Numbered from the stretch's first letter, positions 1-61,319 are shown. The stretch is 61,319 bases of DNA from an uncultured Bacillota bacterium (GCA_902796855.1 CADBQN010000019.1:1-61319); one strand, 5' to 3'. Numbers and translations are program-made. The notes: generated by a model not told the origin, from the sequence alone.

Positions 1-71
1 GGCGCGGGGTTCCGCCCAGACGGCGTGAGAGGGCGAAAAGGCGGCCTTGCGGAGAGGATGGGGGAATTGAT

Positions 72-425
72 CTCTTCGCGGTGGTTTTTGTCGGTTCCCG
101 GCGTTCCGCATCGTTTGGCGGAGAATGTGAGGAGCGTTTGTTCTGTTTTGACCGCGGGGAACGTTCTCTTTTCGTGGTTGTTTTCGTCGGTTCCCGGCGT
201 TCCGCGGCGTATGGTGGGGAATGCGCGGAACGTTTCTTCCGTTTTTTGTCCGCGCGGGAGCGTGTCTTCTTCGCGGTGGTTTCCGACGGTTCCCGGCGTT
301 CCACATCGTTTGGCGGAGAATGTGAGGAGCGTTTGTTCCGTTTTTTGTCCGCGCGGGAGCGTGTCTTCTTCGCGGTGGTTTCCGACGGTTCCCGGCGCTC
401 CGCGGCGATTGGCGGGGAATGCGCG
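72..425. repeat. Four imperfect tandem repeats, ~99-bp period
   Basis: The motif GGTTCCCGGCG occurs at 93, 189, 288 and 387, so the period is 96, 99 and 99 bp. Whole units are alike (TTCGCGGTGG before it, a GGCGGAGAATG-like block after it). Units 1 and 3 resemble each other more than units 2 and 4, suggesting duplication of a two-unit block. The period is a multiple of three and one plus-strand frame stays open from 25 to 621, but that frame lacks a good ribosome binding site and runs into the antisense of purH, so I do not call a gene. No gene is seen in 1-592. Confidence 0.8.
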
Positions 426-476
426 GGGTGTCTGCCTGTTTCTGCCCGTGGGGGACGGACGGCGCGGCGGGCGCGG

Positions 477-510
477 AAAAACGGCGCTCCCTTTGTGGGG
501 GAACGCCGTT
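477..510 (-). terminator. Intrinsic terminator of the purO-purH pair
   Basis: On the minus strand an AACGGCG(T)TCCC stem pairs with its complement around a short loop and is followed by a run of five T. It lies about 80 bp downstream of the purH stop codon. Confidence 0.75.
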
Positions 511-592
511 CAATGCGGCTCGGAACGCATCATGGAGTCGCCGGGGACGGGCGGTTTCGCCCGGCCCTTCGGGCCGCGGCCGGCCGAAAGGC

Positions 593-1768
593 TCAGTGAT
601 GGAACAGGCGGATCTTCGTGAAGGCCATCACCATATCGTATTTGTCGCAGGTCTCGATGACGTTGTCGTCGCGGATGGAGCCGCCGGGCTCGGCGATGTA
701 CTTGACGCCGCTCTTCCGCGCCCGCTCAATGTTGTCGCCAAAGGGGAAGAAGGCGTCGGAGCCGATGGCGATGTTTTCCATCCGGTCGAGCCAGGCGCGT
801 TTTTCTTCCTTCGTGAAGACTTCGGGCTTCGTCTTGAAGATCGTCTGCCAGACGCCGTCCTTCAGCACGTCCTCGTATTCGTCGCCGATGTAGACGTCGA
901 TGGCGTTGTCGCGGTTGGGGCGGGCGATGCCGTCGACAAATTCCAGCCCCATCACCTTGGGCGACTGGCGCAGGAACCAGTTGTCGGCCTTGTTCCCCGC
1001 CAGGCGGGTGCAGTGGACGCGGCTCTGCTGACCGGCGCCGATGCCGATGGCCTGACCGTCGGCGGCGTAGCAGACGGAATTGGACTGGGTGTATTTCAGC
1101 GTGATCAGGGAGATCATCAGGTCCCGTTTGGCTTCCGCCGGCAGATTCTTGTTCTTCGTCACGACGTCGTCAAAGAGGGCCTCGTTGATTTCCAGCTCGT
1201 TGCGGCCCTGTTCGAAGGTGATGCCGAAGACCTGTTTATGCTCGATGGGCGCGGGCTTGTAGGCCGGGTCGATGGCGATGACGTTGTAGTTCCCTTTGCG
1301 CTTCGTTTTCAGCAGCGCCAGGGCTTCGTCGCTGAACCCCGGGGCGATGACGCCGTCGGAGACTTCCCGGACGATGATTTTGGCCGTGGCTTCGTCGCAC
1401 TCGTCGGAGAGGGCGATGAAATCGCCGTAGGAGCTCATGCGGTCGGCGCCCCGGGCCCGGGCGTAGGCGCAGGCCAGCGGCGAGAGTTCGCCGAGGTCAT
1501 CGACGAAATAGATCTTTTTCAGCGTGTCGGAAAGGGGCAGCCCCACGGCGGCGCCGGCCGGGGAGACGTGCTTAAAGGAGGCCGCCGCCGGCAGGCCCGT
1601 GGCCTTTTTCAGCTCCCAGACGAGCTGAATGCCGTTTAAAGCGTCCATAAAATTGATGTAGCCCGGACGTCCGTTCAGTACCGTAACGGGGAGTTCTCCG
1701 CCTTCTGCGAAGATCTTAGAGGGTTTTTGGTTGGGGTTGCAGCCGTATTTTAATTCCAATTCTTTCAT
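593..1768 (-). CDS. purH: Standalone AICAR formyltransferase (PurH transformylase domain only)
   Basis: Transfers a formyl group from 10-formyl-tetrahydrofolate to AICAR, giving FAICAR, the penultimate step of purine synthesis in the cytosol. The protein has 391 residues, against about 520 for the usual bifunctional PurH, and lacks the N-terminal MGS-like cyclohydrolase domain. The Lys66-His67 pair in SFKHVSPAGAA matches the catalytic Lys-His of the transformylase, and SNSVCYA with GIGAGQQSR further on is typical of the fold. The missing cyclohydrolase activity is supplied by the gene immediately upstream (15-bp gap). Start ATG has AAGGAG about 12 nt upstream. Ends in TGA and is followed by a terminator. 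Confidence 0.9.
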   Translation of the reverse strand: MKELELKYGCNPNQKPSKIFAEGGELPVTVLNGRPGYINFMDALNGIQLVWELKKATGLPAAASFKHVSPAGAAVGLPLSDTLKKIYFVDDLGELSPLACAYARARGADRMSSYGDFIALSDECDEATAKIIVREVSDGVIAPGFSDEALALLKTKRKGNYNVIAIDPAYKPAPIEHKQVFGITFEQGRNELEINEALFDDVVTKNKNLPAEAKRDLMISLITLKYTQSNSVCYAADGQAIGIGAGQQSRVHCTRLAGNKADNWFLRQSPKVMGLEFVDGIARPNRDNAIDVYIGDEYEDVLKDGVWQTIFKTKPEVFTKEEKRAWLDRMENIAIGSDAFFPFGDNIERARKSGVKYIAEPGGSIRDDNVIETCDKYDMVMAFTKIRLFHH

Positions 1769-1783
1769 TTGGCCCGATGCTCC

Positions 1784-2497
1784 TTATCTGATGTTTTTGT
1801 TGAGGATCCGCGTTTCCGTTCCGCCGCTCGCGATGTCGATGAAGCGGACGAAGAGGGAGACCTTGTTGTCGTCGTTGAGGCTGTTCCAGACGGTGTCGGC
1901 AAAGGCGTCGATATCGCCTTCGATGGCGACGCGCTTCGGTTCCCCCTCAAAGCTGGGGAGCGGGGAGCCGTCGCCGATATAGGTATGGAGGAAGTGGCCT
2001 TCGCCGGCGGCGGGAGCGTAGGCGAAGGTAAAGCGGTTGCAGCTTTCCGGCGAGCCGTGGTTCGTTTTGAGAATGGACATTTCGTAGCAAAACGCGCCGT
2101 CTTTCACGTGGAGGATCCCGGAGATGCGCGGGGTGTAGTTGGGTTTGTCCGGTTCAAATTCCCGGCCCCGCAGCGATTCCTCAAAGGTCTTGCCTTCGCC
2201 CGTCAGGTCAAAGACGGTGTCGGTCTGGTCGCCGTTGGTGACGATGGTGTCGCCGCCGCGGACGCGGACCGGGGCGTAGATGATGAGGCTGGGATCTTTG
2301 ACTTTGGCGGGGTCAAAGGCTTCGGTGCGGATGCCCTCGCCCTCGGTGACGAAAACGCGGTTGCGGCTGTTTTCGCTCCTGCCCATGATGAAATAGGCGG
2401 TGACGGCCTTTTTGCCGTCGGCGGACGTGCCGATGACGATGCCGCGGCCGGGATAAGCGTTGCCCTTTAACTCTTGTTCCAGTGATAACAGATCCAT
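1784..2497 (-). CDS. purO: IMP cyclohydrolase, PurO type
   Basis: Closes FAICAR to IMP, the last step of de novo purine synthesis. The 237-residue product fits the PurO/IMP_cyclohyd family first known in archaea and also found in some Clostridia. Recognisable segments are NAYPGRGIVIG near the N terminus, YFIMGRSENSRNR, and SWR-like family blocks such as YTPRISG. The start at 2497 has GGAGG 8-9 nt upstream; an in-frame extension to 2746 has no such site and crosses the divergent promoter region. It forms an operon with the standalone transformylase, so the two genes together replace bifunctional PurH. A TATACT sequence at 2546-2551 on the minus strand may be its -10 box. Confidence 0.85.
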   Translation of the reverse strand: MDLLSLEQELKGNAYPGRGIVIGTSADGKKAVTAYFIMGRSENSRNRVFVTEGEGIRTEAFDPAKVKDPSLIIYAPVRVRGGDTIVTNGDQTDTVFDLTGEGKTFEESLRGREFEPDKPNYTPRISGILHVKDGAFCYEMSILKTNHGSPESCNRFTFAYAPAAGEGHFLHTYIGDGSPLPSFEGEPKRVAIEGDIDAFADTVWNSLNDDNKVSLFVRFIDIASGGTETRILNKNIR

Positions 2498-2658
2498 AGT
2501 CGTTTTTCCTCCGTATTTTAAAAGTCGCGATGAGGTTACAGCATCAGTATACCATAAAATCGCCGCGGGGAAAACCGATTTCTGCCATTTCATGTCATTT
2601 TTTTGTGGGAATCGGTTCCCTTTCGTTCTTTTCGGAAAAAAGTTTTTCCGAAACCCGT

Positions 2659-2686
2659 TTGAAACCTGTCCTTCCTGTGTTATAAT
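2659..2686 (+). promoter_or_regulatory. Sigma-A-type promoter for the 2730 gene
   Basis: TTGAAA (2659-2664), a 16-bp spacer, then TATAAT (2681-2686), 43 bp before the start codon. Confidence 0.65.
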
Positions 2687-2729
2687 AAAACTGCCTAAAC
2701 AGAAAACCACCCGGAAAGGACGTTTTTTT

Positions 2730-3533
2730 ATGAAGATCAAAGCCATCTGTGCCGCCCTGGCGGCGTTCCTCGTGTTCGGCGCCGCCGCCTTCGGCGCGGA
2801 GCTGGTCTCCTATCCCGTGGCGGACATCGGCGTCACCCTGGGGATCCCCGCCGAATATAACTACGTTTTTACCAGGGATATCAGCGACGATGACCCGATC
2901 CTCGCCGACTGGGGCATTTCCAAAGGGGAGCTCTTTGAGAACGGCAATATCTACCTGGAAGCCCTGACCGAGGATCAGAACGACGAGCTCATCGTCATGG
3001 CCATGGATACCGACTGGTCGGAAATGTATTACGACTTCAACACCGTCAGCGATGAGGACCTGATGGCCCTGGCGGAATATACCCACTCCCTCGTGGACAA
3101 GGACGGCGGCGCCAACGTCGCCTACGACGAGTACGTCCTCTTTAAAGGCCAGCCCCAGGTGCCCTTCATCAAGGCCAAAGGGCGCTTTCAGACCGACACC
3201 GCCGAAGGCGGCGTCGTTCAGTACGTCACCGTCCTCAACGGTTCGTTCTATACCCTCTCCTTCAACTTCTACGGCGGCGCCGTCAGCGAAGCGGACGACG
3301 CCCTCACCGAAGAGGTCGTTTCCGCGCTGACCTTTGACGCGGTGAAGGCGCCGAAGAAATCGAAGGATTCCCTGCTCTATGTCGTTGTCATCGTTGCTCT
3401 CGTCGCCGTCATCGCCGGGCTTCTGCTGGTGATCCGGCGTCAGAAATACTCGCTGAAAGCGCCGGAGAACGGCGCCGCGGCGGAGGAACCGGCGGCAACG
3501 GCCGGAACGGCTGAAACGGAACGGGAAGAATAA
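2730..3533 (+). CDS. Secreted, C-terminally membrane-anchored protein of unknown function
   Basis: I do not recognise the family. The 267-residue product begins with a clear signal peptide (MKIKAICAALAAFLVFGAAAF, cleavage near FGA-EL), has an acidic extracellular region of about 190 residues, then a membrane segment near 213-233 (VVVIVALVAVIAGLLLVI), basic RRQK and an Ala/Glu-rich tail. This predicts an extracellular domain held by one C-terminal membrane helix. Start ATG at 2730 has GGAAAGGA upstream. It has its own promoter and terminator, so it is likely monocistronic. Function unknown. Confidence 0.75.
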   Translation: MKIKAICAALAAFLVFGAAAFGAELVSYPVADIGVTLGIPAEYNYVFTRDISDDDPILADWGISKGELFENGNIYLEALTEDQNDELIVMAMDTDWSEMYYDFNTVSDEDLMALAEYTHSLVDKDGGANVAYDEYVLFKGQPQVPFIKAKGRFQTDTAEGGVVQYVTVLNGSFYTLSFNFYGGAVSEADDALTEEVVSALTFDAVKAPKKSKDSLLYVVVIVALVAVIAGLLLVIRRQKYSLKAPENGAAAEEPAATAGTAETEREE

Positions 3534-3538
3534 AAGCG

Positions 3539-3563
3539 GAAGCGCCGATCCGGCGCTTTCTTA
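3539..3563 (+). terminator. Terminator after the 2730 gene
   Basis: An AAGCGCCG / CGGCGCTT stem with loop ATC, followed by TCTT, lies between two plus-strand genes. Confidence 0.6.
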
Positions 3564-3574
3564 ACGGAGGTATC

Positions 3575-4747
3575 ATGCGCTATCGCGTCAATCCCAAAAC
3601 CGGCGACCGCCTTTCCCTCCTCGGCCTCGGCTGCATGCGGTTCACGAAAAAGAACGGCGCCATCGACCAGGAAAAAGCGGAACAGGTGATGGCTCACGCC
3701 CTCGCCCAAGGCATCAACTATTTTGACACCGCCTGGCTCTACCCGGGCAATGAGGCCGCCGTGGGCCGGTTTTTGGCCAAGGGCCACCGCGATGAGGTGG
3801 TGCTGGCGACGAAAATGCCCCAGTATAAAGTAAAGAAGACCGCCGATTTCGACGGCTTTTTCGGCGAGGAGCTGGAACGGCTCCAAACGGACTATATCGA
3901 TTATTACCTGATGCACATGCTGTCGGATTTCGCCTCCTGGCAGCGGCTGAAGGATCTCGGCGTCGCCGCCTGGATCGAGGCGAAAAAGGCCGCCGGCGCC
4001 ATCCGCCGGATCGGCTTTTCCTATCACGGCGGCACCGATGGCTTTTTGAGGATCCTCGACGATTACGACTGGGATTTCTGCCAGATCCAGTATAATTACG
4101 TCGACGAGCGGGGTCAGGCCGGCGTCGACGGCTTAAAGCGCGCCGCCGAAAAGGGCATTGCCGTCGTCATCATGGAACCGCTGCGCGGCGGCCGCCTCGC
4201 CGACCAGATCCCGGAAAAAGCCGCCGAAGTCTTCCGCAAAGCGGGAGGGACCCCGGCGGAATGGGGCCTGAAATGGCTCTTTGCCCAGGAAGAGGTCACC
4301 GTGGTGCTTTCGGGGATGAACAGCGTTGGTCAGATCGACGAGAACGCCGCCATCGCCGAAAAGACCGAGACCGGCGCTTTGAGCGGGGAAGAGCTCGCCG
4401 TCTATGAGGACGCCAAGGCCGCCATCAGGAGCGGCGTCAAGGTGCCCTGCACCGGCTGCGGCTACTGCATGCCCTGTCCCCACGGCGTCGACATCCCCAC
4501 CTGCTTCCACAGCTACAACACAAAAGCGTCGGAAGGCTGGTACACCGGTCTGAAGGAATATTTTATGTGCACGACGATGAAGCAAAAGCCCAGCGCCGCC
4601 TCGGCCTGCGTGGGCTGCGGCAAGTGCGAGAAGCACTGCCCCCAGCGGCTGCCCATCCGCCGTTACCTGAAAGAAGTGAAAAAACACATGGAAGGCCCCG
4701 CCTATAAGATCGCCCGGCGGGGAGCGCGGCTGATCATGCGCTTTTGA
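3575..4747 (+). CDS. Aldo/keto reductase with C-terminal 4Fe-4S ferredoxin domain
   Basis: A cytosolic oxidoreductase of the aldo/keto reductase superfamily, in the subgroup that carries bacterial-ferredoxin clusters; substrate unknown. 390 residues. The barrel starts with GLGCMRF. The catalytic tetrad can be placed as Asp in YFDTAWLYPG, Tyr in the same motif, Lys in LATKMP and His in YYLMHML. The C terminus has one cysteine set in CTGCGYCMPCPHGVDIPTC and a second in CVGCGKCEKHCPQ, enough for two [4Fe-4S] clusters. Start ATG is preceded by ACGGAGG. It stands alone between a terminator and the next gene's promoter. Such proteins suit an anaerobe that couples carbonyl reduction to ferredoxin. 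Confidence 0.9.
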   Translation: MRYRVNPKTGDRLSLLGLGCMRFTKKNGAIDQEKAEQVMAHALAQGINYFDTAWLYPGNEAAVGRFLAKGHRDEVVLATKMPQYKVKKTADFDGFFGEELERLQTDYIDYYLMHMLSDFASWQRLKDLGVAAWIEAKKAAGAIRRIGFSYHGGTDGFLRILDDYDWDFCQIQYNYVDERGQAGVDGLKRAAEKGIAVVIMEPLRGGRLADQIPEKAAEVFRKAGGTPAEWGLKWLFAQEEVTVVLSGMNSVGQIDENAAIAEKTETGALSGEELAVYEDAKAAIRSGVKVPCTGCGYCMPCPHGVDIPTCFHSYNTKASEGWYTGLKEYFMCTTMKQKPSAASACVGCGKCEKHCPQRLPIRRYLKEVKKHMEGPAYKIARRGARLIMRF

Positions 4748-4765
4748 ATGATTCGCTTTTCGTGT

Positions 4766-4794
4766 TTGACAGACCGCCTCCGCGGTGGTACACT
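4766..4794 (+). promoter_or_regulatory. Strong sigma-A promoter for the DUF5714-like gene
   Basis: TTGACA (4766-4771), 17-bp spacer, TACACT (4789-4794). The start codon follows at 4828. Confidence 0.75.
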
Positions 4795-4827
4795 GTCCCA
4801 AACGAAACGGAAAGGGAGGTGGCGGCG

Positions 4828-5523
4828 GTGAACGACGGCTGCCTGATCTGCGGCGCGCCGCTGATCTATACAAAAGAGGACGAAGCGGCGGAGTGCGCCC
4901 TCTGCCATAAGCGGGAGCTCACCAAAGCCCGCTGTGAGAACGGTCACTACGTCTGCGACGAATGCCACGAAAAGGGTCTCGACGCGGCGGTGGACATCTG
5001 CCGCCGTTCCCCGTCGGCGGATCCCTTCGCCGTCCTGGAAGAGCTGATGGCGGCGGATTTCTGCCACATGCACGGCCCGGAACATCACGTCCTCGTCGCC
5101 GCGGCGATCCTGACGGCCTATCGGAACGGCGGCGGCGAACTCGACCTGGAAAAGGCTTTGACCGAGGCGGTGCGCCGCGGTCGGCAGGTGCCCGGCGGCG
5201 TCTGCGGTTTTTGGGGCGCCTGCGGCGCGGCCATCGGTTCCGGCATCGCCGTCTCGATCCTGTCCGGCGCCACACCGCTGGCGAAGGAGACTTACGGCCT
5301 CGCCAACGGGATGACGGCCCGGGCCCTGGCCGACATCGCGGCGGTGGGCGGCCCCCGCTGCTGCAAGCGCAATTCCTATCTGGCCCTGAACGCCGCCGCG
5401 GACTTCCTCGCCGAACGCTTCGGCGTGGCGCTGTCCCGGCCGAAGGTGGTCTGCCGCCACTCGGAGCGGAACGCTCAGTGCATTGGCAGGCGCTGCCCTT
5501 TCTTTAAATCATCGGAAAAATGA
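4828..5523 (+). CDS. Cysteine-rich DUF5714-like protein
   Basis: Matches in character the DUF5714 family of Clostridia and archaea, whose function is not established. 231 residues starting at GTG 4828, chosen because GGAGGT lies 7 nt upstream and the promoter lies between 4766 and 4794, so a longer reading would start inside it. The N terminus has zinc-ribbon-like pairs (CLICG, CALCHKRE, CENGHYVCDECHEKG). The middle has HGPEHHVLVAAAIL and GVCGFWGACGAA, with further cysteines in PRCCKRNS and near the end (VCRH, QCIGRRCPFF). The many Cys and His suggest metal or cluster binding, which is inference. Confidence 0.7.
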   Translation: MNDGCLICGAPLIYTKEDEAAECALCHKRELTKARCENGHYVCDECHEKGLDAAVDICRRSPSADPFAVLEELMAADFCHMHGPEHHVLVAAAILTAYRNGGGELDLEKALTEAVRRGRQVPGGVCGFWGACGAAIGSGIAVSILSGATPLAKETYGLANGMTARALADIAAVGGPRCCKRNSYLALNAAADFLAERFGVALSRPKVVCRHSERNAQCIGRRCPFFKSSEK

Positions 5524-5526
5524 TAA

Positions 5527-5552
5527 AAAACGCCGCGGATTTCCGCGGCGTT
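5527..5552 (-). terminator. Terminator of the HAD-mntP pair
   Basis: An AACGCCGCGG / CCGCGGCGTT stem with a run of T on the minus-strand side. It lies directly between two convergent genes and may serve both. Confidence 0.75.
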
Positions 5553-5557
5553 CGCGT

Positions 5558-6124
5558 TCAAAAGGGGAGGAGCCCCAGATGTTCCAGTAAGATCTTCGTG
5601 CCCAGCAAAATCAGGATGACGCCGCCGACGAACTCGGCCTTGGCCTTGTAGCGGACGCCGAAGACGCTGCCGACCCGCACCCCGATGACGGAGAGGCAGA
5701 AGGTGGTGACGCCGATGAAGCAGACGGCGGGGAGGATGCGCACCCGCAGAAAGGCGAAGGTCACGCCGACGGCCAAAGCGTCGATGCTGGTGGCCACGGC
5801 CAGAGGCAGCATGGCTTTGAAGCCGAGGTCGGCGTCGGCCTCCTCTTCGCCGCCGCCGAGGGCTTCCCGGATCATGTTGAGGCCGATGAAGGCCAGCAGG
5901 ATGAAGGCGATCCAGTGATCGACGGCGGTGATGCGCTCCTGAAAGCGGACGCCCAGCAGAAAACCGACGACGGGCATCAGCCCCTGAAAGAGGCCGAACC
6001 AGGCGCCGATCAGAACGGCGTCGGCGGCGCGGACCGTCCGCAGGGCCAAGCCCTTGCAGACCGAGACGGCGAAAGCGTCCATGGAGAGGCCGACGGCGAT
6101 GAGAAACAGTTCGATGAATGACAT
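5558..6124 (-). CDS. mntP: Manganese efflux pump MntP
   Basis: Exports Mn2+ across the cytoplasmic membrane. 188 residues, the usual family length, with six hydrophobic segments in two repeats. Each repeat holds the acidic transmembrane motif: GLSMDAFAVSVCKG (Asp16) and ATSIDALAVGV (Asp near 113). The start ATG has AAGGAG 6 nt upstream, located inside the end of the HAD gene, so it can be initiated independently. Its start codon is also in the same frame as the upstream HAD gene, separated only by that gene's UAG stop and one CCC codon (see findings). No yybP-ykoY manganese riboswitch was recognised upstream. Confidence 0.93.
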   Translation of the reverse strand: MSFIELFLIAVGLSMDAFAVSVCKGLALRTVRAADAVLIGAWFGLFQGLMPVVGFLLGVRFQERITAVDHWIAFILLAFIGLNMIREALGGGEEEADADLGFKAMLPLAVATSIDALAVGVTFAFLRVRILPAVCFIGVTTFCLSVIGVRVGSVFGVRYKAKAEFVGGVILILLGTKILLEHLGLLPF

Positions 6125-6127
6125 GGG

Positions 6128-6766
6128 CTACTCCTTCGGGATGATGAGGCCGTTCAGGTCGCTGAAAGAGGAAACGGTATAAGGCGCCGCGGGAACGTCG
6201 CCGAAGCCGTAGGCGGCAAAGATAAAGTCGATCCCGGCCAGCGCCGCCGAGCGGCGGTCCTTTTCGGTGTCGCCGATGTAGACCGCGTTTTTGAGCCGGT
6301 GTTTTTCGATGATATGGCGGATGTTCTCCGGTTTGTCGCGGCCGGTGTCGCCGTAGCAGATGAAGTCGGTGAACCGCGGCGAGAGCCGATGATGGGAGAG
6401 AAAGGCCTCGATGTAGCCTTTGTCGCAGTTGCTGACGATGAACAGCGGCAGCTTTTGGGCGAGGGCGGCGAGGGTCTCCTCGACGCCGGGGTAGAGAGTG
6501 CCGCCGATGGCCGGCAACCGCCTGCTCTCCGCCTCGACGCAGCGCAGCATCACTTCCATGCGGCGCTTCGGCGCGAGGTCGGGAAAGAGCCGGTCGGCGA
6601 TTTCCGCGGTGGTCAGCCCCATGATGGCGACGACCTGTTCCTCGCCGATGGCGTAGGGGATGTCGTCCTCGGCGGCGATGACGTCGTTCCAGATGACGGC
6701 GATGTTCGCCACGCTGTCCCATAAAGTGCCGTCGAGATCAAAAATACAGCTGTCCCACTTTGCCAT
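6128..6766 (-). CDS. HAD-superfamily phosphatase (Gph-like), ends in UAG
   Basis: A haloacid-dehalogenase hydrolase resembling phosphoglycolate phosphatases. 212 residues from the ATG at 6766, which has AAAGGAAG upstream. HAD motif I is DLDGTL (residues 10-15), motif II VSNCDKG, motif III Lys in GRDKPENI, motif IV GDTEKDRR. A helical cap lies between motif I and about residue 80. The substrate cannot be read from the sequence. The stop is UAG, unusual in this window; the frame continues through CCC into mntP. It forms an operon with mntP (3-bp gap). Confidence 0.85.
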   Translation of the reverse strand: MAKWDSCIFDLDGTLWDSVANIAVIWNDVIAAEDDIPYAIGEEQVVAIMGLTTAEIADRLFPDLAPKRRMEVMLRCVEAESRRLPAIGGTLYPGVEETLAALAQKLPLFIVSNCDKGYIEAFLSHHRLSPRFTDFICYGDTGRDKPENIRHIIEKHRLKNAVYIGDTEKDRRSAALAGIDFIFAAYGFGDVPAAPYTVSSFSDLNGLIIPKE

Positions 6767-7073
6767 CGTTCGTTTTGCTTCCTTTCCCGCCGCCCTTTGT
6801 CCGGGCCGGCGCACCTTTTATCTTATCATATTCCGCCGGGAATGGAAATAGATTTCCCTTTTTCAGGTGGAAAAATATGTTGAAACGGCGTTCGGAAAGG
6901 GAATTTTGCAAAAAATGGAACATTAAAATCCCAGCTTGAGGCGTTGGCTTAGGATTTAGCAGGCTTTTTTTTGTGTTTTTTTGAAAAAAGGGCTTTTCAA
7001 ATGGCGAAAAATGTGTATAATTTAGAAAGATACCTTTTTATGAAGGATTTTTTTGAACGGAGGATTATGAAAC
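6767..7073. promoter_or_regulatory. Divergent AT-rich region with the mihF promoter
   Basis: This 307-bp gap has no gene. It holds a -10 TATAAT at 7016-7021 for mihF with a weak -35 (CTTTTC at 6993-6998, 17-bp spacer), and several A and T tracts. No riboswitch or RNA gene was recognised. Confidence 0.45.
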
Positions 7074-7382
7074 ATGGCAGTACCCAAAATCAGTGCCGAA
7101 GACAGAGCGAAAGCTCTGGAAAAAGCCCAAAAGGTCAGAAAAGAACGCGCCGCGATGCGCCAGGACATGAAAACCGGAAAGCTGACGATCAAAGACGTCA
7201 TCGCTAAGAAGGAAAACGACATCGTCGGCGGCATGAGAGTGAAATATGTGCTCGAATCGATGCCCGGCATCGGCAAAGTCCGCGCCAAGGAAATTATGGA
7301 CCAGATCGGCATCGATGAAAACCGCAAAGTCAAAGGTCTCGGCAGCCGTCAGACCGAAGCTTTGCTCGAAAGATTAAAATAA
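7074..7382 (+). CDS. mihF: Actinobacterial-type integration host factor (MihF)
   Basis: A small basic nucleoid-associated DNA-binding protein that helps site-specific recombination and DNA bending in mycobacteria and occurs in some Clostridia. 102 residues, close to the conserved core length. Diagnostic segments: LTIKDVIAKKE, VGGMRVKYVLESMPGIG and KVRAKEIMDQIGI, a helix-two-turn-helix (H2TH-like) fold. Start ATG follows ACGGAGG. Monocistronic with its own terminator. Confidence 0.88.
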   Translation: MAVPKISAEDRAKALEKAQKVRKERAAMRQDMKTGKLTIKDVIAKKENDIVGGMRVKYVLESMPGIGKVRAKEIMDQIGIDENRKVKGLGSRQTEALLERLK

Positions 7383-7428
7383 GCTCCGTATCATTCATCC
7401 ATAGACACTCAGCGTGGCTTGAAGACCG

Positions 7429-7463
7429 AACGCCGGGACGCGAATCGTCCCGGCGTTTTTCCG
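7429..7463 (+). terminator. Terminator of mihF
   Basis: A 12-bp AACGCCGGGACG stem with loop CGAAT, followed by five T. Confidence 0.85.
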
Positions 7464-7494
7464 TCTTCCCGCGGCGAAACCGGCAAGAATGGCC

Positions 7495-7523
7495 TTGTAT
7501 TTTCGGGGATTGTCATATATAAT
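7495..7523 (+). promoter_or_regulatory. Promoter of the envelope operon 7573-13256
   Basis: TTGTAT (7495-7500), 17-bp spacer, TATAAT (7518-7523); the first gene starts at 7573. Confidence 0.65.
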
Positions 7524-7572
7524 AAGATTGATATAGAAGGGGCTTTGGCCCTTTTTTCGGAGGGAACGGAAC

Positions 7573-9012
7573 GTGCGTGACGAAAAGACCGACCTGAGAC
7601 AGGAACTATCGACGCTGGGACAGAAAGTGAAGGACTTTCTGTCGAAACGTCCCGAAGTGAATCGGGGAAGATCGGCAGGACGGCGGCGAACGGAACCGGC
7701 GGTGCCGCGCTTTGCCGACGAGGAAGCCGTGGAACCGATGACGGCGGAACCCCGGGAACGGGAAACCGCCTTTGACGACGCTCCGGCGGAGCGGCGCGCT
7801 CCCCGGCGGGATTCCGCCCGGCGGAAAACGGCGAAAAAAGGCGGCGGTCTCCGTCTGCCCTCGTTCTTTCGCGCCCCGGGGCCGGCGGTCCGGCGGCCGA
7901 AACGGAACGGCCGCGTCGTCGTTCCCGTCTTTCTCCAGACCACCATCGCCGTTTTCGTCTGCTGCGGCGTTCTCGCCGCCGCGGGCTTTGCCCTCTTTAC
8001 CGTGGAACAGTATGAGATCGCCGGTCTCAAAGCGGATCTGAAGACCTACGCCGACGCCGGTGTCGTCCCCGCCGATTCCCTTGAGGATTCCCTGGCCCTG
8101 AACGTGGAAGCGTTGGCCGGCCGTGTCGCCGCCCTGGAAAAGATCTCCGCCTCCGGCGGCGGCGCTTCCCTCGGCGGCGAGGATCTCCAGTGGCTCGGCG
8201 CGGAGCTCACCGCCGTCCAGGAAGAGGCCCGGAAGATGGATCAGATCCTCAACGACGTCGACGCCGCGGACAATGTCCGCGCCGCCTTTAAGGACAAGAT
8301 CCAAAGCCCCCTCGTTACCCTGCAGCAGAATTACGACAGCCTCGGCATTTCCGATGAGGACGTCGCCTCCACCTCGGTGGAGACCGGCGCGGCGACGAAT
8401 ACCGGTGAGTTCAAGCTCGCCAACGCCCTGCGGAGAGGGATCCGCTGGACGCTGCTGATCCTCGCCGTCCTCGCCGTCCTCGTCCTGATCTGTCTGGCGC
8501 TCCGCCGCCGTTTCGGCGGCTCCCTCGCCGCGGCCCTCCGGGAGCGGCCCCAAAAGGCCGCCAAGGCGAAAAAACAGAGACCGCGTCGTTCCGCCGCCGC
8601 GAAGGGCAAAAAACGCCAGCGCCCCGCCGCGAAAGAAACGGTGAAGCCTGCCGCCCCGGCCGCCGCGGCGGCCGACGCCCCGGAAGCGGCGGCGGAAGCT
8701 GAATCCGCCGAGCCCGCCGGGAGCGAACCGCCCCGGGCCGGGGACGAAGACGAAAACAACGCTGATGCCGAGGCGGCAGCGGCCGCCGCGGCGGAAGCCG
8801 CCAAAAAGGAAGAAACGGATTTTTATGAGAATCTCGCGCCGTCGCTGAAAAAGATGGCGGAAACGGAACGGGCCAACGCCGCCGAAGGCGCGGCGATGCC
8901 TTCCCCCGCCGAGGAGGATCTCCTCTCCTTCGACGCTTCCGTGGAATCCCTGGGGAGCATCGACAGCGACGACGACGATCTCTTTCTCGCCGACGGCGGC
9001 GACGAGGCGTAA
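7573..9012 (+). CDS. Two-helix membrane protein with Ala/Glu-rich tail, unknown
   Basis: No family recognised. 479 residues from GTG 7573, with GGAGGG 8-10 nt upstream. A basic, Arg-rich N-terminal cytoplasmic part (1-113) is followed by membrane helix 1 at about 116-140, then an outer region to about 290 with helical, coiled-coil-like heptads, then helix 2 at about 291-312. The C-terminal ~165 residues are low complexity: first Lys/Arg-Ala, then Ala/Glu, then a strongly acidic end (Ser-Asp-Asp). It is the first gene of an operon with a GAP1-like protein, an FHA-SEDS fusion and a penicillin-binding protein, so a scaffold or regulatory role in envelope growth is plausible but only inferred. 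Confidence 0.75.
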   Translation: MRDEKTDLRQELSTLGQKVKDFLSKRPEVNRGRSAGRRRTEPAVPRFADEEAVEPMTAEPRERETAFDDAPAERRAPRRDSARRKTAKKGGGLRLPSFFRAPGPAVRRPKRNGRVVVPVFLQTTIAVFVCCGVLAAAGFALFTVEQYEIAGLKADLKTYADAGVVPADSLEDSLALNVEALAGRVAALEKISASGGGASLGGEDLQWLGAELTAVQEEARKMDQILNDVDAADNVRAAFKDKIQSPLVTLQQNYDSLGISDEDVASTSVETGAATNTGEFKLANALRRGIRWTLLILAVLAVLVLICLALRRRFGGSLAAALRERPQKAAKAKKQRPRRSAAAKGKKRQRPAAKETVKPAAPAAAAADAPEAAAEAESAEPAGSEPPRAGDEDENNADAEAAAAAAAEAAKKEETDFYENLAPSLKKMAETERANAAEGAAMPSPAEEDLLSFDASVESLGSIDSDDDDLFLADGGDEA

Positions 9013-9045
9013 AAGGCGCCGTCCGCCGTCTGAAAGGATGAGGAT

Positions 9046-10113
9046 ATGATCGGACAATACTACTATCAGAGCAAAAACGGCGCCGGGGGCCGCCTGCGGA
9101 TCACCCCCGGTTTCGAGTCGTTCGACAGGAACTTTTACAGAAGAGGGGCAGTCTTCGGCGGGGAATTTGCCCCTCCCGCCTTATTATACGACCGCGGCGG
9201 CGGCTTCTACTTTGTCGGCCGGGAGGAACTCGTCTCCGACGGCGACGACGTGCTCACCCTGCGCCACGGCTTCCTCTTCCCCGAGGAGCTCTTCGCCGAC
9301 GGCAAAGGCACCTTCGGCGCCAAGCTCTACCGCTTTTTCGACATCGCCGATTTCGACTGCACCCCCGAAGGCTTTGCCCGGGAGGAAGCGCCCCCGCCGG
9401 TGAAGCGGCTGCGGGTCGCCGCCGGCGCCAGCGATTTCCTCCGCCCCGAGGACGTCTTTCGCCGGGGCAGGGAACACAGCCGCTTTGTGCGGCTGCTGCT
9501 CTACGCCGCGATGATGGCCGTGACCGACGATTTTTCCCTGGTCTTCCTGATCCCCCCGGCCAAGGAAGAGAGTTATCACCGCCAGGCGGCGCTGATGGTG
9601 AAGAGCCTCTTTTCCCTGCTCCCCTGGGAGCTTCGGGAGGAGCTGACGTTCCACACCTGCGTCGACGACCGGGACGCCCTGGGGCAGACGAAGATCAGCG
9701 TCACGCCGCTGCCGAAGGACCGGATGCCCCGGAGCAACCGCCTGTTCTTCTTCGATTTTTCCCGCTTCAAGGTCAGCCCCGACCTGGTCATCGAGCAGAA
9801 GACCCGGGGCACGCTGACGCCCTACCTGCTCTATCAAATCTGGTCGAATCGCGACGAAAAGGCCCTTTCGGCGCTGTTCTATATTTTCCACCACAACCGC
9901 GCCCTGCTGCGCTCCGCCCCGCTGACCGAGACGCGGATCGACGCCCTCACCTGCTTTTTCCTCCTGACGGAGGTGGGAGAGAGCTACCGCGCCGATCTCG
10001 GCGACGAGCTGGAACGGATCAGCAAGGGCACGGCGAGAGAGATCATGCTCTTTCTCGCCGGTCACGTCACCAACAAGGATTTTCTGCGTTTAAGGGAAAT
10101 GCTCGACGTTTAA
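9046..10113 (+). CDS. Unknown soluble protein, possibly GAP1-N-like
   Basis: 355 residues, no signal peptide or membrane helix. The N terminus (QYYYQSKNGAGGRLRITPG) faintly resembles the opening of GAP1-N domains of GTPase-associated proteins, where a Q-x-Y-Y/W start is followed by a glycine-rich turn; I regard this as a weak hint. The middle (LVFLIPPAKEESYHRQAALM, LPWELREELTFHTCVDD) resembles segments of such proteins, where about a dozen residues around LPWELR report a conserved helix. Start ATG follows AAGGATGAGGAT. It lies 33 bp after the membrane protein and 49 bp before the FHA-SEDS gene in the same operon. Confidence 0.6.
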   Translation: MIGQYYYQSKNGAGGRLRITPGFESFDRNFYRRGAVFGGEFAPPALLYDRGGGFYFVGREELVSDGDDVLTLRHGFLFPEELFADGKGTFGAKLYRFFDIADFDCTPEGFAREEAPPPVKRLRVAAGASDFLRPEDVFRRGREHSRFVRLLLYAAMMAVTDDFSLVFLIPPAKEESYHRQAALMVKSLFSLLPWELREELTFHTCVDDRDALGQTKISVTPLPKDRMPRSNRLFFFDFSRFKVSPDLVIEQKTRGTLTPYLLYQIWSNRDEKALSALFYIFHHNRALLRSAPLTETRIDALTCFFLLTEVGESYRADLGDELERISKGTAREIMLFLAGHVTNKDFLRLREMLDV

Positions 10114-10162
10114 ACCCCCGCGTTCCCCCAGCGCTTTCCGATCTTGAAAAGGAGGTCTCCCG

Positions 10163-11914
10163 TTGTTCACCGCGATCTTCACACCGCTGGCGCGCTTTTT
10201 CGGCAGCCACCCCGATATCGGACAATGGTATACGACGATCTTTCGCTGGGTCTTCCCCCTGCTCGCTTTGGCGCTGCTTTTAAAAGTGATCCGCTCGCTG
10301 CTCCAGGCGGAGAACCCGGCGGAAAAATGGGCCACACTGCGGCTGCCCAACGGCAGCGAGCTGCCGCTGACCCACTGGGAGAATGTCCTGGGCCGCGCCA
10401 AGAGCTGCGACCTCATCGTGCCCCTGGCGTCGGTCTCCCGGAACCACGGCACCCTCGTCCGGGACGAGGAGGGGGTCTGGTACTACAACGACCTCGGCTC
10501 CAAGAGCGGCTCCTTCATCAACGGCAAGCCGGTGACGGAAAAAACGCCGATCTCCTTTGTGGACACACTGACCGTCGGCGGCGCCGATTTAAAGCTGATG
10601 CCGGTGCCCGCGGCGGAACGGCGGCAGAACATCCGCCGCCGCCTCTTCTTCTCCCGGCCCGAATCGCCCTGGAGCTCCCTGCTGCTGCTGACGTTCTTTC
10701 AGTTCTTCGCCGCCCTGCAGTTCATCGTCGCCTACGGCGAGGACTGCCCCGCCGGCGCGCCCCTCTCCCTGCTCTGCCTCGCGGCGCTGATGTGGGTCTA
10801 TTACTTCGCCATGCGCGGCCTGAAACGGGTGGCCTTTGAGATGGAGACCATCGCCTTTTTCCTGACGACGCTGGGGTTCTGCGTCTGCGCCACCGCGGCC
10901 CGGGACCACCTGCTGACGGAATTTGCCGCCCTCGTGCTGGGCCTCGCCCTCTTTGTGACCCTCAGCTGGTTCCTGCGGGATCTGGACCGCTGCAAAAAGG
11001 CGCGGCTGCCGCTGATCGCTCTCGGCGTTGCCGCCCTGGCCCTCAATCTGGTGCTGGGGCAGGTCACCTACGGCGCGCGGAACTGGATCTCCTTCGGCGG
11101 CTTCTCGGTGCAGCCTTCGGAGCTGGTGAAGCTTGTTTTCGTCTTCGCCGGCGCGGCGACGCTGGACGAGCTGTTCCAAAAGGGGAACCTCACGGTCTAC
11201 GTCATCTTTTCCGCCGTCTGCTTCGGCGCCCTCGGCATCATGGGCGATTTCGGCACGGCGCTGATCTTCTTTACTACCTTTGTCGTCATTTCTTTCCTGC
11301 GCTCCGGCGATTTCTCCAAACTGATCCTGATCCTCGGCGTCGCCGCCGCCGCAGGCTTTATGATCCTGCGCTTCAGGCCCGTGGTCGCCGGGCGCTTCGC
11401 CGCCTGGGGCCACGTCTGGGAATACGCCAGCACCGCCGGGTATCAGCAGACCCGGACGATGTCGGCGGCGGCCAGCGGCGGCCTCGTCGGCGTCGGCGGC
11501 GGCAACGGCTGGCTCCACAACGTCGCCGCCAGCGAGACCGACCTCGTCTTCGGCGTCCTCGCCGAGGAATGGGGGCTGCTCATCGCCGTCCTCGCCGTGG
11601 TCTGCATCGTGACGCTGGGGGTCTTCGCCGTGAAGTCCATCTCCTCGGGGCGCAGCGCCTTCTATACGATCGCCGCCTGCGCCGGGACGACGTTCTTTGT
11701 CATGCAGACGATCCTGAACGTCATGGGCTCCGTGGATCTGCTGCCCCTCACCGGGGTGACCTTCCCCTTCGTTTCCGTCGGCGGCACCAGCATGGTGGTG
11801 TCCTGGGGGATCCTGGCCTTTTTAAAGGCGGCGGATACCCGGCAGAACGCCAGTCTCGCCGTCAGCGTCAAACAGCGCAAAGAGAAAGGAGGCGCCGATT
11901 ATGAGGAAGCTTGA
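10163..11914 (+). CDS. FHA-domain / SEDS glycosyltransferase fusion (RodA/FtsW family)
   Basis: SEDS proteins polymerise lipid II into glycan strands at the cytoplasmic membrane. 583 residues; RodA alone has about 370-400. Residues 27-46 form a membrane helix, 56-146 a forkhead-associated domain (GR at 77-78, VSRNH at 91-95, GSKSGSFINGK at 112-122), a fold that binds phosphothreonine peptides. The SEDS part follows, with ARNWISFGGFSVQPSELVKL as its signature, GDFGTALI and GVTFPFVSVGGTSMV. Start TTG 10163 has AAAGGAGGT 6-7 nt upstream. It overlaps the penicillin-binding protein gene by 14 bp, the usual SEDS-PBP pairing. The FHA domain suggests control by Ser/Thr phosphorylation; no kinase lies in the window. 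Confidence 0.9.
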   Translation: MFTAIFTPLARFFGSHPDIGQWYTTIFRWVFPLLALALLLKVIRSLLQAENPAEKWATLRLPNGSELPLTHWENVLGRAKSCDLIVPLASVSRNHGTLVRDEEGVWYYNDLGSKSGSFINGKPVTEKTPISFVDTLTVGGADLKLMPVPAAERRQNIRRRLFFSRPESPWSSLLLLTFFQFFAALQFIVAYGEDCPAGAPLSLLCLAALMWVYYFAMRGLKRVAFEMETIAFFLTTLGFCVCATAARDHLLTEFAALVLGLALFVTLSWFLRDLDRCKKARLPLIALGVAALALNLVLGQVTYGARNWISFGGFSVQPSELVKLVFVFAGAATLDELFQKGNLTVYVIFSAVCFGALGIMGDFGTALIFFTTFVVISFLRSGDFSKLILILGVAAAAGFMILRFRPVVAGRFAAWGHVWEYASTAGYQQTRTMSAAASGGLVGVGGGNGWLHNVAASETDLVFGVLAEEWGLLIAVLAVVCIVTLGVFAVKSISSGRSAFYTIAACAGTTFFVMQTILNVMGSVDLLPLTGVTFPFVSVGGTSMVVSWGILAFLKAADTRQNASLAVSVKQRKEKGGADYEEA

Positions 11915-13256
11915 ACGCCGCGCCGTCATCTGCCTGCTGCTCTCGGTCTTTCTCCTGCTGGGCCTTGCCGTCTTCTGTTTCCGCTTTGTCACCGAGGGCG
12001 ACGAGTGGGCCTCCTTCCCCGCCAATAAGCACCTCTTTGCCGACGGCAACCTCGGCTGCGGCTCCATCTACGACGCCGACGGTGAGCTGCTGCTGCGCAA
12101 CACCGCCGACGGCGCCGTCTACGCCGAGGACAGCGGTATCCGCCGGGCCACCCTCCACGTCGTCGGCGACGCCGCCGGGAACATCGCCACCGGCGCCGAG
12201 ACCAAGTTCGCCGGCAAGCTCACCGGCTATAATTTCATCAACGGCACCTATTCCCGGGGCGGCGACGGCCGCCGCCTCTATCTCACCGTCGACGCCGACG
12301 TCTGCGAAACGGCCTACAACGCCCTGGACGGGCGCAAAGGCTGCGTCGGCGTGTATAACTACAAGACCGGGGAGGTCATCTGCGACGTCAGCTCCCCGAG
12401 CTACGACCCGAACGACCCCATCACCGCGGAAAAAGCCGAGGACGGCGGCTACTACATCAACCGCCTGCTCTCCGCCACCTTCGTGCCGGGCTCCATTTTC
12501 AAGACGGTGACCGCCGCCGCCGTCATCGACCACCTCGACTACGAGGGCTGGACGTATCACTGCGACGGCTCCGCCCGGATCGGCGATTCCAACGTCACCT
12601 GCGTTTCCGCCCACGGCGACGTCACCTTTGAGGACGCCCTCTGCCAGTCCTGCAACGGCGCTTTCGCCGCCCTCACCCTGGAGCTGGGCGCTGAAACGAT
12701 GGCGGGCTACGTCGATAAGCTGGGCTTTACCAAATCCTACTCCATCAACGGCATCCGCACCGCCAAGGGGCGCTTCGTCTTCTCCGAGACCAACGAGGCG
12801 GCGCTGGGCTGGTCCGGGGCGGGGCAGTCCGAGGACATGCTGAACCCCTGCTCGATGATGATCTACATGGGCGCCGTGGCCAATCACGGCCGCGTCGTCG
12901 TGCCGCAGCTGGTCTCCGCGGTAAAGAGCGACGGCGGCTTCCCCCTCAGCGTCTATATCCCCCGCTGGCGGCTGCGGCTCGTCAGCGCCGACACGGCCTC
13001 GGTGTTAAGGGAGATGCTTCGCAACAACGTCGTCAATAACTACGGCGAGGGCAACTTCCCCGGCCTCAGTCTCTGCGCCAAATCCGGCACGGCGGAAGTC
13101 GGCGACGGCACCTCCCACGCCTGGTTCACCGGGTTCCTTGACGACGAGGAACACCCCTACGCCTTCATTGTCCTGGTGGAGAACGGCGGCGGCGGCGCCA
13201 AAGTGGCCGGCCCCGTGGCCAACCGCGTCCTCCAGGCCGTCATCGAGAACGAGTGA
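11901..13256 (+). CDS. Class B penicillin-binding protein (PbpA-like transpeptidase)
   Basis: Cross-links peptidoglycan outside the membrane, partner of the SEDS protein before it. 451 residues, short for class B. One N-terminal membrane helix (about 8-30), a reduced pedestal region, then the transpeptidase: Ser198-x-x-Lys201 in PGSIFK, Ser-Cys-Asn at 250-252, and KSGTAE beginning at Lys394. All three active-site motifs are intact. Size and pairing recall actinobacterial PbpA next to RodA and FHA proteins. ATG at 11901 has AAAGGAGG upstream, inside the SEDS gene. Confidence 0.9.
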   Translation: MRKLERRAVICLLLSVFLLLGLAVFCFRFVTEGDEWASFPANKHLFADGNLGCGSIYDADGELLLRNTADGAVYAEDSGIRRATLHVVGDAAGNIATGAETKFAGKLTGYNFINGTYSRGGDGRRLYLTVDADVCETAYNALDGRKGCVGVYNYKTGEVICDVSSPSYDPNDPITAEKAEDGGYYINRLLSATFVPGSIFKTVTAAAVIDHLDYEGWTYHCDGSARIGDSNVTCVSAHGDVTFEDALCQSCNGAFAALTLELGAETMAGYVDKLGFTKSYSINGIRTAKGRFVFSETNEAALGWSGAGQSEDMLNPCSMMIYMGAVANHGRVVVPQLVSAVKSDGGFPLSVYIPRWRLRLVSADTASVLREMLRNNVVNNYGEGNFPGLSLCAKSGTAEVGDGTSHAWFTGFLDDEEHPYAFIVLVENGGGGAKVAGPVANRVLQAVIENE

Positions 13257-13300
13257 CGGCAAAAATCTTGCGGAAAATGGGGAAAAACGGTGAAAAACAC

Positions 13301-13329
13301 TTGCAAGCGGCGTTGAATAACTGTATAAT
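13301..13329 (+). promoter_or_regulatory. Promoter of the liv operon
   Basis: TTGCAA (13301-13306), 17-bp spacer, TATAAT (13324-13329), 48 bp before livK. Confidence 0.75.
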
Positions 13330-13377
13330 TTCAGTAACGAACGTTTTTCATTTTTTACGAACGGAGGAAAAACAGAA

Positions 13378-14619
13378 ATGAAAAAGATTTTAGCCATTTC
13401 CCTCGCAGTGATGCTGGCGCTGACGGTCTTTGCCGGCTGCGGCGGCAGCGACAGCGGCGGCGCCGCCGGCGACGCTTCCTACGCCGGTCAGGGCACGGCC
13501 GTTTCCGGCGACACCATCAAGATCGGTGTCTTTGAACCGACCACCGGCGAAAACGGCGGCGGCGGCCTCCAGGAAGTCCTCGGCATCCGCTACGCCAACA
13601 CCATCGCCCCCACCGTCGATATCGACGGCACCACCTACAACATCGAGCTGGTGGAAGTGGACAATCAGTCCGATAAGACCGCCGCGGTGACCGCCGCCCA
13701 GTCCCTCATCAGCTCCGACGTCGTCGCGGTCTGCGGTTCCTATGGTTCCGGCGTGGCCATCGCCGCCGGTCAGACCTTCGCCGACGCCAAAGTTCCCGCC
13801 GTCGGCTGCTCCTGCACCAATCCTCAGGTCACCCTCGGCAACGACTTCTACTTCCGCGTCTGCTTCCTCGATCCCTTCCAGGGCACCGTCGTGGCGAACT
13901 ACGCCATTGAGGAAGGTTACAAGACCGCCGCGGTCATCGCTCAGAACGGCGACGACTACTCCACCGGCCTTGCCGCCTACTTTAAAGAAGCCTTCGCTTC
14001 CCTCGGCGGCGAAATCGTCTCGGAACAGACCTATCAGACCAACGAATCCGACTTCAACGCGATCCTGACCTCGATCAAGGAAGCCAACCCCGACGTCATC
14101 TTCGTGCCCTCTTCCATCGTCACCGCTCCCCTCGTGATTCAGCAGGCGAGAGCCTTGGGCATTGAAGCCGTCATCATGGCCGGCGACACCTGGGAAAACG
14201 AAACCATCGTCACCACCGCCGGCGCCGACTCCGAAGGCATCGTCTTCTCCACCTTCTTTGACGAAAACGACACCGAAAACCCCGTGGCCAACGAATTTGT
14301 CCCCGGCTTTAAGGAATGGCTCAACGCCGATCCCAAGAACATCACCAGCAACGGCGGTTCCGACGGCGTCGCCGCCGTCTCCGCCCTCGGTTACGACTCT
14401 TACATGGCCGTTTACGAAGCGCTGAAAGGCCTCGACGGTCAGGGGCTGGAACAGATCACCTCCGGCGACATCCGCGACGCTCTCGTGGACGTGAACTTTG
14501 ACGGCGTGACCGGCAACATCACCTTCAACGAAAACGGCGACGCCAACAAGACCACGGCCTACATCAAGACCGTGAAAGACGGCAAAATCACCTTCCTCAG
14601 AACACAGGAAGCGAAATAA
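13378..14619 (+). CDS. livK: ABC transporter substrate-binding lipoprotein, LivK type
   Basis: Captures branched-chain amino acids or a related small molecule outside the membrane; true ligand unknown. 413 residues. Lipoprotein signal peptide ending in VFAGC, so lipid-anchored, then a Gly/Ser-rich linker and a type I periplasmic-binding fold: IKIGVFEPTTG, SSDVVAVCGSYGSGVA, VPAVGCSC and the hinge segments. Start ATG has GGAGGAA upstream. First gene of livKHMGF; the 118-bp gap after it carries a hairpin, as often seen where the binding protein is made in excess. Confidence 0.92.
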   Translation: MKKILAISLAVMLALTVFAGCGGSDSGGAAGDASYAGQGTAVSGDTIKIGVFEPTTGENGGGGLQEVLGIRYANTIAPTVDIDGTTYNIELVEVDNQSDKTAAVTAAQSLISSDVVAVCGSYGSGVAIAAGQTFADAKVPAVGCSCTNPQVTLGNDFYFRVCFLDPFQGTVVANYAIEEGYKTAAVIAQNGDDYSTGLAAYFKEAFASLGGEIVSEQTYQTNESDFNAILTSIKEANPDVIFVPSSIVTAPLVIQQARALGIEAVIMAGDTWENETIVTTAGADSEGIVFSTFFDENDTENPVANEFVPGFKEWLNADPKNITSNGGSDGVAAVSALGYDSYMAVYEALKGLDGQGLEQITSGDIRDALVDVNFDGVTGNITFNENGDANKTTAYIKTVKDGKITFLRTQEAK

Positions 14620-14646
14620 ACAGCATTTTTGACCGTGAACGCGCGT

Positions 14647-14672
14647 GGTGAGAGGCGTCCTTGCCTCTCACC
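14647..14672 (+). terminator. Hairpin between livK and livH, partial terminator or mRNA stabiliser
   Basis: A 10-bp perfect stem GGTGAGAGGC / GCCTCTCACC with loop GTCCTT. There is no good T run after it, so it more likely attenuates or protects the livK message than ends it. Confidence 0.6.
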
Positions 14673-14737
14673 GCCTTTGCGTTATCTGAACCCTTTTTCC
14701 GGTTCAGCCTTCACCTTTCTTTTTCGGGGGTACCTGC

Positions 14738-15625
14738 ATGAGTCTGACCGCGTTTTTACAGTATTGCCTGACCGGCATTTCCATCGGCGGGATCTACGCG
14801 CTGATCGCCATCGGCTACACCATGGTCTATGGCATCCTCCGCCTCATCAACTTCGCCCACGGCGATATTTTTATGATGGCGGCTTATTTTATGATCTTCG
14901 CCATGACCGACTTTTTCCTGCCCTGGCAGGTGTCGGTCGTCATCGTCATCGTCGCCACCATCGTTTTGGGGGTGGTCATCGAGTGGCTGGCCTATCGGCC
15001 GCTGCGCAGCGCGCCGCGGATGTCGATCATGATCTCGGCCATCGGCGTTTCCTATCTGCTCCAAAACCTCGCCACTTATCTCTTCTCGGCGCTGCCCAAG
15101 GGCTATCCCGAGATCCCTTTCCTGAAACAGATCATCCATCTGGGGAACGTCTCCACGTCCCTGGTTACCTTCATAACGCCGATCCTCACCATCGGCCTCG
15201 TCGCCGCGCTGATGTTCATCATCAACCACACCAAAGTCGGCATGGCCATGCGCGCCGTCTCCCGGGATTTTGAGACGGCCCAGCTGATGGGGATCAAAAT
15301 CAACCGCGTCATCAGCTTTACCTTTGTCATCGGCTGTTTCCTGGCGGCCATCGGCTCGGTGCTCTATTTCACGCCCCGGGCCACGGTGAACCCCCTCTCC
15401 GGGGCGCTGCCCGGGATCAAATGCTTTGTCGCCGCCGTCTTCGGCGGCATCGGCAGCATCCCCGGGGCCGTCGTCGGCGGCTTCCTCATCGGCATTTCCG
15501 AGACCTTCATCAAGGCTTTCGGCTATTCCGAGTTCAGCGACGCCTTCACCTTTGTTTTGCTGATCCTGATCCTGCTGATCCGTCCCTCGGGGCTCTTCGG
15601 TGAGAAACAGACCGAGAAAGTGTGA
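14738..15625 (+). CDS. livH: ABC transporter permease, LivH type
   Basis: One half of the membrane channel of the liv importer. 295 residues, the normal size, with eight or so hydrophobic helices. Family blocks include GGIYALIAIGYTMVYGILRLINFAHGD near the N terminus (conserved in LivH) and GGIGSIPGAVVGG in the C-terminal cytoplasmic coupling loop. Start ATG has GGGGGTA upstream. It ends inside the start region of livM. Confidence 0.93.
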   Translation: MSLTAFLQYCLTGISIGGIYALIAIGYTMVYGILRLINFAHGDIFMMAAYFMIFAMTDFFLPWQVSVVIVIVATIVLGVVIEWLAYRPLRSAPRMSIMISAIGVSYLLQNLATYLFSALPKGYPEIPFLKQIIHLGNVSTSLVTFITPILTIGLVAALMFIINHTKVGMAMRAVSRDFETAQLMGIKINRVISFTFVIGCFLAAIGSVLYFTPRATVNPLSGALPGIKCFVAAVFGGIGSIPGAVVGGFLIGISETFIKAFGYSEFSDAFTFVLLILILLIRPSGLFGEKQTEKV

Positions 15626-15630
15626 CGGCC

Positions 15631-16758
15631 ATGAAGAAAAAAACAAAAGTCATTTGTTCCCTGCTTCTGGCCGCCGCCGTCTTTGTCCTGCTCTACATCG
15701 TGGACATCAACAACACCGGCAACTCCATGCTGGCCACGGTGCTGCAGCTCGGCGCCATCTACGCTCTGGTGGCCGTCTCCATGAACCTGCTCAACGGCTT
15801 TACCGGCCTCTTTTCCTTAGGCCAGGCCGGCTTCATGGCCCTGGGGGCCTATACCTTCGGCATCCTGACGATCCCGGTGGAATCGAGAGGGATGGTCTAT
15901 TACCTCTACGGCATCAACGACGTCCTGGCCAACGCCGCCCTGCCGGTGCCGCTGGCGATGATCGTCGCCGGACTCGTCGCCGCCTTCTTCGCGCTGCTCA
16001 TCGGCGCGCCGGTGCTGCGGCTCAAGAGCGACTATTTCGCCATCGCCACCCTGGGCTTTTCCGAGATCGTCCGCATCCTCATCGGCAGCTCGCCGCTGAA
16101 CACCGTCACCAACGGTTCCCTGGGGCTCAAGATGATCCCCGGCTTCTCGTCGTTCTTTACGCCCTTTCTGATCTCCGGTTTCTGCATCCTCGTCATCGTG
16201 CTGTTGCTGCGCTCCTCCTACGGGCGCTCCTTCAAGGCCATCCGCGAGGACGAAATCGCCGCCGAGGCCATGGGCATCAACCTCTCCAAGCATAAGCAGA
16301 TGGCCTTCATCATCAGCTCCTTCTTCGCCGGCATCGGCGGGGCCCTCCTCGCCATGTTCCTCGGCGCCGTCACGCCGACGACGTTCCCGGTGAAGCTGAC
16401 CTACGATATCCTGCTCATCGTCGTCATCGGCGGCATCGGCAGCGTCACCGGCAGCGTCATCGCCTCCTTTTTGGTGGTGGCCTGCAAGGAATGGTGGTTC
16501 CGCTTTCTCGACCAGTCGATGTACATCGGCGCCTTCCACGTGCCGCTGCTGAAAAGCGGCTTCCGCATGGTCGTCTTTTCCCTGGTGCTGATGATCGTCG
16601 TGCTCTTCTTCCGCCGCGGCATCATGGGGGACAGGGAATTTTCCTGGGACGGCATCGCCGCCTTCTTCCGCCGCCTCTTCAGACGGAACAGACCGGCGCT
16701 CTCCGGCGCGGATCTCCCCGCCGGCGACGAACGGAACGGAGGTGACGGCCATGAGTAA
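15631..16758 (+). CDS. livM: ABC transporter permease, LivM type
   Basis: Second channel subunit of the liv importer. 375 residues from the ATG at 15631; a GTG at 15622 in the same frame is an alternative but overlaps the livH stop. Conserved blocks: AIYALVAVSMNLLNGFTGLF, LGQAGFMALGAYT, SDYFAIATLGFSEI and GGIGSVTGSVIA. The tail beyond about 345 is hydrophilic and family-variable. Overlaps livG by 8 bp, indicating translational coupling. Confidence 0.92.
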   Translation: MKKKTKVICSLLLAAAVFVLLYIVDINNTGNSMLATVLQLGAIYALVAVSMNLLNGFTGLFSLGQAGFMALGAYTFGILTIPVESRGMVYYLYGINDVLANAALPVPLAMIVAGLVAAFFALLIGAPVLRLKSDYFAIATLGFSEIVRILIGSSPLNTVTNGSLGLKMIPGFSSFFTPFLISGFCILVIVLLLRSSYGRSFKAIREDEIAAEAMGINLSKHKQMAFIISSFFAGIGGALLAMFLGAVTPTTFPVKLTYDILLIVVIGGIGSVTGSVIASFLVVACKEWWFRFLDQSMYIGAFHVPLLKSGFRMVVFSLVLMIVVLFFRRGIMGDREFSWDGIAAFFRRLFRRNRPALSGADLPAGDERNGGDGHE

Positions 16759-17593
16759 AACGGTCCTCGCCATCAACGACGTGACGATGCAGTTCGGCGG
16801 CGTCGTCGCCGTCAACGACCTCTCCATGCACATCGACGAGGGGGAAATCGTCGCCCTCATCGGCCCCAACGGCGCCGGGAAGACCACGGCCTTCAACGTC
16901 ATCACCGGCGTTTACCAGCCCACCAACGGCGAGGTCATCCTCGACGGCAAGACCATCGCCGCGGGGCATCCCACCGGCAAGATCAAAAAGATCTACGCCG
17001 GGGGGCATAACGGCGAATACACCAAATCGGTGAAGAACACCCCGGATAAGATCACGAAGCTGGGCATCGCCCGGACGTTCCAGAACATCCGCCTCTTCAA
17101 GAACCTCACGGTGCTGGAGAACGTGCTCATCGCCAAGCATATGCGCATGAAGGCCAATCTCTTTACCGATACCTTCATGCTCAGCCATAAAGAGGAAAAG
17201 CGCATGCGCGAGGACAGCCTGGAGCTGCTGCGCATCGTCGATCTCTACGACGTCCGCGGTGAGATCGCCTCCTCCCTGCCCTACGGCAAGCAGCGCCATC
17301 TGGAGATCGCGAGAGCGTTGGCCACCGAGCCGAAGCTCCTCCTCCTCGACGAACCGGCGGCGGGGATGAATCCCCAGGAGACCGACGAGCTCACCGCCTT
17401 TATCAAACGGATCCGCGACGATTTTAAGCTCACGGTCTTTATGATCGAGCACCACATGAACCTCGTCATGGATATTTCCGACCGGATCTACGTCATCGAC
17501 TTCGGCAAACAGATCGCCGAGGGCACGCCGGCGGAGATCCAGAACGACCGGCGCGTCATCGACGCTTATTTGGGGGTGGCAGAAGATGAGTAA
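16751..17593 (+). CDS. livG: ABC transporter ATPase, LivG type
   Basis: One of two ATPases powering the liv importer. 280 residues from ATG 16751 (GGAGGT 7 nt upstream). Walker A GPNGAGKTT, signature region SLPYGKQRHLEIARAL (LPYGKQR replaces the usual LSGGQ, as is normal in LivG), Walker B LLLLDEPAAGMN, and the switch His in IEHHMN. It has an insert of about 15 residues after residue 75 (KIKKIYAGGHNGEYTKS) which looks longer than in the standard LivG. Overlaps livF by 8 bp. Confidence 0.93.
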   Translation: MSKTVLAINDVTMQFGGVVAVNDLSMHIDEGEIVALIGPNGAGKTTAFNVITGVYQPTNGEVILDGKTIAAGHPTGKIKKIYAGGHNGEYTKSVKNTPDKITKLGIARTFQNIRLFKNLTVLENVLIAKHMRMKANLFTDTFMLSHKEEKRMREDSLELLRIVDLYDVRGEIASSLPYGKQRHLEIARALATEPKLLLLDEPAAGMNPQETDELTAFIKRIRDDFKLTVFMIEHHMNLVMDISDRIYVIDFGKQIAEGTPAEIQNDRRVIDAYLGVAEDE

Positions 17594-18302
17594 TATCCTT
17601 GAAATCCGTGATCTCGTCGTGTCCTACGGCGGCATCGAGGCGGTAAAGAATATCTCCCTCGACGTTCCCGAGGGGCAGATCGTCACGCTGATCGGCGCCA
17701 ACGGCGCCGGCAAGAGCACCACGCTGAAAACGATCTCCGGCATCGTGAAGCCGAAGAGCGCCTCCATCCGGTTTCAGGGCGAGGAGCTCAGCGGCAAATC
17801 CCCGGATTACATCGTCTCCAAAGGGATCACCCTGGTGCCGGAAGGCCGCCGCGTCTTCGACAACCTCTCCGTCGCCGAGAACCTGAAGATCGGCGCCTAC
17901 CTCCGCAGGGACAGCCTCAAAGGCGATATGGAATACGTCTACGGCCTCTTCCCCCGGCTCAAGGAGCGGGAATGGCAGATGGCCGGCACCCTCTCCGGCG
18001 GCGAGCAGCAGATGCTGGCCGTGGGCCGCGCCCTGATGAGCCGTCCGAAGCTCATCATGATGGACGAGCCCTCCCTGGGGCTGGCGCCCCTCATCGTCAA
18101 AGCCATTTTTGAGATCATCAAGACCATCAACGAAGAGGGCATCACCGTCCTCCTCATTGAGCAGAACGCCAACATGGCGCTGAAAGTGGCCGACAAAGGC
18201 TACGTCATGGAGACCGGTGAGATCAAAATGGAAGGCACCGGCGCGGAGCTCCTCGCCAATGAGGAAATCAAAGAGGCCTACCTCGGCAAACAAAAGAAAT
18301 AA
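17586..18302 (+). CDS. livF: ABC transporter ATPase, LivF type
   Basis: Second ATPase of the liv importer. 238 residues, standard length. Walker A GANGAGKST, signature LSGGEQQMLAVGRALM, Walker B LIMMDEPSLGLAP, switch His replaced by Gln in LLIEQNANMAL as is usual for LivF. Last gene of the operon, followed directly by a terminator. Confidence 0.94.
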   Translation: MSNILEIRDLVVSYGGIEAVKNISLDVPEGQIVTLIGANGAGKSTTLKTISGIVKPKSASIRFQGEELSGKSPDYIVSKGITLVPEGRRVFDNLSVAENLKIGAYLRRDSLKGDMEYVYGLFPRLKEREWQMAGTLSGGEQQMLAVGRALMSRPKLIMMDEPSLGLAPLIVKAIFEIIKTINEEGITVLLIEQNANMALKVADKGYVMETGEIKMEGTGAELLANEEIKEAYLGKQKK

Positions 18303-18304
18303 AG

Positions 18305-18331
18305 AAAGAGCCCGATCAGTGCTCTTTTCTT
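18305..18331 (+). terminator. Terminator of the liv operon
   Basis: An AAAGAGC / GCTCTTT stem followed by TCTT, starting 3 bp after the livF stop. Confidence 0.65.
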
Positions 18332-18369
18332 GAACACTTTATTTTACAGTGAAAGAAGCGATCGCTCCC

Positions 18370-19443
18370 ATGAATTTTCTCAGACAAAAGGGCGGCGGCA
18401 TTCTCCTCGCCGCCGCCATCGCCGCCGCCGCTTCGGCGCTCTCGGCGAGCGAGCCCGGCGGCCTCCGCCTCGGCCTCGTCGGCGCGCCGGTCTTCGCCAT
18501 CGCCATCGGCATGGCGCTGACCATGATCTTCCCGGCCCTGGCGACGTCGCCGGCGCTCCGGCCGGGCATCGCCTTTACCTCAAAGAAAATCCTCCAGGGC
18601 GCCGTCGTCCTCCTCGGCTTCGGCCTGAACCTGGGCACCGTCGCCGCCGTGGGGGCAAGGAGCCTGCCGGTCATCGCCGCCACGATCCTCACCTCCCTCG
18701 CCGTGGCCTACGCCCTGCGGAAGGCCCTCTCCGTCGACGGTAAAACCGCCTGCCTCATCGGGGTGGGCTCCTCCATCTGCGGCGGCAGCGCCATCGCCGC
18801 CGCGGCGCCGGTCATCGGCGCGAGCGACGAGGACATCGCCCGGTCGATTTCGGTGATCTTCTTTTTCAACGTCATCGCCGCCCTGATCTTCCCCGTCCTC
18901 GGCTATCGCCTCGGTCTGGGCAGCGAGGGCTTTGCCGTCTTTGCCGGCACCGCCGTGAACGACACTTCCTCGGTGACGGCGGCGGCCGCCGCCGCCGAAA
19001 ACATCTACGGCACCGGCGGCATCCTCGCCGAAGCGGTGACGGTAAAGCTCACCCGGACGCTGGCCATCATCCCCATCACGCTGGTCCTCGCCTTTTATCG
19101 GCTGAAAAAGGGACAGCGCGGCGGGGGCGTCTCGGTGCGAAAGGTCTTCCCGACGTTCATCCTCTTTTTCGCCGCGGCGTCTCTGCTGACCACCGTCGCG
19201 GGGCTGCTGCCGGAAAGCGGCTTCACGCTGTTCTGCGGCGGCCGCTTCGTCGCCGTCACCAAGGCGCTGGCGAAATTCTGCATCGCCATGGCCATGGCCG
19301 CCGTCGGCCTCAATTCCAATCTGATCTCTCTGGTCAGAAAGGGCGGCAGGCCCATCCTTTTAGGGCTCTGCTGCTGGCTCGCCATCAGCGTTGTCTCGCT
19401 GCTGGTTCAGTACGCTGCGGGCCTCTACTACGCCGATCTTTGA
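18370..19443 (+). CDS. YeiH/UPF0324-family membrane protein (putative sulfate exporter)
   Basis: Family of about ten-helix membrane proteins annotated as putative sulfate or sulfonate exporters; function is not firmly established. 357 residues. Diagnostic blocks: FTSKKILQGAVVLLGFGLNL, GVGSSICGGSAIAA and GTAVNDTSSVTAAA, then GLNSNL near the end. Start: the ATG at 18370 is chosen; GTG 18349 in frame is possible, and neither has a strong ribosome site. It follows the liv terminator without an obvious own promoter, so weak expression or read-through is possible. Confidence 0.85.
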   Translation: MNFLRQKGGGILLAAAIAAAASALSASEPGGLRLGLVGAPVFAIAIGMALTMIFPALATSPALRPGIAFTSKKILQGAVVLLGFGLNLGTVAAVGARSLPVIAATILTSLAVAYALRKALSVDGKTACLIGVGSSICGGSAIAAAAPVIGASDEDIARSISVIFFFNVIAALIFPVLGYRLGLGSEGFAVFAGTAVNDTSSVTAAAAAAENIYGTGGILAEAVTVKLTRTLAIIPITLVLAFYRLKKGQRGGGVSVRKVFPTFILFFAAASLLTTVAGLLPESGFTLFCGGRFVAVTKALAKFCIAMAMAAVGLNSNLISLVRKGGRPILLGLCCWLAISVVSLLVQYAAGLYYADL

Positions 19444-19452
19444 GCCGGGAGA

Positions 19453-19481
19453 TTGCGGCGGCTCCCGCGGTGTGATATAAT
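19453..19481 (+). promoter_or_regulatory. Extended -10 promoter for the 19537 gene
   Basis: TTGCGG (19453-19458), 17-bp spacer, TGATATAAT (extended -10, hexamer 19476-19481). Confidence 0.65.
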
Positions 19482-19536
19482 CTAAAAAAGAAACGCTTTG
19501 TTCCGGGCCGTGATTCCGAGGGAAAGGGGTGATTTC

Positions 19537-19803
19537 GTGGGAGAATTGCTGCGGTTCGTCCGGGACCTCGCCGGTTTCGCTTTCGTCTTTCGTTACGCGG
19601 CCGACGTCGTCGGCGCCCTGCTGTACTTCGGGCCGTCCCTGTTCAAAAAGGTCTGCGGCCTTTTCCCCGATCCCAAACCGGTGAAGAGCGCGCCCCGCGC
19701 CGCCGCGAGGCCGAAGAAACAAAAACGGCGGAAGGGGAAAAAGAAGCGGCCGCTGGGATATGAGGAAATGTATCTGATCGACGAGGTCTTCTGGGATGAC
19801 TGA
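19537..19803 (+). CDS. Small basic protein of unknown function
   Basis: Not recognised. 88 residues from GTG 19537, chosen because GAAAGGGG lies 8 nt upstream; an upstream TTG in frame has none. The N-terminal half is hydrophobic and aromatic (ELLRFVRDLAGFAFVFRY, LLYFGPSLFKKV), possibly membrane-associated. The middle is very basic (KKQKRRKGKKKRP) and the end acidic (DEVFWDD). It has its own promoter and terminator. Confidence 0.6.
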   Translation: MGELLRFVRDLAGFAFVFRYAADVVGALLYFGPSLFKKVCGLFPDPKPVKSAPRAAARPKKQKRRKGKKKRPLGYEEMYLIDEVFWDD

Positions 19804-19805
19804 AA

Positions 19806-19840
19806 GAAAGGGACTGCCTAAAAGGCAGTCCCTTTCTCCT
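19806..19840. terminator. Bidirectional terminator between convergent genes
   Basis: A 13-bp perfect stem GAAAGGGACTGCC with loop TAAAA. T-rich on both sides, so it can serve the small gene and the pseudouridine synthase. Confidence 0.8.
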
Positions 19841-19859
19841 TGTCAGAACGAAAAGCGTC

Positions 19860-20732
19860 TCAGTCCCTCTCGGCGCGCTGTTCCCGCTCCAGCGCCGCCC
19901 GGAGCGACGCCATGTCGGCGGGGAGAGGGGAGGTCACGGCGAAGTCGTGACCGGCGCCGCGGCAGGTCATCGCGGCGCAGTGCAGTGCCTGGCGCCGTAT
20001 GCGGCCGGTGCCGCCGCCGTAGAGGCTGTCCCCGGCGAGGGGATGGCCGAGGAAGGCCATGTGGACGCGGATCTGATGGGTGCGCCCCGTCTCCAGCCTC
20101 AGGGCAATCAGGGCGTGGTCGCCGTATTGGGCCAGCACCCGGTAATGGGTCACCGCGGGCTGCCCCGCCGGGTCGACTTTCCGTTGGATGACAGAGCCCG
20201 GCACCCGCAGCAGCGGCGCGTCGACGGTGCCGCGTTCCTCTTCAAAGACGCCTTCGGCGATGGCGATGTATTCCTTCTCAACGGCGCCGCCGCCGAGGCG
20301 CACGGCGGTGAGCTTGTTCTTCGCCGTCAGGCACAGGCCGGTGGTGTGGCGGTCCAGCCGCCCCAGAGGGCGAAAGGGGACGCCGGGAAAGCGAAAGGCA
20401 AAGTCGTTGCCGAGGGCGTCGTCAAAGCCCTTTCCCGCCGGGTGGACGAGGATATCGTCGGGTTTGTCGTAGATGAGGATGTCGTCATCCTCGTAAACGA
20501 CGGGAATCGCCAGACTGCCGTTGGGCGTCAGCACCGCCGCCTTGTCGGGGAAGACGATCACGACCTCGTCGTTTTCAAAAACGGGGTCGATGTTGCGGCG
20601 GAACGCGCCGTTGACGGTGAGGCCGCCGTCGAGCTTGAGCCGGGTCAGCATCGTCCGGGAGTAGCCCAGCGACCGCAAAAAATCGCAGAGCCGAGCCCCG
20701 TCATATTCTTTTGTCACCAAATAACGTTTCAT
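19860..20732 (-). CDS. RluA-family RNA pseudouridine synthase
   Basis: Isomerises uridine to pseudouridine in rRNA (RluD-like) or another RNA; target not deducible. 290 residues. An S4-like N-terminal region (GARLCDFLRSLGYSR, GGLTVNGAF) is followed by the catalytic domain: DDDILIYDKPDDILVHPA, then RPLGRLDRHTTGLCL with the catalytic Asp in the RLD triad, and LETGRTHQIRVH. The start is at 20732: homology begins at MKRYLVTKEYDG, and the promoter just upstream leaves essentially no leader (see the promoter entry). Longer in-frame readings to 20984 would start before the promoter. Confidence 0.9.
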   Translation of the reverse strand: MKRYLVTKEYDGARLCDFLRSLGYSRTMLTRLKLDGGLTVNGAFRRNIDPVFENDEVVIVFPDKAAVLTPNGSLAIPVVYEDDDILIYDKPDDILVHPAGKGFDDALGNDFAFRFPGVPFRPLGRLDRHTTGLCLTAKNKLTAVRLGGGAVEKEYIAIAEGVFEEERGTVDAPLLRVPGSVIQRKVDPAGQPAVTHYRVLAQYGDHALIALRLETGRTHQIRVHMAFLGHPLAGDSLYGGGTGRIRRQALHCAAMTCRGAGHDFAVTSPLPADMASLRAALEREQRAERD

Positions 20733-20738
20733 GCCGTT

Positions 20739-20767
20739 ATTGTAGTATGCTTCGCGCCCCGTGTCAA
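20739..20767 (-). promoter_or_regulatory. Consensus promoter abutting the pseudouridine synthase start (leaderless)
   Basis: On the minus strand TTGACA (20767-20762), 17-bp spacer, TACAAT (20744-20739). The ATG at 20732-20730 begins 7 nt after the -10 box, at the expected transcription start. No ribosome binding site fits between. Confidence 0.7.
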
Positions 20768-20853
20768 TCGGCCTTTCGGCGCGTCCCTTATGTTTGCGTT
20801 TTGAGCGGGGACGAATATAACTGAAAAATTTTTTATATTTATAATCAAAACGA

Positions 20854-20882
20854 TTGCTGAATCCGCCGTTTTTAGCTATAAT
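20854..20882 (+). promoter_or_regulatory. Promoter of the LRR/SLH gene
   Basis: TTGCTG (20854-20859), 17-bp spacer, TATAAT (20877-20882). Confidence 0.7.
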
Positions 20883-20887
20883 AATCA

Positions 20888-20999
20888 GGGAGGCGGCGGC
20901 CGTGCCCTTACGGCCCCATACGAACCCGCCGCGGAGCCGCGCCTCCGGAACGCGGCGCTTTATTTCAGAAATCTTTTTTCTCAAAGGAGGATCTGTACC
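20888..20999 (+). ncRNA. GC-rich structured 5' leader of the LRR/SLH mRNA
   Basis: Within this ~110-nt leader GGAGGCG (20889-20895) can pair with CGCCTCC (20940-20946), enclosing a perfect 6-bp hairpin GGCCGT (20898-20903) / ACGGCC (20910-20915). A competing pairing GCGGCGG (20893-20899) with CCGCCGC (20926-20932) is possible. It matches no riboswitch class that I recognise. Whether it regulates is unknown. Confidence 0.4.
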
Positions 21000-22328
21000 A
21001 TGTCAACAAGCGGGAATCGGGCGGTGATCGCTTTCTGCTTTGCCCTATGTCTTCTGCTGGCGCTGAACGTTGGCGTCGGCGCCGCCGTCATCGACAGCGG
21101 CGCCTGCGGCGATAATCTCACCTGGACGCTGGATGATACCGGAACCCTCACCGTCTCCGGTACGGGAGCGATGTGGGATTTTGAAGAGGGTTCCCGGAGC
21201 GGGAACACGAATACGGCTTCCTGGTGGAGCTATCGCGGTTCGATCCGCGCGGTCCGCGTCGAAAACGGCGTGACCGGCGTGGGGAAACGCGCCTTTGGCT
21301 CCGACGATGTCGGCGGCTATGGCTACACCGCCCTGCGCTCCGTATCTTTGAGCGGCAGCGTAAGGGAAATCAGGGAATGCGCTTTTATGGGCGCGTCCGG
21401 TTTGACGGAGGTCTCTTTGGCCGAAGGGCTGAAGACCATCGGCCGCGCGGCCTTTTGGTCCACGGCGGTCGCGGAGATTCGGCTGCCCGCGACCTTAACG
21501 TCTGTCGCGGATACGGCCTTCGTCTTTACGCGAATGCGGGAGGTGACGATCCCGCCGTCCGTTACCCATATCGGGAACGGGGCTTTCGGCTGCAATTTCC
21601 CGTGTGAGGGCGGTTATGTCCCGTCGAACGGATTTACGATTTACGGCTATTCCGGAACGGAGGCGGAACGGTATTATAAAAACTGGTTCCTGCCAAAGTA
21701 TACCGAAATGAAAAATTATTACGCGAACTATTACGAGGAGAACTTCCCCGCCGACGGAACGGTCCGCTTTGTTTCCCTCGGCGCCGATCCCAACGGTACC
21801 GTTTTCAGCGACGTGAAAAAGAATGATTATTTCGGCGCGGCCGTGATCTGGGCCGTTGATCACAAACCCCAGATCACCAACGGCACCGACCGAACCCATT
21901 TCAGCCCCAACGCCGTCTGCACCCGGGCCCAGGTCGTGACGTTCCTCTGGCGCGCCAAAGGCGAGCCGGAACCGAAGGGGACCCGGAATCCCTTCACCGA
22001 CGTCAAGCCCGGCGATTACTTCTATAAAGCCGTGCTCTGGGCCGTGGAGAACGGCGTCACCGAGGGAATGACCAAGACCTCCTTCGGGCCGAACCGGGGC
22101 TGCACCCGGGCTCAGGTCGTGACCTTCCTTCACCGCGCCGAAGGGAAGCCGGCGGCGGCGGGAAAGAACGTCTTCACCGATGTGAAGCCCGGCGCCTGGT
22201 ATTACGACGCCGTCCTTTGGGCGGCGGGCAAAGGCATCACCAAGGGCACCTCCGCCGACCGGTTCAGCCCCAACGTCACCTGCACCCGCGGTCAGACCGT
22301 TACGTTCCTCTATCGGGATTTAAAATAA
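21000..22328 (+). CDS. Secreted S-layer-associated protein: BspA-type LRR plus three SLH domains
   Basis: A cell-surface protein held to secondary wall polymer by SLH domains. 442 residues. Signal peptide about 1-29 (hydrophobic, ends VGVGAA). Residues ~35-215 hold BspA-type leucine-rich repeats (LTVSGTGAMWDF, SVSLSGSVREIRECAFMG, LAEGLKTIGRAAF, IPPSVTHIGNGAF). Residues ~258-442 hold three SLH repeats, each with FxDV near the start and FSPN/FGPN...CTRAQVVTFL (or RGQTVTFLYR) near the end. Start ATG follows AAAGGAGG. Partner binding or adhesion is usual for such repeats, but the target is unknown. Confidence 0.9.
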   Translation: MSTSGNRAVIAFCFALCLLLALNVGVGAAVIDSGACGDNLTWTLDDTGTLTVSGTGAMWDFEEGSRSGNTNTASWWSYRGSIRAVRVENGVTGVGKRAFGSDDVGGYGYTALRSVSLSGSVREIRECAFMGASGLTEVSLAEGLKTIGRAAFWSTAVAEIRLPATLTSVADTAFVFTRMREVTIPPSVTHIGNGAFGCNFPCEGGYVPSNGFTIYGYSGTEAERYYKNWFLPKYTEMKNYYANYYEENFPADGTVRFVSLGADPNGTVFSDVKKNDYFGAAVIWAVDHKPQITNGTDRTHFSPNAVCTRAQVVTFLWRAKGEPEPKGTRNPFTDVKPGDYFYKAVLWAVENGVTEGMTKTSFGPNRGCTRAQVVTFLHRAEGKPAAAGKNVFTDVKPGAWYYDAVLWAAGKGITKGTSADRFSPNVTCTRGQTVTFLYRDLK

Positions 22329-22347
22329 ATCATATCAAATGCTTTGT

Positions 22348-22383
22348 CGCCGCCGCGGTCACTGCCGCGGCGGTCTTTTTTTT
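22348..22383 (+). terminator. Terminator of the LRR/SLH gene
   Basis: A CCGCCGCGG / CCGCGGCGG stem followed by eight T. Confidence 0.85.
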
Positions 22384-22423
22384 AAATTTTTTTCCGGCGA
22401 ATCTCCTGCGTGGGGCCCGGAAA

Positions 22424-22460
22424 GGTCAAAAAAAGTCAAAAAACATCAAAAAAGGTCAAA
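22424..22460 (+). promoter_or_regulatory. CtsR operator array 1: four heptamers at 10-bp period
   Basis: GGTCAAA (22424), AGTCAAA (22434), CATCAAA (22444) and GGTCAAA (22454), each separated by AAA. This matches the known CtsR box, a tandem RGTCAAA-NAN-RGTCAAA repeat, but doubled. It lies just upstream of the -35 box of the ctsR promoter. Confidence 0.88.
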
Positions 22461-22468
22461 AAAAACGC

Positions 22469-22497
22469 TTGCATTTTTCAAAAGATGGGTGTACAAT
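22469..22497 (+). promoter_or_regulatory. Promoter of the ctsR-mcsA-mcsB-clpC operon
   Basis: TTGCAT (22469-22474), 17-bp spacer, TACAAT (22492-22497), bracketed by CtsR boxes on both sides. Confidence 0.78.
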
Positions 22498-22510
22498 AGG
22501 TTTCAGAAAA

Positions 22511-22536
22511 GGTCAAATTAGATCAGATAAATCAAA
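22511..22536 (+). promoter_or_regulatory. CtsR operator array 2, downstream of the -10 box
   Basis: GGTCAAA (22511), GATCAGA (22521) and AATCAAA (22530), at 10- and 9-bp spacing. The first half-site is perfect, the others degenerate. The position over the transcription start fits repression. Confidence 0.65.
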
Positions 22537-22562
22537 ATACAGATCGGAATGGAGGCGATCCT

Positions 22563-23030
22563 ATGAGTACATTGGCCAGCAGGATCGAACGATATATCAA
22601 GGATATGATGGACGCCGCGGACCTCAACAGCGTCGAGCTCAAGCGCAAGGACCTGGCGGAAGTCTTCTCCTGCGTGCCGTCGCAGATCAACTACGTTCTG
22701 GAAACGCGGTTCCGCGACGAACAGGGCTATCACGTCGTCAGCCGCCGCGGCGCCGGCGGCTGCTTCCAGATCATCCGTCTGGAAGTCACCGACGACCAGG
22801 AGATGAAAGACCTCATCGCCGCCGTCTCCGGCAGCGAGATGTCCTTCCGCACCGCCGAGGGCTTCCTCGGCCGGCTGCTGGAAGAAGGGGTCATCAACCG
22901 CGGTGAGTATATGCTCATCACCTCGATGATCTCGAAAGAAGCCCTGAGCGCCGCCGGGGAGCGCCAGGATCAGGTGCGGGCGGCGATGATCAAAAACGTG
23001 CTGATCACTTTGCTGAGAATGGATTACTGA
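22563..23030 (+). CDS. ctsR: Transcriptional repressor CtsR
   Basis: Repressor of class III heat-shock genes (clp genes) in Gram-positive bacteria; dimer on tandem heptamers, released at high temperature or by McsA/McsB action. 155 residues, normal length. N-terminal winged HTH (LAEVFSCVPSQINYVLETRF) followed by the glycine-rich wing SRRGAGGCFQII, which is the heat-sensing loop, and a helical C-terminal part. Start ATG has GGAGGCGATCCT just upstream. First gene of the operon, so it represses itself. Confidence 0.95.
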   Translation: MSTLASRIERYIKDMMDAADLNSVELKRKDLAEVFSCVPSQINYVLETRFRDEQGYHVVSRRGAGGCFQIIRLEVTDDQEMKDLIAAVSGSEMSFRTAEGFLGRLLEEGVINRGEYMLITSMISKEALSAAGERQDQVRAAMIKNVLITLLRMDY

Positions 23031-23061
23031 GCGTTTGACCCGTTAAAAAGGAGGGATCGAT

Positions 23062-23568
23062 ATGTTATGTGAAAAATGCGGCAGCAAACCCGCCGTGATG
23101 AAGATTTACGAAAATATCAACGGAGAAAAAAAGACCCAATACATCTGCGAGGACTGCGCCATGGAAATGATGGGCTCCCATCTCTCCTTCGGCGGCTTCG
23201 ACCCCTTTTCCGTCTTTGCCGGTCTCACCGGGGAAAAGAGCCGGAGCGTCGCCGAGGGCACCGTCTGCCCCACCTGCGGGCTGACCTTCCGCCGCTTCCT
23301 CGACTGGGGCAAGTTCGGCTGCGCCGACTGCTACGAGGCCTTTGGCGACCAGCTGACGCCGATCTTTAAAAAACTGCACTACGACACCGCCTATACCGGC
23401 AAGCGCCCCGGCGCGTCCCCGGCGCGGCTGCGGGAACGCCCCGCCAAAGCCGACCCCAGAGAACGCTGGGAACAGGAACTGAAAGACGCCGTGGCCCGGG
23501 AGGACTACGAACGGGCGGCGGAGCTGAAAAAGAAAATCGACGAAAGCGGGGAGGGAGACCAAAAATGA
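23062..23568 (+). CDS. mcsA: McsA, zinc-finger activator of the McsB arginine kinase
   Basis: Activates McsB and helps control CtsR and ClpC. 168 residues. Four Cys-x2-Cys pairs: CEKC (3-6), CEDC (29-32), CPTC and CADC, binding zinc. The C terminus (about 132-165) is a UVR-type helical pair (ELKDAVAREDYERAAELKKK). Start ATG follows AAGGAGG. Overlaps mcsB by 4 bp (ATGA). Confidence 0.94.
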   Translation: MLCEKCGSKPAVMKIYENINGEKKTQYICEDCAMEMMGSHLSFGGFDPFSVFAGLTGEKSRSVAEGTVCPTCGLTFRRFLDWGKFGCADCYEAFGDQLTPIFKKLHYDTAYTGKRPGASPARLRERPAKADPRERWEQELKDAVAREDYERAAELKKKIDESGEGDQK

Positions 23569-24635
23569 GTGAGTACCGCGCTTTTAACACGATGAGCAGC
23601 TATTGGATGGAAGGCACCGGCCGCGACAGCGACATCGTCATCAGCTCCCGGGTGCGGCTGGCCCGGAACTCCCCGGATTACCCTTTTCCCGAGCGGCTTT
23701 CCCTCCAGCAGGAGCGGGAGTTCCTGAACACCGTCGCCGCCATCCCCAAAACGAAGGCCGGCAACGGCCTGGAAGATCTCGATTTCATCGACCTCTCCCT
23801 CGTGCCCAAAGAGGAAAAGATGGTGCTGGTGGAAAAACACCAGATCAGCCCGGCGCTGGCGCTGTCCGAAGGCGTCGGCGGCCTGCTCATCAACGGCGCC
23901 GAGACCCTTTCGGTGATGATCAACGAGGAAGACCACCTGCGCATCCAGAGCATCTACCCGGGGCTTTCGGTGAGCCAGTGCTGGGAAAAGGCCTCCGCCG
24001 CCGACGATATGCTGGCCCGCTACATCCCGCCGGCTTTCTCCGAGCGGTGGGGCTACCTGACGAGCTGTCCCTCGAACACCGGCACCGGCATGCGGGCCTC
24101 GGTGATGATGCACCTGCCGGCGCTGATGATGACGGGCCGCGTCGAGGCCCTCATGAACAACCTGGGAAAATACGGCTTCACCTGCCGCGGCCTCTACGGC
24201 GAGGGCACCGAGGGCAAGGGGAACCTCTTCCAGGTCTCCAACCAGATCACCCTGGGCCTCTCGGAAGAGGAGATCCTTTCGGATCTCGCCGACATCGCGT
24301 CGGAGATCATCTCCAACGAGCGGGAAATGCGGAAAACGCTGCTGGAGAACGAGCGGTTCCGGCTGGAAGACCTGATCTTCCGCGCCGAGGCGATTCTGAA
24401 AAACGCCCGCCTGATCGAGATCGGCGAAGCCTTTTCCATGCTGTCGTCGCTGCGCCTCGGCAGCGACCTTGGCCTCGTCAAGGGCTTCAGCGCCAAAGAA
24501 TTCAACCGTCTGCTCCTGCTCATGCAGCCGGTGATCCTGAACAAACTGAGCAAAGAGAACCTTACGAAAGATCAAATGATGAAATACCGCGCGGACCTGA
24601 TCCGCGGGGAACTCAAAGGAGGCGAAGTTTTATGA
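23565..24635 (+). CDS. mcsB: Protein arginine kinase McsB
   Basis: Phosphorylates arginine residues on CtsR and on unfolded proteins, marking them for ClpC-ClpP. 356 residues, normal length. Phosphagen-kinase fold: SSRVRLARN near residue 26 binds nucleotide phosphates; CPSNTGTGMRASVMMHLPAL carries the catalytic Cys and the NTGTGMR motif. The C-terminal ~60 residues contain the RDxxRA-like allosteric region (see MMKYRADLIRG). Overlaps both neighbours by 4 bp, so the operon is translationally coupled. Confidence 0.95.
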   Translation: MSEYRAFNTMSSYWMEGTGRDSDIVISSRVRLARNSPDYPFPERLSLQQEREFLNTVAAIPKTKAGNGLEDLDFIDLSLVPKEEKMVLVEKHQISPALALSEGVGGLLINGAETLSVMINEEDHLRIQSIYPGLSVSQCWEKASAADDMLARYIPPAFSERWGYLTSCPSNTGTGMRASVMMHLPALMMTGRVEALMNNLGKYGFTCRGLYGEGTEGKGNLFQVSNQITLGLSEEEILSDLADIASEIISNEREMRKTLLENERFRLEDLIFRAEAILKNARLIEIGEAFSMLSSLRLGSDLGLVKGFSAKEFNRLLLLMQPVILNKLSKENLTKDQMMKYRADLIRGELKGGEVL

Positions 24636-27136
24636 ACAACTTTACGATAAAATCCCAGCGCGTCATCAGCCACGCCGTGAACGCGGCGCGAAAACTGAAA
24701 AGCCCCGTCGTCGGGACGGAGCACCTTTTGGCCGGTCTCGTTTTGGAGGAACAGGGCGTCGCCGCCAAGGCCCTGCGGATGCTGGGCTTTGACAGCCGCG
24801 CGTTCCTCAGCGAGCTGGAACGCTCCGCCGCGGAGACCGCCGTTTCCGGCGGCGGCGTGGAGTATTCCCCCCGCACAAAGCACGTCCTCTCCCTGGCCAA
24901 GGACGTCGCCGCCGAGTTCGGCGTCGACTACATCGCCACGGAACACCTGCTGCTGGGGATTTTGAGAGAGAACGAGGGCTGCGGCGCCGAGTACCTGAAA
25001 CAGGCCGGCATCACCGAGGAGCGGATCATGGAGCTCTTCCGCGAGAGCCAGGGCGGCGGCGAAAGCTATGGCGGCGGCTCCTACGGCGCGCCCTACGGCG
25101 GCCCCGTCAAGTCCGGAGCGGGACGCTCCGCCACGCCGGAACTGGATAAATGCAGCCGCGACCTGACGGCCATGGCGAAAAACGGCGACCTCGACCCCGT
25201 CATCGGCCGGGCCAAGGAAATCGAGCGCGTCGTGCAGATTCTCAGCCGCCGCACCAAGAACAACCCCGTCCTCATCGGCGAGCCCGGCGTCGGCAAGACC
25301 GCCATCGCCGAAGGGCTGGCCCAGCGCGTCGTCGACGGCTCCGTGCCGATGACCATCGCCGACAAGCGCGTGCTCTCCCTCGATCTCTCGGTCCTCGTCG
25401 CCGGGACGAAATACCGCGGCGAGTTCGAGGAACGGCTCCAGAACGTCTTAAAGGAAATCAAAGCCGCCAAGGACGTCATCGTCTTCATCGACGAGCTCCA
25501 CACCCTCATCGGCGCCGGCGCCGGCGAGGGCTCCATGGACGCCGCCAACATCCTGAAACCGGCGCTCTCCCGAGGCGAGCTCCAGTGCGTCGGCGCCACC
25601 ACCATGGATGAGTACCGCAAACACATCGAAAAAGACGCCGCTCTGGAACGCCGCTTCCAGCCTGTCATCATCGACGAACCCACCCCCGAGGACACCGTGG
25701 CCATCCTCAAAGGGCTCAAGGATAACTACGAGGCCCACCACAAAGTCACCATCACCGACGACGCCATCGACGCCGCGGTGAAGCTCTCCACCCGCTACAT
25801 CACCGACCGCTTCCTGCCGGACAAGGCCATCGACCTCATCGACGAGGCCTCTTCCAAAGTGCGGATCAGCTCCTTCGCCGCGCCGCCGGATGTGAAGGAC
25901 ATCGAGGCCGAACTGGAAGAGACCCGGAAGGAAAAGGAAGAAGCCGTCGGTCATCAGGATTACGAGGCCGCGGCCAAGCTGCGGGACCGCTGCAATGATC
26001 TCAGCAAAGAGCTGAAAGAAAAGAAGGACGCGTGGAAAAAGGAACAGACCGGCACCGATCTGACCGTGACCAAAGAGGACATCGCCGACGTCGTCTCCAC
26101 CTGGACGAAGATCCCCGTCAGCCGTCTGCAGATGGAAGAAAAGGAACGGCTGCTCCATCTGGAGGAAACCCTCCACAAGCGCCTCATCGGCCAGAACGAG
26201 GCCGTCACCGCCGTTTCCGGCGCCATCCGCCGGGCCGGGGCCGGGCTCAAGAGCGCCAAGCGCCCCATCGGCTCCTTCATCTTCATGGGCCCCACCGGCG
26301 TCGGCAAGACCGAGCTGGCGAAAGCGCTGGCCGAGGCCGTCTTCGGCAGTGAGGAAGCGATGACCCGCATCGACATGTCGGAATACATGGAACGCCACAC
26401 CGTCTCCCGTCTCGTCGGGGCGCCTCCCGGCTACGTCGGCTACGATGAAGGCGGCCAGCTCACCGAGGCGGTGCGCCGGAATCCCTACTGCGTCATCCTC
26501 CTCGACGAGATCGAAAAGGCCCATCCCGAAGTCTTCAACATCCTTTTGCAGGTGCTGGACGACGGACGTCTCACCGATTCCATGGGCCGCACCGTCGATT
26601 TCCGCAACACCATCATCATCATGACCTCCAACGTCGGCGCGGAGAACGTTTACGCCGCCAAAAAGAGCATGGGCTTCCTCAGCGACGAGGAAAACGACGA
26701 CAGGGACAGTATGCGCGACCGCTACATGGCGGATCTGAAAAAGACCTTCCGTCCCGAGTTCATCAACCGTGTCGATGAGATCATCGTCTTCCACGGCCTC
26801 GAGAAGGAAGACATCATCGCCATCGCCGACCTGCTCCTGAAAGAGCTGGAAGACCGCCTTTCGGAACAGCGCGTCAGCCTCAGCGTTTCCGACGGCGCCA
26901 AGCGCTATCTGGCGGAAAAAGGCTTTGACAAGGTCTTCGGCGCCCGTCCGCTGCGCCGCACCATCCTGACGGAGGTGGAAGACCCCCTGGCGGAACGGCT
27001 CCTCGACGGCACCTTCAGCGAAGGCGACCGGGTGGCCATCGACGCCGCCGGCGGCGAACTCGTTTTCACCAAGGCCGACGAAGCCGCGCCGGAAGATGCG
27101 GCAAAAGCCGAAAGCGAAGGCGAAAACGACGCATAA
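24632..27136 (+). CDS. clpC: ClpC, AAA+ unfoldase of the Clp protease
   Basis: Unfolds and feeds proteins, including arginine-phosphorylated ones, to ClpP in the cytosol. 834 residues from ATG 24632 (AAAGGAGG upstream). N-terminal double Clp-N repeat (1-150), then a Gly/Ser/Tyr-rich linker about 148-165 ([12 protein letters not shown]). AAA domain 1 has Walker [10 protein letters not shown] near 216 and Walker [20 protein letters not shown] motif around 438-465 lies in the M-domain. AAA domain 2 has Walker [10 protein letters not shown] near 553 and [15 protein letters not shown]. Operon end, with terminator. clpP is not in the window. Confidence 0.96.
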
Positions 27137-27170
27137 AAGAGAAATTTCCCATACTCCTTCTTCATCAAAG

Positions 27171-27210
27171 GATCCCGGCAGGGCGCGTCCCTTCGCCGGG
27201 ATCTTTTTTT
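27171..27210 (+). terminator. Terminator of the ctsR operon
   Basis: GATCCCGGC / GCCGGGATC stem with a 15-nt loop and seven T. Confidence 0.88.
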
Positions 27211-27326
27211 GTCCGGGAAGCGTTCCCTTAAAGCGGGAATCTCCTAAAAATTGCAGGCAAATGGCTTTTTTTTTCCGGAAGAATGTAGTATAATAAAATC
27301 GTATAAATCTGTAACGGAGAGAGATC

Positions 27327-28694
27327 ATGGCGAAAAAGGCGAAAACCGTATACGTCTGCGACCAATGCGGTCACGAATCGATCAAATGGATGGGCTGCTG
27401 CCCCGCCTGCGGCGAATGGAACACCCTGCGGGAGTTCAAAGTCGCCGCCGAGGGGAGCGGCCGGCCGCGGTCGGCGGCATCGTCGGAAGCCGCCCCCGTC
27501 GGCGAGGTCAGCCTCGCCGAGAACGAGCGCTTTTCTCTCTTTGACCCGGAACTTGACCTGATCTTCGGCGGCGGCATCGTCATCGGTTCCGTCATCCTCC
27601 TCGGCGGCGAGCCGGGGATCGGCAAAAGCACCTTTCTGACGCAGATCGCCGCCTCCTTTGCCGCTCGCCACGGCCGGGTGCTCTACGCCACCGGGGAAGA
27701 ATCCCTGAAACAGGTGCGCCTTCGGGCCATCCGCCTGGAAGCCGAGGCGGACGAGTTCTTTCTGCTGGCGGAAAACAGTTTCGCCGCCGTCGCCGAGAAC
27801 GTCCGCCGTCTCGAACCGAAGCTCCTGATCGTCGATTCCATCCAGACGCTCTACGACGAGAGCGTCGATTCCGCCGGCGGCAGCGTCGCCCAGATCCGGG
27901 AATGCACCGCCAAGCTGCTCCGCCTGGCCAAGAGCGAGCAGATCACCGTCATGATCGCCGGTCACGTCACGAAGGAGGGCGTCATCGCCGGGCCGCGGCT
28001 CCTTGAGCACATGGTGGACGTCGTCATGTACTTTGAGGGACGCCGCTTTATGGAGAACCGCGTGCTCCGCTGCGTGAAAAACCGCTTCGGCTCCACCAAC
28101 GAGGTGGTGCTGCTGGAAATGACGGAAAAGGGCTTAAAGCCCTTTCACAACCCGACGGCGCTCTTTCTGGCGGAGCGGGGCGAGACCGCCCCGGGCAGCG
28201 CCCTTTCGGCGGTGATGGAGGGGACCCGCCCCTTCCTCGTGGAGATCCAGGCCCTCGTCGCCAAAACGAGCTTCGGCAACCCCCGCCGCCTGGCGTCGGG
28301 CATCGAGTATAACCGGCTGCTGCTGATCTTGGCGGTGCTGGAAAAACTGCTGAAACTGCCCTTTGGCGCCGAGGACGTCTACGTCAACATCGCCGGGGGA
28401 CTGCGGATTGACGATCCCTGCTCCGATCTGGCCGTGGCCGCCGCCGCCGTCAGCAGCTTCCGCAATCTGCCGCTGCGGGAGAACACCGTTCTCCTCGGCG
28501 AGATCGGCCTCGGCGGCGAGGTGCGGAGCGCCGGGGAAACGGAAAAGCGGATCCGCGAGGGAATGAAGTTCGGCTTCAGACGCTTCATCGTGCCGTCCCA
28601 CGACGCCGCCGTCAGGGATCTTGCCGCCAACGCCGAAAACGCTGAGATCATCGCCGTGCCGACGGTGAGCGAGGCGCTGAAACATATCTTTTAG
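27327..28694 (+). CDS. radA: DNA repair protein RadA, ends in UAG
   Basis: RecA-like branch-migration helicase for recombinational repair. 455 residues, normal length. C4 zinc finger: Cys11, Cys14, Cys25, Cys28. Walker A GEPGIGKST around 94-102; RadA-specific KNRFGSTNEV; C-terminal Lon-like domain. ATG 27327 follows ACGGAGAGAG; TATAAT at 27289-27294 is a likely -10 box, with a poor T-rich -35. The stop is UAG (28692-28694), rare here; the frame remains open straight into disA (see findings). With UAG as a stop the protein ends LKHIF, the normal position. Confidence 0.95.
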   Translation: MAKKAKTVYVCDQCGHESIKWMGCCPACGEWNTLREFKVAAEGSGRPRSAASSEAAPVGEVSLAENERFSLFDPELDLIFGGGIVIGSVILLGGEPGIGKSTFLTQIAASFAARHGRVLYATGEESLKQVRLRAIRLEAEADEFFLLAENSFAAVAENVRRLEPKLLIVDSIQTLYDESVDSAGGSVAQIRECTAKLLRLAKSEQITVMIAGHVTKEGVIAGPRLLEHMVDVVMYFEGRRFMENRVLRCVKNRFGSTNEVVLLEMTEKGLKPFHNPTALFLAERGETAPGSALSAVMEGTRPFLVEIQALVAKTSFGNPRRLASGIEYNRLLLILAVLEKLLKLPFGAEDVYVNIAGGLRIDDPCSDLAVAAAAVSSFRNLPLRENTVLLGEIGLGGEVRSAGETEKRIREGMKFGFRRFIVPSHDAAVRDLAANAENAEIIAVPTVSEALKHIF

Positions 28695-28724
28695 TTGATT
28701 TTTGTACAGAGGGGAGAAAAGCGG

Positions 28725-29813
28725 ATGCAGTCAGTGAATTGGAGAAAACAGATGTGGGACGCGCTGAAAATGGTGTCGCCGGGAACGGTGCTGAGGGAAG
28801 GGATCGAAAATGTCCTCCGCGCCAAGACCGGGGGGCTCATCGTCCTCAGCGATTCCCCCGAGGTGCGGGCCATCTGCGAGGGTGGCTTCCACATCGAGGA
28901 AGAACTGAACCCGGCCCGCCTTTACGAGCTGGCCAAGATGGACGGCGCCATCATCCTCGACGAGAAATCGAAAACGATCTGGCGGGCCAACGTCCAGCTC
29001 AACCCCACCATCGACGACCCCGTGGAGGAAACGGGGATCCGTCACCGCGTCGCCGCCCGGACGGCGATGCAGACCGGCGCCGTCGTCGTCGCCATCTCCC
29101 AGCGGCGGTCGATGATTACCCTCTACCGCGGCGCCAACCGCTTCGTCTTTGACGAACCCGCGAACCTGACCTCCAAGGCCAATCAGGCCCTGCGCACCTT
29201 AGAGCGGTACTGTATTGAGCTCCACAAGGATTTCACCAACCTGACATTTTTGGAATTTGAGGATACCGTTCTCGTCAACGACGTCGTCAAAGCCGTCCAG
29301 CGCTGCGAAATGGTCAAGCGCATCAGCGAGAACCTTGATTTTTACCTGCTGCAGATGGGCGACGAAGGCGCGTTGGTGGAAATGCAGAAAAACGAACTGA
29401 CCAGCAACATCGAGGAGGAATACAGGGATCTCCTCAGCGACTATATGGAACACCCCGACCGCCGGACCGTCCTGGCCATGGAAAAGAAGCTCAACGAGCT
29501 GAGCGAGGACGACCTGATGGATAAGATCTATCTGGCCAAGTGCATCGGTTTCGGCTCCGGCAACGAGGTTCTGGAGCGGATGCTCCATCCCCGGGGCTAC
29601 CGCATCCTCGACTACGTCCCCCGGCTGCCCCAGCAGATCATCGTCAAGATCGTCGACTATTTCGGCGGCGACCTCCAGAACATCTGCGCCGCCAGCGTCG
29701 AGGACCTCGACAACGTCGAAGGCGTCGGCCGCGTGCGCTCCAATATGATTTCCCGCAGCCTGCACCGGCAGAAGGAAAGCGTCGCCGCCGGTTCCCTCGA
29801 GGGACGCCGCTGA
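28725..29813 (+). CDS. disA: Diadenylate cyclase DisA
   Basis: Makes the second messenger c-di-AMP from two ATP while scanning DNA; activity falls on branched structures such as Holliday junctions. 362 residues, normal length. DAC domain: Asp-Gly-Ala at 73-75 (KMDGAIIL) and Arg-His-Arg at 106-108 (GIRHRVAA). A helical spine follows, then a C-terminal HhH DNA-binding region (SVEDLDNVEGVGRVRSNMI). Start chosen at ATG 28725 with GGGGAG 8 nt upstream; a TTG at 28695 lies in the same open frame right after the radA UAG. Confidence 0.95.
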   Translation: MQSVNWRKQMWDALKMVSPGTVLREGIENVLRAKTGGLIVLSDSPEVRAICEGGFHIEEELNPARLYELAKMDGAIILDEKSKTIWRANVQLNPTIDDPVEETGIRHRVAARTAMQTGAVVVAISQRRSMITLYRGANRFVFDEPANLTSKANQALRTLERYCIELHKDFTNLTFLEFEDTVLVNDVVKAVQRCEMVKRISENLDFYLLQMGDEGALVEMQKNELTSNIEEEYRDLLSDYMEHPDRRTVLAMEKKLNELSEDDLMDKIYLAKCIGFGSGNEVLERMLHPRGYRILDYVPRLPQQIIVKIVDYFGGDLQNICAASVEDLDNVEGVGRVRSNMISRSLHRQKESVAAGSLEGRR

Positions 29814-29906
29814 TCCCGGCGGTCTGAGGGAGCTCCGCCGCCCGGCCTTCCTCAAAAGGGGTTTCCCCCGGGGAAAAACATCTTCCGCGAAAGGAGGTGA
29901 ATCTCA

Positions 29907-30974
29907 ATGAAACCGTTTCGCTATTTATTCTATGTCCTGATCGTTCTCGGTTCGATGGTTCTGGCGTATTTTACGACCGCAATCATTCTTGCCAGATTCA
30001 ATTTTTCGGCTTATTCTTTCGGTTGGTTCGTCATGGAGGGCTTTGCCGTCATCGTCGTCGGCATCTTCGTCACGATGATGGCCCCTTCCATCGTTTCGGG
30101 GTTCCTTTGGGTGGTGGATGATTTCAGCAGCCGCATCAGCAAGCACTCGGTGAAAGAGCTGATCAGCGGCACCGTCGGCCTCATCGTCGGTCTGCTCATC
30201 GCCTTCCTCATCGCCCTGCCCCTGGCCAACGTACCTTTTGGGGAATGGATTTCCCTCGCACTCATTCTGTTTTTCGGTTATTCCGGCCTTTCCATCGGGC
30301 TCCATAAAAAGGACGACATCGAAGAGTATCTGCGCTCCATCCGCGGGTCGAAGCAGCGCGCCGCCAAAGTGGATTACAAGCGCGCCCTGGGCATCCTCGA
30401 TACCAGCGCCATCATCGACGGCCGCTTTGCCGATGTCTACCGCACCGGCTTTCTCGAAGGCAGCTTTCTGCTGCCGGAATTCGTCCTCGACGAGCTGAAG
30501 CGCGTCGCCGACAGCAGCGACCCCCTGAAAAAGGAACGGGGCCGCCGGGGGCTGAACATCCTCAACGAACTCAAAGCCGAGTTCGAGGACGCCTATGTCA
30601 TGGTGGAAAAGGACTATGACGACGTAAAAGAAGTGGACACCAAGATCATCCGCCTCGCCGTCGACATGAAGACCCGCATCTTCACCAACGACTACAACCT
30701 CAACCGCATGGCCCAGGTGCAGAACATCACCGTGCTGAACATCAACGACCTCGCCCAGTCGCTGAAAAGCGTCTTTCTCCCCGGCGAGGAACTGACGGCC
30801 AACATCGTCAAAGCCGGGAAAGAGGAGAACCAGGGCGTGGCCTACCTGGACGACGGCACCATGGTCGTCGTGGAGAACGGCAAGAGCTACGTCGGCCTCA
30901 CCCTGCAGGTGCAGGTCACCAGCGTTCTGCAGACATCCAACGGCAAAATGATCTTCGCTAAGGCGAAAAAATAA
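29907..30974 (+). CDS. PIN-TRAM domain membrane protein (YacL family)
   Basis: Membrane-anchored putative ribonuclease of unknown target, conserved beside disA and ispD/F in Bacillota. 355 residues. Four N-terminal membrane helices (about 7-28, 37-58, 83-104, 112-130), then a PIN nuclease domain with acidic residues in ILDTSAIIDGRF, ELKRVAD, KEVDTKIIRLA and FTNDYNLNR, then a C-terminal TRAM domain (about 290-350, YLDDGTMVVVENG). Start ATG follows AAAGGAGG. ispF follows after 21 bp. Confidence 0.92.
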   Translation: MKPFRYLFYVLIVLGSMVLAYFTTAIILARFNFSAYSFGWFVMEGFAVIVVGIFVTMMAPSIVSGFLWVVDDFSSRISKHSVKELISGTVGLIVGLLIAFLIALPLANVPFGEWISLALILFFGYSGLSIGLHKKDDIEEYLRSIRGSKQRAAKVDYKRALGILDTSAIIDGRFADVYRTGFLEGSFLLPEFVLDELKRVADSSDPLKKERGRRGLNILNELKAEFEDAYVMVEKDYDDVKEVDTKIIRLAVDMKTRIFTNDYNLNRMAQVQNITVLNINDLAQSLKSVFLPGEELTANIVKAGKEENQGVAYLDDGTMVVVENGKSYVGLTLQVQVTSVLQTSNGKMIFAKAKK

Positions 30975-30995
30975 ACCACCGTAAGGAGGGACTTT

Positions 30996-31469
30996 ATGCG
31001 TATCGGATCCGGATTCGACGTGCACCGCCTCGCGGAAGACCGCGAGCTGATCCTCGGCGGCGTGCGGATCCCCTTTGAGAAGGGGCTTTTGGGCCATTCC
31101 GACGCCGATGTTCTCGTTCACGCCCTCATCGACGCGATTTTGGGTGCGCTCTGCCTCGGCGATATCGGGCAGCTCTTTCCCGACAGCGACGAGGCCTACC
31201 GCGGCGCCGACAGCGTGAAGCTCCTCGTTTCCGTTGTCGGCCTCATGGAGGAGCGGGGCTTTGAAATCGGCAACGCCGATCTCACCGTCATCGCCGAGCG
31301 GCCGAAGATGGCGCCGCACATCGCCGCGATGCGCCGGAACATCGCTTCGGCGCTGAACACCGCGGAGGAAAACGTCAGCGTCAAGGCCACCACCACGGAA
31401 AAGCTGGGCTTTACCGGCAGGGAAGAGGGCATCGCCGCCTTCGCCTCGGTACTGCTCACGGAGATATGA
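30996..31469 (+). CDS. ispF: 2-C-methyl-D-erythritol 2,4-cyclodiphosphate synthase IspF
   Basis: Fifth step of the MEP isoprenoid pathway: CDP-ME-2-phosphate to MEcPP. 157 residues, normal length. Zinc ligands Asp8, His10 (GFDVHRL) and His42; [14 protein letters not shown] is the family signature. Start ATG follows AAGGAGG. The usual partner ispD between yacL and ispF is absent and must lie elsewhere. Confidence 0.96.
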
Positions 31470-31485
31470 CTCAAAGGAGGAAAAC

Positions 31486-33363
31486 ATGAGTTATCAGGTC
31501 AGCTTTATTTCACACGGGAAAACCGTCGCCATGGAAGGCGGCAAAACCATTTTAGACGCCGCCGCCGCCGCGGGGATCCCCCTGGAGAGCAACTGCGGCT
31601 CCACCGGCAAGTGCGGCAAATGCAAAGTCCGCGTCGCCAAAGGCTACGCCCCCCAGGACGCCGCCGCCGGCAGGCGGTTCTTCTCCGAAGAAGAATCCGC
31701 CGCCGGCTGGGTGCTGGGCTGCAAATACGAGATCAAAGAGGATCTCGAGGTGGAAGTGCCCATCCAGATGGACGCCGGCAGCCGCAAGACAAAGCTCAAT
31801 TCCCTGCTGGACAACATCGTCATCAGTTCCCCGATCAAAAAGGTCTACGTCGAGATGGACAAGCCCTCCATTCAGGATCAGTGCCCCGACTACGAACGGG
31901 TGCTCAGGGCCCTGAACATCGACGCCGCCGGTCAGCGCCCCTCCCGCGGGCTGCTGAGGGTCATCCCCAAAACGCTGCGGGACGCCGGCTTTAAGATCAC
32001 CGCCGTGCTCCTGGACGACCAGGTCATCTGGGTGGAAGGCGGCGACACCACCGCCGAAAAATACGGGTTCGTCTTCGACATCGGCACCACCACCGTGGTG
32101 GCGCTCCTCATCGACCTGAACGACGGCTCCATCAAGGCCGCCGCCGCCGAGACCAACCCCCAGAACGTTTTCGGCGCCGACGTGATCTCCCGCATCACCT
32201 ACGCCATGGAAAACGGCGAGGAAGGCCTCGCCCAGCTCCACGACAAAGTCGTTGAGTGCATGAACGACCTGGCGCTCCGCGCCGCCGCCGAGGCCAAGGT
32301 CGATAAGAACCATATCTACGAAGCCACCGTCGTCGGCAACACCACCATGAGCGAGCTCTTCGCCGGCGTTGACCCGACGTATCTCGCCCCGGCGCCCTTC
32401 ATTCCCGCCTATGTCCACGGCATCGAAATGAGCGGCGCGGAACTGGGCTTTACCCTCAATCCGGAACTCCGCGTCCATCTGCTGCCCAACATCGCCGGCT
32501 ACGTCGGCGCCGACACCATGGGCGTCATCCTCGGCACCCACATCCACGAACGGCCCGAATACAGCCTCGCCATCGACGTCGGCACCAACGGCGAGATCGT
32601 CCTCGCCGGGAACAACCGCATCCTCGCCTGCTCCACCGCGGCGGGCCCCGCCTTTGAGGGGGCGGAGATCAAATTCGGCATGCGCGCCGCCGAAGGCGCC
32701 ATCGAAGAAGTCTACATCGACAACAAAAGCGGCGGCTGCCACGTGAAAGTCATCGGCGACAAAAAGCCCCGGGGCATCTGCGGCAGCGGCCTCCTCGACG
32801 CCGTCGCCCAGCTCTACGACGAGGGCATCCTCAATCTCCGCGGCGTCTTCAACGTCGAGGGCGAAGAGGCGGAAAAAATCCATCCCGACCTCAGAAAGCG
32901 CATCATCAAAGGGGAACAGGGCTATGAGTTCGTTCTCACCACCAAAGAGGAATCGGCCAAAGGCGTCCCCGTCACCATCTGCCAAAAGGATATCCGCGAG
33001 CTGCAAATGGCCAAAGGCGCCATCTACGCCGGGATGCGGGTGCTCATGAACGAAATGGGCATCACCATCGACCAGGTGAAGGAACTCCTCGTCGCCGGGG
33101 CCTTCGGCAGCTACATCAAGACCGACAGCGCCCTTTCCATCGGCCTCTTCCCCGATCTGCCCAACGGCAGCATCCTCTCCATCGGCAACGCCGCCTCGGA
33201 AGGCGGCCGCCTCGCCCTCGTTTCCGAGGCGGAGCGGGCCCTCTGTGACGAACTGGCGCGGAAATCCGAGTACATCGAGCTCTCCAGCCGCGTGGATTTC
33301 CAGGATGAATACGTCATGGCGCTGTACTTCCCGGCGAAGGAAGAAACCGGGAGCGGCGAATAA
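31486..33363 (+). CDS. Corrinoid-protein reductive activator, RamA-like [2Fe-2S]/ASKHA protein
   Basis: Family members use ATP and a low-potential electron to return Co(II) corrinoid proteins to the active Co(I) state in methyltransferase systems. 625 residues. An N-terminal plant-type ferredoxin domain binds [2Fe-2S] through Cys37, Cys43, Cys46 and Cys79. A middle linker (about 95-190) is followed by the ASKHA ATPase (DUF4445): FDIGTTTVVALL, ATVVGNTTMSELF, AIDVGTNGEIVLA, ICGSGLLDAVAQLYDEG and LLVAGAFGSYI. Bacterial members use this ferredoxin type, methanogen RamA a two-[4Fe-4S] type. ATG follows AAAGGAGG. No methyltransferase is adjacent, but three mttB genes lie 12-28 kb away. 4 bp separate it from rmuC. 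Confidence 0.9.
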   Translation: MSYQVSFISHGKTVAMEGGKTILDAAAAAGIPLESNCGSTGKCGKCKVRVAKGYAPQDAAAGRRFFSEEESAAGWVLGCKYEIKEDLEVEVPIQMDAGSRKTKLNSLLDNIVISSPIKKVYVEMDKPSIQDQCPDYERVLRALNIDAAGQRPSRGLLRVIPKTLRDAGFKITAVLLDDQVIWVEGGDTTAEKYGFVFDIGTTTVVALLIDLNDGSIKAAAAETNPQNVFGADVISRITYAMENGEEGLAQLHDKVVECMNDLALRAAAEAKVDKNHIYEATVVGNTTMSELFAGVDPTYLAPAPFIPAYVHGIEMSGAELGFTLNPELRVHLLPNIAGYVGADTMGVILGTHIHERPEYSLAIDVGTNGEIVLAGNNRILACSTAAGPAFEGAEIKFGMRAAEGAIEEVYIDNKSGGCHVKVIGDKKPRGICGSGLLDAVAQLYDEGILNLRGVFNVEGEEAEKIHPDLRKRIIKGEQGYEFVLTTKEESAKGVPVTICQKDIRELQMAKGAIYAGMRVLMNEMGITIDQVKELLVAGAFGSYIKTDSALSIGLFPDLPNGSILSIGNAASEGGRLALVSEAERALCDELARKSEYIELSSRVDFQDEYVMALYFPAKEETGSGE

Positions 33364-33366
33364 GCA

Positions 33367-34653
33367 ATGACAGCGACCACCGTCCTTCTCGTCATCGCGG
33401 CGCTCCTCGCCGCCGCCGCGGCCATCGCCGCCGCCGTCATCGTCCGCGGCGGTCTCGCCGCCAAAGGGGAAACGGAGCGGCTCCGCGCCGAGGTGCGGGA
33501 GCTCCGCGCGGCCTATGCCGCGGAAAGCCGGGCCGACCGGGAGGAAATGTCCCGCTCCCTCCACACCGTCCAGCGCTCCCTCCAGGGGCAGATGCTGGAA
33601 ATGAACCGCGTCCAGACGCGGCAGGTGGCGGAGCTGACGGAGCGGAACAGCGAATCCGCCGAACGGCTCCGGGAGACCGTCGACGGCAAACTTTCGGAGA
33701 TGTACCGCACCAACGCCGAAAAAATGGAGGAAATGCGCCGCGCCGTCGACGAACGGCTGGAAGAGACGCTCTCCAAGCGCATCGGCGAATCCTTCGGCCT
33801 CGTCAACGAGCGGCTGGAACAGGTGCACCGCAGCCTCGGCGAGATCCGGGGCCTCTCCGCCGAGCTGACGGATATGAAAAAGATCTTCACCAACGTCAAA
33901 ACGAGGGGCGTTTGGGGTGAGATCCAGCTCGGCCAGATCTTAGAGGAGATCCTTACGCCGGAGCAGTACGCCGCCAACGTCTCCACCGGGGCGAAAGGGG
34001 AGGAACGGGTGGAATTCGCCGTGATCCTGCCCGGCCGGGACGAGACAAAGGGCAGCGTCTATCTGCCCATCGACTCCAAATTCCCCGTTGAGGACTATCA
34101 GCGCCTCGTCGCCGCCTCGGAACGGGGCGACGCCGAAGGCTGCGCCGAAAGCCGCCGCGGCCTGGAACGGACGCTGAAAAGCGAAGTGAAGATGATCCGG
34201 GAAAAATACGTCCACCCGCCGAAGACCCTCGATTACGGCATTATGTTTTTGCCGACGGAAGGGCTCTACAGCGAGGCCATGCGTCTGCCCGGCTTTATGG
34301 AATACGCCGCGGAGCGCCGGGTCATGGTGACCGGGCCGACGAATCTGGCGGCGCTGCTCAACAGCTTGAAAATGGGTTTCCGCACCCTGGCCATTGAGGA
34401 AAAGAGCGGCGAGATCCGGGAACTGCTGGCCAAAGTCAGGACCGACATGGCCAAATTCGCCCTCTCCCTCGAAAAAGCGCAGAAGAAGATCGCCGAAGCC
34501 GATAAGACCCTCGGCGAGGCCAACCACCGCACCGAGCTGATTACAAAACGCCTTCGCGCCGTGGAAACCAGCGGCGGCGAGGGAGAACCGCCGGCGGGGA
34601 TCGGCGACGAACCGATTCTCTTCGGCGAAAACGGAAAGAGAACAGATCAATAA
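33367..34653 (+). CDS. rmuC: RmuC family DNA recombination protein
   Basis: RmuC proteins limit inversions and rearrangements at DNA repeats; a nuclease-like role is suspected. 428 residues. An N-terminal membrane helix (about 5-29) is followed by a long coiled coil to about 160 and the RmuC domain: MKKIFTNVKTRGVWGEIQL, LPIDSKFPVEDYQRL, and FLPTEGLYSEAM, ending around 385. Acidic and Lys residues in PIDSKFP fit the nuclease-like core. No clear ribosome site precedes ATG 33367; expression is probably coupled to the RamA-like gene. Confidence 0.92.
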   Translation: MTATTVLLVIAALLAAAAAIAAAVIVRGGLAAKGETERLRAEVRELRAAYAAESRADREEMSRSLHTVQRSLQGQMLEMNRVQTRQVAELTERNSESAERLRETVDGKLSEMYRTNAEKMEEMRRAVDERLEETLSKRIGESFGLVNERLEQVHRSLGEIRGLSAELTDMKKIFTNVKTRGVWGEIQLGQILEEILTPEQYAANVSTGAKGEERVEFAVILPGRDETKGSVYLPIDSKFPVEDYQRLVAASERGDAEGCAESRRGLERTLKSEVKMIREKYVHPPKTLDYGIMFLPTEGLYSEAMRLPGFMEYAAERRVMVTGPTNLAALLNSLKMGFRTLAIEEKSGEIRELLAKVRTDMAKFALSLEKAQKKIAEADKTLGEANHRTELITKRLRAVETSGGEGEPPAGIGDEPILFGENGKRTDQ

Positions 34654-34666
34654 AAGGAGATTCATG

Positions 34667-36151
34667 ATGGAACAACAATACAGACTGCGATTCGCTCCCA
34701 GCCCCACCGGGCCGCTGCACATCGGCGGTGCCCGGTCGGCGCTGTTCAACTATTTGCTGGCCAAAAAGAACGGCGGCACCTTCATCGTCCGCATGGAAGA
34801 TACCGACCTGGAACGCAGCAGCAAAGAATCGGAAGAAAACATCAAAGACAGCCTGCGCTGGCTCGGCATGGATTGGGATGAAGGCATCGACGTCGGCGGC
34901 GATTACGGCCCCTACCGGCAGATGGAACGCCTCGATATCTACAACGCCGCCGTCCGCCGGCTGCTGGAAGAAGGCAAGGCCTACTACTGCTTCTGCTCCG
35001 AGGAAGAACTGGCCCGGGAAAAGGAAGAACAGCAGGCCCGGGGCGAAGTGCCCAAGTACGGCGGCAAGTGCCGCGCCATCCCCCTGGCGGAGGCGGAAAA
35101 ACGGGTCGCCGCCGGGGAAAAGGCCGTCATCCGCTTCCGCGTCCCCGAAGGGGAGACTGTCGTCGTCGACGACCTCGTCCGGGGCAAGGTCAGCTTTGAC
35201 ACCGACGGCATCGGCGATTTCATCATCGTCAAATCCGACGGCATCCCCGTCTACAATTTCGCCGTCGTCCTCGACGACCACACCATGGGCATTACCCACG
35301 TGATCCGCGGGGAAGAGCATCTCTCCAACACCCCGCGCCAGCTGGTGCTCTACGACGCCCTCGGCTATGAAAAACCGAAATTCGCCCACATCTCGCTGAT
35401 CCTTGGCCGGGACAACGAAGGGAAGCTGACGAAAATGAGCAAACGCCACGGCTCCACCTCCGTCGTCGCCTACAAGGAACAGGGCTATCTCCCCGAGGCC
35501 ATCGACAATTTTCTGGCGCTTTTGGGCTGGGCTCCCGGCGGGGAAGAGGAACTCTTCACCCTCGATGAGCTGGAACAGGCCTTCTCTCTGGAACACGTTT
35601 CCAAAAGCCCCGCCGTCTTCGACCTGGAAAAACTGAAATGGATCAACGGCATGTACATCCGCGGCGCCTCCGGGGAACGGCTGCTGGAATACGGCCTTCC
35701 CTTCCTGAAAAAGGCTGGTCTCGTCTCGGCGGAACCCACCGCCGACGAGATGATCTGGGCCATGACCGTCATCGACGTGCTGAAGACCCACATCAGCTGC
35801 TTTGCCGAGCTGCCGGAGCTCATTGAGAAGTACCGCGCCGCCGTCGTCTACGACGACGACGTCCTGGCCAGCCTGAAAGACTGCAAAGAGGACGCCCTCG
35901 CCGTGTTGAGGGCCATGAAGGAAAAACTGGAACGGAACCCGAAGGTCACCGTGGATTCCTATAAAAAGATGCTGAAAGAGATCTCCAAGGAAACGGGGAT
36001 TAAGGGGCGGAACCTCTATCATTCCCTCCGCGTCGCCAAGACCGGCGAGGAACAGGGCCCCGACCTCGACAAGCTCTCGGTCATCATCGGCCGCGACCTG
36101 ATGCTGGAACGGCTGAAAAAGTTCATCAAGATGTTCCAGCGGATGGACTGA
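34667..36151 (+). CDS. gltX: Glutamyl-tRNA synthetase
   Basis: Charges tRNA-Glu (and probably tRNA-Gln where amidation is used) in the cytosol. 494 residues from ATG 34667 (GGAG 7 nt upstream); ATG 34664 is equally in frame but only 4 nt from the site. Class I signatures are intact: HIGH motif as SPTGPLHIGGARS near residue 12-24, KMSKRHG near 255. Insert and anticodon-binding domains look complete. Follows rmuC by about 13 bp. Confidence 0.96.
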   Translation: MEQQYRLRFAPSPTGPLHIGGARSALFNYLLAKKNGGTFIVRMEDTDLERSSKESEENIKDSLRWLGMDWDEGIDVGGDYGPYRQMERLDIYNAAVRRLLEEGKAYYCFCSEEELAREKEEQQARGEVPKYGGKCRAIPLAEAEKRVAAGEKAVIRFRVPEGETVVVDDLVRGKVSFDTDGIGDFIIVKSDGIPVYNFAVVLDDHTMGITHVIRGEEHLSNTPRQLVLYDALGYEKPKFAHISLILGRDNEGKLTKMSKRHGSTSVVAYKEQGYLPEAIDNFLALLGWAPGGEEELFTLDELEQAFSLEHVSKSPAVFDLEKLKWINGMYIRGASGERLLEYGLPFLKKAGLVSAEPTADEMIWAMTVIDVLKTHISCFAELPELIEKYRAAVVYDDDVLASLKDCKEDALAVLRAMKEKLERNPKVTVDSYKKMLKEISKETGIKGRNLYHSLRVAKTGEEQGPDLDKLSVIIGRDLMLERLKKFIKMFQRMD

Positions 36152-36419
36152 ACGCCTTTGGCCGATTCACGAAAGTTTCATAAAAAAATCCCGAAGAATT
36201 TTCAGGAAACAGGAATAAAAAACATATGGGAAGCGTATCCTATAGATAGTTCCTGAGGGACACCTCAGGCAAAAGTTTTTTCATTGTTTTCCCTTCTTTT
36301 ATTGATTTCTTTTTGTTATAAGCGCGGACAGTTTTGCTGTCCGCGTTTTCCTTTGCGCCGTTTTTCGTCTTTTCCCCTGTATTTTCCGTAGTTTTCGCGG
36401 AGAATTAAGAATTTTTTTA
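36152..36419 (+). other. Intergenic region with two hairpins after gltX
   Basis: No gene seen. CCTGAGG (36252-36258) pairs with CCTCAGG (36263-36269), followed after CAAAAG by six T. A second, stronger hairpin CGCGGACAG (36323-36331) / CTGTCCGCG (36337-36345) ends in TTTT. The second looks like the gltX operon terminator. The first could be an extra terminator or part of a small RNA; TATAGAT at 36241 precedes it. No riboswitch class recognised. Confidence 0.55.
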
Positions 36420-36448
36420 TTGCTTTTCGCCGGGAGAAAGAATATACT
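36420..36448 (+). promoter_or_regulatory. Promoter of the polysaccharide deacetylase gene
   Basis: TTGCTT (36420-36425), 17-bp spacer, TATACT (36443-36448). This gives a leader of about 80 nt. Confidence 0.65.
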
Positions 36449-36533
36449 AACTATATATGACCATCCTGATTTAGAAAAAACGAGGGGGGAGCCGTTCGCG
36501 CGGCGGTTTCCCCTTGACGGAAAACGTGTGAAA

Positions 36534-37583
36534 ATGAGAAACAAAAAAAGAAGATCCAACCGGGAATGGGTCGAAAAAAGAAAGAGATCCGGCCGAAAAA
36601 AACTGACCATTGGTCTGTCCGCCGCTTCGGTGCTGGCGGTGATGTGCTGTTTTATCATCGTCGCCGCGGCGGCGCCCCCGCCGGAAACGGCGAAAGCGCC
36701 GACGGAACCGGCGGCGGTGAAGGCCGCGGAGACGGAAGCGGAAACGGAAACGGCGCCGGCGCAACCCGCCGCCGAGCCGGAACCTCCGGCGGAAAAGGCC
36801 ACGGAACCGGTGGATCTGCCGGTGCTGATGTACCACCACCTTGATACGGTGTCCAATTACGGCACCGTCGTTTCGGAAGAGGTCTTCCGCCGCCAGATGG
36901 AAGCCGTGCGCGACGCCGGCTACCACGCCGTCGGCGTCGACCAGCTCATCGCCTTTGTCGACGACAGCGCTCCCCTGCCGGAAAAGCCGGTGCTCATCAC
37001 CTTTGACGACGGCTACGCCAGCAACCTCAAAATCGGCGCGCCGATCCTCAAAGAAACGGGGCTGAAGGCCACGATCTTTGTCATCGGCCGGGACGAGGCG
37101 GATTATTATTACGGCGATACCGAAAGCTATTTTCTGGAGCACTTCACCTACGATCTGGCCCAGCCCTGGGTGAACCTCGGTGTTCTCGATGTGCAGTGCC
37201 ACAGCTACGATATGCACCACGCCCTCCGCTACGGCGGCACCGGCAGAGACGGCATGCTCCGTCTGGAAGGCGAGAGCGAGGAGGACTACCGCGCCGCCAT
37301 TGCCGCCGACCTCAAAAGCTTTTCCGTCCGCCGCGACCGCTGTGTGTTCCCGCCCCTGACGGCGCTGGCCTTCCCCTACGGCTACTACAACGACGAATTG
37401 GATCAGATCCTGGCCGACTGCGGCATCCGCCTGACCTTCACCATCGAGAACCGCGTGAACCGTCTGGAACCGGGAAATCCCGGCTGCCTGCGGAAGATGG
37501 GGCGCATCAACGTGGTGGATCGCTGCGGCCCCGAGACGCTTCTGAATCTGATGGCGCGCCCCGGCAGCGTTTCCGGCTCATAA
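36534..37583 (+). CDS. Membrane-anchored polysaccharide deacetylase (NodB domain)
   Basis: Probably removes N-acetyl groups from peptidoglycan or another cell-surface glycan, outside the cell. 349 residues. Basic N terminus, one membrane helix (about 24-44), a Glu/Ala/Pro-rich spacer of about 50 residues, then the NodB-type domain: LPVLMYHHLD, ITFDDGY (metal-binding Asp pair), CHSYDMHH (metal His) and LAFPYGYYN. Start ATG 36534 is chosen after the promoter; GTG 36528, two codons earlier, is an alternative and neither has a strong ribosome site. Confidence 0.88.
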   Translation: MRNKKRRSNREWVEKRKRSGRKKLTIGLSAASVLAVMCCFIIVAAAAPPPETAKAPTEPAAVKAAETEAETETAPAQPAAEPEPPAEKATEPVDLPVLMYHHLDTVSNYGTVVSEEVFRRQMEAVRDAGYHAVGVDQLIAFVDDSAPLPEKPVLITFDDGYASNLKIGAPILKETGLKATIFVIGRDEADYYYGDTESYFLEHFTYDLAQPWVNLGVLDVQCHSYDMHHALRYGGTGRDGMLRLEGESEEDYRAAIAADLKSFSVRRDRCVFPPLTALAFPYGYYNDELDQILADCGIRLTFTIENRVNRLEPGNPGCLRKMGRINVVDRCGPETLLNLMARPGSVSGS

Positions 37584-37586
37584 TTT

Positions 37587-37613
37587 GGCCCGGCCCTTTG
37601 GCCGGGCTTTTTC
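37587..37613 (+). terminator. Terminator of the deacetylase gene
   Basis: GGCCCGGCC / GGCCGGGC stem with a short CTTT loop and five T. Confidence 0.85.
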
Positions 37614-37760
37614 AGTGCCGGAAAAGAGCGAAAAAACACGGAAAATACACCGTTTTGACGTAAGACCTTCCTTGCTTTTTTCATGCGCATCGGAGATAAT
37701 AAGCAGGAACGTTTTGATCTATGAAATGCCTGCGTGACGCGGGTATCTGAAAGGGGTTCC

Positions 37761-38285
37761 ATGACGAGAGAAGAACGCAGAGCCGCCCATCTGGAAACGG
37801 TGTACCACTACGCCGGCGACGTCGCCGGTTCCGACCTCCTCAAACGGGAAGAAGAAGTGCCGCAGCACGGCAGCGTCAGTTGCTACCAGCACTCCCTGGC
37901 GGTAACGGTGATGAGCGTCCGTCTGGCGTCGTCCCTCCGCCTCCGCGTCGATATGGAGAGCATGATCAAAGGCGCGCTCCTTCACGATTACTATCTCTAC
38001 GACTGGCGCAAGGAAGACACCACCCGCCGGGAGCACGGCTTTGGCCACGCCCGCCGGGCCCTCGCCAACGCCGACCGCGATTTCGAACTGACGCCCATCG
38101 CCAGGGACGTCATCGAAAAGCACATGTTCCCCCTCAACCCGGAAATGCCCCGGTATAAGGAGAGCGTCGTCGTCAGCGTCGCCGACAAGATCTGCGCGAC
38201 GAAAGAGGTCTGCCGCTTCCTTTCGGCCAAAGCCAAAGACACCGCCGCCCGCCGCCGTTTCGCGCCCCAGGCCGCGGGCCGCTGA
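37761..38285 (+). CDS. HD-domain phosphohydrolase
   Basis: Metal-dependent phosphohydrolase family; substrate unknown. 174 residues from ATG 37761 (AAAGGGG 5 nt upstream). Metal ligands: His44 (CYQHSLAV), His75-Asp76 (GALLHDYYLYDW), His in EKHMFPLN and a C-terminal Asp in VADKICA. This pattern matches small HD hydrolases annotated as HDIG-like in Clostridia. Preceded by the deacetylase terminator and followed by its own. Confidence 0.85.
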   Translation: MTREERRAAHLETVYHYAGDVAGSDLLKREEEVPQHGSVSCYQHSLAVTVMSVRLASSLRLRVDMESMIKGALLHDYYLYDWRKEDTTRREHGFGHARRALANADRDFELTPIARDVIEKHMFPLNPEMPRYKESVVVSVADKICATKEVCRFLSAKAKDTAARRRFAPQAAGR

Positions 38286-38305
38286 ACCGCATCCAACCGA
38301 ATCCC

Positions 38306-38340
38306 ACCGCCGTTCGCCGCCGCGAGCGGCGGTTTTGCTT
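38306..38340 (+). terminator. Terminator of the HD gene
   Basis: A 12-bp stem (38306-38317 with 38322-38333, one G-T wobble), then TTTT. The -35 box of the next promoter overlaps its end. Confidence 0.75.
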
Positions 38341-38367
38341 GACGGCGGTTTTTTTTCGTGGTATGCT
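38339..38367 (+). promoter_or_regulatory. Promoter of the SLH-subtilase gene
   Basis: TTGACG (38339-38344), 17-bp spacer, TATGCT (38362-38367). Confidence 0.65.
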
Positions 38368-38409
38368 TTTTGCATCGATGTGAACGATGAAAGGAGAATG
38401 GATGAAGAA

Positions 38410-41400
38410 ATGAAAAAAAGCCTTTTTCTTTTGGTTTCTGTTCTGTTTTTGCTTTTTCCCGCCGGTCTGTCCGCCGCCTTTACGGACGTTCCCGCCGATA
38501 CCTGGTACAGCGACGCCGTCGCCTGGGCCACGGAAAACGGCGTGACCAACGGTACCTCGGAAACGACTTTCAGCCCGGGGCAGACCTGCACCCGCGGTCA
38601 GGTCGTGACCTTTCTCTGGCGGGCGCAGGGTTCCCCGGAGCCGTCGGCGGCGGCAAATCCCTTTGTTGACGTCGGGGCGAAGGATTACTACTATAAAGCG
38701 GTGCTCTGGGCCATGGAGGAGGACATTACCAACGGCACCTCGGAAACGGAGTTCTCTCCCAAGGCGGGCTGTACCAGAGCGCAGGTGGCGGCCTTTCTGC
38801 ATCGGAGCGAGGGGAGCCCCGACGGCGGCGGTGAGAACCCCTTTTCCGACGTGAAGAGCGGCGTCTATTACTATGACGCCGTGCTTTGGGCCGTGGAAGA
38901 GGGCATCACCAACGGCACTTCGGAAACGGAGTTCTCCCCCAAAGCGAGCTGCACCCGGGCGCAGATCGTCACCTTCCTGTGGCGCGCGTATGATGACGAC
39001 GGCCGGGACGACGATTGGGACGAGGACGACGATTGGGACGAGGACGACGATTGGGACGAGGACGACGATTGGGACGACGATGACGTTTCCGCCGGCGGCG
39101 CGCCGGATCTCTTTGAGGAAATTTACAGTGACGAACCCGGGCCTGAGCACGTTGTCAGCGGCACGCTCACGGCGGACGACGGCAAAAAATACGAAGGCCT
39201 TTATGTCGACGACGAACTGATCGTCGACGTCCGCGACGACGCCGGGGACAGCGTCTGGGAACTGCTGGCAGAAGAGGACGCGGAAATCGTCGGCTGGATT
39301 GAGGAACTCGGCCTCTATCAGGTGCGCTTTGACGAAAAACGCTCCCTGGCCGCCCTCAGGGCGTTGGCGGAACGCTGGGAAAAGGAATCATTCGTCGAGG
39401 ACGCATATCTGAATACCGTGTCGTTTTACGATACCGATGGCGAGACGCTCCCTTATCCGAATGACCCCTGGGATATCCAAGATAAAGACAGCCGCTGGAG
39501 CGAGGATTTCCCCGCGGGGAACAATTGGGGCTATGAGGCCATCTGCGCCCCCACGGCCCGGCGGATGGTGATCGAGCAGTATAAAGAATCCGGGAAGCGG
39601 GAGGGGGACATCCCCTATATCGACTTCTGCGTCATCGACACGATGTTCGAGGCGGGAAACAACGGTGAGGACGGCCATGAGGACGTGCGGGTCTATCCCG
39701 TGATGGCCCAGACCCAAAAAGGGCTGGAAGCGCGGAGCGCCGCGAAGAACGCGCCGTCGGAACACCTCTATGAGCAGGCCATCCACGGGACCCACGTCGC
39801 CGGCATCCTCGGCGCCGTCAATGATAACGGCTTCGGCGGCACCGGCGTGAACATCCACAGCCGCGTCAGCGGTTACGCGCTGTACAGAAACGAAAAGAAC
39901 GGCGCGCTCAGCATCGATCTGGCCTCGGATTACTTGAACATGTACCGGACGACTTCTTTCGAGAAGATCACCGTGATCATGTACGTGCTGAAGGCCTACG
40001 GCGACCCCGGCGGCGCGCCGCTGATCGTCAATTACAGCGTCGGTCAGACCGGCGCCGTCACCGACGCCAAGGGGAACCGCCTGAAACAGGAACAGATCGA
40101 TAAAAACGCCGAAGCGGCCCGGGCGGACAACATCAAAAACGGCAAAAGAGTCGCGAAGGCGATGGAGACCGCGCTGAAACAGGATCACATTGATTTCCTG
40201 ATCGTGTCCGCCGCCGGGAACGGCTCCGACGGCGCGGAGGAACGGGCCGTTTACAACAATGAGTTCAACGCGGTCAGCGAGGAGGAGTTCCCCGAGGTCT
40301 ATCGCCGCGTCCTCGTCGTCGGCGCGACACGGCAGGGAGCGGATCACTTCTATTTCCGCGACGGTTTCAGCTACGGCGACCGCGTCGATGTCGCCGCGCC
40401 GGGCACCGATATTTACGGCGCGGCGTTCCCCAACGACCGGTTCAATGCCGGGAAGGATGATTACAGCACCGGCGGCACGTCGATGGCCGCGCCCCACGCG
40501 GCTGGTATCGCCGGTCTGCTGCTGGCGGCCAATCCGAAACTGACCGGGCCGGAACTGAAAACGATGATCAAAGAGACGGCCAACATCCGCCTGGCGAATA
40601 CCGATTCCCACGGGACGCCCCACAACATGGTCAATGCCGCGGCGGCGGTGGCCAAGGCCCGGGGGAAGACGTATGCCGTTGGCGGCACGCTGAAAAACGG
40701 CCTTTCCTGGAAGCTGACGCCGTCGGACGGCGCCATTCCGGACAAGCTGACCGTTACCGGGAAAGGCGCCATTGCGGCGGAAGAGATTGCCTTCGGGGCG
40801 GAGGGCTATCCCTGGGAGCGCTGGCGCGACAACATCACCGCCGTTGAGATCGGCGAGGGCGTCACGGCCATTGGCGAACGAGCCTTTTGCGCCTGTTTGA
40901 ATCTGGAATCGGTTCAACTGCCGAAGAGCCTGACCGCCATCGGCGACGAGGCCTTTTACAAATGCGTGCGCTTAACATCGCTGGAGATCCCGGCCTCGGT
41001 AACGGCGATTGGCGACGCCGCCGCGGGGATGTACCGGGACGACCAAAAGCAGGCGGACGCCCCCGTGAAAGATTTCACCGTTTACGGCGTGACGGGCTCC
41101 GCGGCGCAGCAGTACGCCGACCGGAACGGCCTCTTCTTCGTGGACATCGGCGACACCGGCGCCGGCGTCGCATCCGGTACCTTCGGCGAGGGCGGCGCCC
41201 TGCGTTGGACTGTGACGGAAGACGGCGAGCTGATCATCGGCGGCAAAGGGGAGATCCCCTCCGGCCGTTCCTATGAGAACGATGAATCCCCCTGGTATCC
41301 GTACCGGAACCAAATCGTGAAAATCACGGTGCTCCGCGGCGTTACCGCCGTCGGCGCCTACGCTTTTCGGGGGTGCGGCAGCGCGGAAACCATCACTTTG

Positions 41401-41979
41401 CCCCGGGGCGTCACGTCGTTGTACTCCGACGCGTTCCGCGGCCTGAAAAGCCTGAATCACGTGAATATCCCCGATACGGTGACCTATTTGGGAAGCTGGT
41501 GCTTCGCTGATTGTTCGGCTCTGGAATCGATCTCCGTGCCGGGCTCCGTCGGGGCGATCCCCAACGCGTGTTTCATCCGCGACACGAGTCTGAAAAGCGC
41601 CGAGCTCGGCGAGGGGATCGTCTCCATCGGCACGGACAATCAGACCGGATGGGCTTTTTACGGCTGCTCCTCCCTGGCGGAAATCACCCTTCCCGCCAGT
41701 GTAAGGAATATTTATTACGAGGGGTTCGCCGGCTGTACCTCTCTGAAAAAGATCGTCGTTCAGGAGGGGCTGGAGGGCTTTGGCCAGAGAGTTTTTTGGT
41801 GCTGTTCGGCTCTGAAAGAGATCTGGTGGCCGAAGAGCCTCACGGGTATCGGCTCTGACGCTTTTTCCCGGGTACCGCAGGGACTGGAGATCCATTACGC
41901 CGGCAGCGAAAGCGACTGGAACAAATTCAGCCACACCGGACTGCCGAACCCCTATGTCGTCCGTTACAGCGGACAATAA
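38410..41979 (+). CDS. Giant surface protease: SLH x3, acidic spacer, subtilase (S8), BspA-type LRR
   Basis: A secreted serine protease anchored to the wall by SLH domains. 1,189 residues. Signal peptide about 1-23. Three SLH repeats (about 24-195) with FTDVPADTWYSDAV-like starts and CTRGQVVTFLWR-like ends. A spacer holds four DDDWDE repeats (39007-39078). Then the S8 domain: Asp410 (VIDTM), His459 (HGTHVAG), Asn in SAAGNG and Ser691 (GTSMAAPHAAG) form a complete catalytic set. From about 755 to the end are BspA-type LRRs. Start ATG 38410 begins the signal peptide; an ATG at 38398 in frame is too close to AAGGAG. The region between spacer and Asp410 may act as a propeptide. Related in build to the LRR/SLH protein at 21000. 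Confidence 0.9.
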   Translation: MKKSLFLLVSVLFLLFPAGLSAAFTDVPADTWYSDAVAWATENGVTNGTSETTFSPGQTCTRGQVVTFLWRAQGSPEPSAAANPFVDVGAKDYYYKAVLWAMEEDITNGTSETEFSPKAGCTRAQVAAFLHRSEGSPDGGGENPFSDVKSGVYYYDAVLWAVEEGITNGTSETEFSPKASCTRAQIVTFLWRAYDDDGRDDDWDEDDDWDEDDDWDEDDDWDDDDVSAGGAPDLFEEIYSDEPGPEHVVSGTLTADDGKKYEGLYVDDELIVDVRDDAGDSVWELLAEEDAEIVGWIEELGLYQVRFDEKRSLAALRALAERWEKESFVEDAYLNTVSFYDTDGETLPYPNDPWDIQDKDSRWSEDFPAGNNWGYEAICAPTARRMVIEQYKESGKREGDIPYIDFCVIDTMFEAGNNGEDGHEDVRVYPVMAQTQKGLEARSAAKNAPSEHLYEQAIHGTHVAGILGAVNDNGFGGTGVNIHSRVSGYALYRNEKNGALSIDLASDYLNMYRTTSFEKITVIMYVLKAYGDPGGAPLIVNYSVGQTGAVTDAKGNRLKQEQIDKNAEAARADNIKNGKRVAKAMETALKQDHIDFLIVSAAGNGSDGAEERAVYNNEFNAVSEEEFPEVYRRVLVVGATRQGADHFYFRDGFSYGDRVDVAAPGTDIYGAAFPNDRFNAGKDDYSTGGTSMAAPHAAGIAGLLLAANPKLTGPELKTMIKETANIRLANTDSHGTPHNMVNAAAAVAKARGKTYAVGGTLKNGLSWKLTPSDGAIPDKLTVTGKGAIAAEEIAFGAEGYPWERWRDNITAVEIGEGVTAIGERAFCACLNLESVQLPKSLTAIGDEAFYKCVRLTSLEIPASVTAIGDAAAGMYRDDQKQADAPVKDFTVYGVTGSAAQQYADRNGLFFVDIGDTGAGVASGTFGEGGALRWTVTEDGELIIGGKGEIPSGRSYENDESPWYPYRNQIVKITVLRGVTAVGAYAFRGCGSAETITLPRGVTSLYSDAFRGLKSLNHVNIPDTVTYLGSWCFADCSALESISVPGSVGAIPNACFIRDTSLKSAELGEGIVSIGTDNQTGWAFYGCSSLAEITLPASVRNIYYEGFAGCTSLKKIVVQEGLEGFGQRVFWCCSALKEIWWPKSLTGIGSDAFSRVPQGLEIHYAGSESDWNKFSHTGLPNPYVVRYSGQ
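39007..39078 (+). repeat. 18-bp coding tandem repeat, four copies
   Basis: GACGACGATTGGGACGAG repeated head to tail four times (last copy ends GAC), encoding DDDWDE. Copies 1-3 are identical, which suggests recent slippage expansion. Confidence 0.95.
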
Positions 41980-41986
41980 ATCAAAA

Positions 41987-42036
41987 AGCGGTCTTCCGTT
42001 CCGGACAGAATCCGGGAGCGAAAGACCGCTGTTTTT
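41987..42036. terminator. Bidirectional terminator between the surface protease and bcp
   Basis: A long near-perfect stem of about 19 bp (AGCGGTCTT at one end, AAGACCGCT at the other) with T runs on both sides. Confidence 0.88.
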
Positions 42037-42043
42037 ATTGGAT

Positions 42044-42502
42044 TTACTTTTTCAGATAGTCCAGGACGATGGCGGCGCTGTCGGCGGCCTTGATTTTGGG
42101 CCAGGCCATTTCAATGACGCCGTTTTCGTCGATGAGATAGGCGGTGCGGACGACGCCCATGGAGACTTTGCCGTAGTTCTTCTTTTCCTGCCACACGTCG
42201 TAAGCTTTGAGGGCCTCAAGCTCCGTGTCGGCAAGGAGAGTGAAATTCAGGCTCTGCTTTTCGATGAAGCGCCGGTGGGAGGCGGCGCTGTCCTTGCTGA
42301 CGCCGAAGACCGTCACGCCCAAAGCGGCGAGTTCCTCTTTGGCGTCGCGGAAGGCGGCGGCCTGCTTGGCGCAGCCGGCGGTATTGTCCTTCGGGTAAAA
42401 ATAGAGGATGTACTTTTTCCCTTTCAGCTCCGCCGAGGAGACGATGGTACCGTTCTGATCGGGGAGGGCGAAGGCCGGGGCGGCGGTTCCGTTTTCTAAC
42501 AT
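42044..42502 (-). CDS. bcp: Peroxiredoxin, Bcp/PrxQ type (single Cys)
   Basis: Reduces peroxides with thioredoxin or another thiol. 152 residues, normal length. Peroxidatic Cys44 lies in YFYPKDNTAGCAKQ, with Thr41 as expected; the usual Pro of TPGC is Ala. It has no other cysteine, so it is a 1-Cys form lacking the resolving Cys. FRD and GVSKDS blocks are conserved. Start ATG has GGAACC-type weak site; GAAAGGAACC lies about 8 nt upstream. Cotranscribed with the small membrane gene upstream (42-bp gap). Confidence 0.92.
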   Translation of the reverse strand: MLENGTAAPAFALPDQNGTIVSSAELKGKKYILYFYPKDNTAGCAKQAAAFRDAKEELAALGVTVFGVSKDSAASHRRFIEKQSLNFTLLADTELEALKAYDVWQEKKNYGKVSMGVVRTAYLIDENGVIEMAWPKIKAADSAAIVLDYLKK

Positions 42503-42544
42503 ATCGGTTCGGTTCCTTTCTGTGATGTGAAACGAGGCGCGGTC

Positions 42545-42832
42545 TCACTTTTGGGTGAAATCGCTGTTCGTTTTGGAATAGGGGTTTTTGTTGGGCAGCG
42601 GCGGCGCTTCTTTGCCTCCGCTCCGGGTCACGGCGGTGAGCAACGCCGTCACCAGCAGGGAGTGGAGCACCCAGGCGGCCAGACAGAGCCACACGGGGAA
42701 CAGCGGCCAGCCCAGAACGAAATGGAGGATCAGCAGAATCAGAGCGGCGGCGGCCCACTCAAAGCGAAAGACCATATTCAGCAGCAGCGCGAGGACAAAG
42801 CCGCTGTTCAGCGGCGAGACGCGGCGCATCAT
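42545..42832 (-). CDS. Small membrane protein of unknown function
   Basis: 95 residues from ATG 42832 with AAAGGAGG 8 nt upstream (a second ATG follows at once). Two to three hydrophobic segments (FVLALLLNMVFRF, AAALILLILHFVLGWPLF, LCLAAWVLHSLLVTALL) and a polar C-terminal tail. No family recognised. Confidence 0.65.
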   Translation of the reverse strand: MMRRVSPLNSGFVLALLLNMVFRFEWAAAALILLILHFVLGWPLFPVWLCLAAWVLHSLLVTALLTAVTRSGGKEAPPLPNKNPYSKTNSDFTQK

Positions 42833-43087
42833 CAAAACCGCCTCCTTTCCGTCGTTTTTTCTTTCTATTATAAGGCCTTTTCGTCGGGAAAACAAGAGCA
42901 ACCGTGCTGACAATGGGGGTTGTTGTTTTTTTGCGGAACTGTGGCTTTTTTCGAAATATAAAAAAATTACAATAATAGCCCAAATAATTCACAATAATTT
43001 TATATAATATTATCGTTATAATGAGAACAGGAAATCGGTATATAGGTGTTTTTTGTGCTGTAAATTAAATGTGAGGAGGAGATTATT

Positions 43088-44260
43088 TTGATTTTATCAG
43101 GAGATGTCGCTTTTCTTTTTTTCGCCTCTGTCTTCATTTTGTTTATGACACCGGCCGTTGCCTATTTTTACGGCGGTCTTGTAACCGAAAAATTCACCAA
43201 CACGATGATTATGCAGACCTTTTTCGCCATTCCCCTGATTACCCTTGTTTGGGGGATTCTCGGCTTTTCCCTGGCTTACGGCGAAAGTGTCCTCGGCGGG
43301 TTCTGCGGGAACCTGGATTTTGCCTGTTTCCAAAATCTTCTGGATGACAGCCGCAATATCTGGGCGCCCGGCGTGCCGCTGACAATTTATTTTGTCGTCC
43401 AGCTGAGTTTTGCCGTGATTACGCCGGTGCTGATCATCGGCGCTCTCATCGGGCGGCTGCGTTTCCGTCCTTTTGTGGCTTTTTTCATTCTTTGGTCGCT
43501 GCTGGTTTACAGCCCCCTTGTTCACTGGGTCTGGGGCGGCGGTTTCCTTTCGCGGCTGGGCTATATTGATTTTGCCGGCGGTCTCCCCGTTCACGGCATT
43601 GCCGGCTTTTCGTCGCTGGCGGCGGTTTTTGCCATCGGCAACCGGGAAAAACCGGAAGACGGTCCTTCCAATCTGATGTACGTCGCCATCGGCGTCGGCA
43701 TCCTCTATGCAGGCTGGCTGATTTTTAACGCCAGCGCCGCGCTGGGCGCCAACGCCACGGCCTGCCTCGCCGCCGTCAATACGCTGATTTCCAGCGGCGC
43801 GAGCTGTATCGCCTGGCTCCTGCTTGCCTATCGCGACAACAAAAAAATCACCGTCAGCGATGTCATTTTCGGCGCATTTGCCGGTCTTGTCATCTCAACG
43901 CCGACGGGAGGCTTTGTCGCGCCCTGGGTGATGCTGCCCGCGGGCTTTCTCGGCGGAATCGCCTGTTACCTCGCCATCGCCTTTCGGATCAAACGCGGCT
44001 GGGATGACAGTCTCGATGTCTGGGGGCTGCACGGCGTCGCCGGGTTCCTCGGCGTGCTGCTGCTGGGGCTCTTTGCCCATCCCGATCTCGCGCCGGCGGC
44101 GGGGAGCTTTTACGGCAACCCCGGTCAAGTCGGTATCGAGGCGCTGGGTCTGCTCATCGGCGGCGTCTACTGCTTTGCTGTTACCTTTGTGATGGTAAAA
44201 ATCATCAATCGCATTTCTCGGTTTCGTCAGGACGGCGAAGCGCCGGAAGTCTTTGAGTAA
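43088..44260 (+). CDS. amt: Ammonium transporter Amt
   Basis: Passes ammonium (or methylammonium) across the membrane. 390 residues, normal length, about eleven helices. Family features: MTPAVAYFYGGLV at the N terminus, and the twin pore His in PVHGIAGFSSL and WGLHGVAGFLG. Start TTG 43088 follows GAGGAGG. The AT-rich upstream region (42914-43087) has TATAAT at 43003-43008 and 43017-43022 as possible -10 boxes. No GlnK gene is linked. It sits upstream of a PocR/AraC regulator and two mttB genes; amine demethylation ends in ammonia, so a role there is plausible inference. Confidence 0.92.
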   Translation: MILSGDVAFLFFASVFILFMTPAVAYFYGGLVTEKFTNTMIMQTFFAIPLITLVWGILGFSLAYGESVLGGFCGNLDFACFQNLLDDSRNIWAPGVPLTIYFVVQLSFAVITPVLIIGALIGRLRFRPFVAFFILWSLLVYSPLVHWVWGGGFLSRLGYIDFAGGLPVHGIAGFSSLAAVFAIGNREKPEDGPSNLMYVAIGVGILYAGWLIFNASAALGANATACLAAVNTLISSGASCIAWLLLAYRDNKKITVSDVIFGAFAGLVISTPTGGFVAPWVMLPAGFLGGIACYLAIAFRIKRGWDDSLDVWGLHGVAGFLGVLLLGLFAHPDLAPAAGSFYGNPGQVGIEALGLLIGGVYCFAVTFVMVKIINRISRFRQDGEAPEVFE

Positions 44261-44360
44261 ACGGCGCTTTTTCGTTTTGAATCTGTTTGTTTTGTCTGTT
44301 GTTCGACGGTTTTCGGTGCGGGGAACATGGGGTCTTGTCCGATAGAAAAGAGGGGCGCTC

Positions 44361-45650
44361 ATGAAAAAGACGGAATTAGAAAAGTCGGAACGAAAAATCA
44401 ATAAACTGCTCAGCGACGTGTTTTTGTCCTTCGGGATTTCCTGCGGCTTTTTTGACGGCGACGGCCGCCAGCTGGGATACTGCAGCTACGAAGGCCGAAG
44501 CAATTTCTGCCGCTTCGTCAGCTTTTACGATACGGAGCAGGTCTGCCGCAAATCCTATCTAAAGAGCTTTGGCGAGTGCCGCCGCCGCGGCGTTCCCTAT
44601 ATCTATTTTTGTCCCTACGGTCTGGTCAACATCGCTTTTCCCGTCTTCCGTCGGGGAGAGGAGGACGTTTTCGTCACCGTCGGTCCGATGCTGTACCGTC
44701 CGCCGGAAAACGACACGATCTCCCGGGCGCTCGAACGGAATTTCCTGCTGAAGCCGCGGGCGCGGGAAGTGCGCCAGTATCTCAACGACATCCCGGTGAA
44801 GAACGAAAACGACGTCTATTCCATGGCCTCCATCATCGAAAGCGCTCTGAGGGGCATCGTCGTCTCCCGCGGCGAGGGCGAGACCATCGCCATCGAGGGC
44901 GATTCCCTTGCCGCCGCGGCGGGCCCCGGGAAGAGTCCGGGCCGGGGCGGCGCGGAACCGCCGCCGTTCCACCGGTGGCTCCGGCGGCTCTCCGCCGCCG
45001 GCGGACGGAACGGCGAGTTCCCCAAAGAAGAGCTGGATCATTGGATCATGGTCTTTACCGATTATATCTTTGCCGAGTCCGATCTGAAAACGGCGGTGAA
45101 CCACACGCTGAAATACATCGAGATCCTGACGGATCTCACCCGGGCGGCGCGGATCTATCCCGGTCAGCTCTTCAACCCCGACGGCATCGACGTGGAAAAG
45201 GTGCTGACCGTTCAGACCAAGGATGACCTGGAAACCCTTGTGCTCTATTATAACGAGATGTTTCGCGGTGTCTTCCTGGCCAAGCGGGAAGCGAAGAACA
45301 AAGACACCGTCTATCGCGCCATGCACTATATCCAGAACCACTACGGCGATATCACCCTCGCCGACGTCGCCGAGGCCGTCGGCCTCAACCCCGCTTATTT
45401 CAGCAACTACTTTAAGCGGGCCACCGGCGAAAGCTATTCGGGCTATCTGAATAAAGTGCGCATCGAGGAGAGCAAGCGATTGCTGATGACGGACTGTTCC
45501 ATCTCGGAAATCGCCCAGCGGGTAGGGTTCTCCGATCAGAGCTACTTTACCAATGTGTTTAAAAAGATAGAGGGCGTTTCGCCGAACCGCTGGCGAAAAG
45601 CCCATGAGGAGAGGGGGGAGAACGATGATACGCTGGGAAAACGGATTTAA
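44361..45650 (+). CDS. AraC-family regulator with PocR sensory domain
   Basis: Transcription factor predicted to sense a small molecule and control the neighbouring methyltransferase genes. 429 residues. An N-terminal PocR ligand-binding domain (about 10-170) has the family's conserved Cys pattern: NFCRF, QVCRKSY, GECRRRG and YFCPYGL. A linker includes low-complexity Pro/Gly near 195-215. The C-terminal AraC double HTH (about 312-415) contains ITLADVAEAVGLNPAYFSNY and SISEIAQRVGFSDQSYFTNV. ATG 44361 follows GAGGGGCGC. Its end overlaps the mttB1 start by 26 bp, so the two are cotranscribed. Confidence 0.9.
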   Translation: MKKTELEKSERKINKLLSDVFLSFGISCGFFDGDGRQLGYCSYEGRSNFCRFVSFYDTEQVCRKSYLKSFGECRRRGVPYIYFCPYGLVNIAFPVFRRGEEDVFVTVGPMLYRPPENDTISRALERNFLLKPRAREVRQYLNDIPVKNENDVYSMASIIESALRGIVVSRGEGETIAIEGDSLAAAAGPGKSPGRGGAEPPPFHRWLRRLSAAGGRNGEFPKEELDHWIMVFTDYIFAESDLKTAVNHTLKYIEILTDLTRAARIYPGQLFNPDGIDVEKVLTVQTKDDLETLVLYYNEMFRGVFLAKREAKNKDTVYRAMHYIQNHYGDITLADVAEAVGLNPAYFSNYFKRATGESYSGYLNKVRIEESKRLLMTDCSISEIAQRVGFSDQSYFTNVFKKIEGVSPNRWRKAHEERGENDDTLGKRI

Positions 45651-47013
45651 CAGCCAATTGCTGACGGAGGAAGACATCCGGGCGATCGACCGCGCCTCCG
45701 TCGATATCCTCGTGAACAGCGGCGTCATTTTTGATTCTCCGGAGGCCCTGGCGATCTTTCAGGATCACGGCGCCGCGGTGGACTGGTCGTCGCGCCGCGT
45801 CCGCCTGACGGAGCCGATCATCGAAAAAGCGCTGAAAACGGCGCCGTCCTCCTTTGTTTTAAAGGGCAGGGACCCCCGCTGTGATTACCTGATGGGCGAG
45901 AATCAGAGCGGTTTCACCACCTTTGGCGTGGGCTTTTCCGTCGTGGACCGGATCACCGGCGAGCTCAGGGATTCCACGAAAAAGGACCTCATCGAAAGCG
46001 TCATCCTCAGCGATTACCTCGAGAACATCGACATCTACTCCCACGCCCTCGCCGCCAGGGACTGTCCGCTGCGCTCCGTTGACCTCCACGAGGCCGAGGC
46101 CTTTCTCACCAATACCGTGAAGCACTGTATGCACCTGGATCTGGGGGAAAGGCGAAACATCCGACGCTTCATCGAGATGGCCGGCGCCGTCACCGACGGT
46201 GTGCTGGATCTCTATAAGAACCCGGTGGTCTCGGCGCTGACCTGTCCTTTAAGCCCCCTGCGCTTTTCCGCCAACAGCTGCGACCTCATCATCGAGTTCG
46301 CCCGGGTGGGGCTGCCGGTGAACATCCTGCCGATGGCCATCGCCTCCCAGACGGCGCCGGTGACCATCGCCGGCACCATCGTCGTCAGCAACAGCGAGTT
46401 TTTGGCGGGGCTGGCGCTGTCCCAGCTCACCTCCGCCGGCGTGCCGGTGATCTACGGCTGCTCCGACACCACCTTCGACTACGCCGACAACGTCACCCCG
46501 GTGGGCTCCCCGGAACTGGGGCTGTGCAGCGCCGCCGCCGCGGCCATGGCCCGGTTCTATCAGATCCCCAGCTATGTGGCGGGGACGTAGGCGGACAGCA
46601 AATTCAGCGATCTCCAGTGCGCCCATGAAAAGACGCTGACGACGCTGGCGCCGTTCTTCCAAAAATCCAATCTCATCTTCGGCGCCGGCATGTTGGAAAT
46701 GGGCATTACCTTCAGCTTCGCTCAGCTGATCCTCGATCACAGCTACATCGACCGTATCAAGGAGATACCGTCCCTGGCGAAGCTGCCGGAGTCCATCAAC
46801 GATCCCTCCTTTGTGAAGGAGCTCGTTTCCGCCTACCGCGGCGATTCCCGACCGCGGAAGAACGGCCATGCCCGGCCGCGGCGGCAAAAGACCGCCGTTA
46901 CCGCGGCGGAAGCCCGGAACATCGCCAATGAGATCATCCATACCCACCGCGTGCCGTCTCTCGACCGCCCCACCCTGAACCAGCTGCGCAGGATCATCGC
47001 TTCCGCCGAGTGA
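45625..47013 (+). CDS. mttB: Pyrrolysine-containing MttB-family methyltransferase 1 (in-frame UAG)
   Basis: Transfers a methyl group from trimethylamine, or another methylated amine, to a cognate corrinoid protein. 462 residues when UAG 46588-46590 (codon 322) is read as pyrrolysine; context YVAGT-O-ADSK is the family's active site. After UAG the frame runs 140 codons of MttB-like sequence to TGA, including GAGMLEMGITFSFAQLI. ATG 45625 has a GAGGGGGGAG site. N-terminal blocks (TTFGVGFSVVDRITGE, DLHEAEAFLTNT) closely match mttB2. After about residue 370 it diverges: the HT-rich block conserved in mttB2 and mttB3 is missing and a basic segment (RPRKNGHARPRRQK) stands there. Ordinary gene calling would split this gene at UAG. 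Confidence 0.9.
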
Positions 47014-47211
47014 TTTCGCGTTTTGTTGTTTTTTTGGATTCCGTTACCGCGGCGTTAGTGTGTTTTGTTGTAAAATATATTGAAATATAAAAGTTTCAAA
47101 AAACGAATAAAGATAACACAATACATTTTGTCCGATTTTGTTTATTCTAATTTTACAAGGAACACCTGCTGATTTTCGGAATTCACAAAAACAGAAAGGA
47201 GATGCGCCAAT

Positions 47212-48681
47212 ATGACCGTCAGAAATCACAGCGCGAATTATGTTCAGAAAAAAGGGTTCAGCGTCAGCATGTACACCCCCGATGAACTGCAGCAGATCCA
47301 TCTTGCCACCTTGGAAGTCCTGTGGCAGGAAGGCGTCCACGTCAATGACAAAAGAGCGATGGACGTCTTTAAACAGGGCGGCGCCGTCGTCGATTACGAC
47401 ACCTGCAAAGTACGGATCCGTCCCTATATGGTCGAGGAAGCCATCAAAAGCGCCCCCTCCACCATCATCCTGGCCAGCCGCGACGGCAAGCACGACTACG
47501 TGATGGACGGCAGCCGCGTCGGCTTCACGACCTTCGGCGCCGGCGTCACCGTCATCGACATGGAGACCGGCCAGCCGCGGAACTCCACCAAACAGGACCT
47601 CATCAACACCGCCATCTGCGGTGACTATCTCGATACCGTCAGTTTCTATTCCCACGCCGTCAGCGCCCAGGATACCCCCGCTTCCGCCTGCGATCTGCAT
47701 GAGGCCGAAGCCTTCCTGAGCAACACCACGAAGCACAGCATGCATATCGACCTGGCCCACAGCGAGAACATCCCCAAATACATCGACATGGCCGCGGCCA
47801 TCGTCGGCAGCCGGGAAGATCTCTATATCCGCCCGATCTGCTCGGCGCTGACCTGCCCCCAGAGCCCCCTTCAGCTCCATAAAATCACCACCGATATCAT
47901 CATGGAATTCGGCAAAGTAGGCCTGCCGGTGAACATCCTCTCAATGGCGATGTCCGGCGCGACGACACCGGTGACCATCGCCGGCACCCTCGTCTGCCAC
48001 AACGCCGAAGTCCTCGCCGGGATCGTCCTTTCCCAGCTGGCGAACAAGGGCGCGCCGGTGATCTACGGCAGCTCCACCACCGCCTTTGACCTGCAAATGG
48101 CCAGCGCTCCCGTGGGTTCCCCGGAACTGGGCATCTGCAACGCCGGCGTTATCGCCCTGGCGCAGTACTACAATCTTCCCAGTTACTGCGCGGGCACTTA
48201 GGCGGACAGCAAACTGTCCGACGCCCAGGCCGGCCATGAAAAGACCATTACCGCGATGATGGCCGCGTTGGCAGGGTCCAACGCCATCTACGGAATGGGC
48301 ATGCTGGAAATGGGCGTTACCTTCTCCTTCGCTCAGCTGATCATCGACGACGGCATCGCCAAGATGGTGCATCGCGTCATCAGCGGCGTCGACGTCACCG
48401 ACGATACCCTGGCTGTGGACGTCATCAAGGAAGTCGGCGGCGGCCAGGGCAAACAGTTCCTGACCCATCAGCACACCTATGACAACATGCGCAAGGAACT
48501 CTCCATCGGCGGCATCTTTGACCGCAACGTCCGCCAGACCTGGGAAATGAACCGCGGCGGCAAGGACGTGGCCGAGATCGCCAACGAACAGGCCAAAGAA
48601 ATTATCGCCACCCACAAGCCGGAACCGCTGGAAAGAGCCGTTCAGAACGAACTCCGCCGCATCGTCAAATCGGCGGAATAA
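47212..48681 (+). CDS. mttB: Pyrrolysine-containing MttB-family methyltransferase 2 (in-frame UAG)
   Basis: Methylated-amine:corrinoid methyltransferase. 489 residues with pyrrolysine at codon 330 (UAG 48199-48201), close to the ~495 of archaeal MttB with pyrrolysine at 334. Context YCAGT-O-ADSK. The C-terminal part is complete: GMGMLEMGVTFSFAQLI, VDVTDDTLAVDVIKEVGGG, FLTHQHTYDNMRKEL. Start ATG follows AAAGGAGATG. The 198-bp AT-rich gap before it may carry its own promoter. A TTTTGTCCGA sequence at 47127 faintly resembles the inverted-repeat arm found upstream of the Crp/Fnr gene. Followed by two terminators. No mttC-type corrinoid gene is adjacent. Confidence 0.94.
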
Positions 48682-48845
48682 CGGGACGCCGTTAAAGACC
48701 GTCAGAGACCGCGTCTCTCCCCGATGAGATGGCCGCCGCCGTTCTGCCGGCGGAATCTCCCCCCAAGGCACGCGGGGAGGGACGCGGAAGAATAAAAGGG
48801 GACGTTCCCTTTGCCGGATCGTCCCTGTATCTCATTTTCTTCGTT

Positions 48846-48874
48846 CCCGGGAGCGCAGCGCTCCCGGGTTTTTT
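48846..48874 (+). terminator. Strong terminator of the amt-mttB cluster
   Basis: A near-perfect CCCGGGAGCGC stem with its complement and six T. Confidence 0.9.
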
Positions 48875-48884
48875 CGCGCAAATG

Positions 48885-48916
48885 AAAAAGCGAACGCCGT
48901 CGGGCATTCGCTTTTT
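48885..48916. terminator. Second, bidirectional terminator
   Basis: A 14-bp stem (AAAAAGCGAA...TTCGCTTTTT) with one mismatch; A and T runs make it active both ways. Confidence 0.75.
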
Positions 48917-49128
48917 CGAGGAAGGGAAAACAATGAAAAAGTTGTTTCGTTTCCGGGGTGTGTTGGCGCCGCCCCGGGAACTGTTATTATATTAACCCGA
49001 CGCTGTGAAATTTATTCAGCGCCAACAAGAAAAAACAGTGAAATAAATGTGTCTTTTTCGCGTCGTCCTCTTTTTTCGTTCTGTTTTTCTTTCCCCGCTC
49101 ATAGAATGGAATAACAGGGAGGTGCGGT

Positions 49129-49404
49129 ATGGAAGAAAAAGGTCATCGACTCGTGCTGGAAGACCGCCGGGAGCTGGCGCTGTCCGGCGTCACCGAGGTG
49201 GACCGCAGCGAGGATCACCGCGTCGTGCTGAAGACCGTTCTCGGCGATCTGGCGGTGGAAGGCCGCGGCCTGCGCGTCCGCGACCTCGATCTGAACAGCG
49301 GCGACGCCGTCATCGGCGGCAAAATCGACGCTCTCGTCTATTTTGAGAAGCGCCGCGGCCGGGAACGGCTTTTCCCCGGCGGCAAAGGCGCGCTGAAACG
49401 GTGA
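49129..49404 (+). CDS. yabP: Sporulation protein YabP
   Basis: Needed for sporulation, acts in the mother cell with YabQ in cortex formation. 91 residues, normal length. Family blocks: HRLVLEDRRELALSGVTEVD and LRVRDLDLNSGDAVIGGKID. ATG follows GGGAGGTG. yabP-yabQ-divIC is the conserved order in Bacillota. A mother-cell sigma-E promoter would be expected; I could not place its boxes with confidence. Confidence 0.92.
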   Translation: MEEKGHRLVLEDRRELALSGVTEVDRSEDHRVVLKTVLGDLAVEGRGLRVRDLDLNSGDAVIGGKIDALVYFEKRRGRERLFPGGKGALKR

Positions 49405-49415
49405 GGGGGGATATC

Positions 49416-49967
49416 ATGATCTCAACGCTTTCCCTCGGGCTGACGCTCCTTTGGGGCGCGGTCCTTGCCTTCGGCTGCCGGCTGTTCCTCGCCGTCGCCG
49501 AGGGGATCCGTTCCGCCGCCGCGGCCGTCTTTTACTACGGCCTCGGCGGCGCCGTCTGCTTTCTCTCCACGTCCCTTTTTCTCTACGGCGTCACCGGCGG
49601 CGTCTGGCATTTTTACTGTCTCGCCGCCATGACCGCGGGGTTTTTGCTCTTCCTCCGTCTCGCCCCCGCCGGCGGCAGAAAAAGCGCCGCGCGGCTCGCG
49701 GCGTCCGCCGCCTTCGCCGTGTCGCTGGGGCGGAAGGCTGCCGCGGTCTGCGGCGCCGTTCTCACGTTTCCCTTCGGTTTTTTGGTGGACAAGGGCGAAA
49801 GGAGTGTCTCATGGCTGCGCCGCGAAAAAACCCGAAAAAAAGAACAAAAAGCGGCCGGGGACGGCGCCGCCGCGCCGCCGTCCTCGCCGTCGCCGTCGTC
49901 TACTGCCTCTTCTGCCTCGTCTTCGTCTTCGCCCTCGGCGACCGGCGGCAGACGTGGGAAGCGCTGA
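49416..49967 (+). CDS. yabQ: Spore cortex protein YabQ, overlapping divIC
   Basis: Membrane protein required for spore cortex assembly. 183 residues from ATG 49416 (GAGGGGGG upstream). Four to five membrane helices in the first ~130 residues; RLFLAVAEGIRS and FYYGLGGAVCFL fit the family. The last ~50 residues are a Lys/Ala then Ser/Pro-rich tail read from the first 157 bp of divIC in another frame, so this tail is constrained by divIC and probably dispensable. Confidence 0.85.
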   Translation: MISTLSLGLTLLWGAVLAFGCRLFLAVAEGIRSAAAAVFYYGLGGAVCFLSTSLFLYGVTGGVWHFYCLAAMTAGFLLFLRLAPAGGRKSAARLAASAAFAVSLGRKAAAVCGAVLTFPFGFLVDKGERSVSWLRREKTRKKEQKAAGDGAAAPPSSPSPSSTASSASSSSSPSATGGRRGKR

Positions 49968-50143
49968 ACGGGGAACGTTTTGCCGCCTCGGCGCGCCTCG
50001 CCTCCGTTCGGGCCGAGACCGCGTCGCTGAAAGCGGACAGGGCCCTCCTCAGCGACGACTCCTACCTCGCCATTCTCGCCAGGGAAAAATTAGGCTATAT
50101 CTTCCCCGGCGAAAAGAAAGTCCTGTTCGGCACCGAAGAGTGA
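49811..50143 (+). CDS. divIC: Septum formation initiator, DivIC/FtsB family
   Basis: Bitopic division protein that forms a complex with FtsL and DivIB at the septum. 110 residues from ATG 49811 (AAAGGAG 6-8 nt upstream). Basic cytoplasmic N terminus (about 25 residues, very Arg/Lys-rich), one membrane helix (about 24-43), then a coiled coil (LASVRAETASLKADRALL) and the family's end motif AREKLGYIFPGEKKVLF. The first half overlaps yabQ by 157 bp. Confidence 0.9.
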   Translation: MAAPRKNPKKRTKSGRGRRRRAAVLAVAVVYCLFCLVFVFALGDRRQTWEALNGERFAASARLASVRAETASLKADRALLSDDSYLAILAREKLGYIFPGEKKVLFGTEE

Positions 50144-50163
50144 CGCTCCGCTCCTTTCCCCGG

Positions 50164-50192
50164 TTGACACGGTTTCCGCCCTTTTGTATAAT
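50164..50192 (+). promoter_or_regulatory. Perfect consensus promoter of ppx
   Basis: TTGACA (50164-50169), 17-bp spacer, TATAAT (50187-50192). Both hexamers match the sigma-A consensus exactly. Confidence 0.88.
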
Positions 50193-50223
50193 ATAGGTCA
50201 GAAATCGGAACGGAGGATGAAGG

Positions 50224-51087
50224 ATGAAAGCGGCGATCGATATCGGCAGCAACAGTCTGCGCCTGTTGGTGACGGAAGGGGAGCGCGGCGCGAGCCGCGT
50301 GCTCCGCCAGGATGTGGAAGAAACAAGGCTGGGAGAGGGCTTCGACAAGGGGATCCTTACCGAAGCTTCCATGGAGCGCACCCTCGCTGTCATCGGCCGC
50401 TGGCGGGAGGAACTGGCGGCGATGGGCATTTCCGCGCCGCTGATCTTCGCCACCAGCGCCGTCCGGGACGCGGCAAACAAAGCGGAGTTCGCCGCCGCGG
50501 TCCGTTCCCGCGTCGGTCTGGAGCTCCGGGTGCTCAGCGGCGAGGAAGAAGCCTGGTATTCCTTTTCCGGCGCCGTCAGCGGGTTCGATTTCCCGCCGGA
50601 GCAATGCCTGCTCATCGACATCGGCGGCGGTTCCACGGAGCTCGCGGCCTACGACCGGGGCCGCCTGAAGGGCGTCAGCTTCCCCGTCGGTGCCGTGCGC
50701 TGGCAGGTGATGGATTTCCGCCGGGAAGAGGTGAAGGCGAAATTTGCCTCGGGGCTCACGCTGAACCGTTTTGACGGCGTCGTTCATTACGTCGGCGTCG
50801 GCGGCACCGTGACCACCGCCGCCGCCGTCCTCGGCGAGGTCTCGGCCTACAGCCGCGAGGCCATCCACGGCGGCACCATCGATTACGCGGCGCTCACCGC
50901 CTTAAAGCGCCGCCTGGCCGGGATGACGCTGGCGGAGCGAAAGCAGGTGACGGGGATGCCCCCGAAACGGGCGGAGATCATCCTCTACGGTTTGGAGATC
51001 CTGGAGATCCTCTTTGAGGTGCTGAACATCACGACGCTCCACGTCAGCGATTACGGCATCCTCGACGGTGTTCTGGCGGAAGCGTGA
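50224..51087 (+). CDS. ppx: Ppx/GppA phosphatase
   Basis: Exopolyphosphatase or guanosine-pentaphosphate phosphatase, cytosolic. 287 residues: just the two-lobed ASKHA core, without the C-terminal HD part of long Ppx proteins. Phosphate-binding loops DIGSNSLRLL (6-15) and DIGGGSTEL; FATSAVRDAANK and the catalytic Glu in GEEEAWYSF; GVGGTVTTAAAV. Start ATG has GGAGGATGAAGG just before it. Own promoter and terminator. Confidence 0.92.
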   Translation: MKAAIDIGSNSLRLLVTEGERGASRVLRQDVEETRLGEGFDKGILTEASMERTLAVIGRWREELAAMGISAPLIFATSAVRDAANKAEFAAAVRSRVGLELRVLSGEEEAWYSFSGAVSGFDFPPEQCLLIDIGGGSTELAAYDRGRLKGVSFPVGAVRWQVMDFRREEVKAKFASGLTLNRFDGVVHYVGVGGTVTTAAAVLGEVSAYSREAIHGGTIDYAALTALKRRLAGMTLAERKQVTGMPPKRAEIILYGLEILEILFEVLNITTLHVSDYGILDGVLAEA

Positions 51088-51168
51088 ATCGACGGAAGCG
51101 CCGTCGGATAAAAACGAAAACACGGGAGCACCGTCAGAACCGTGCTCTCGAAAAAAACAGGTTCGTAA

Positions 51169-51204
51169 AAAAACTTCTCACAGCGCGTGTGAGAAGTTTT
51201 TCGT
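51169..51204. terminator. Bidirectional terminator between ppx and the LysM gene
   Basis: A 14-bp stem AAAAACTTCTCACA with loop GCGCG; T runs on both sides. Confidence 0.88.
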
Positions 51205-51206
51205 TT

Positions 51207-52031
51207 TCAGGGGATTCGCAGCAGGCGTCCGCTTTTCAGCGGCGCGTCGTCAAGACGGTTGCGCTCCTTCAGCTTTGCCACCGTGGCGGAGAACCGCTCG
51301 GCGATCTCTTCCAGCTCGTCGCCGTCCTGGGTGCGGTAGTAGCGCAGGCAAAAGCGGGAATAGGGACAGCGCCTGATCTTGACATCGTCTTCGTCTTCGC
51401 TTTCCGCCGCCTCCTGCTCCGTCTTTTTGGCGGTCTTTTTTTCGGGTTCGTCGATGATCTTCAGCGTCTCCCGCCAGGACTCGCCGATGGCTTCCAGTTC
51501 TCGGTCGAGGTCGGAACCGCCGCCGCAGTGACCGCCGCAGCCGCCGCGCTCCGCCGGTTCCGCCGCCGTTTCCGTCACCGCGGTCTCCCGTGGCTCCGCC
51601 GCGCGCTCCGCGGCGGAGGATTCCGCCGCCGCGGCTTCCGTTTCACCGTCAGCCCGGACTTCTTCGTGCTCCGTTGTCTGCTCCGAGAAACGTGCCGGGT
51701 CGAACCAGCGGATGTCGAAGGCCATGCGGTATGTCTTTTCCGAAAGGGATTCGCCCCGCAGCGCCGTGATCTCCGGCTCGATCTCCGGCAGCACGCCGCG
51801 GGCGTCGCCGGCCAGCACCTCGGAAAAGAATTCCGCGCCCTCCCAGAGGCATTCGCCGCCGCCTTCCTCAAAATAGCCCCGCCACAGCAGGTCGCCCTCA
51901 AGGCGGAGCCCCTCCTCGTCGGCGGCGACGTCCTTCATCAGGACGCTCCCCGTCAGTTTTGTCAATGTTTCCATCGGCGGCAGCGTCGAGGGAACCTCGA
52001 CCTCCCGTACCAATGTTGAGCGATGATCCAT
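51207..52031 (-). CDS. LysM protein, likely spore-coat morphogenetic (SpoVID/SipL-like)
   Basis: 274 residues from ATG 52031 (AAGGAG 8 nt upstream). The N-terminal ~110 residues look like a DUF3794-type beta domain (VREVEVPSTLPPMETLTKL, GDLLWRGYFEE) as in SipL/SpoVID. The middle is Glu/Ala-rich with a cysteine cluster (GGCGGHCGGG), and the C-terminal ~45 residues are a LysM domain (YRTQDGDELEEIAERF). LysM binds peptidoglycan or spore cortex. Downstream of a GT4 and a CotS-like gene on the same strand, supporting a coat role. The frame is open upstream through the GT4 gene's UAG stop (see findings). Confidence 0.78.
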   Translation of the reverse strand: MDHRSTLVREVEVPSTLPPMETLTKLTGSVLMKDVAADEEGLRLEGDLLWRGYFEEGGGECLWEGAEFFSEVLAGDARGVLPEIEPEITALRGESLSEKTYRMAFDIRWFDPARFSEQTTEHEEVRADGETEAAAAESSAAERAAEPRETAVTETAAEPAERGGCGGHCGGGSDLDRELEAIGESWRETLKIIDEPEKKTAKKTEQEAAESEDEDDVKIRRCPYSRFCLRYYRTQDGDELEEIAERFSATVAKLKERNRLDDAPLKSGRLLRIP

Positions 52032-52067
52032 ACGTTTACTCCTTCCCACGGTTTCCTCCGTTTGATT

Positions 52068-53195
52068 CTATTTTATGCTCCAGGGCGCGGAGACAGAACG
52101 GCGGCGACAAATGTTCTCATAAAGCGCCGCCGTTTTCGCCGCCGTGTCGGCAAAGGAAAACGCGGCGCTGCGGCGAAAGGCCCGTTCCGCCGTTTCTTCC
52201 CGGAATTGTCTGTCGGCAACGAGGCGGAGCATGGCTCCGCCGATGTCCGCCGCGTCGTTGGGGTCGACGTAAACGGCGGCGGCGCCCATGATCTCCGGCA
52301 GCGCGCCCCGGCGGGAGAGGACCGACGGCGCGCCGCAGGCCGCCGCTTCCAACGGCGGCAGACCGAAACCCTCGTAAAAGGAAGGGTAGACCAGCGCGGC
52401 GCAGCAGCGGTAAAAAAAGGGAAGCTCCTCCCCGGGGACGTCGCCGGGGAAACGCAGCATGTCATCGACGAAAAGCCGCTTCGCCAGGGAAACAACGCGC
52501 CTTCGCCGGGGGCTGTCGCCGCCGGTAAAAACGAGGGAGCAGGTCGGCAGCCGGCGGCGGACGGCGGCGCAGGCCCGGACGATCCCGGCGGCGTTCTTGC
52601 GTTCGTTGAAGCCGCCGGTGCAGAGCAAAAACGGTTCCGTGATTCCGTAGCGGCGGCGGAGAAACGCTGCCGCTTCCTCCTTCGCTCCTTTTTGGCACCG
52701 CCTTTTCGGGCCCTCGTAGATGACGTGGATGTTCTCCTCTCTCACCGCGGAAAAGCGGAGAATGTCCCTTTTGCTCTGTCGTGAGACGGTGATCACGGCG
52801 TCGGCTGTCTCGGCGGCGGGGACGCTTTGGGCGCGGAACAGCTCCAGGTAGGGGGAACCGCAGAATTCCGGCATTACCAGGGGGATCATGTCGTGGAGGG
52901 TGACGATAAGACGTGCTCCCGCCCGGCGGAGGCCGATACCGTTCTGAATGTTGTGGCACAGGTCGTAGCCGCCGATGTCCCCCCGCGTTTCCGCAGCTCG
53001 CTCCCAGAAGCTTCGGTCGGTCTTCCCCGGCAGCGTCACGGCAGCCCTCAGCGGGAGCACGTCTTCGCCGGTGAAAACGTCGATCCGAAAGCCGTGATCC
53101 ATCTCGTTCAGCGCCGCCAAAAGCTCCGTCCCGTACGCGCCGATGCCGGTGTTCCGATAGAAATAGGCCGCCGCGGCGTCGATGAGGATCTTCAT
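52068..53195 (-). CDS. GT4-family glycosyltransferase (CotSA-like), ends in UAG
   Basis: A GT-B fold glycosyltransferase using a nucleotide sugar. 375 residues. RNTGIGAYGTELLAAL in the N-terminal domain is the acceptor-side glycine loop; ITVSRQSKRDI, LLCTGGFNERKN and the donor-site motif YPSFYEGFGLPPLEAAACG (E-x7-E) mark GT4. Start ATG 53195 has GGAGGG upstream. It lies between a CotS-like gene and the LysM coat-like gene; Bacillus subtilis has a comparable cotSA-cotS pair, so spore-coat glycan synthesis is the likely role. Stop is UAG (52070-52068), with the frame open into the LysM gene. Confidence 0.88.
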   Translation of the reverse strand: MKILIDAAAAYFYRNTGIGAYGTELLAALNEMDHGFRIDVFTGEDVLPLRAAVTLPGKTDRSFWERAAETRGDIGGYDLCHNIQNGIGLRRAGARLIVTLHDMIPLVMPEFCGSPYLELFRAQSVPAAETADAVITVSRQSKRDILRFSAVREENIHVIYEGPKRRCQKGAKEEAAAFLRRRYGITEPFLLCTGGFNERKNAAGIVRACAAVRRRLPTCSLVFTGGDSPRRRRVVSLAKRLFVDDMLRFPGDVPGEELPFFYRCCAALVYPSFYEGFGLPPLEAAACGAPSVLSRRGALPEIMGAAAVYVDPNDAADIGGAMLRLVADRQFREETAERAFRRSAAFSFADTAAKTAALYENICRRRSVSAPWSIK

Positions 53196-53212
53196 CGGTT
53201 TTCCCTCCTTTT

Positions 53213-54190
53213 TCAGCCAAAATCGGCCAATGCCTTTTCCCGCAGGGGCGCTTCCCGCAGCAGCCGCGCCATCTTTTTCTCGATCCGCCGGGAGGTGTTG
53301 TGCTCCCGGTAGCGGGCGAAGGCGGCGTGGTGAAAGTCGTAGGGATACCGCAGCAGACAGCGGATGAACCGCCGCTCCCCGTCGGAGAGGGGACGGTGCT
53401 CCTCGTAGGCGGCCAGCGCCGCCGCGGCGCGCTCCGTTCGCCAGCGGTTCGCCTTCAACAGTTTCAGCAGCAGCGCCGCCACATCGTGCCCGGCCAGGTC
53501 GGCGATGGCGTAATCGAAGTCAAAGGCAGCCGCGCCTTTTTCATTGATGAGAAAATTGTGGTGCGCCGGATCGTGGTGGCAAAAACCGCCCCGCTTCTCC
53601 CCTTCGGCGCTGAGCGCCGGATAGAAAAGATCGAGCTCCGCCGCGGCGCTGTCGATCTCCGCCCGGAAGGTGTCGGCGGCGGCGAGAAAGCTCTCGTCAA
53701 AATCGTCCCGCGCGCCGCGTTTTCGGATCTCTTCGGCAAAGGCGGCAATATCCTCGCCGCCCCGCCGCATCGTCTCCGTCATCTTTCCCCATTTCCAACG
53801 CGGGGAATCCGGGGAGTATCGGAATCCCGCGGCGGCGGTGTGGAGCTCCGCGAGGAAAGCGCCGACGGCGGCGGCGTCCGCTTCTTCTTTATAGGAAGGA
53901 ACGCGTCCCGTCAGGAACCGTGTCAGCATCGCCCGGCGGCCGCCGATCTCGGCGGTGGGCTTCCCGTCGGCGGCGGGGATGATCTCGTTGAAACGGCGGA
54001 AGCCCCGGCGGGAAAGGCAGTCCATGGCCGCGGTGATGAAGGATATCTCCGCCGCGGAAAAATCCAGGAATTTCAGAACGAACCGTTCCTCCCCGGCGCG
54101 GACGGCGAAAACTTTTTCTTTTTTCAGTGTCACGATCCCGCTGACGGGAATAGAATATAGCAAGGATATGGTCGAAATGAAATCTCTCAT
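53213..54190 (-). CDS. cotS: CotS-like spore coat protein, kinase-like fold
   Basis: Belongs to the CotS/YutH group of spore-coat proteins with an aminoglycoside-phosphotransferase fold. 325 residues from ATG 54190 (GAGGTG about 6 nt upstream); a GTG one codon earlier is possible. Nucleotide-lobe Lys in RFVLKFLDFS; catalytic loop CHHDPAHHNFLI (His-x-Asp replaced by HHD-P-x-H-x-N); metal Asp in AAFDFDYA. The kinase motifs are present, but activity in the family is unproven. 17-bp gap to the GT4 gene, so cotranscribed. Confidence 0.85.
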   Translation of the reverse strand: MRDFISTISLLYSIPVSGIVTLKKEKVFAVRAGEERFVLKFLDFSAAEISFITAAMDCLSRRGFRRFNEIIPAADGKPTAEIGGRRAMLTRFLTGRVPSYKEEADAAAVGAFLAELHTAAAGFRYSPDSPRWKWGKMTETMRRGGEDIAAFAEEIRKRGARDDFDESFLAAADTFRAEIDSAAAELDLFYPALSAEGEKRGGFCHHDPAHHNFLINEKGAAAFDFDYAIADLAGHDVAALLLKLLKANRWRTERAAAALAAYEEHRPLSDGERRFIRCLLRYPYDFHHAAFARYREHNTSRRIEKKMARLLREAPLREKALADFG

Positions 54191-54298
54191 CACAGCACCT
54201 CAACGAAGAATATGCGCCCCCAAAGGGTGATATGACGCTGAGGCCCTGTCATAAAAGCTTCGTTTTCCCATAAATAAAGAATCAAAGGAGGAAATTGT

Positions 54299-54517
54299 AT
54301 GCAGGATTTTGACAACAACTGCCCTTACAGCGAGGAAGAAGCCGCGCGCATGCTCCGGGACGTTTCCGAGGCCTACTATTTCGCGGTCTCCGCCGCCGAA
54401 AAGTTCAATGCCCTGACCACGGCGCATAAGCATCAGCTGGAAAAAGCCATCGACCGTGCCTGTGATCTCGGCAAACTCGTCGATATTCTGGGGAAAATCG
54501 TCAAAGAGGAGATCTGA
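54299..54517 (+). CDS. Small acidic helical protein of unknown function
   Basis: 72 residues, start ATG after AAAGGAGG with 6-7 nt spacing. Mostly helical by composition (EEEAARMLRDVSEAYYFAVS, HQLEKAIDRACDLGKLVDIL). One Cys in NNCPYS and one in RACDLG. No membrane segment and no family recognised. Own terminator. Confidence 0.7.
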   Translation: MQDFDNNCPYSEEEAARMLRDVSEAYYFAVSAAEKFNALTTAHKHQLEKAIDRACDLGKLVDILGKIVKEEI

Positions 54518-54518
54518 A

Positions 54519-54566
54519 AAAAACAGAAGGGGCTGCCGTTTAACGTGGCAGCCCCTCCTGTTTTTG
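54519..54566. terminator. Bidirectional terminator
   Basis: An AGGGGCTGCC / GGCAGCCCCT stem flanked by AAAAACAG and CTGTTTTT, which extend the pairing. Convergent genes on both sides. Confidence 0.88.
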
Positions 54567-54587
54567 TTTGTCCTCTTTTCTGACGTT

Positions 54588-55808
54588 TCATTGTTTGCCA
54601 ATGGATTCTGCTCGGGCGGCTTTCCTGCTCAGCAGGATGGCCATCAGACAGCCGATGACGGCGACAGCGGCGTAACATGGGAAGATGGAAATCATGCTCG
54701 GGAAGCCGATGAAGCGTAAAAATGTCATGGCAAAAGACGACATTGCCGCTCCCAGTCCCATGGTTGCCGTCGTCAGAGCCATTGCCCGGGAAACGTACGG
54801 CCGCTCCACGGCCTTTTTTACGGCGACATAATAATAGGGGATCGCCGTTCCGTATCCCATCGCGCCGAAGATCATCGCCGTTGTCAGCCAGGCTTTATTT
54901 ACGTTAAAGCTGGCGAGGATGAAACAAAGGCTCAGACAGAAATAAAAGTAAATCGGCAGTTTTCGGGAGAATTTTCAGTATAATAAACCGAAGATAATAC
55001 CATCGATCACAGCCACACTGTTTCCGCACGCGGTCAGCGCTCCGGCAAAGGATGAATCGCCCAGCCCTGTTTCCAAGAGGTATACGTGAATAGAGAAGGA
55101 AAACAGACAAAAGCTGATATTCACAAAGAAGAAAGAAGCGCAGTTTGCCACTACGCTGCGGCTCAGCCAGCGGTTTTTGGATGTGTCAGCGAGTTTTGTC
55201 CCCCATGATCTTTTATTTTCCGGAGGTGTTTTTGGCAAAGTGAAAATAAGCAGGATCAAAATCGGGATCGAAAGCAGATAAATATAAAAGATATGCTGCC
55301 ATCCAAAGGCCGACGCGACAAATCCGGATGCCAAAGACATAGCTGCGCCGATAAATGTCATTGTGCTGTCAAAATAACCGGTCAGACGATTATAGGTATG
55401 ATCGTCCGCGTAGTATACTTCTCCGATCAGCGCCATGGCGACAGAGCACAGACCGCCGGAAGCGAGGCCGACGAGAATCCGCGTTAAGGCAATCCAATAA
55501 GGATTGTCGAAAAAACCGCCGGCGAAGCTGAAGAGACCGAAAAAAGCAAACATGAGGATCAAAAGGTTCCTTTTTCTGAAGTACCGCATCAAAGGCCCTG
55601 CCGCGTAAGCCGAAACGACGGCGGCAAGCTGGGCGCCGGATAAAATCAGATTCAAAATCCCCATCGGCGCTTTTCCCGCGAAATGTCCGTAGATCGTACC
55701 GATAGCGGGTACGATGACCATATCGGACATATAACCGAAATTTACCAAAAAAAGAGATATCAAACAGACGATATGAAGGCGTTCGGGAACCTCTTTAGGT
55801 GGAGTCAT
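54588..55808 (-). pseudogene. MFS permease 1, interrupted by in-frame UGA
   Basis: A 12-helix major-facilitator permease of the same kind and length as MFS permease 2 (about 405 codons), with near-identical blocks such as SDMVIVPAIG and GGLCSVAMALI. Start ATG 55808 has AAGGAG upstream. At codon 278 (54977-54975) the frame has UGA where permease 2 has Arg in VLYRKFKRG; the flanking GLLY and KFSRKLPIYFYF continue the alignment without shift. CGA to UGA by one transition explains it. The last ~130 codons are intact, so decay is recent, or this is a sequencing error. Selenocysteine is unlikely because the site is Arg. It lies downstream of the Crp/Fnr gene (98-bp gap). Confidence 0.85.
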
Positions 55809-55905
55809 AATATCATTCTCCTTTCCGATACAGTGTGGAGTCATATGATATTAGACCGCATTCTTTCCGTTAAATATAGCCATCCATTTATTTATGATCT
55901 GTCTT

Positions 55906-56616
55906 TTACTCTAATGTTCTCATGTAATCCTTCATCGTATCCATGCTGCGTATACAGTAGTAACCATTGATTTTTTCAATCTGTTCCTCATTTTGCAGTT
56001 TTTTGATTGTCCGAACGACGGAAATTCGGCTGACTCTCAGCAGATTTGCCAAAAGCTGCTGACTGAAAGATTCTTTGATCATGATGCGTCCGTCGTATTC
56101 AACGCCAAACAGATAAGCTAATGTCAGAATCAAATCACAGAACTGCCACTCAATGCTCCGATAGCTCTTTTCCCTGATTTCACTGATGGATTTGCAGTAG
56201 CTGACGGAAATGAATCGGAAAATCTCCCTGGCGAAGACAGGGTCTTTTTTGATTTCCGCCTGCATCAGGGGATATGGCACGCATACCACTTTGGTTGGAA
56301 AGAGTGTTTTAAAGTTCAGCGGCAGTTGGTTATTGTTTAAAAATAGTCCCATGCCGAACAGAATCGCTCCGCCGGCGTACAGATCATAAATATATTCATT
56401 TCCTTTTCTGTCGTATTCAAATGATTTGACGAGCCCCCTCTCGATGAAATAGCAGTCATCGGGATGGTCGCCGATACGATAAATAATTCGCTCTTTCGGC
56501 AGGGTTTTACACGCGCCGAGATTGTAAAACTTATTGATCGTATTTTCAGAAAAGAATGATTGGTCCGGATAATTATCACAAAATATATCAATACTTGTGT
56601 ATCCATCATATGCCAT
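55906..56616 (-). CDS. Crp/Fnr-family transcription regulator
   Basis: 236 residues. N-terminal cyclic-nucleotide-type sensor domain (about 30-145: IIYRIGDHPDDCYFIERG, then YDRKGNEYIYDLYAGG), dimer helix, and C-terminal winged HTH (about 172-225: SFSQQLLANLLRVSRISVVR). Cysteines are scattered and do not form an Fnr-type cluster. ATG 56616 has AAAGGTG 10 nt upstream. Its codon use is visibly more AT-rich than the core genes, as is that of both MFS genes and mttB3. It is placed between two MFS genes, with an inverted repeat over its promoter, so it likely controls this cluster. The effector is unknown. Confidence 0.88.
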   Translation of the reverse strand: MAYDGYTSIDIFCDNYPDQSFFSENTINKFYNLGACKTLPKERIIYRIGDHPDDCYFIERGLVKSFEYDRKGNEYIYDLYAGGAILFGMGLFLNNNQLPLNFKTLFPTKVVCVPYPLMQAEIKKDPVFAREIFRFISVSYCKSISEIREKSYRSIEWQFCDLILTLAYLFGVEYDGRIMIKESFSQQLLANLLRVSRISVVRTIKKLQNEEQIEKINGYYCIRSMDTMKDYMRTLE

Positions 56617-56635
56617 ATTGTATCACACCTTTCCG

Positions 56636-56685
56636 TTTGTCGGTAAATGTCGTATTATATATACAATTATAACATAACTGACAAA
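56636..56685 (-). promoter_or_regulatory. Promoter of the Crp/Fnr gene flanked by an inverted repeat
   Basis: TTTGTCGGT (56636-56644) and ACTGACAAA (56677-56685) are inverted copies matching in 8 of 9 bases. Between them on the minus strand is TATAAT (56659-56654); TTGTCA (56684-56679) in the far arm could be the -35 with a long 19-bp spacer. The layout fits an operator, perhaps for autoregulation. Confidence 0.5.
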
Positions 56686-56826
56686 AGGATAAAAGCAGTG
56701 ATCAGCAACGTATGCGTCATCACATCCACCAATTTGCGAAACAGGCGCGTCAGGAGAAGGCGGCGTTAAAGTGATACACCGCCTTTCCCCGCGGAAGTGT
56801 TCGCTGCTGCAGCGAAACGGGATGTA

Positions 56827-58044
56827 TTACGCGCTTTCCGTTTTTTTGCTGCGTATCGTCAAAATAATGGAGATGACGCAGCCCGCCGCGGCAATGCCGG
56901 CGTAAAGAGGAAACACGGAAACCATTCCTGGGAATCCGAGAAATTCCAAAAACGTCAGCGCGAAGGAGGACAGCGCCGCGCCTAAACCCATTACCGCCGT
57001 TACCAGGGCGATACCGGTGGAAATTCTCGTGACGGGAACGACATCTTTAATCGCCATGTAATGATAGGCAATGCTGGGGCCATAACCCATGGCGCCAAAA
57101 ATCATCGCGGCGATGAGCCACGCTTTGTTAACAACAATGCTCAGCATTACAAAGCAGACGATCAGGCAGGCGTAGAAATAAATCGGTGTGCCGCGTTTGA
57201 ATTTCCGATAGAGAACGCCAAAAACGAGACCCATCAGAACAGAACAACAATTCCCTACCGCAGTGACGGTTCCGGCGAAGGCGGAATCTCCGAGGTTGGT
57301 TTCAAGAACGTAGACATGAATAGAATAGCAAAAGAGGCAAAAACTGAGATTGATGAAAAGAAAGGAAGCCAACTGCGCAATGACATGGCGGTTCCATAAG
57401 GATTCTTTTTTCTCCGCCGCTGTTTTTTTAAGTTCTTTGCTGCTGATTTTTTCCGGCGGCGTCCAAGGGAGACAGAAAATCAGCATGATCAAAATGGGGA
57501 CGGCGAACCAATAGATTTTGAAAACACTTGTCCAGCCAAAAGCGTCGCAGACAAAGCCCGCGATAAAGGAGAGCAAAGCACCGGTCAAAGTCATCGCGCT
57601 TTTAAAATACCCGGTGAGGTTCGCGCAGGTTTTGGGGTTGTTGCGATAAATTTCAACGATCAGCGCCATTGCGACGGAGCAGAGACCGCCGCCGGCAAAG
57701 CCGACAAAAGCGCGCATCAGCGCGATATAATAGGCGTTAAGAACGAGACAGCCGCAGATGCTGCAAATGGTAAATAACGTGAAAAAACCAATCATCACGT
57801 GTTTTTTACTGAAATGGCGCATCAGCGCGATCGCGACCAACGGGGAAAAGACCGCCATAAATTGGGAGCCTGTCAGGATAAAATTTAAAACGGGCATTGG
57901 TGCCGTCCCCGCGAACTGACCGTAAATATTGCCGATCGCCGGAACGATGACCATGTCGGACATGTAGCCGAAATTAACTAAAAACACTGCGATGATGCCG
58001 AAAATACTCATTTTTTCCGGTATTTCGTTTGTTTTTTCTTTCAT
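56827..58044 (-). CDS. MFS permease 2
   Basis: A 12-helix major-facilitator transporter, 405 residues from ATG 58044 (AAGGGG 7 nt upstream). Signature LNFILTGSQFMAVFSPLVAIAL followed by the helix 2-3 loop RHFSKKH, and SDMVIVPAIGNIYGQF in helix 1. It lies 89 bp after mttB3 on the same strand, so it is probably cotranscribed and imports the amine that MttB3 demethylates, or a precursor. Substrate unproven. Its intact Arg codon (CGG) at the position of the UGA in permease 1 serves as the reference. Confidence 0.9.
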   Translation of the reverse strand: MKEKTNEIPEKMSIFGIIAVFLVNFGYMSDMVIVPAIGNIYGQFAGTAPMPVLNFILTGSQFMAVFSPLVAIALMRHFSKKHVMIGFFTLFTICSICGCLVLNAYYIALMRAFVGFAGGGLCSVAMALIVEIYRNNPKTCANLTGYFKSAMTLTGALLSFIAGFVCDAFGWTSVFKIYWFAVPILIMLIFCLPWTPPEKISSKELKKTAAEKKESLWNRHVIAQLASFLFINLSFCLFCYSIHVYVLETNLGDSAFAGTVTAVGNCCSVLMGLVFGVLYRKFKRGTPIYFYACLIVCFVMLSIVVNKAWLIAAMIFGAMGYGPSIAYHYMAIKDVVPVTRISTGIALVTAVMGLGAALSSFALTFLEFLGFPGMVSVFPLYAGIAAAGCVISIILTIRSKKTESA

Positions 58045-58133
58045 AAGATTCACCCCTTCTGAAAAAGAGTACAAAAAATTTTTTTGGTGAAAACGGGGAG
58101 AAAAAGCTTCGCCCCGTTTCAGAAATCCTTATT

Positions 58134-59624
58134 TCATTTGTTCTTTTTGTCTTCTTCCGCGAATTCCGCTTCGGCGTCTGTGATCATTTTATCAAAATGA
58201 GCCATTGTTTCCGCTGTCAAGATGCCGGGATCACCCTTCGCGAGGATTTCTTTCGCGCGGTCTTCCGCTGCTTCGTGAATGTCTTTCGCTCCCGCGAGTT
58301 TCCACTCATCCCAGGTCTGACGATTGGAGATCAGAGGAACGGACTGAAGCTTTCTGAAGTTTTCAAAGGTATGGGGAGTGCTGAGGAAATTACCGCCGAT
58401 GCCGATTTCCTTAATCAGATCGACCGCGAGGGTTTCATCATTAACATCCATGCCGGCTAAGGCGAATTTGGCCATGCGAATGTGGTCGGCGTCAACAATC
58501 AACTGTCCTAAGTCCATTGATAAGCCGTTTTCAAGCATGCCGCCGCCGTAGATCAGCGTGGCGCCTCCGAGCATGGCCAACAGCGTGGTCAGGCTCTTTT
58601 CAAAAGCGCACTGTTCGTCGGGAACTTTGGAGTCCGTCTAGGTGCCGGCGGCCATAGACGGAATGTTATACCATCTGGCCATCTGGCTGAAAGCGCCGGA
58701 AATCAGGGCGAGTTCGGGGCAACCGACCATTGCCGCGGCGTTCTGACGCATATCGTTCAGACCTGTGGAGGAGTTCATATTAAAGGCATGTCCTTTATCC
58801 AACGCTTGTGCCAGTACGTTCGCGCCGAGAGGTTCCGCCACCGTTTCGACCAAAGCTCCGGCCATCGTTACGGGAGACATCCCGCCGATCATGGCCATAG
58901 AGGTAATGCCGATGGGCAGACCGTACTGCGCGCCCAAACGAATGGTCATGCAGGTACTGGCAGGGATTTCCATGGGGCTGATGGTGCAGCCGCCAATCTG
59001 GAAAAGGGGGCGTTTTTTCAGATTTTCGTAACCGCCGGAATAATATGCGGCCATATCGATGACTTTTTTGGCCTGGCGTTCTTCAAGCCCGCCGGATAAA
59101 AGCGGTTTTCTTGTGTTGGCGAAATGCGCCTGGAAATTATGCATCGCTTCCACGTCGGGATTAACGTCCTGGGCAATAATGGTGTGCATAATGACGTCAA
59201 ACTCGTCTAAAGTATCCGTAACTCTGCACACGTCTACGATATCCTGTTTTGTGGTTTTGCGGCGTTCGTGGGTATAGAGGTCTCTCATCATGATACCGCA
59301 TCCGAACGTAATGAAGTTTACCCTTCCGCTTTCCAGCCAAACATCATGTTCCTCGTCTTTCCCCGCGAGGAGGTAACCGCTGGGAGCTGTCCGAATGGCG
59401 TCTTCCACGATGTTATGCGGGAATTTGACAATCTTTTTTTCAAAGTCCACTTCGCATCCGATATCCGCGAGGACTTCACAGCATTCTTTGTCGTCAATCA
59501 GCATACCTGTTTGACTCAGCACTTCCAATGCGGCGGAATGGATCAACTGCTTGTCTTCTTCCGACAGCATTTGCAGACCCAAGCCGCTGCCGGCGTTCCG
59601 ACCGACAAAATGGTTTTTAATCAT
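58134..59624 (-). CDS. mttB: Pyrrolysine-containing MttB-family methyltransferase 3 (in-frame UAG)
   Basis: Methylated-amine:corrinoid methyltransferase. 496 residues, pyrrolysine at codon 329 (UAG 58640-58638), context MAAGT-O-TDSK. C-terminal part complete: GGGMLENGLSMDLGQLIVD, MDVNDETLAVDLIKEIGIGG, FLSTPHTFENFRKL. ATG 59624 has AAGGAG 7 nt upstream. It is more distant from mttB1 and mttB2 than they are from each other, and its base composition is less GC-rich, so it probably has a different substrate or origin. First gene of a minus-strand cluster with MFS permease 2. No corrinoid-protein gene is adjacent. Confidence 0.93.
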
Positions 59625-59982
59625 AGCAATCTCCTTTCTTTTTCTTTGTGAGGTGATTAAAACGCGATCGCTGATTCATAAGGATTGAATAAAAAAATTA
59701 TGTTTTTTTGAACGGGGGGGGATATCACAATTTTTTTATTCACTGCTTTGGGGGATCTCCATTGATTATTTCCTAACGAATCATCTGTAAAGAATATATA
59801 ACGAGGAACGGTTTTTTTACAGTTCATGAAGTAACAAAAGTATCTGATGATACAAAGTTTTTTTAAAAGTATAAAATTTTGACCGGAAAGCTCCGTCTGA
59901 AAAGATATCATCGGCAAAAAAAGAATGACCGACGTTTTTTCTTATGATATAATGTAAGAAAAAGAAAACAGGAATGGTTTCA
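59625..59982. promoter_or_regulatory. Divergent AT-rich region between mttB3 and deoC
   Basis: About 350 bp without a gene, strikingly AT-rich with several T7 tracts and one run of eight G near 59706. On the deoC side it holds ATGACC (59925-59930), 17-bp spacer and an extended -10 TGATATAAT (hexamer 59948-59953). The mttB3 promoter could not be placed with confidence. Confidence 0.5.
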
Positions 59983-60633
59983 ATGAACGAAGAAAAACGA
60001 AAGAAGATCCTCGGCGTCATCGACCATACGCTCCTCGATCCCAACGCCGATGACGGGCGGCTCCGCCGTCTCTGTGAGGAAGCCGCCGCCTATGGCACGG
60101 CCTCGGTCTGCGTGGCGCCCTCGGCGGTGGCCAAGGTCAAAGCGGCCTTTCCGTCGCTGACGGTCTGTACCGTCATCGGTTTTCCGCTGGGGTACCAGAC
60201 CGCCGCGGCGAAACTGGCCGAAGCCGCCGACGCTCTTGCCAACGGCGCCGACGAGCTGGATATGGTGATGAACCGCGTCGACCTGAAAAACGGTCGGGAC
60301 GACGCCGTGACGGAAGAGATCCGCCGGCTCAAAGCCCTCTGCGGCGAGCGGACGCTGAAAGTCATCGTCGAATCCTGCGACCTGACGGAGGATGAGAAGA
60401 TCCGGGCCTGCCGCTGCGTGACCGAGGGCGGCGCCGATTTCATTAAGACCTCCACCGGTTTCGGCAGGGGCGGCGCGGCCCTGCCGGACGTGGCGCTGTT
60501 CCGCGCCCATATCGGGAAGAACGTCAAAATCAAAGCCGCCGGCGGTATCCGCACCGCCTCGGAGCTGGAAGCCTTTTACGACGCGGGCTGTGACCGCATC
60601 GGCGCCAGCGGCGGCGTGGAGGCGCTGAAATGA
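59983..60633 (+). CDS. deoC: Deoxyribose-phosphate aldolase
   Basis: Cleaves 2-deoxyribose-5-phosphate to acetaldehyde and glyceraldehyde-3-phosphate in deoxynucleoside catabolism. 216 residues, normal length. IDHTLLDPNA near the N terminus, DELDMVMN, KVIVES and the Schiff-base Lys155 in DFIKTSTGFG; AAGGIRT near the end. Start ATG 59983 is preferred (AGGA 9 nt upstream) over ATG 59974, which is too close to the same site. Overlaps cdd by 4 bp. Confidence 0.94.
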   Translation: MNEEKRKKILGVIDHTLLDPNADDGRLRRLCEEAAAYGTASVCVAPSAVAKVKAAFPSLTVCTVIGFPLGYQTAAAKLAEAADALANGADELDMVMNRVDLKNGRDDAVTEEIRRLKALCGERTLKVIVESCDLTEDEKIRACRCVTEGGADFIKTSTGFGRGGAALPDVALFRAHIGKNVKIKAAGGIRTASELEAFYDAGCDRIGASGGVEALK

Positions 60634-61037
60634 AGGAATTAAAAGAACACAAACTCCTCGAGGCCGCCGCGGCGGTCAGGGAAAACGCTTACGCGCCTTA
60701 TTCCGGGTTCGCCGTCGGCGCGGCGCTGCTCACCGACAGCGGCCGCGTTTTCGTGGGCTGCAACGTGGAGAACGGGGCCTTTGCCCCGTCGCTCTGTGCC
60801 GAGCGTGCCGCCGTCGCCGCCGCCGTCGCCGCCGGGGAACGGGAATTCGCCGCTATCGCCGTTATCGCCGACGGGAGCGATTACTGCTATCCCTGCGGTG
60901 TCTGCCGCCAGGTGCTGTCGGAATTCTGTGACGACGCCTTTGTGATTTTCGCGGCGAAAACGGTGCGGGATTTCAAAGTCTATCGCTTGGAAGAGCTGCT
61001 CCCGCACGGATTTTCCCTGCGCGAAGACGGGGAATAA
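60630..61037 (+). CDS. cdd: Cytidine deaminase
   Basis: Deaminates cytidine and deoxycytidine to uridine forms, with zinc. 135 residues, normal for the homotetrameric type. Cys56-Ala-Glu58 carries the catalytic Glu, and PCGVC supplies Cys89 and Cys92. NVENGAFAP binds the ribose. Translationally coupled to deoC (ATGA), a usual nucleoside-salvage pair. Confidence 0.95.
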   Translation: MKELKEHKLLEAAAAVRENAYAPYSGFAVGAALLTDSGRVFVGCNVENGAFAPSLCAERAAVAAAVAAGEREFAAIAVIADGSDYCYPCGVCRQVLSEFCDDAFVIFAAKTVRDFKVYRLEELLPHGFSLREDGE

Positions 61038-61066
61038 AGTTTTTTTAAAAAATTTCAAAAAAACGC

Positions 61067-61095
61067 TTGACGAAACGGTAAATAAGTGGTAATAT
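61067..61095 (+). promoter_or_regulatory. Strong promoter, probably of an rRNA operon
   Basis: TTGACG (61067-61072), 17-bp spacer, TAATAT (61090-61095) with TG extension. Confidence 0.78.
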
Positions 61096-61319
61096 ATTTC
61101 TTGCTGACGCGCTGATGCGGTTCGCCGCGGAACGCGAAAGCACCGGTCTTTGGGAACTAAACAGTAGAAGCTTGTGAAGTGCCGGATGAGAGGGATCTCA
61201 TCGCGGGCACAGGGTTCTTGAGCGTTTCGCGTAAGCGGAGCGCGGAGAGGAAACGAGCGCGCGGTTTACCGGGAGGTAAACCGTGGAAGCGTACTTTAAA
61301 GAAGTAAGAAAGAGCAAGA
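61096..61319 (+). other. Probable pre-16S rRNA leader, cut by the window edge
   Basis: No open frame. The TTTGGGAACTAAACAG motif at about 61149 is typical of leaders before 16S rRNA genes in Clostridia, and the end (GTAAGAAAGAGCAAGA) resembles the processing region. The mature 16S start is not reached. Confidence 0.6.

Follow-up and report, generated by a model that had tools for sequence, protein, structure and literature searches.

Adjacent ordinary and loop-altered pyrrolysine MttB genes beside a PocR-AraC regulator, and a possible sensing role for pyrrolysine

Two adjacent MttB genes, each carrying an in-frame UAG, lie behind a regulator gene in a 61,319-nucleotide stretch of DNA from an uncultured Bacillota bacterium (GCA_902796855.1 CADBQN010000019.1:1-61319; hereafter the window), and the question that they raise is whether both encode working methyltransferases or whether one has taken up another role. 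The pyrrolysine proteins that have been characterised well are methylamine methyltransferases, and in these the residue is catalytic.

Gene order and the reading of UAG

The cluster, encoded on the plus strand, opens with an Amt-family ammonium/methylammonium transporter (43088..44260; TIGR00836, and PF00909 with 270 bits over residues 8-383 of 390). It is followed by a PocR-sensor AraC-type transcription regulator (44361..45650) in which both PF10114 (66.5 bits, residues 11-166) and HTH_18 (PF12833; 83.6 bits, residues 337-413) score over their cut-offs. An Amt upstream and a PocR-AraC regulator overlapping mttB1 had been proposed in a preliminary description of the locus, and the domains and coordinates bear this out. 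PocR, which is thought to bind small molecules, also occurs in a regulator of the mec cluster of strain DCMF (PMC9768040). The overlap with mttB1 (45625..47013) amounts to 26 nt if that gene begins at ATG 45625, a start that fits the ortholog described below and is preceded by a Shine-Dalgarno-like AGGAGAGGGGGGAG, or to 47 nt with the alternative start at ATG 45604. An AT-rich gap of 198 nt (47014..47211, plus strand) separates mttB1 from mttB2 (47212..48681); it may hold a promoter for mttB2, although a consensus scan of the gap returned no forward promoter.

The same order of Amt, PocR-AraC, MttB1 and MttB2 is found on a contig of 6,945 bases (L031; G002:C52) in a genome of the same genus (CALFRX01, 'uncultured Peptococcaceae'), with the Amt in the same position and 71% identical, the regulator overlapping mttB1 by 4 nt and an equivalent gap of 122 nt between the two MttB genes. 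Separately, a sequence labelled Synergistaceae (L021; JAISRE010000133.1) encodes an MttB2 that is 74% identical to that of the window and falls among the sequences of this genus in the tree, for which gene transfer, a binning error or a labelling error are suggested alternatives.

Both mttB1 and mttB2 contain a single in-frame TAG (46588..46590 and 48199..48201, plus strand), each in the context AGT-O-ADSK, beyond which the frame stays open for 140 and 159 codons, respectively. A profile match to PF06253 spans the TAG in each protein (residues 17-387 of MttB1 and 8-485 of MttB2), and the alignment with Methanosarcina barkeri MttB (7xcl/7xcm) runs across both UAG codons, placing each of them at Pyl334. 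Since the frames continue and the MttB homology passes through the TAG, these frames are not due to chance, and the earlier observations of one UAG per gene in the context GT-O-ADSK, with more than 130 MttB-like codons after it, are upheld.

That UAG stands for pyrrolysine had likewise been proposed, and a search of the source genome recovered the full pyl cassette in a single locus on contig C5 (coordinates from L020): pylSc (3259-4170), pylD (4259-5071), tRNA-Pyl with anticodon CUA (6254-6326), pylB, pylC and pylSn (9547-9924), with a pterin-binding methyltransferase (8718-9530) within the locus. Judged by this gene content, the source cell is able to read UAG as pyrrolysine. With a crude gene caller, 29 of about 276 genes in this genome, roughly a tenth, terminate in UAG. 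The 18 MttB genes of this 2.11-Mb genome comprise eight that lack UAG and ten in which a single UAG occupies the pyrrolysine site; three of the ten (mttB1, mttB2 and mttB3) are carried by the window. The last of these, mttB3 (58134..59624, minus strand; TAG, 540 bits), is a further canonical pyrrolysine MttB outside the pair that was absent from the preliminary description; it keeps the full loop and Tyr364 and is flanked by two MFS transporters and a Crp-type regulator.

There was no match to a corrinoid protein (TIGR02370) anywhere in the window, in line with the absence of mttC beside the pair that had been reported, while about ten matches occur elsewhere in the genome, several adjoining dimethylamine methyltransferase genes, as the suggestion of a shared corrinoid protein encoded elsewhere had anticipated. 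Most of the ten pyrrolysine mttB genes have no adjacent mttC, so its absence here is usual for this genome, and the placing of the corrinoid-protein genes points to a shared corrinoid pool as the normal state. On gene content, a cognate corrinoid protein for MttB1 and MttB2 should be available among these candidates. The genome further encodes six UAG-bearing dimethylamine methyltransferases (contigs C4, C53, C37, C63, C44 and C17), most adjoining a corrinoid-protein gene, and one MtmB homolog (contig C44) that is without UAG. On C17, a corrinoid-protein gene (L017:1011-1557) appears to be interrupted by an in-frame TAA together with a shift of frame; it adjoins a UAG-bearing dimethylamine gene, which is cut near the contig start.

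Divergence of MttB1 from ordinary pyrrolysine MttBs

Against the curated TIGR02369 cut-off of 525 bits, MttB2 is a canonical pyrrolysine trimethylamine methyltransferase, scoring 682 bits over profile positions 2-469, aligning to 7xcl through residue 488 and possessing both Tyr364 (M. barkeri numbering throughout) and a full loop of 61 residues. MttB1 scores 465 bits and matches only positions 4-372 of 469; among the near-full-length TAG-bearing matches from 43 genomes of the class, it and its L031 ortholog are the only two that fall under the cut-off. The part of MttB1 that is not matched maps to the 57-residue dimerization loop of M. barkeri MttB (396-452), which joins the subunits and by which the neighbouring subunit holds MttC (PMC9842639). 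By alignment the loop has 44 residues in MttB1 and 45 in the ortholog, compared to 57-61 in 55 ordinary pyrrolysine MttBs. Position 364 is Phe in MttB1 and its ortholog and Tyr in MttB2 and all 55 ordinary proteins, and the exchange Y364F in M. barkeri MttB lowers Vmax from 48 to 1.7 per min, a drop of ~28-fold (PMC9842639). Seven further residues that are invariant in the 55 (Gly202, Gly253, Gly359, Gly396, Ile409, Thr424 and Trp445) are changed in MttB1, and the ortholog departs at every one of them as well.

What MttB1 keeps is the pyrrolysine, the barrel and the equivalents of Gly110, Met249 and Gly372. In an AlphaFold2 model, for which M. barkeri MttB is the best match in the PDB, the barrel and two anchoring helices have high confidence and residues ~384-424 form a low-confidence coil. 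Taken together, the alignment and this monomer model suggest that MttB1 has lost the docking of a corrinoid protein. An assembly error or frameshift behind the MttB1 tail was ruled out, as the ortholog has an equally short tail and the frame is kept through the last two helices. The score under the cut-off, the missing loop and Phe in place of Tyr364 make a plain catalytic role for MttB1 doubtful, and the initial view of the two genes as equivalent methyltransferases is not supported. The pair as first noted belongs to a known kind of MttB, and the loop-altered form of MttB1 is what is new.

The loss of the loop together with faster evolution (dN/dS ~0.24 for MttB1 vs ~0.09-0.13 for MttB2, with the MttB1 tail changing faster than the barrel) would be expected of a functionless, decaying duplicate. 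This is a very improbable explanation, in that the ortholog, at 64% identity, retains the frame, the UAG and the overlap with the regulator, and a comparable form recurs with low dN/dS in a second lineage (see below).

A second possibility is that MttB1 is still catalytic, acting on another tertiary or quaternary amine or with another corrinoid partner, such that the Tyr and the usual docking loop are not needed. The purifying selection on the barrel and the retained pyrrolysine, Gly110, Met249 and Gly372 equivalents would all fit such an enzyme, as would the varied substrates of the MttB superfamily (PMC9768040) and the roughly ten corrinoid-protein matches in the genome, yet MttB1 has given up active-site and docking residues kept by 55 of 55 ordinary pyrrolysine MttBs, no corrinoid gene is nearby and the coupling to a regulator arose twice, so that continued catalysis appears unlikely, though clearly less so than decay.

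Recurrence of the loop-altered form beside regulators

When 398 genomes of the phylum were searched with the altered tail and the loci were read, five more loop-altered pyrrolysine MttBs emerged, in five genomes of one other family (L077, L106, L107, L108 and L109). The shared-tail model (A1) was used for candidate finding only, because the tail model of this second group scores MttB1 no better than ordinary MttBs. All five units have the order MoxR-type AAA, VWA/CoxE-like, MttB and CBS-PAS-sigma54 activator, the activator overlapping the MttB gene by 28-32 nt in three and being separated from it by 2 nt and 152 nt in the other two. In each of the five loci, the MoxR-type AAA ATPase and VWA/CoxE-like pair immediately precedes the loop-altered MttB. 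The loops of this group are 48-50 residues long and differ in sequence, and position 364 is Phe in three of the five proteins and Tyr in the other two.

In a tree built from the barrel only, the second group is sister to the ordinary MttB of its own genomes, and MttB1 joins the MttB2 line. A common origin of the two groups was rejected by this tree and by the AU test (p-AU 0.0065), and on this phylogenetic evidence loop-altered pyrrolysine MttBs have been derived independently at least twice. The UAG is retained in all seven of their genes, which argues that the pyrrolysine still does something, and the loss of the corrinoid-docking face argues that for MttB1 this is not ordinary demethylation.

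Among 63 distinct pyrrolysine MttB genes flanked by 300 nt or more of sequence, a same-strand regulator of the PocR/AraC or sigma54 type, the only types counted, lies within 152 nt of 7/7 loop-altered genes and 0/56 of the others, a count that does not amount to seven independent events since there are only two origins. Loop labels were taken from the alignment, by which L078 is loop-altered and L021, L041 and L069 are not.

The pair might also form a mixed oligomer, in which a corrinoid protein is docked onto the site of MttB1 by the loop of MttB2, or the activity of MttB2 is tuned by MttB1. The docking of MttC by the partner subunit's loop in M. barkeri (PMC9842639) offers a precedent for this, the two genes are adjacent and come from one duplication, and a loop of MttB2 that could serve MttB1 counts against the loss of docking proposed above. 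It is nevertheless mttB1 and the regulator that are tightly coupled, with 198 nt between mttB1 and mttB2, and the loop-altered gene of the second group lies in a separate transcription unit ~2 to 6.5 kb from the ordinary mttB; we consider a mixed oligomer improbable, more so than a catalytic MttB1.

A proposed role for MttB1 and its relation to known systems

The reading that we favor, at a probability of about one half, is that MttB1, with its pyrrolysine, senses amines or acts as a regulatory partner, and that MttB2 is the working enzyme. The sequences themselves show the capacity to decode pyrrolysine, the loss of loop and Tyr, the conserved gene order, the adjacency to a regulator and the independent recurrence; from these we infer the adduct as a signal, the contact with the regulator and the target genes. 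The locus would be an amine-use control unit, its host a Peptococcaceae-like anaerobe that specialises in methylated amines. MttB2 would act as a trimethylamine methyltransferase with pyrrolysine, handing the methyl group to corrinoid proteins encoded elsewhere. MttB1, a duplication product of the MttB2 line, still has the barrel and its reactive pyrrolysine but has lost both the loop for subunit pairing and corrinoid docking and the hydroxyl of Tyr364, which accelerates turnover. A covalent adduct of trimethylamine, or of an amine like it, would then form at this pyrrolysine and be demethylated hardly or not at all, the state of the adduct would be reported to the translationally coupled PocR-AraC regulator and, with amine present, the regulator would let amt and mttB2 be made.

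Several observations count against a sensor. As a ligand-binding domain in its own right, PocR may work without a partner, genes adjoining regulators are common, slow turnover persists in vitro in the Y364F form of M. barkeri MttB (PMC9842639) and the Tyr is still present in two of the five proteins of the second group. The wider proposal, that weakened MttB paralogs of at least two origins use pyrrolysine for covalent sensing, capturing a methylated amine at its pyrroline ring and controlling a PocR-AraC partner in one lineage and a CBS-PAS-sigma54 partner in the other, is more tentative than the reading of MttB1 itself and falls somewhat short of an even chance.

Pyrrolysine sensing, if true, would give the 22nd amino acid a use in signalling rather than in catalysis. 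A twice-derived, regulator-coupled pyrrolysine MttB that has lost its loop and mostly its Tyr makes pyrrolysine signalling testable. The loop-altered proteins bear on how amine-eating anaerobes time the production of their methyltransferases, and in metagenomes a UAG-bearing MttB should not automatically be counted as a trimethylamine demethylase.

Compared to M. barkeri MttB (7xcl, 7xcn; TIGR02369), MttB2 shares the TIM barrel, Pyl334, Tyr364, the loop and the full length, whereas MttB1 is alike in the barrel, Gly110 and the pyrrolysine and unlike in its Phe364, the missing 396-452 loop, its score under the TIGR02369 cut-off and the overlap with a regulator gene. 'Candidatus Formimonas warabiya' DCMF (NZ_CP017634.1), of the same class as the source genome, has many pyrrolysine and non-pyrrolysine MttBs (PMC6778437, PMC9768040); no loop-altered pyrrolysine MttB was found in it, as the TAG-bearing matches listed all reach the end of the model and pass the cut-off. 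The non-pyrrolysine members of the superfamily (MtgB, MtcB, MtyB and MtpB), to which the eight UAG-less MttB genes of the source genome compare, have the fold of MttB1 but the opposite combination of traits, with the UAG absent and a C-terminal loop of about the usual length. Proteins over the pyrrolysine MttB cut-off but without UAG were also seen (L064 (G008:C5), G004:C139, G010:C1:5753705, G069:C72 and G110:C1:461025); that of L064 has Ile at the pyrrolysine site and keeps Tyr364 and the loop, which suggests a secondary loss of pyrrolysine. The literature search found no paper on a regulatory pyrrolysine MttB or on a trigger enzyme that uses a corrinoid or pyrrolysine. Trigger enzymes are enzymes that double as gene regulators, and by analogy the working mode proposed for MttB1 would be like theirs.
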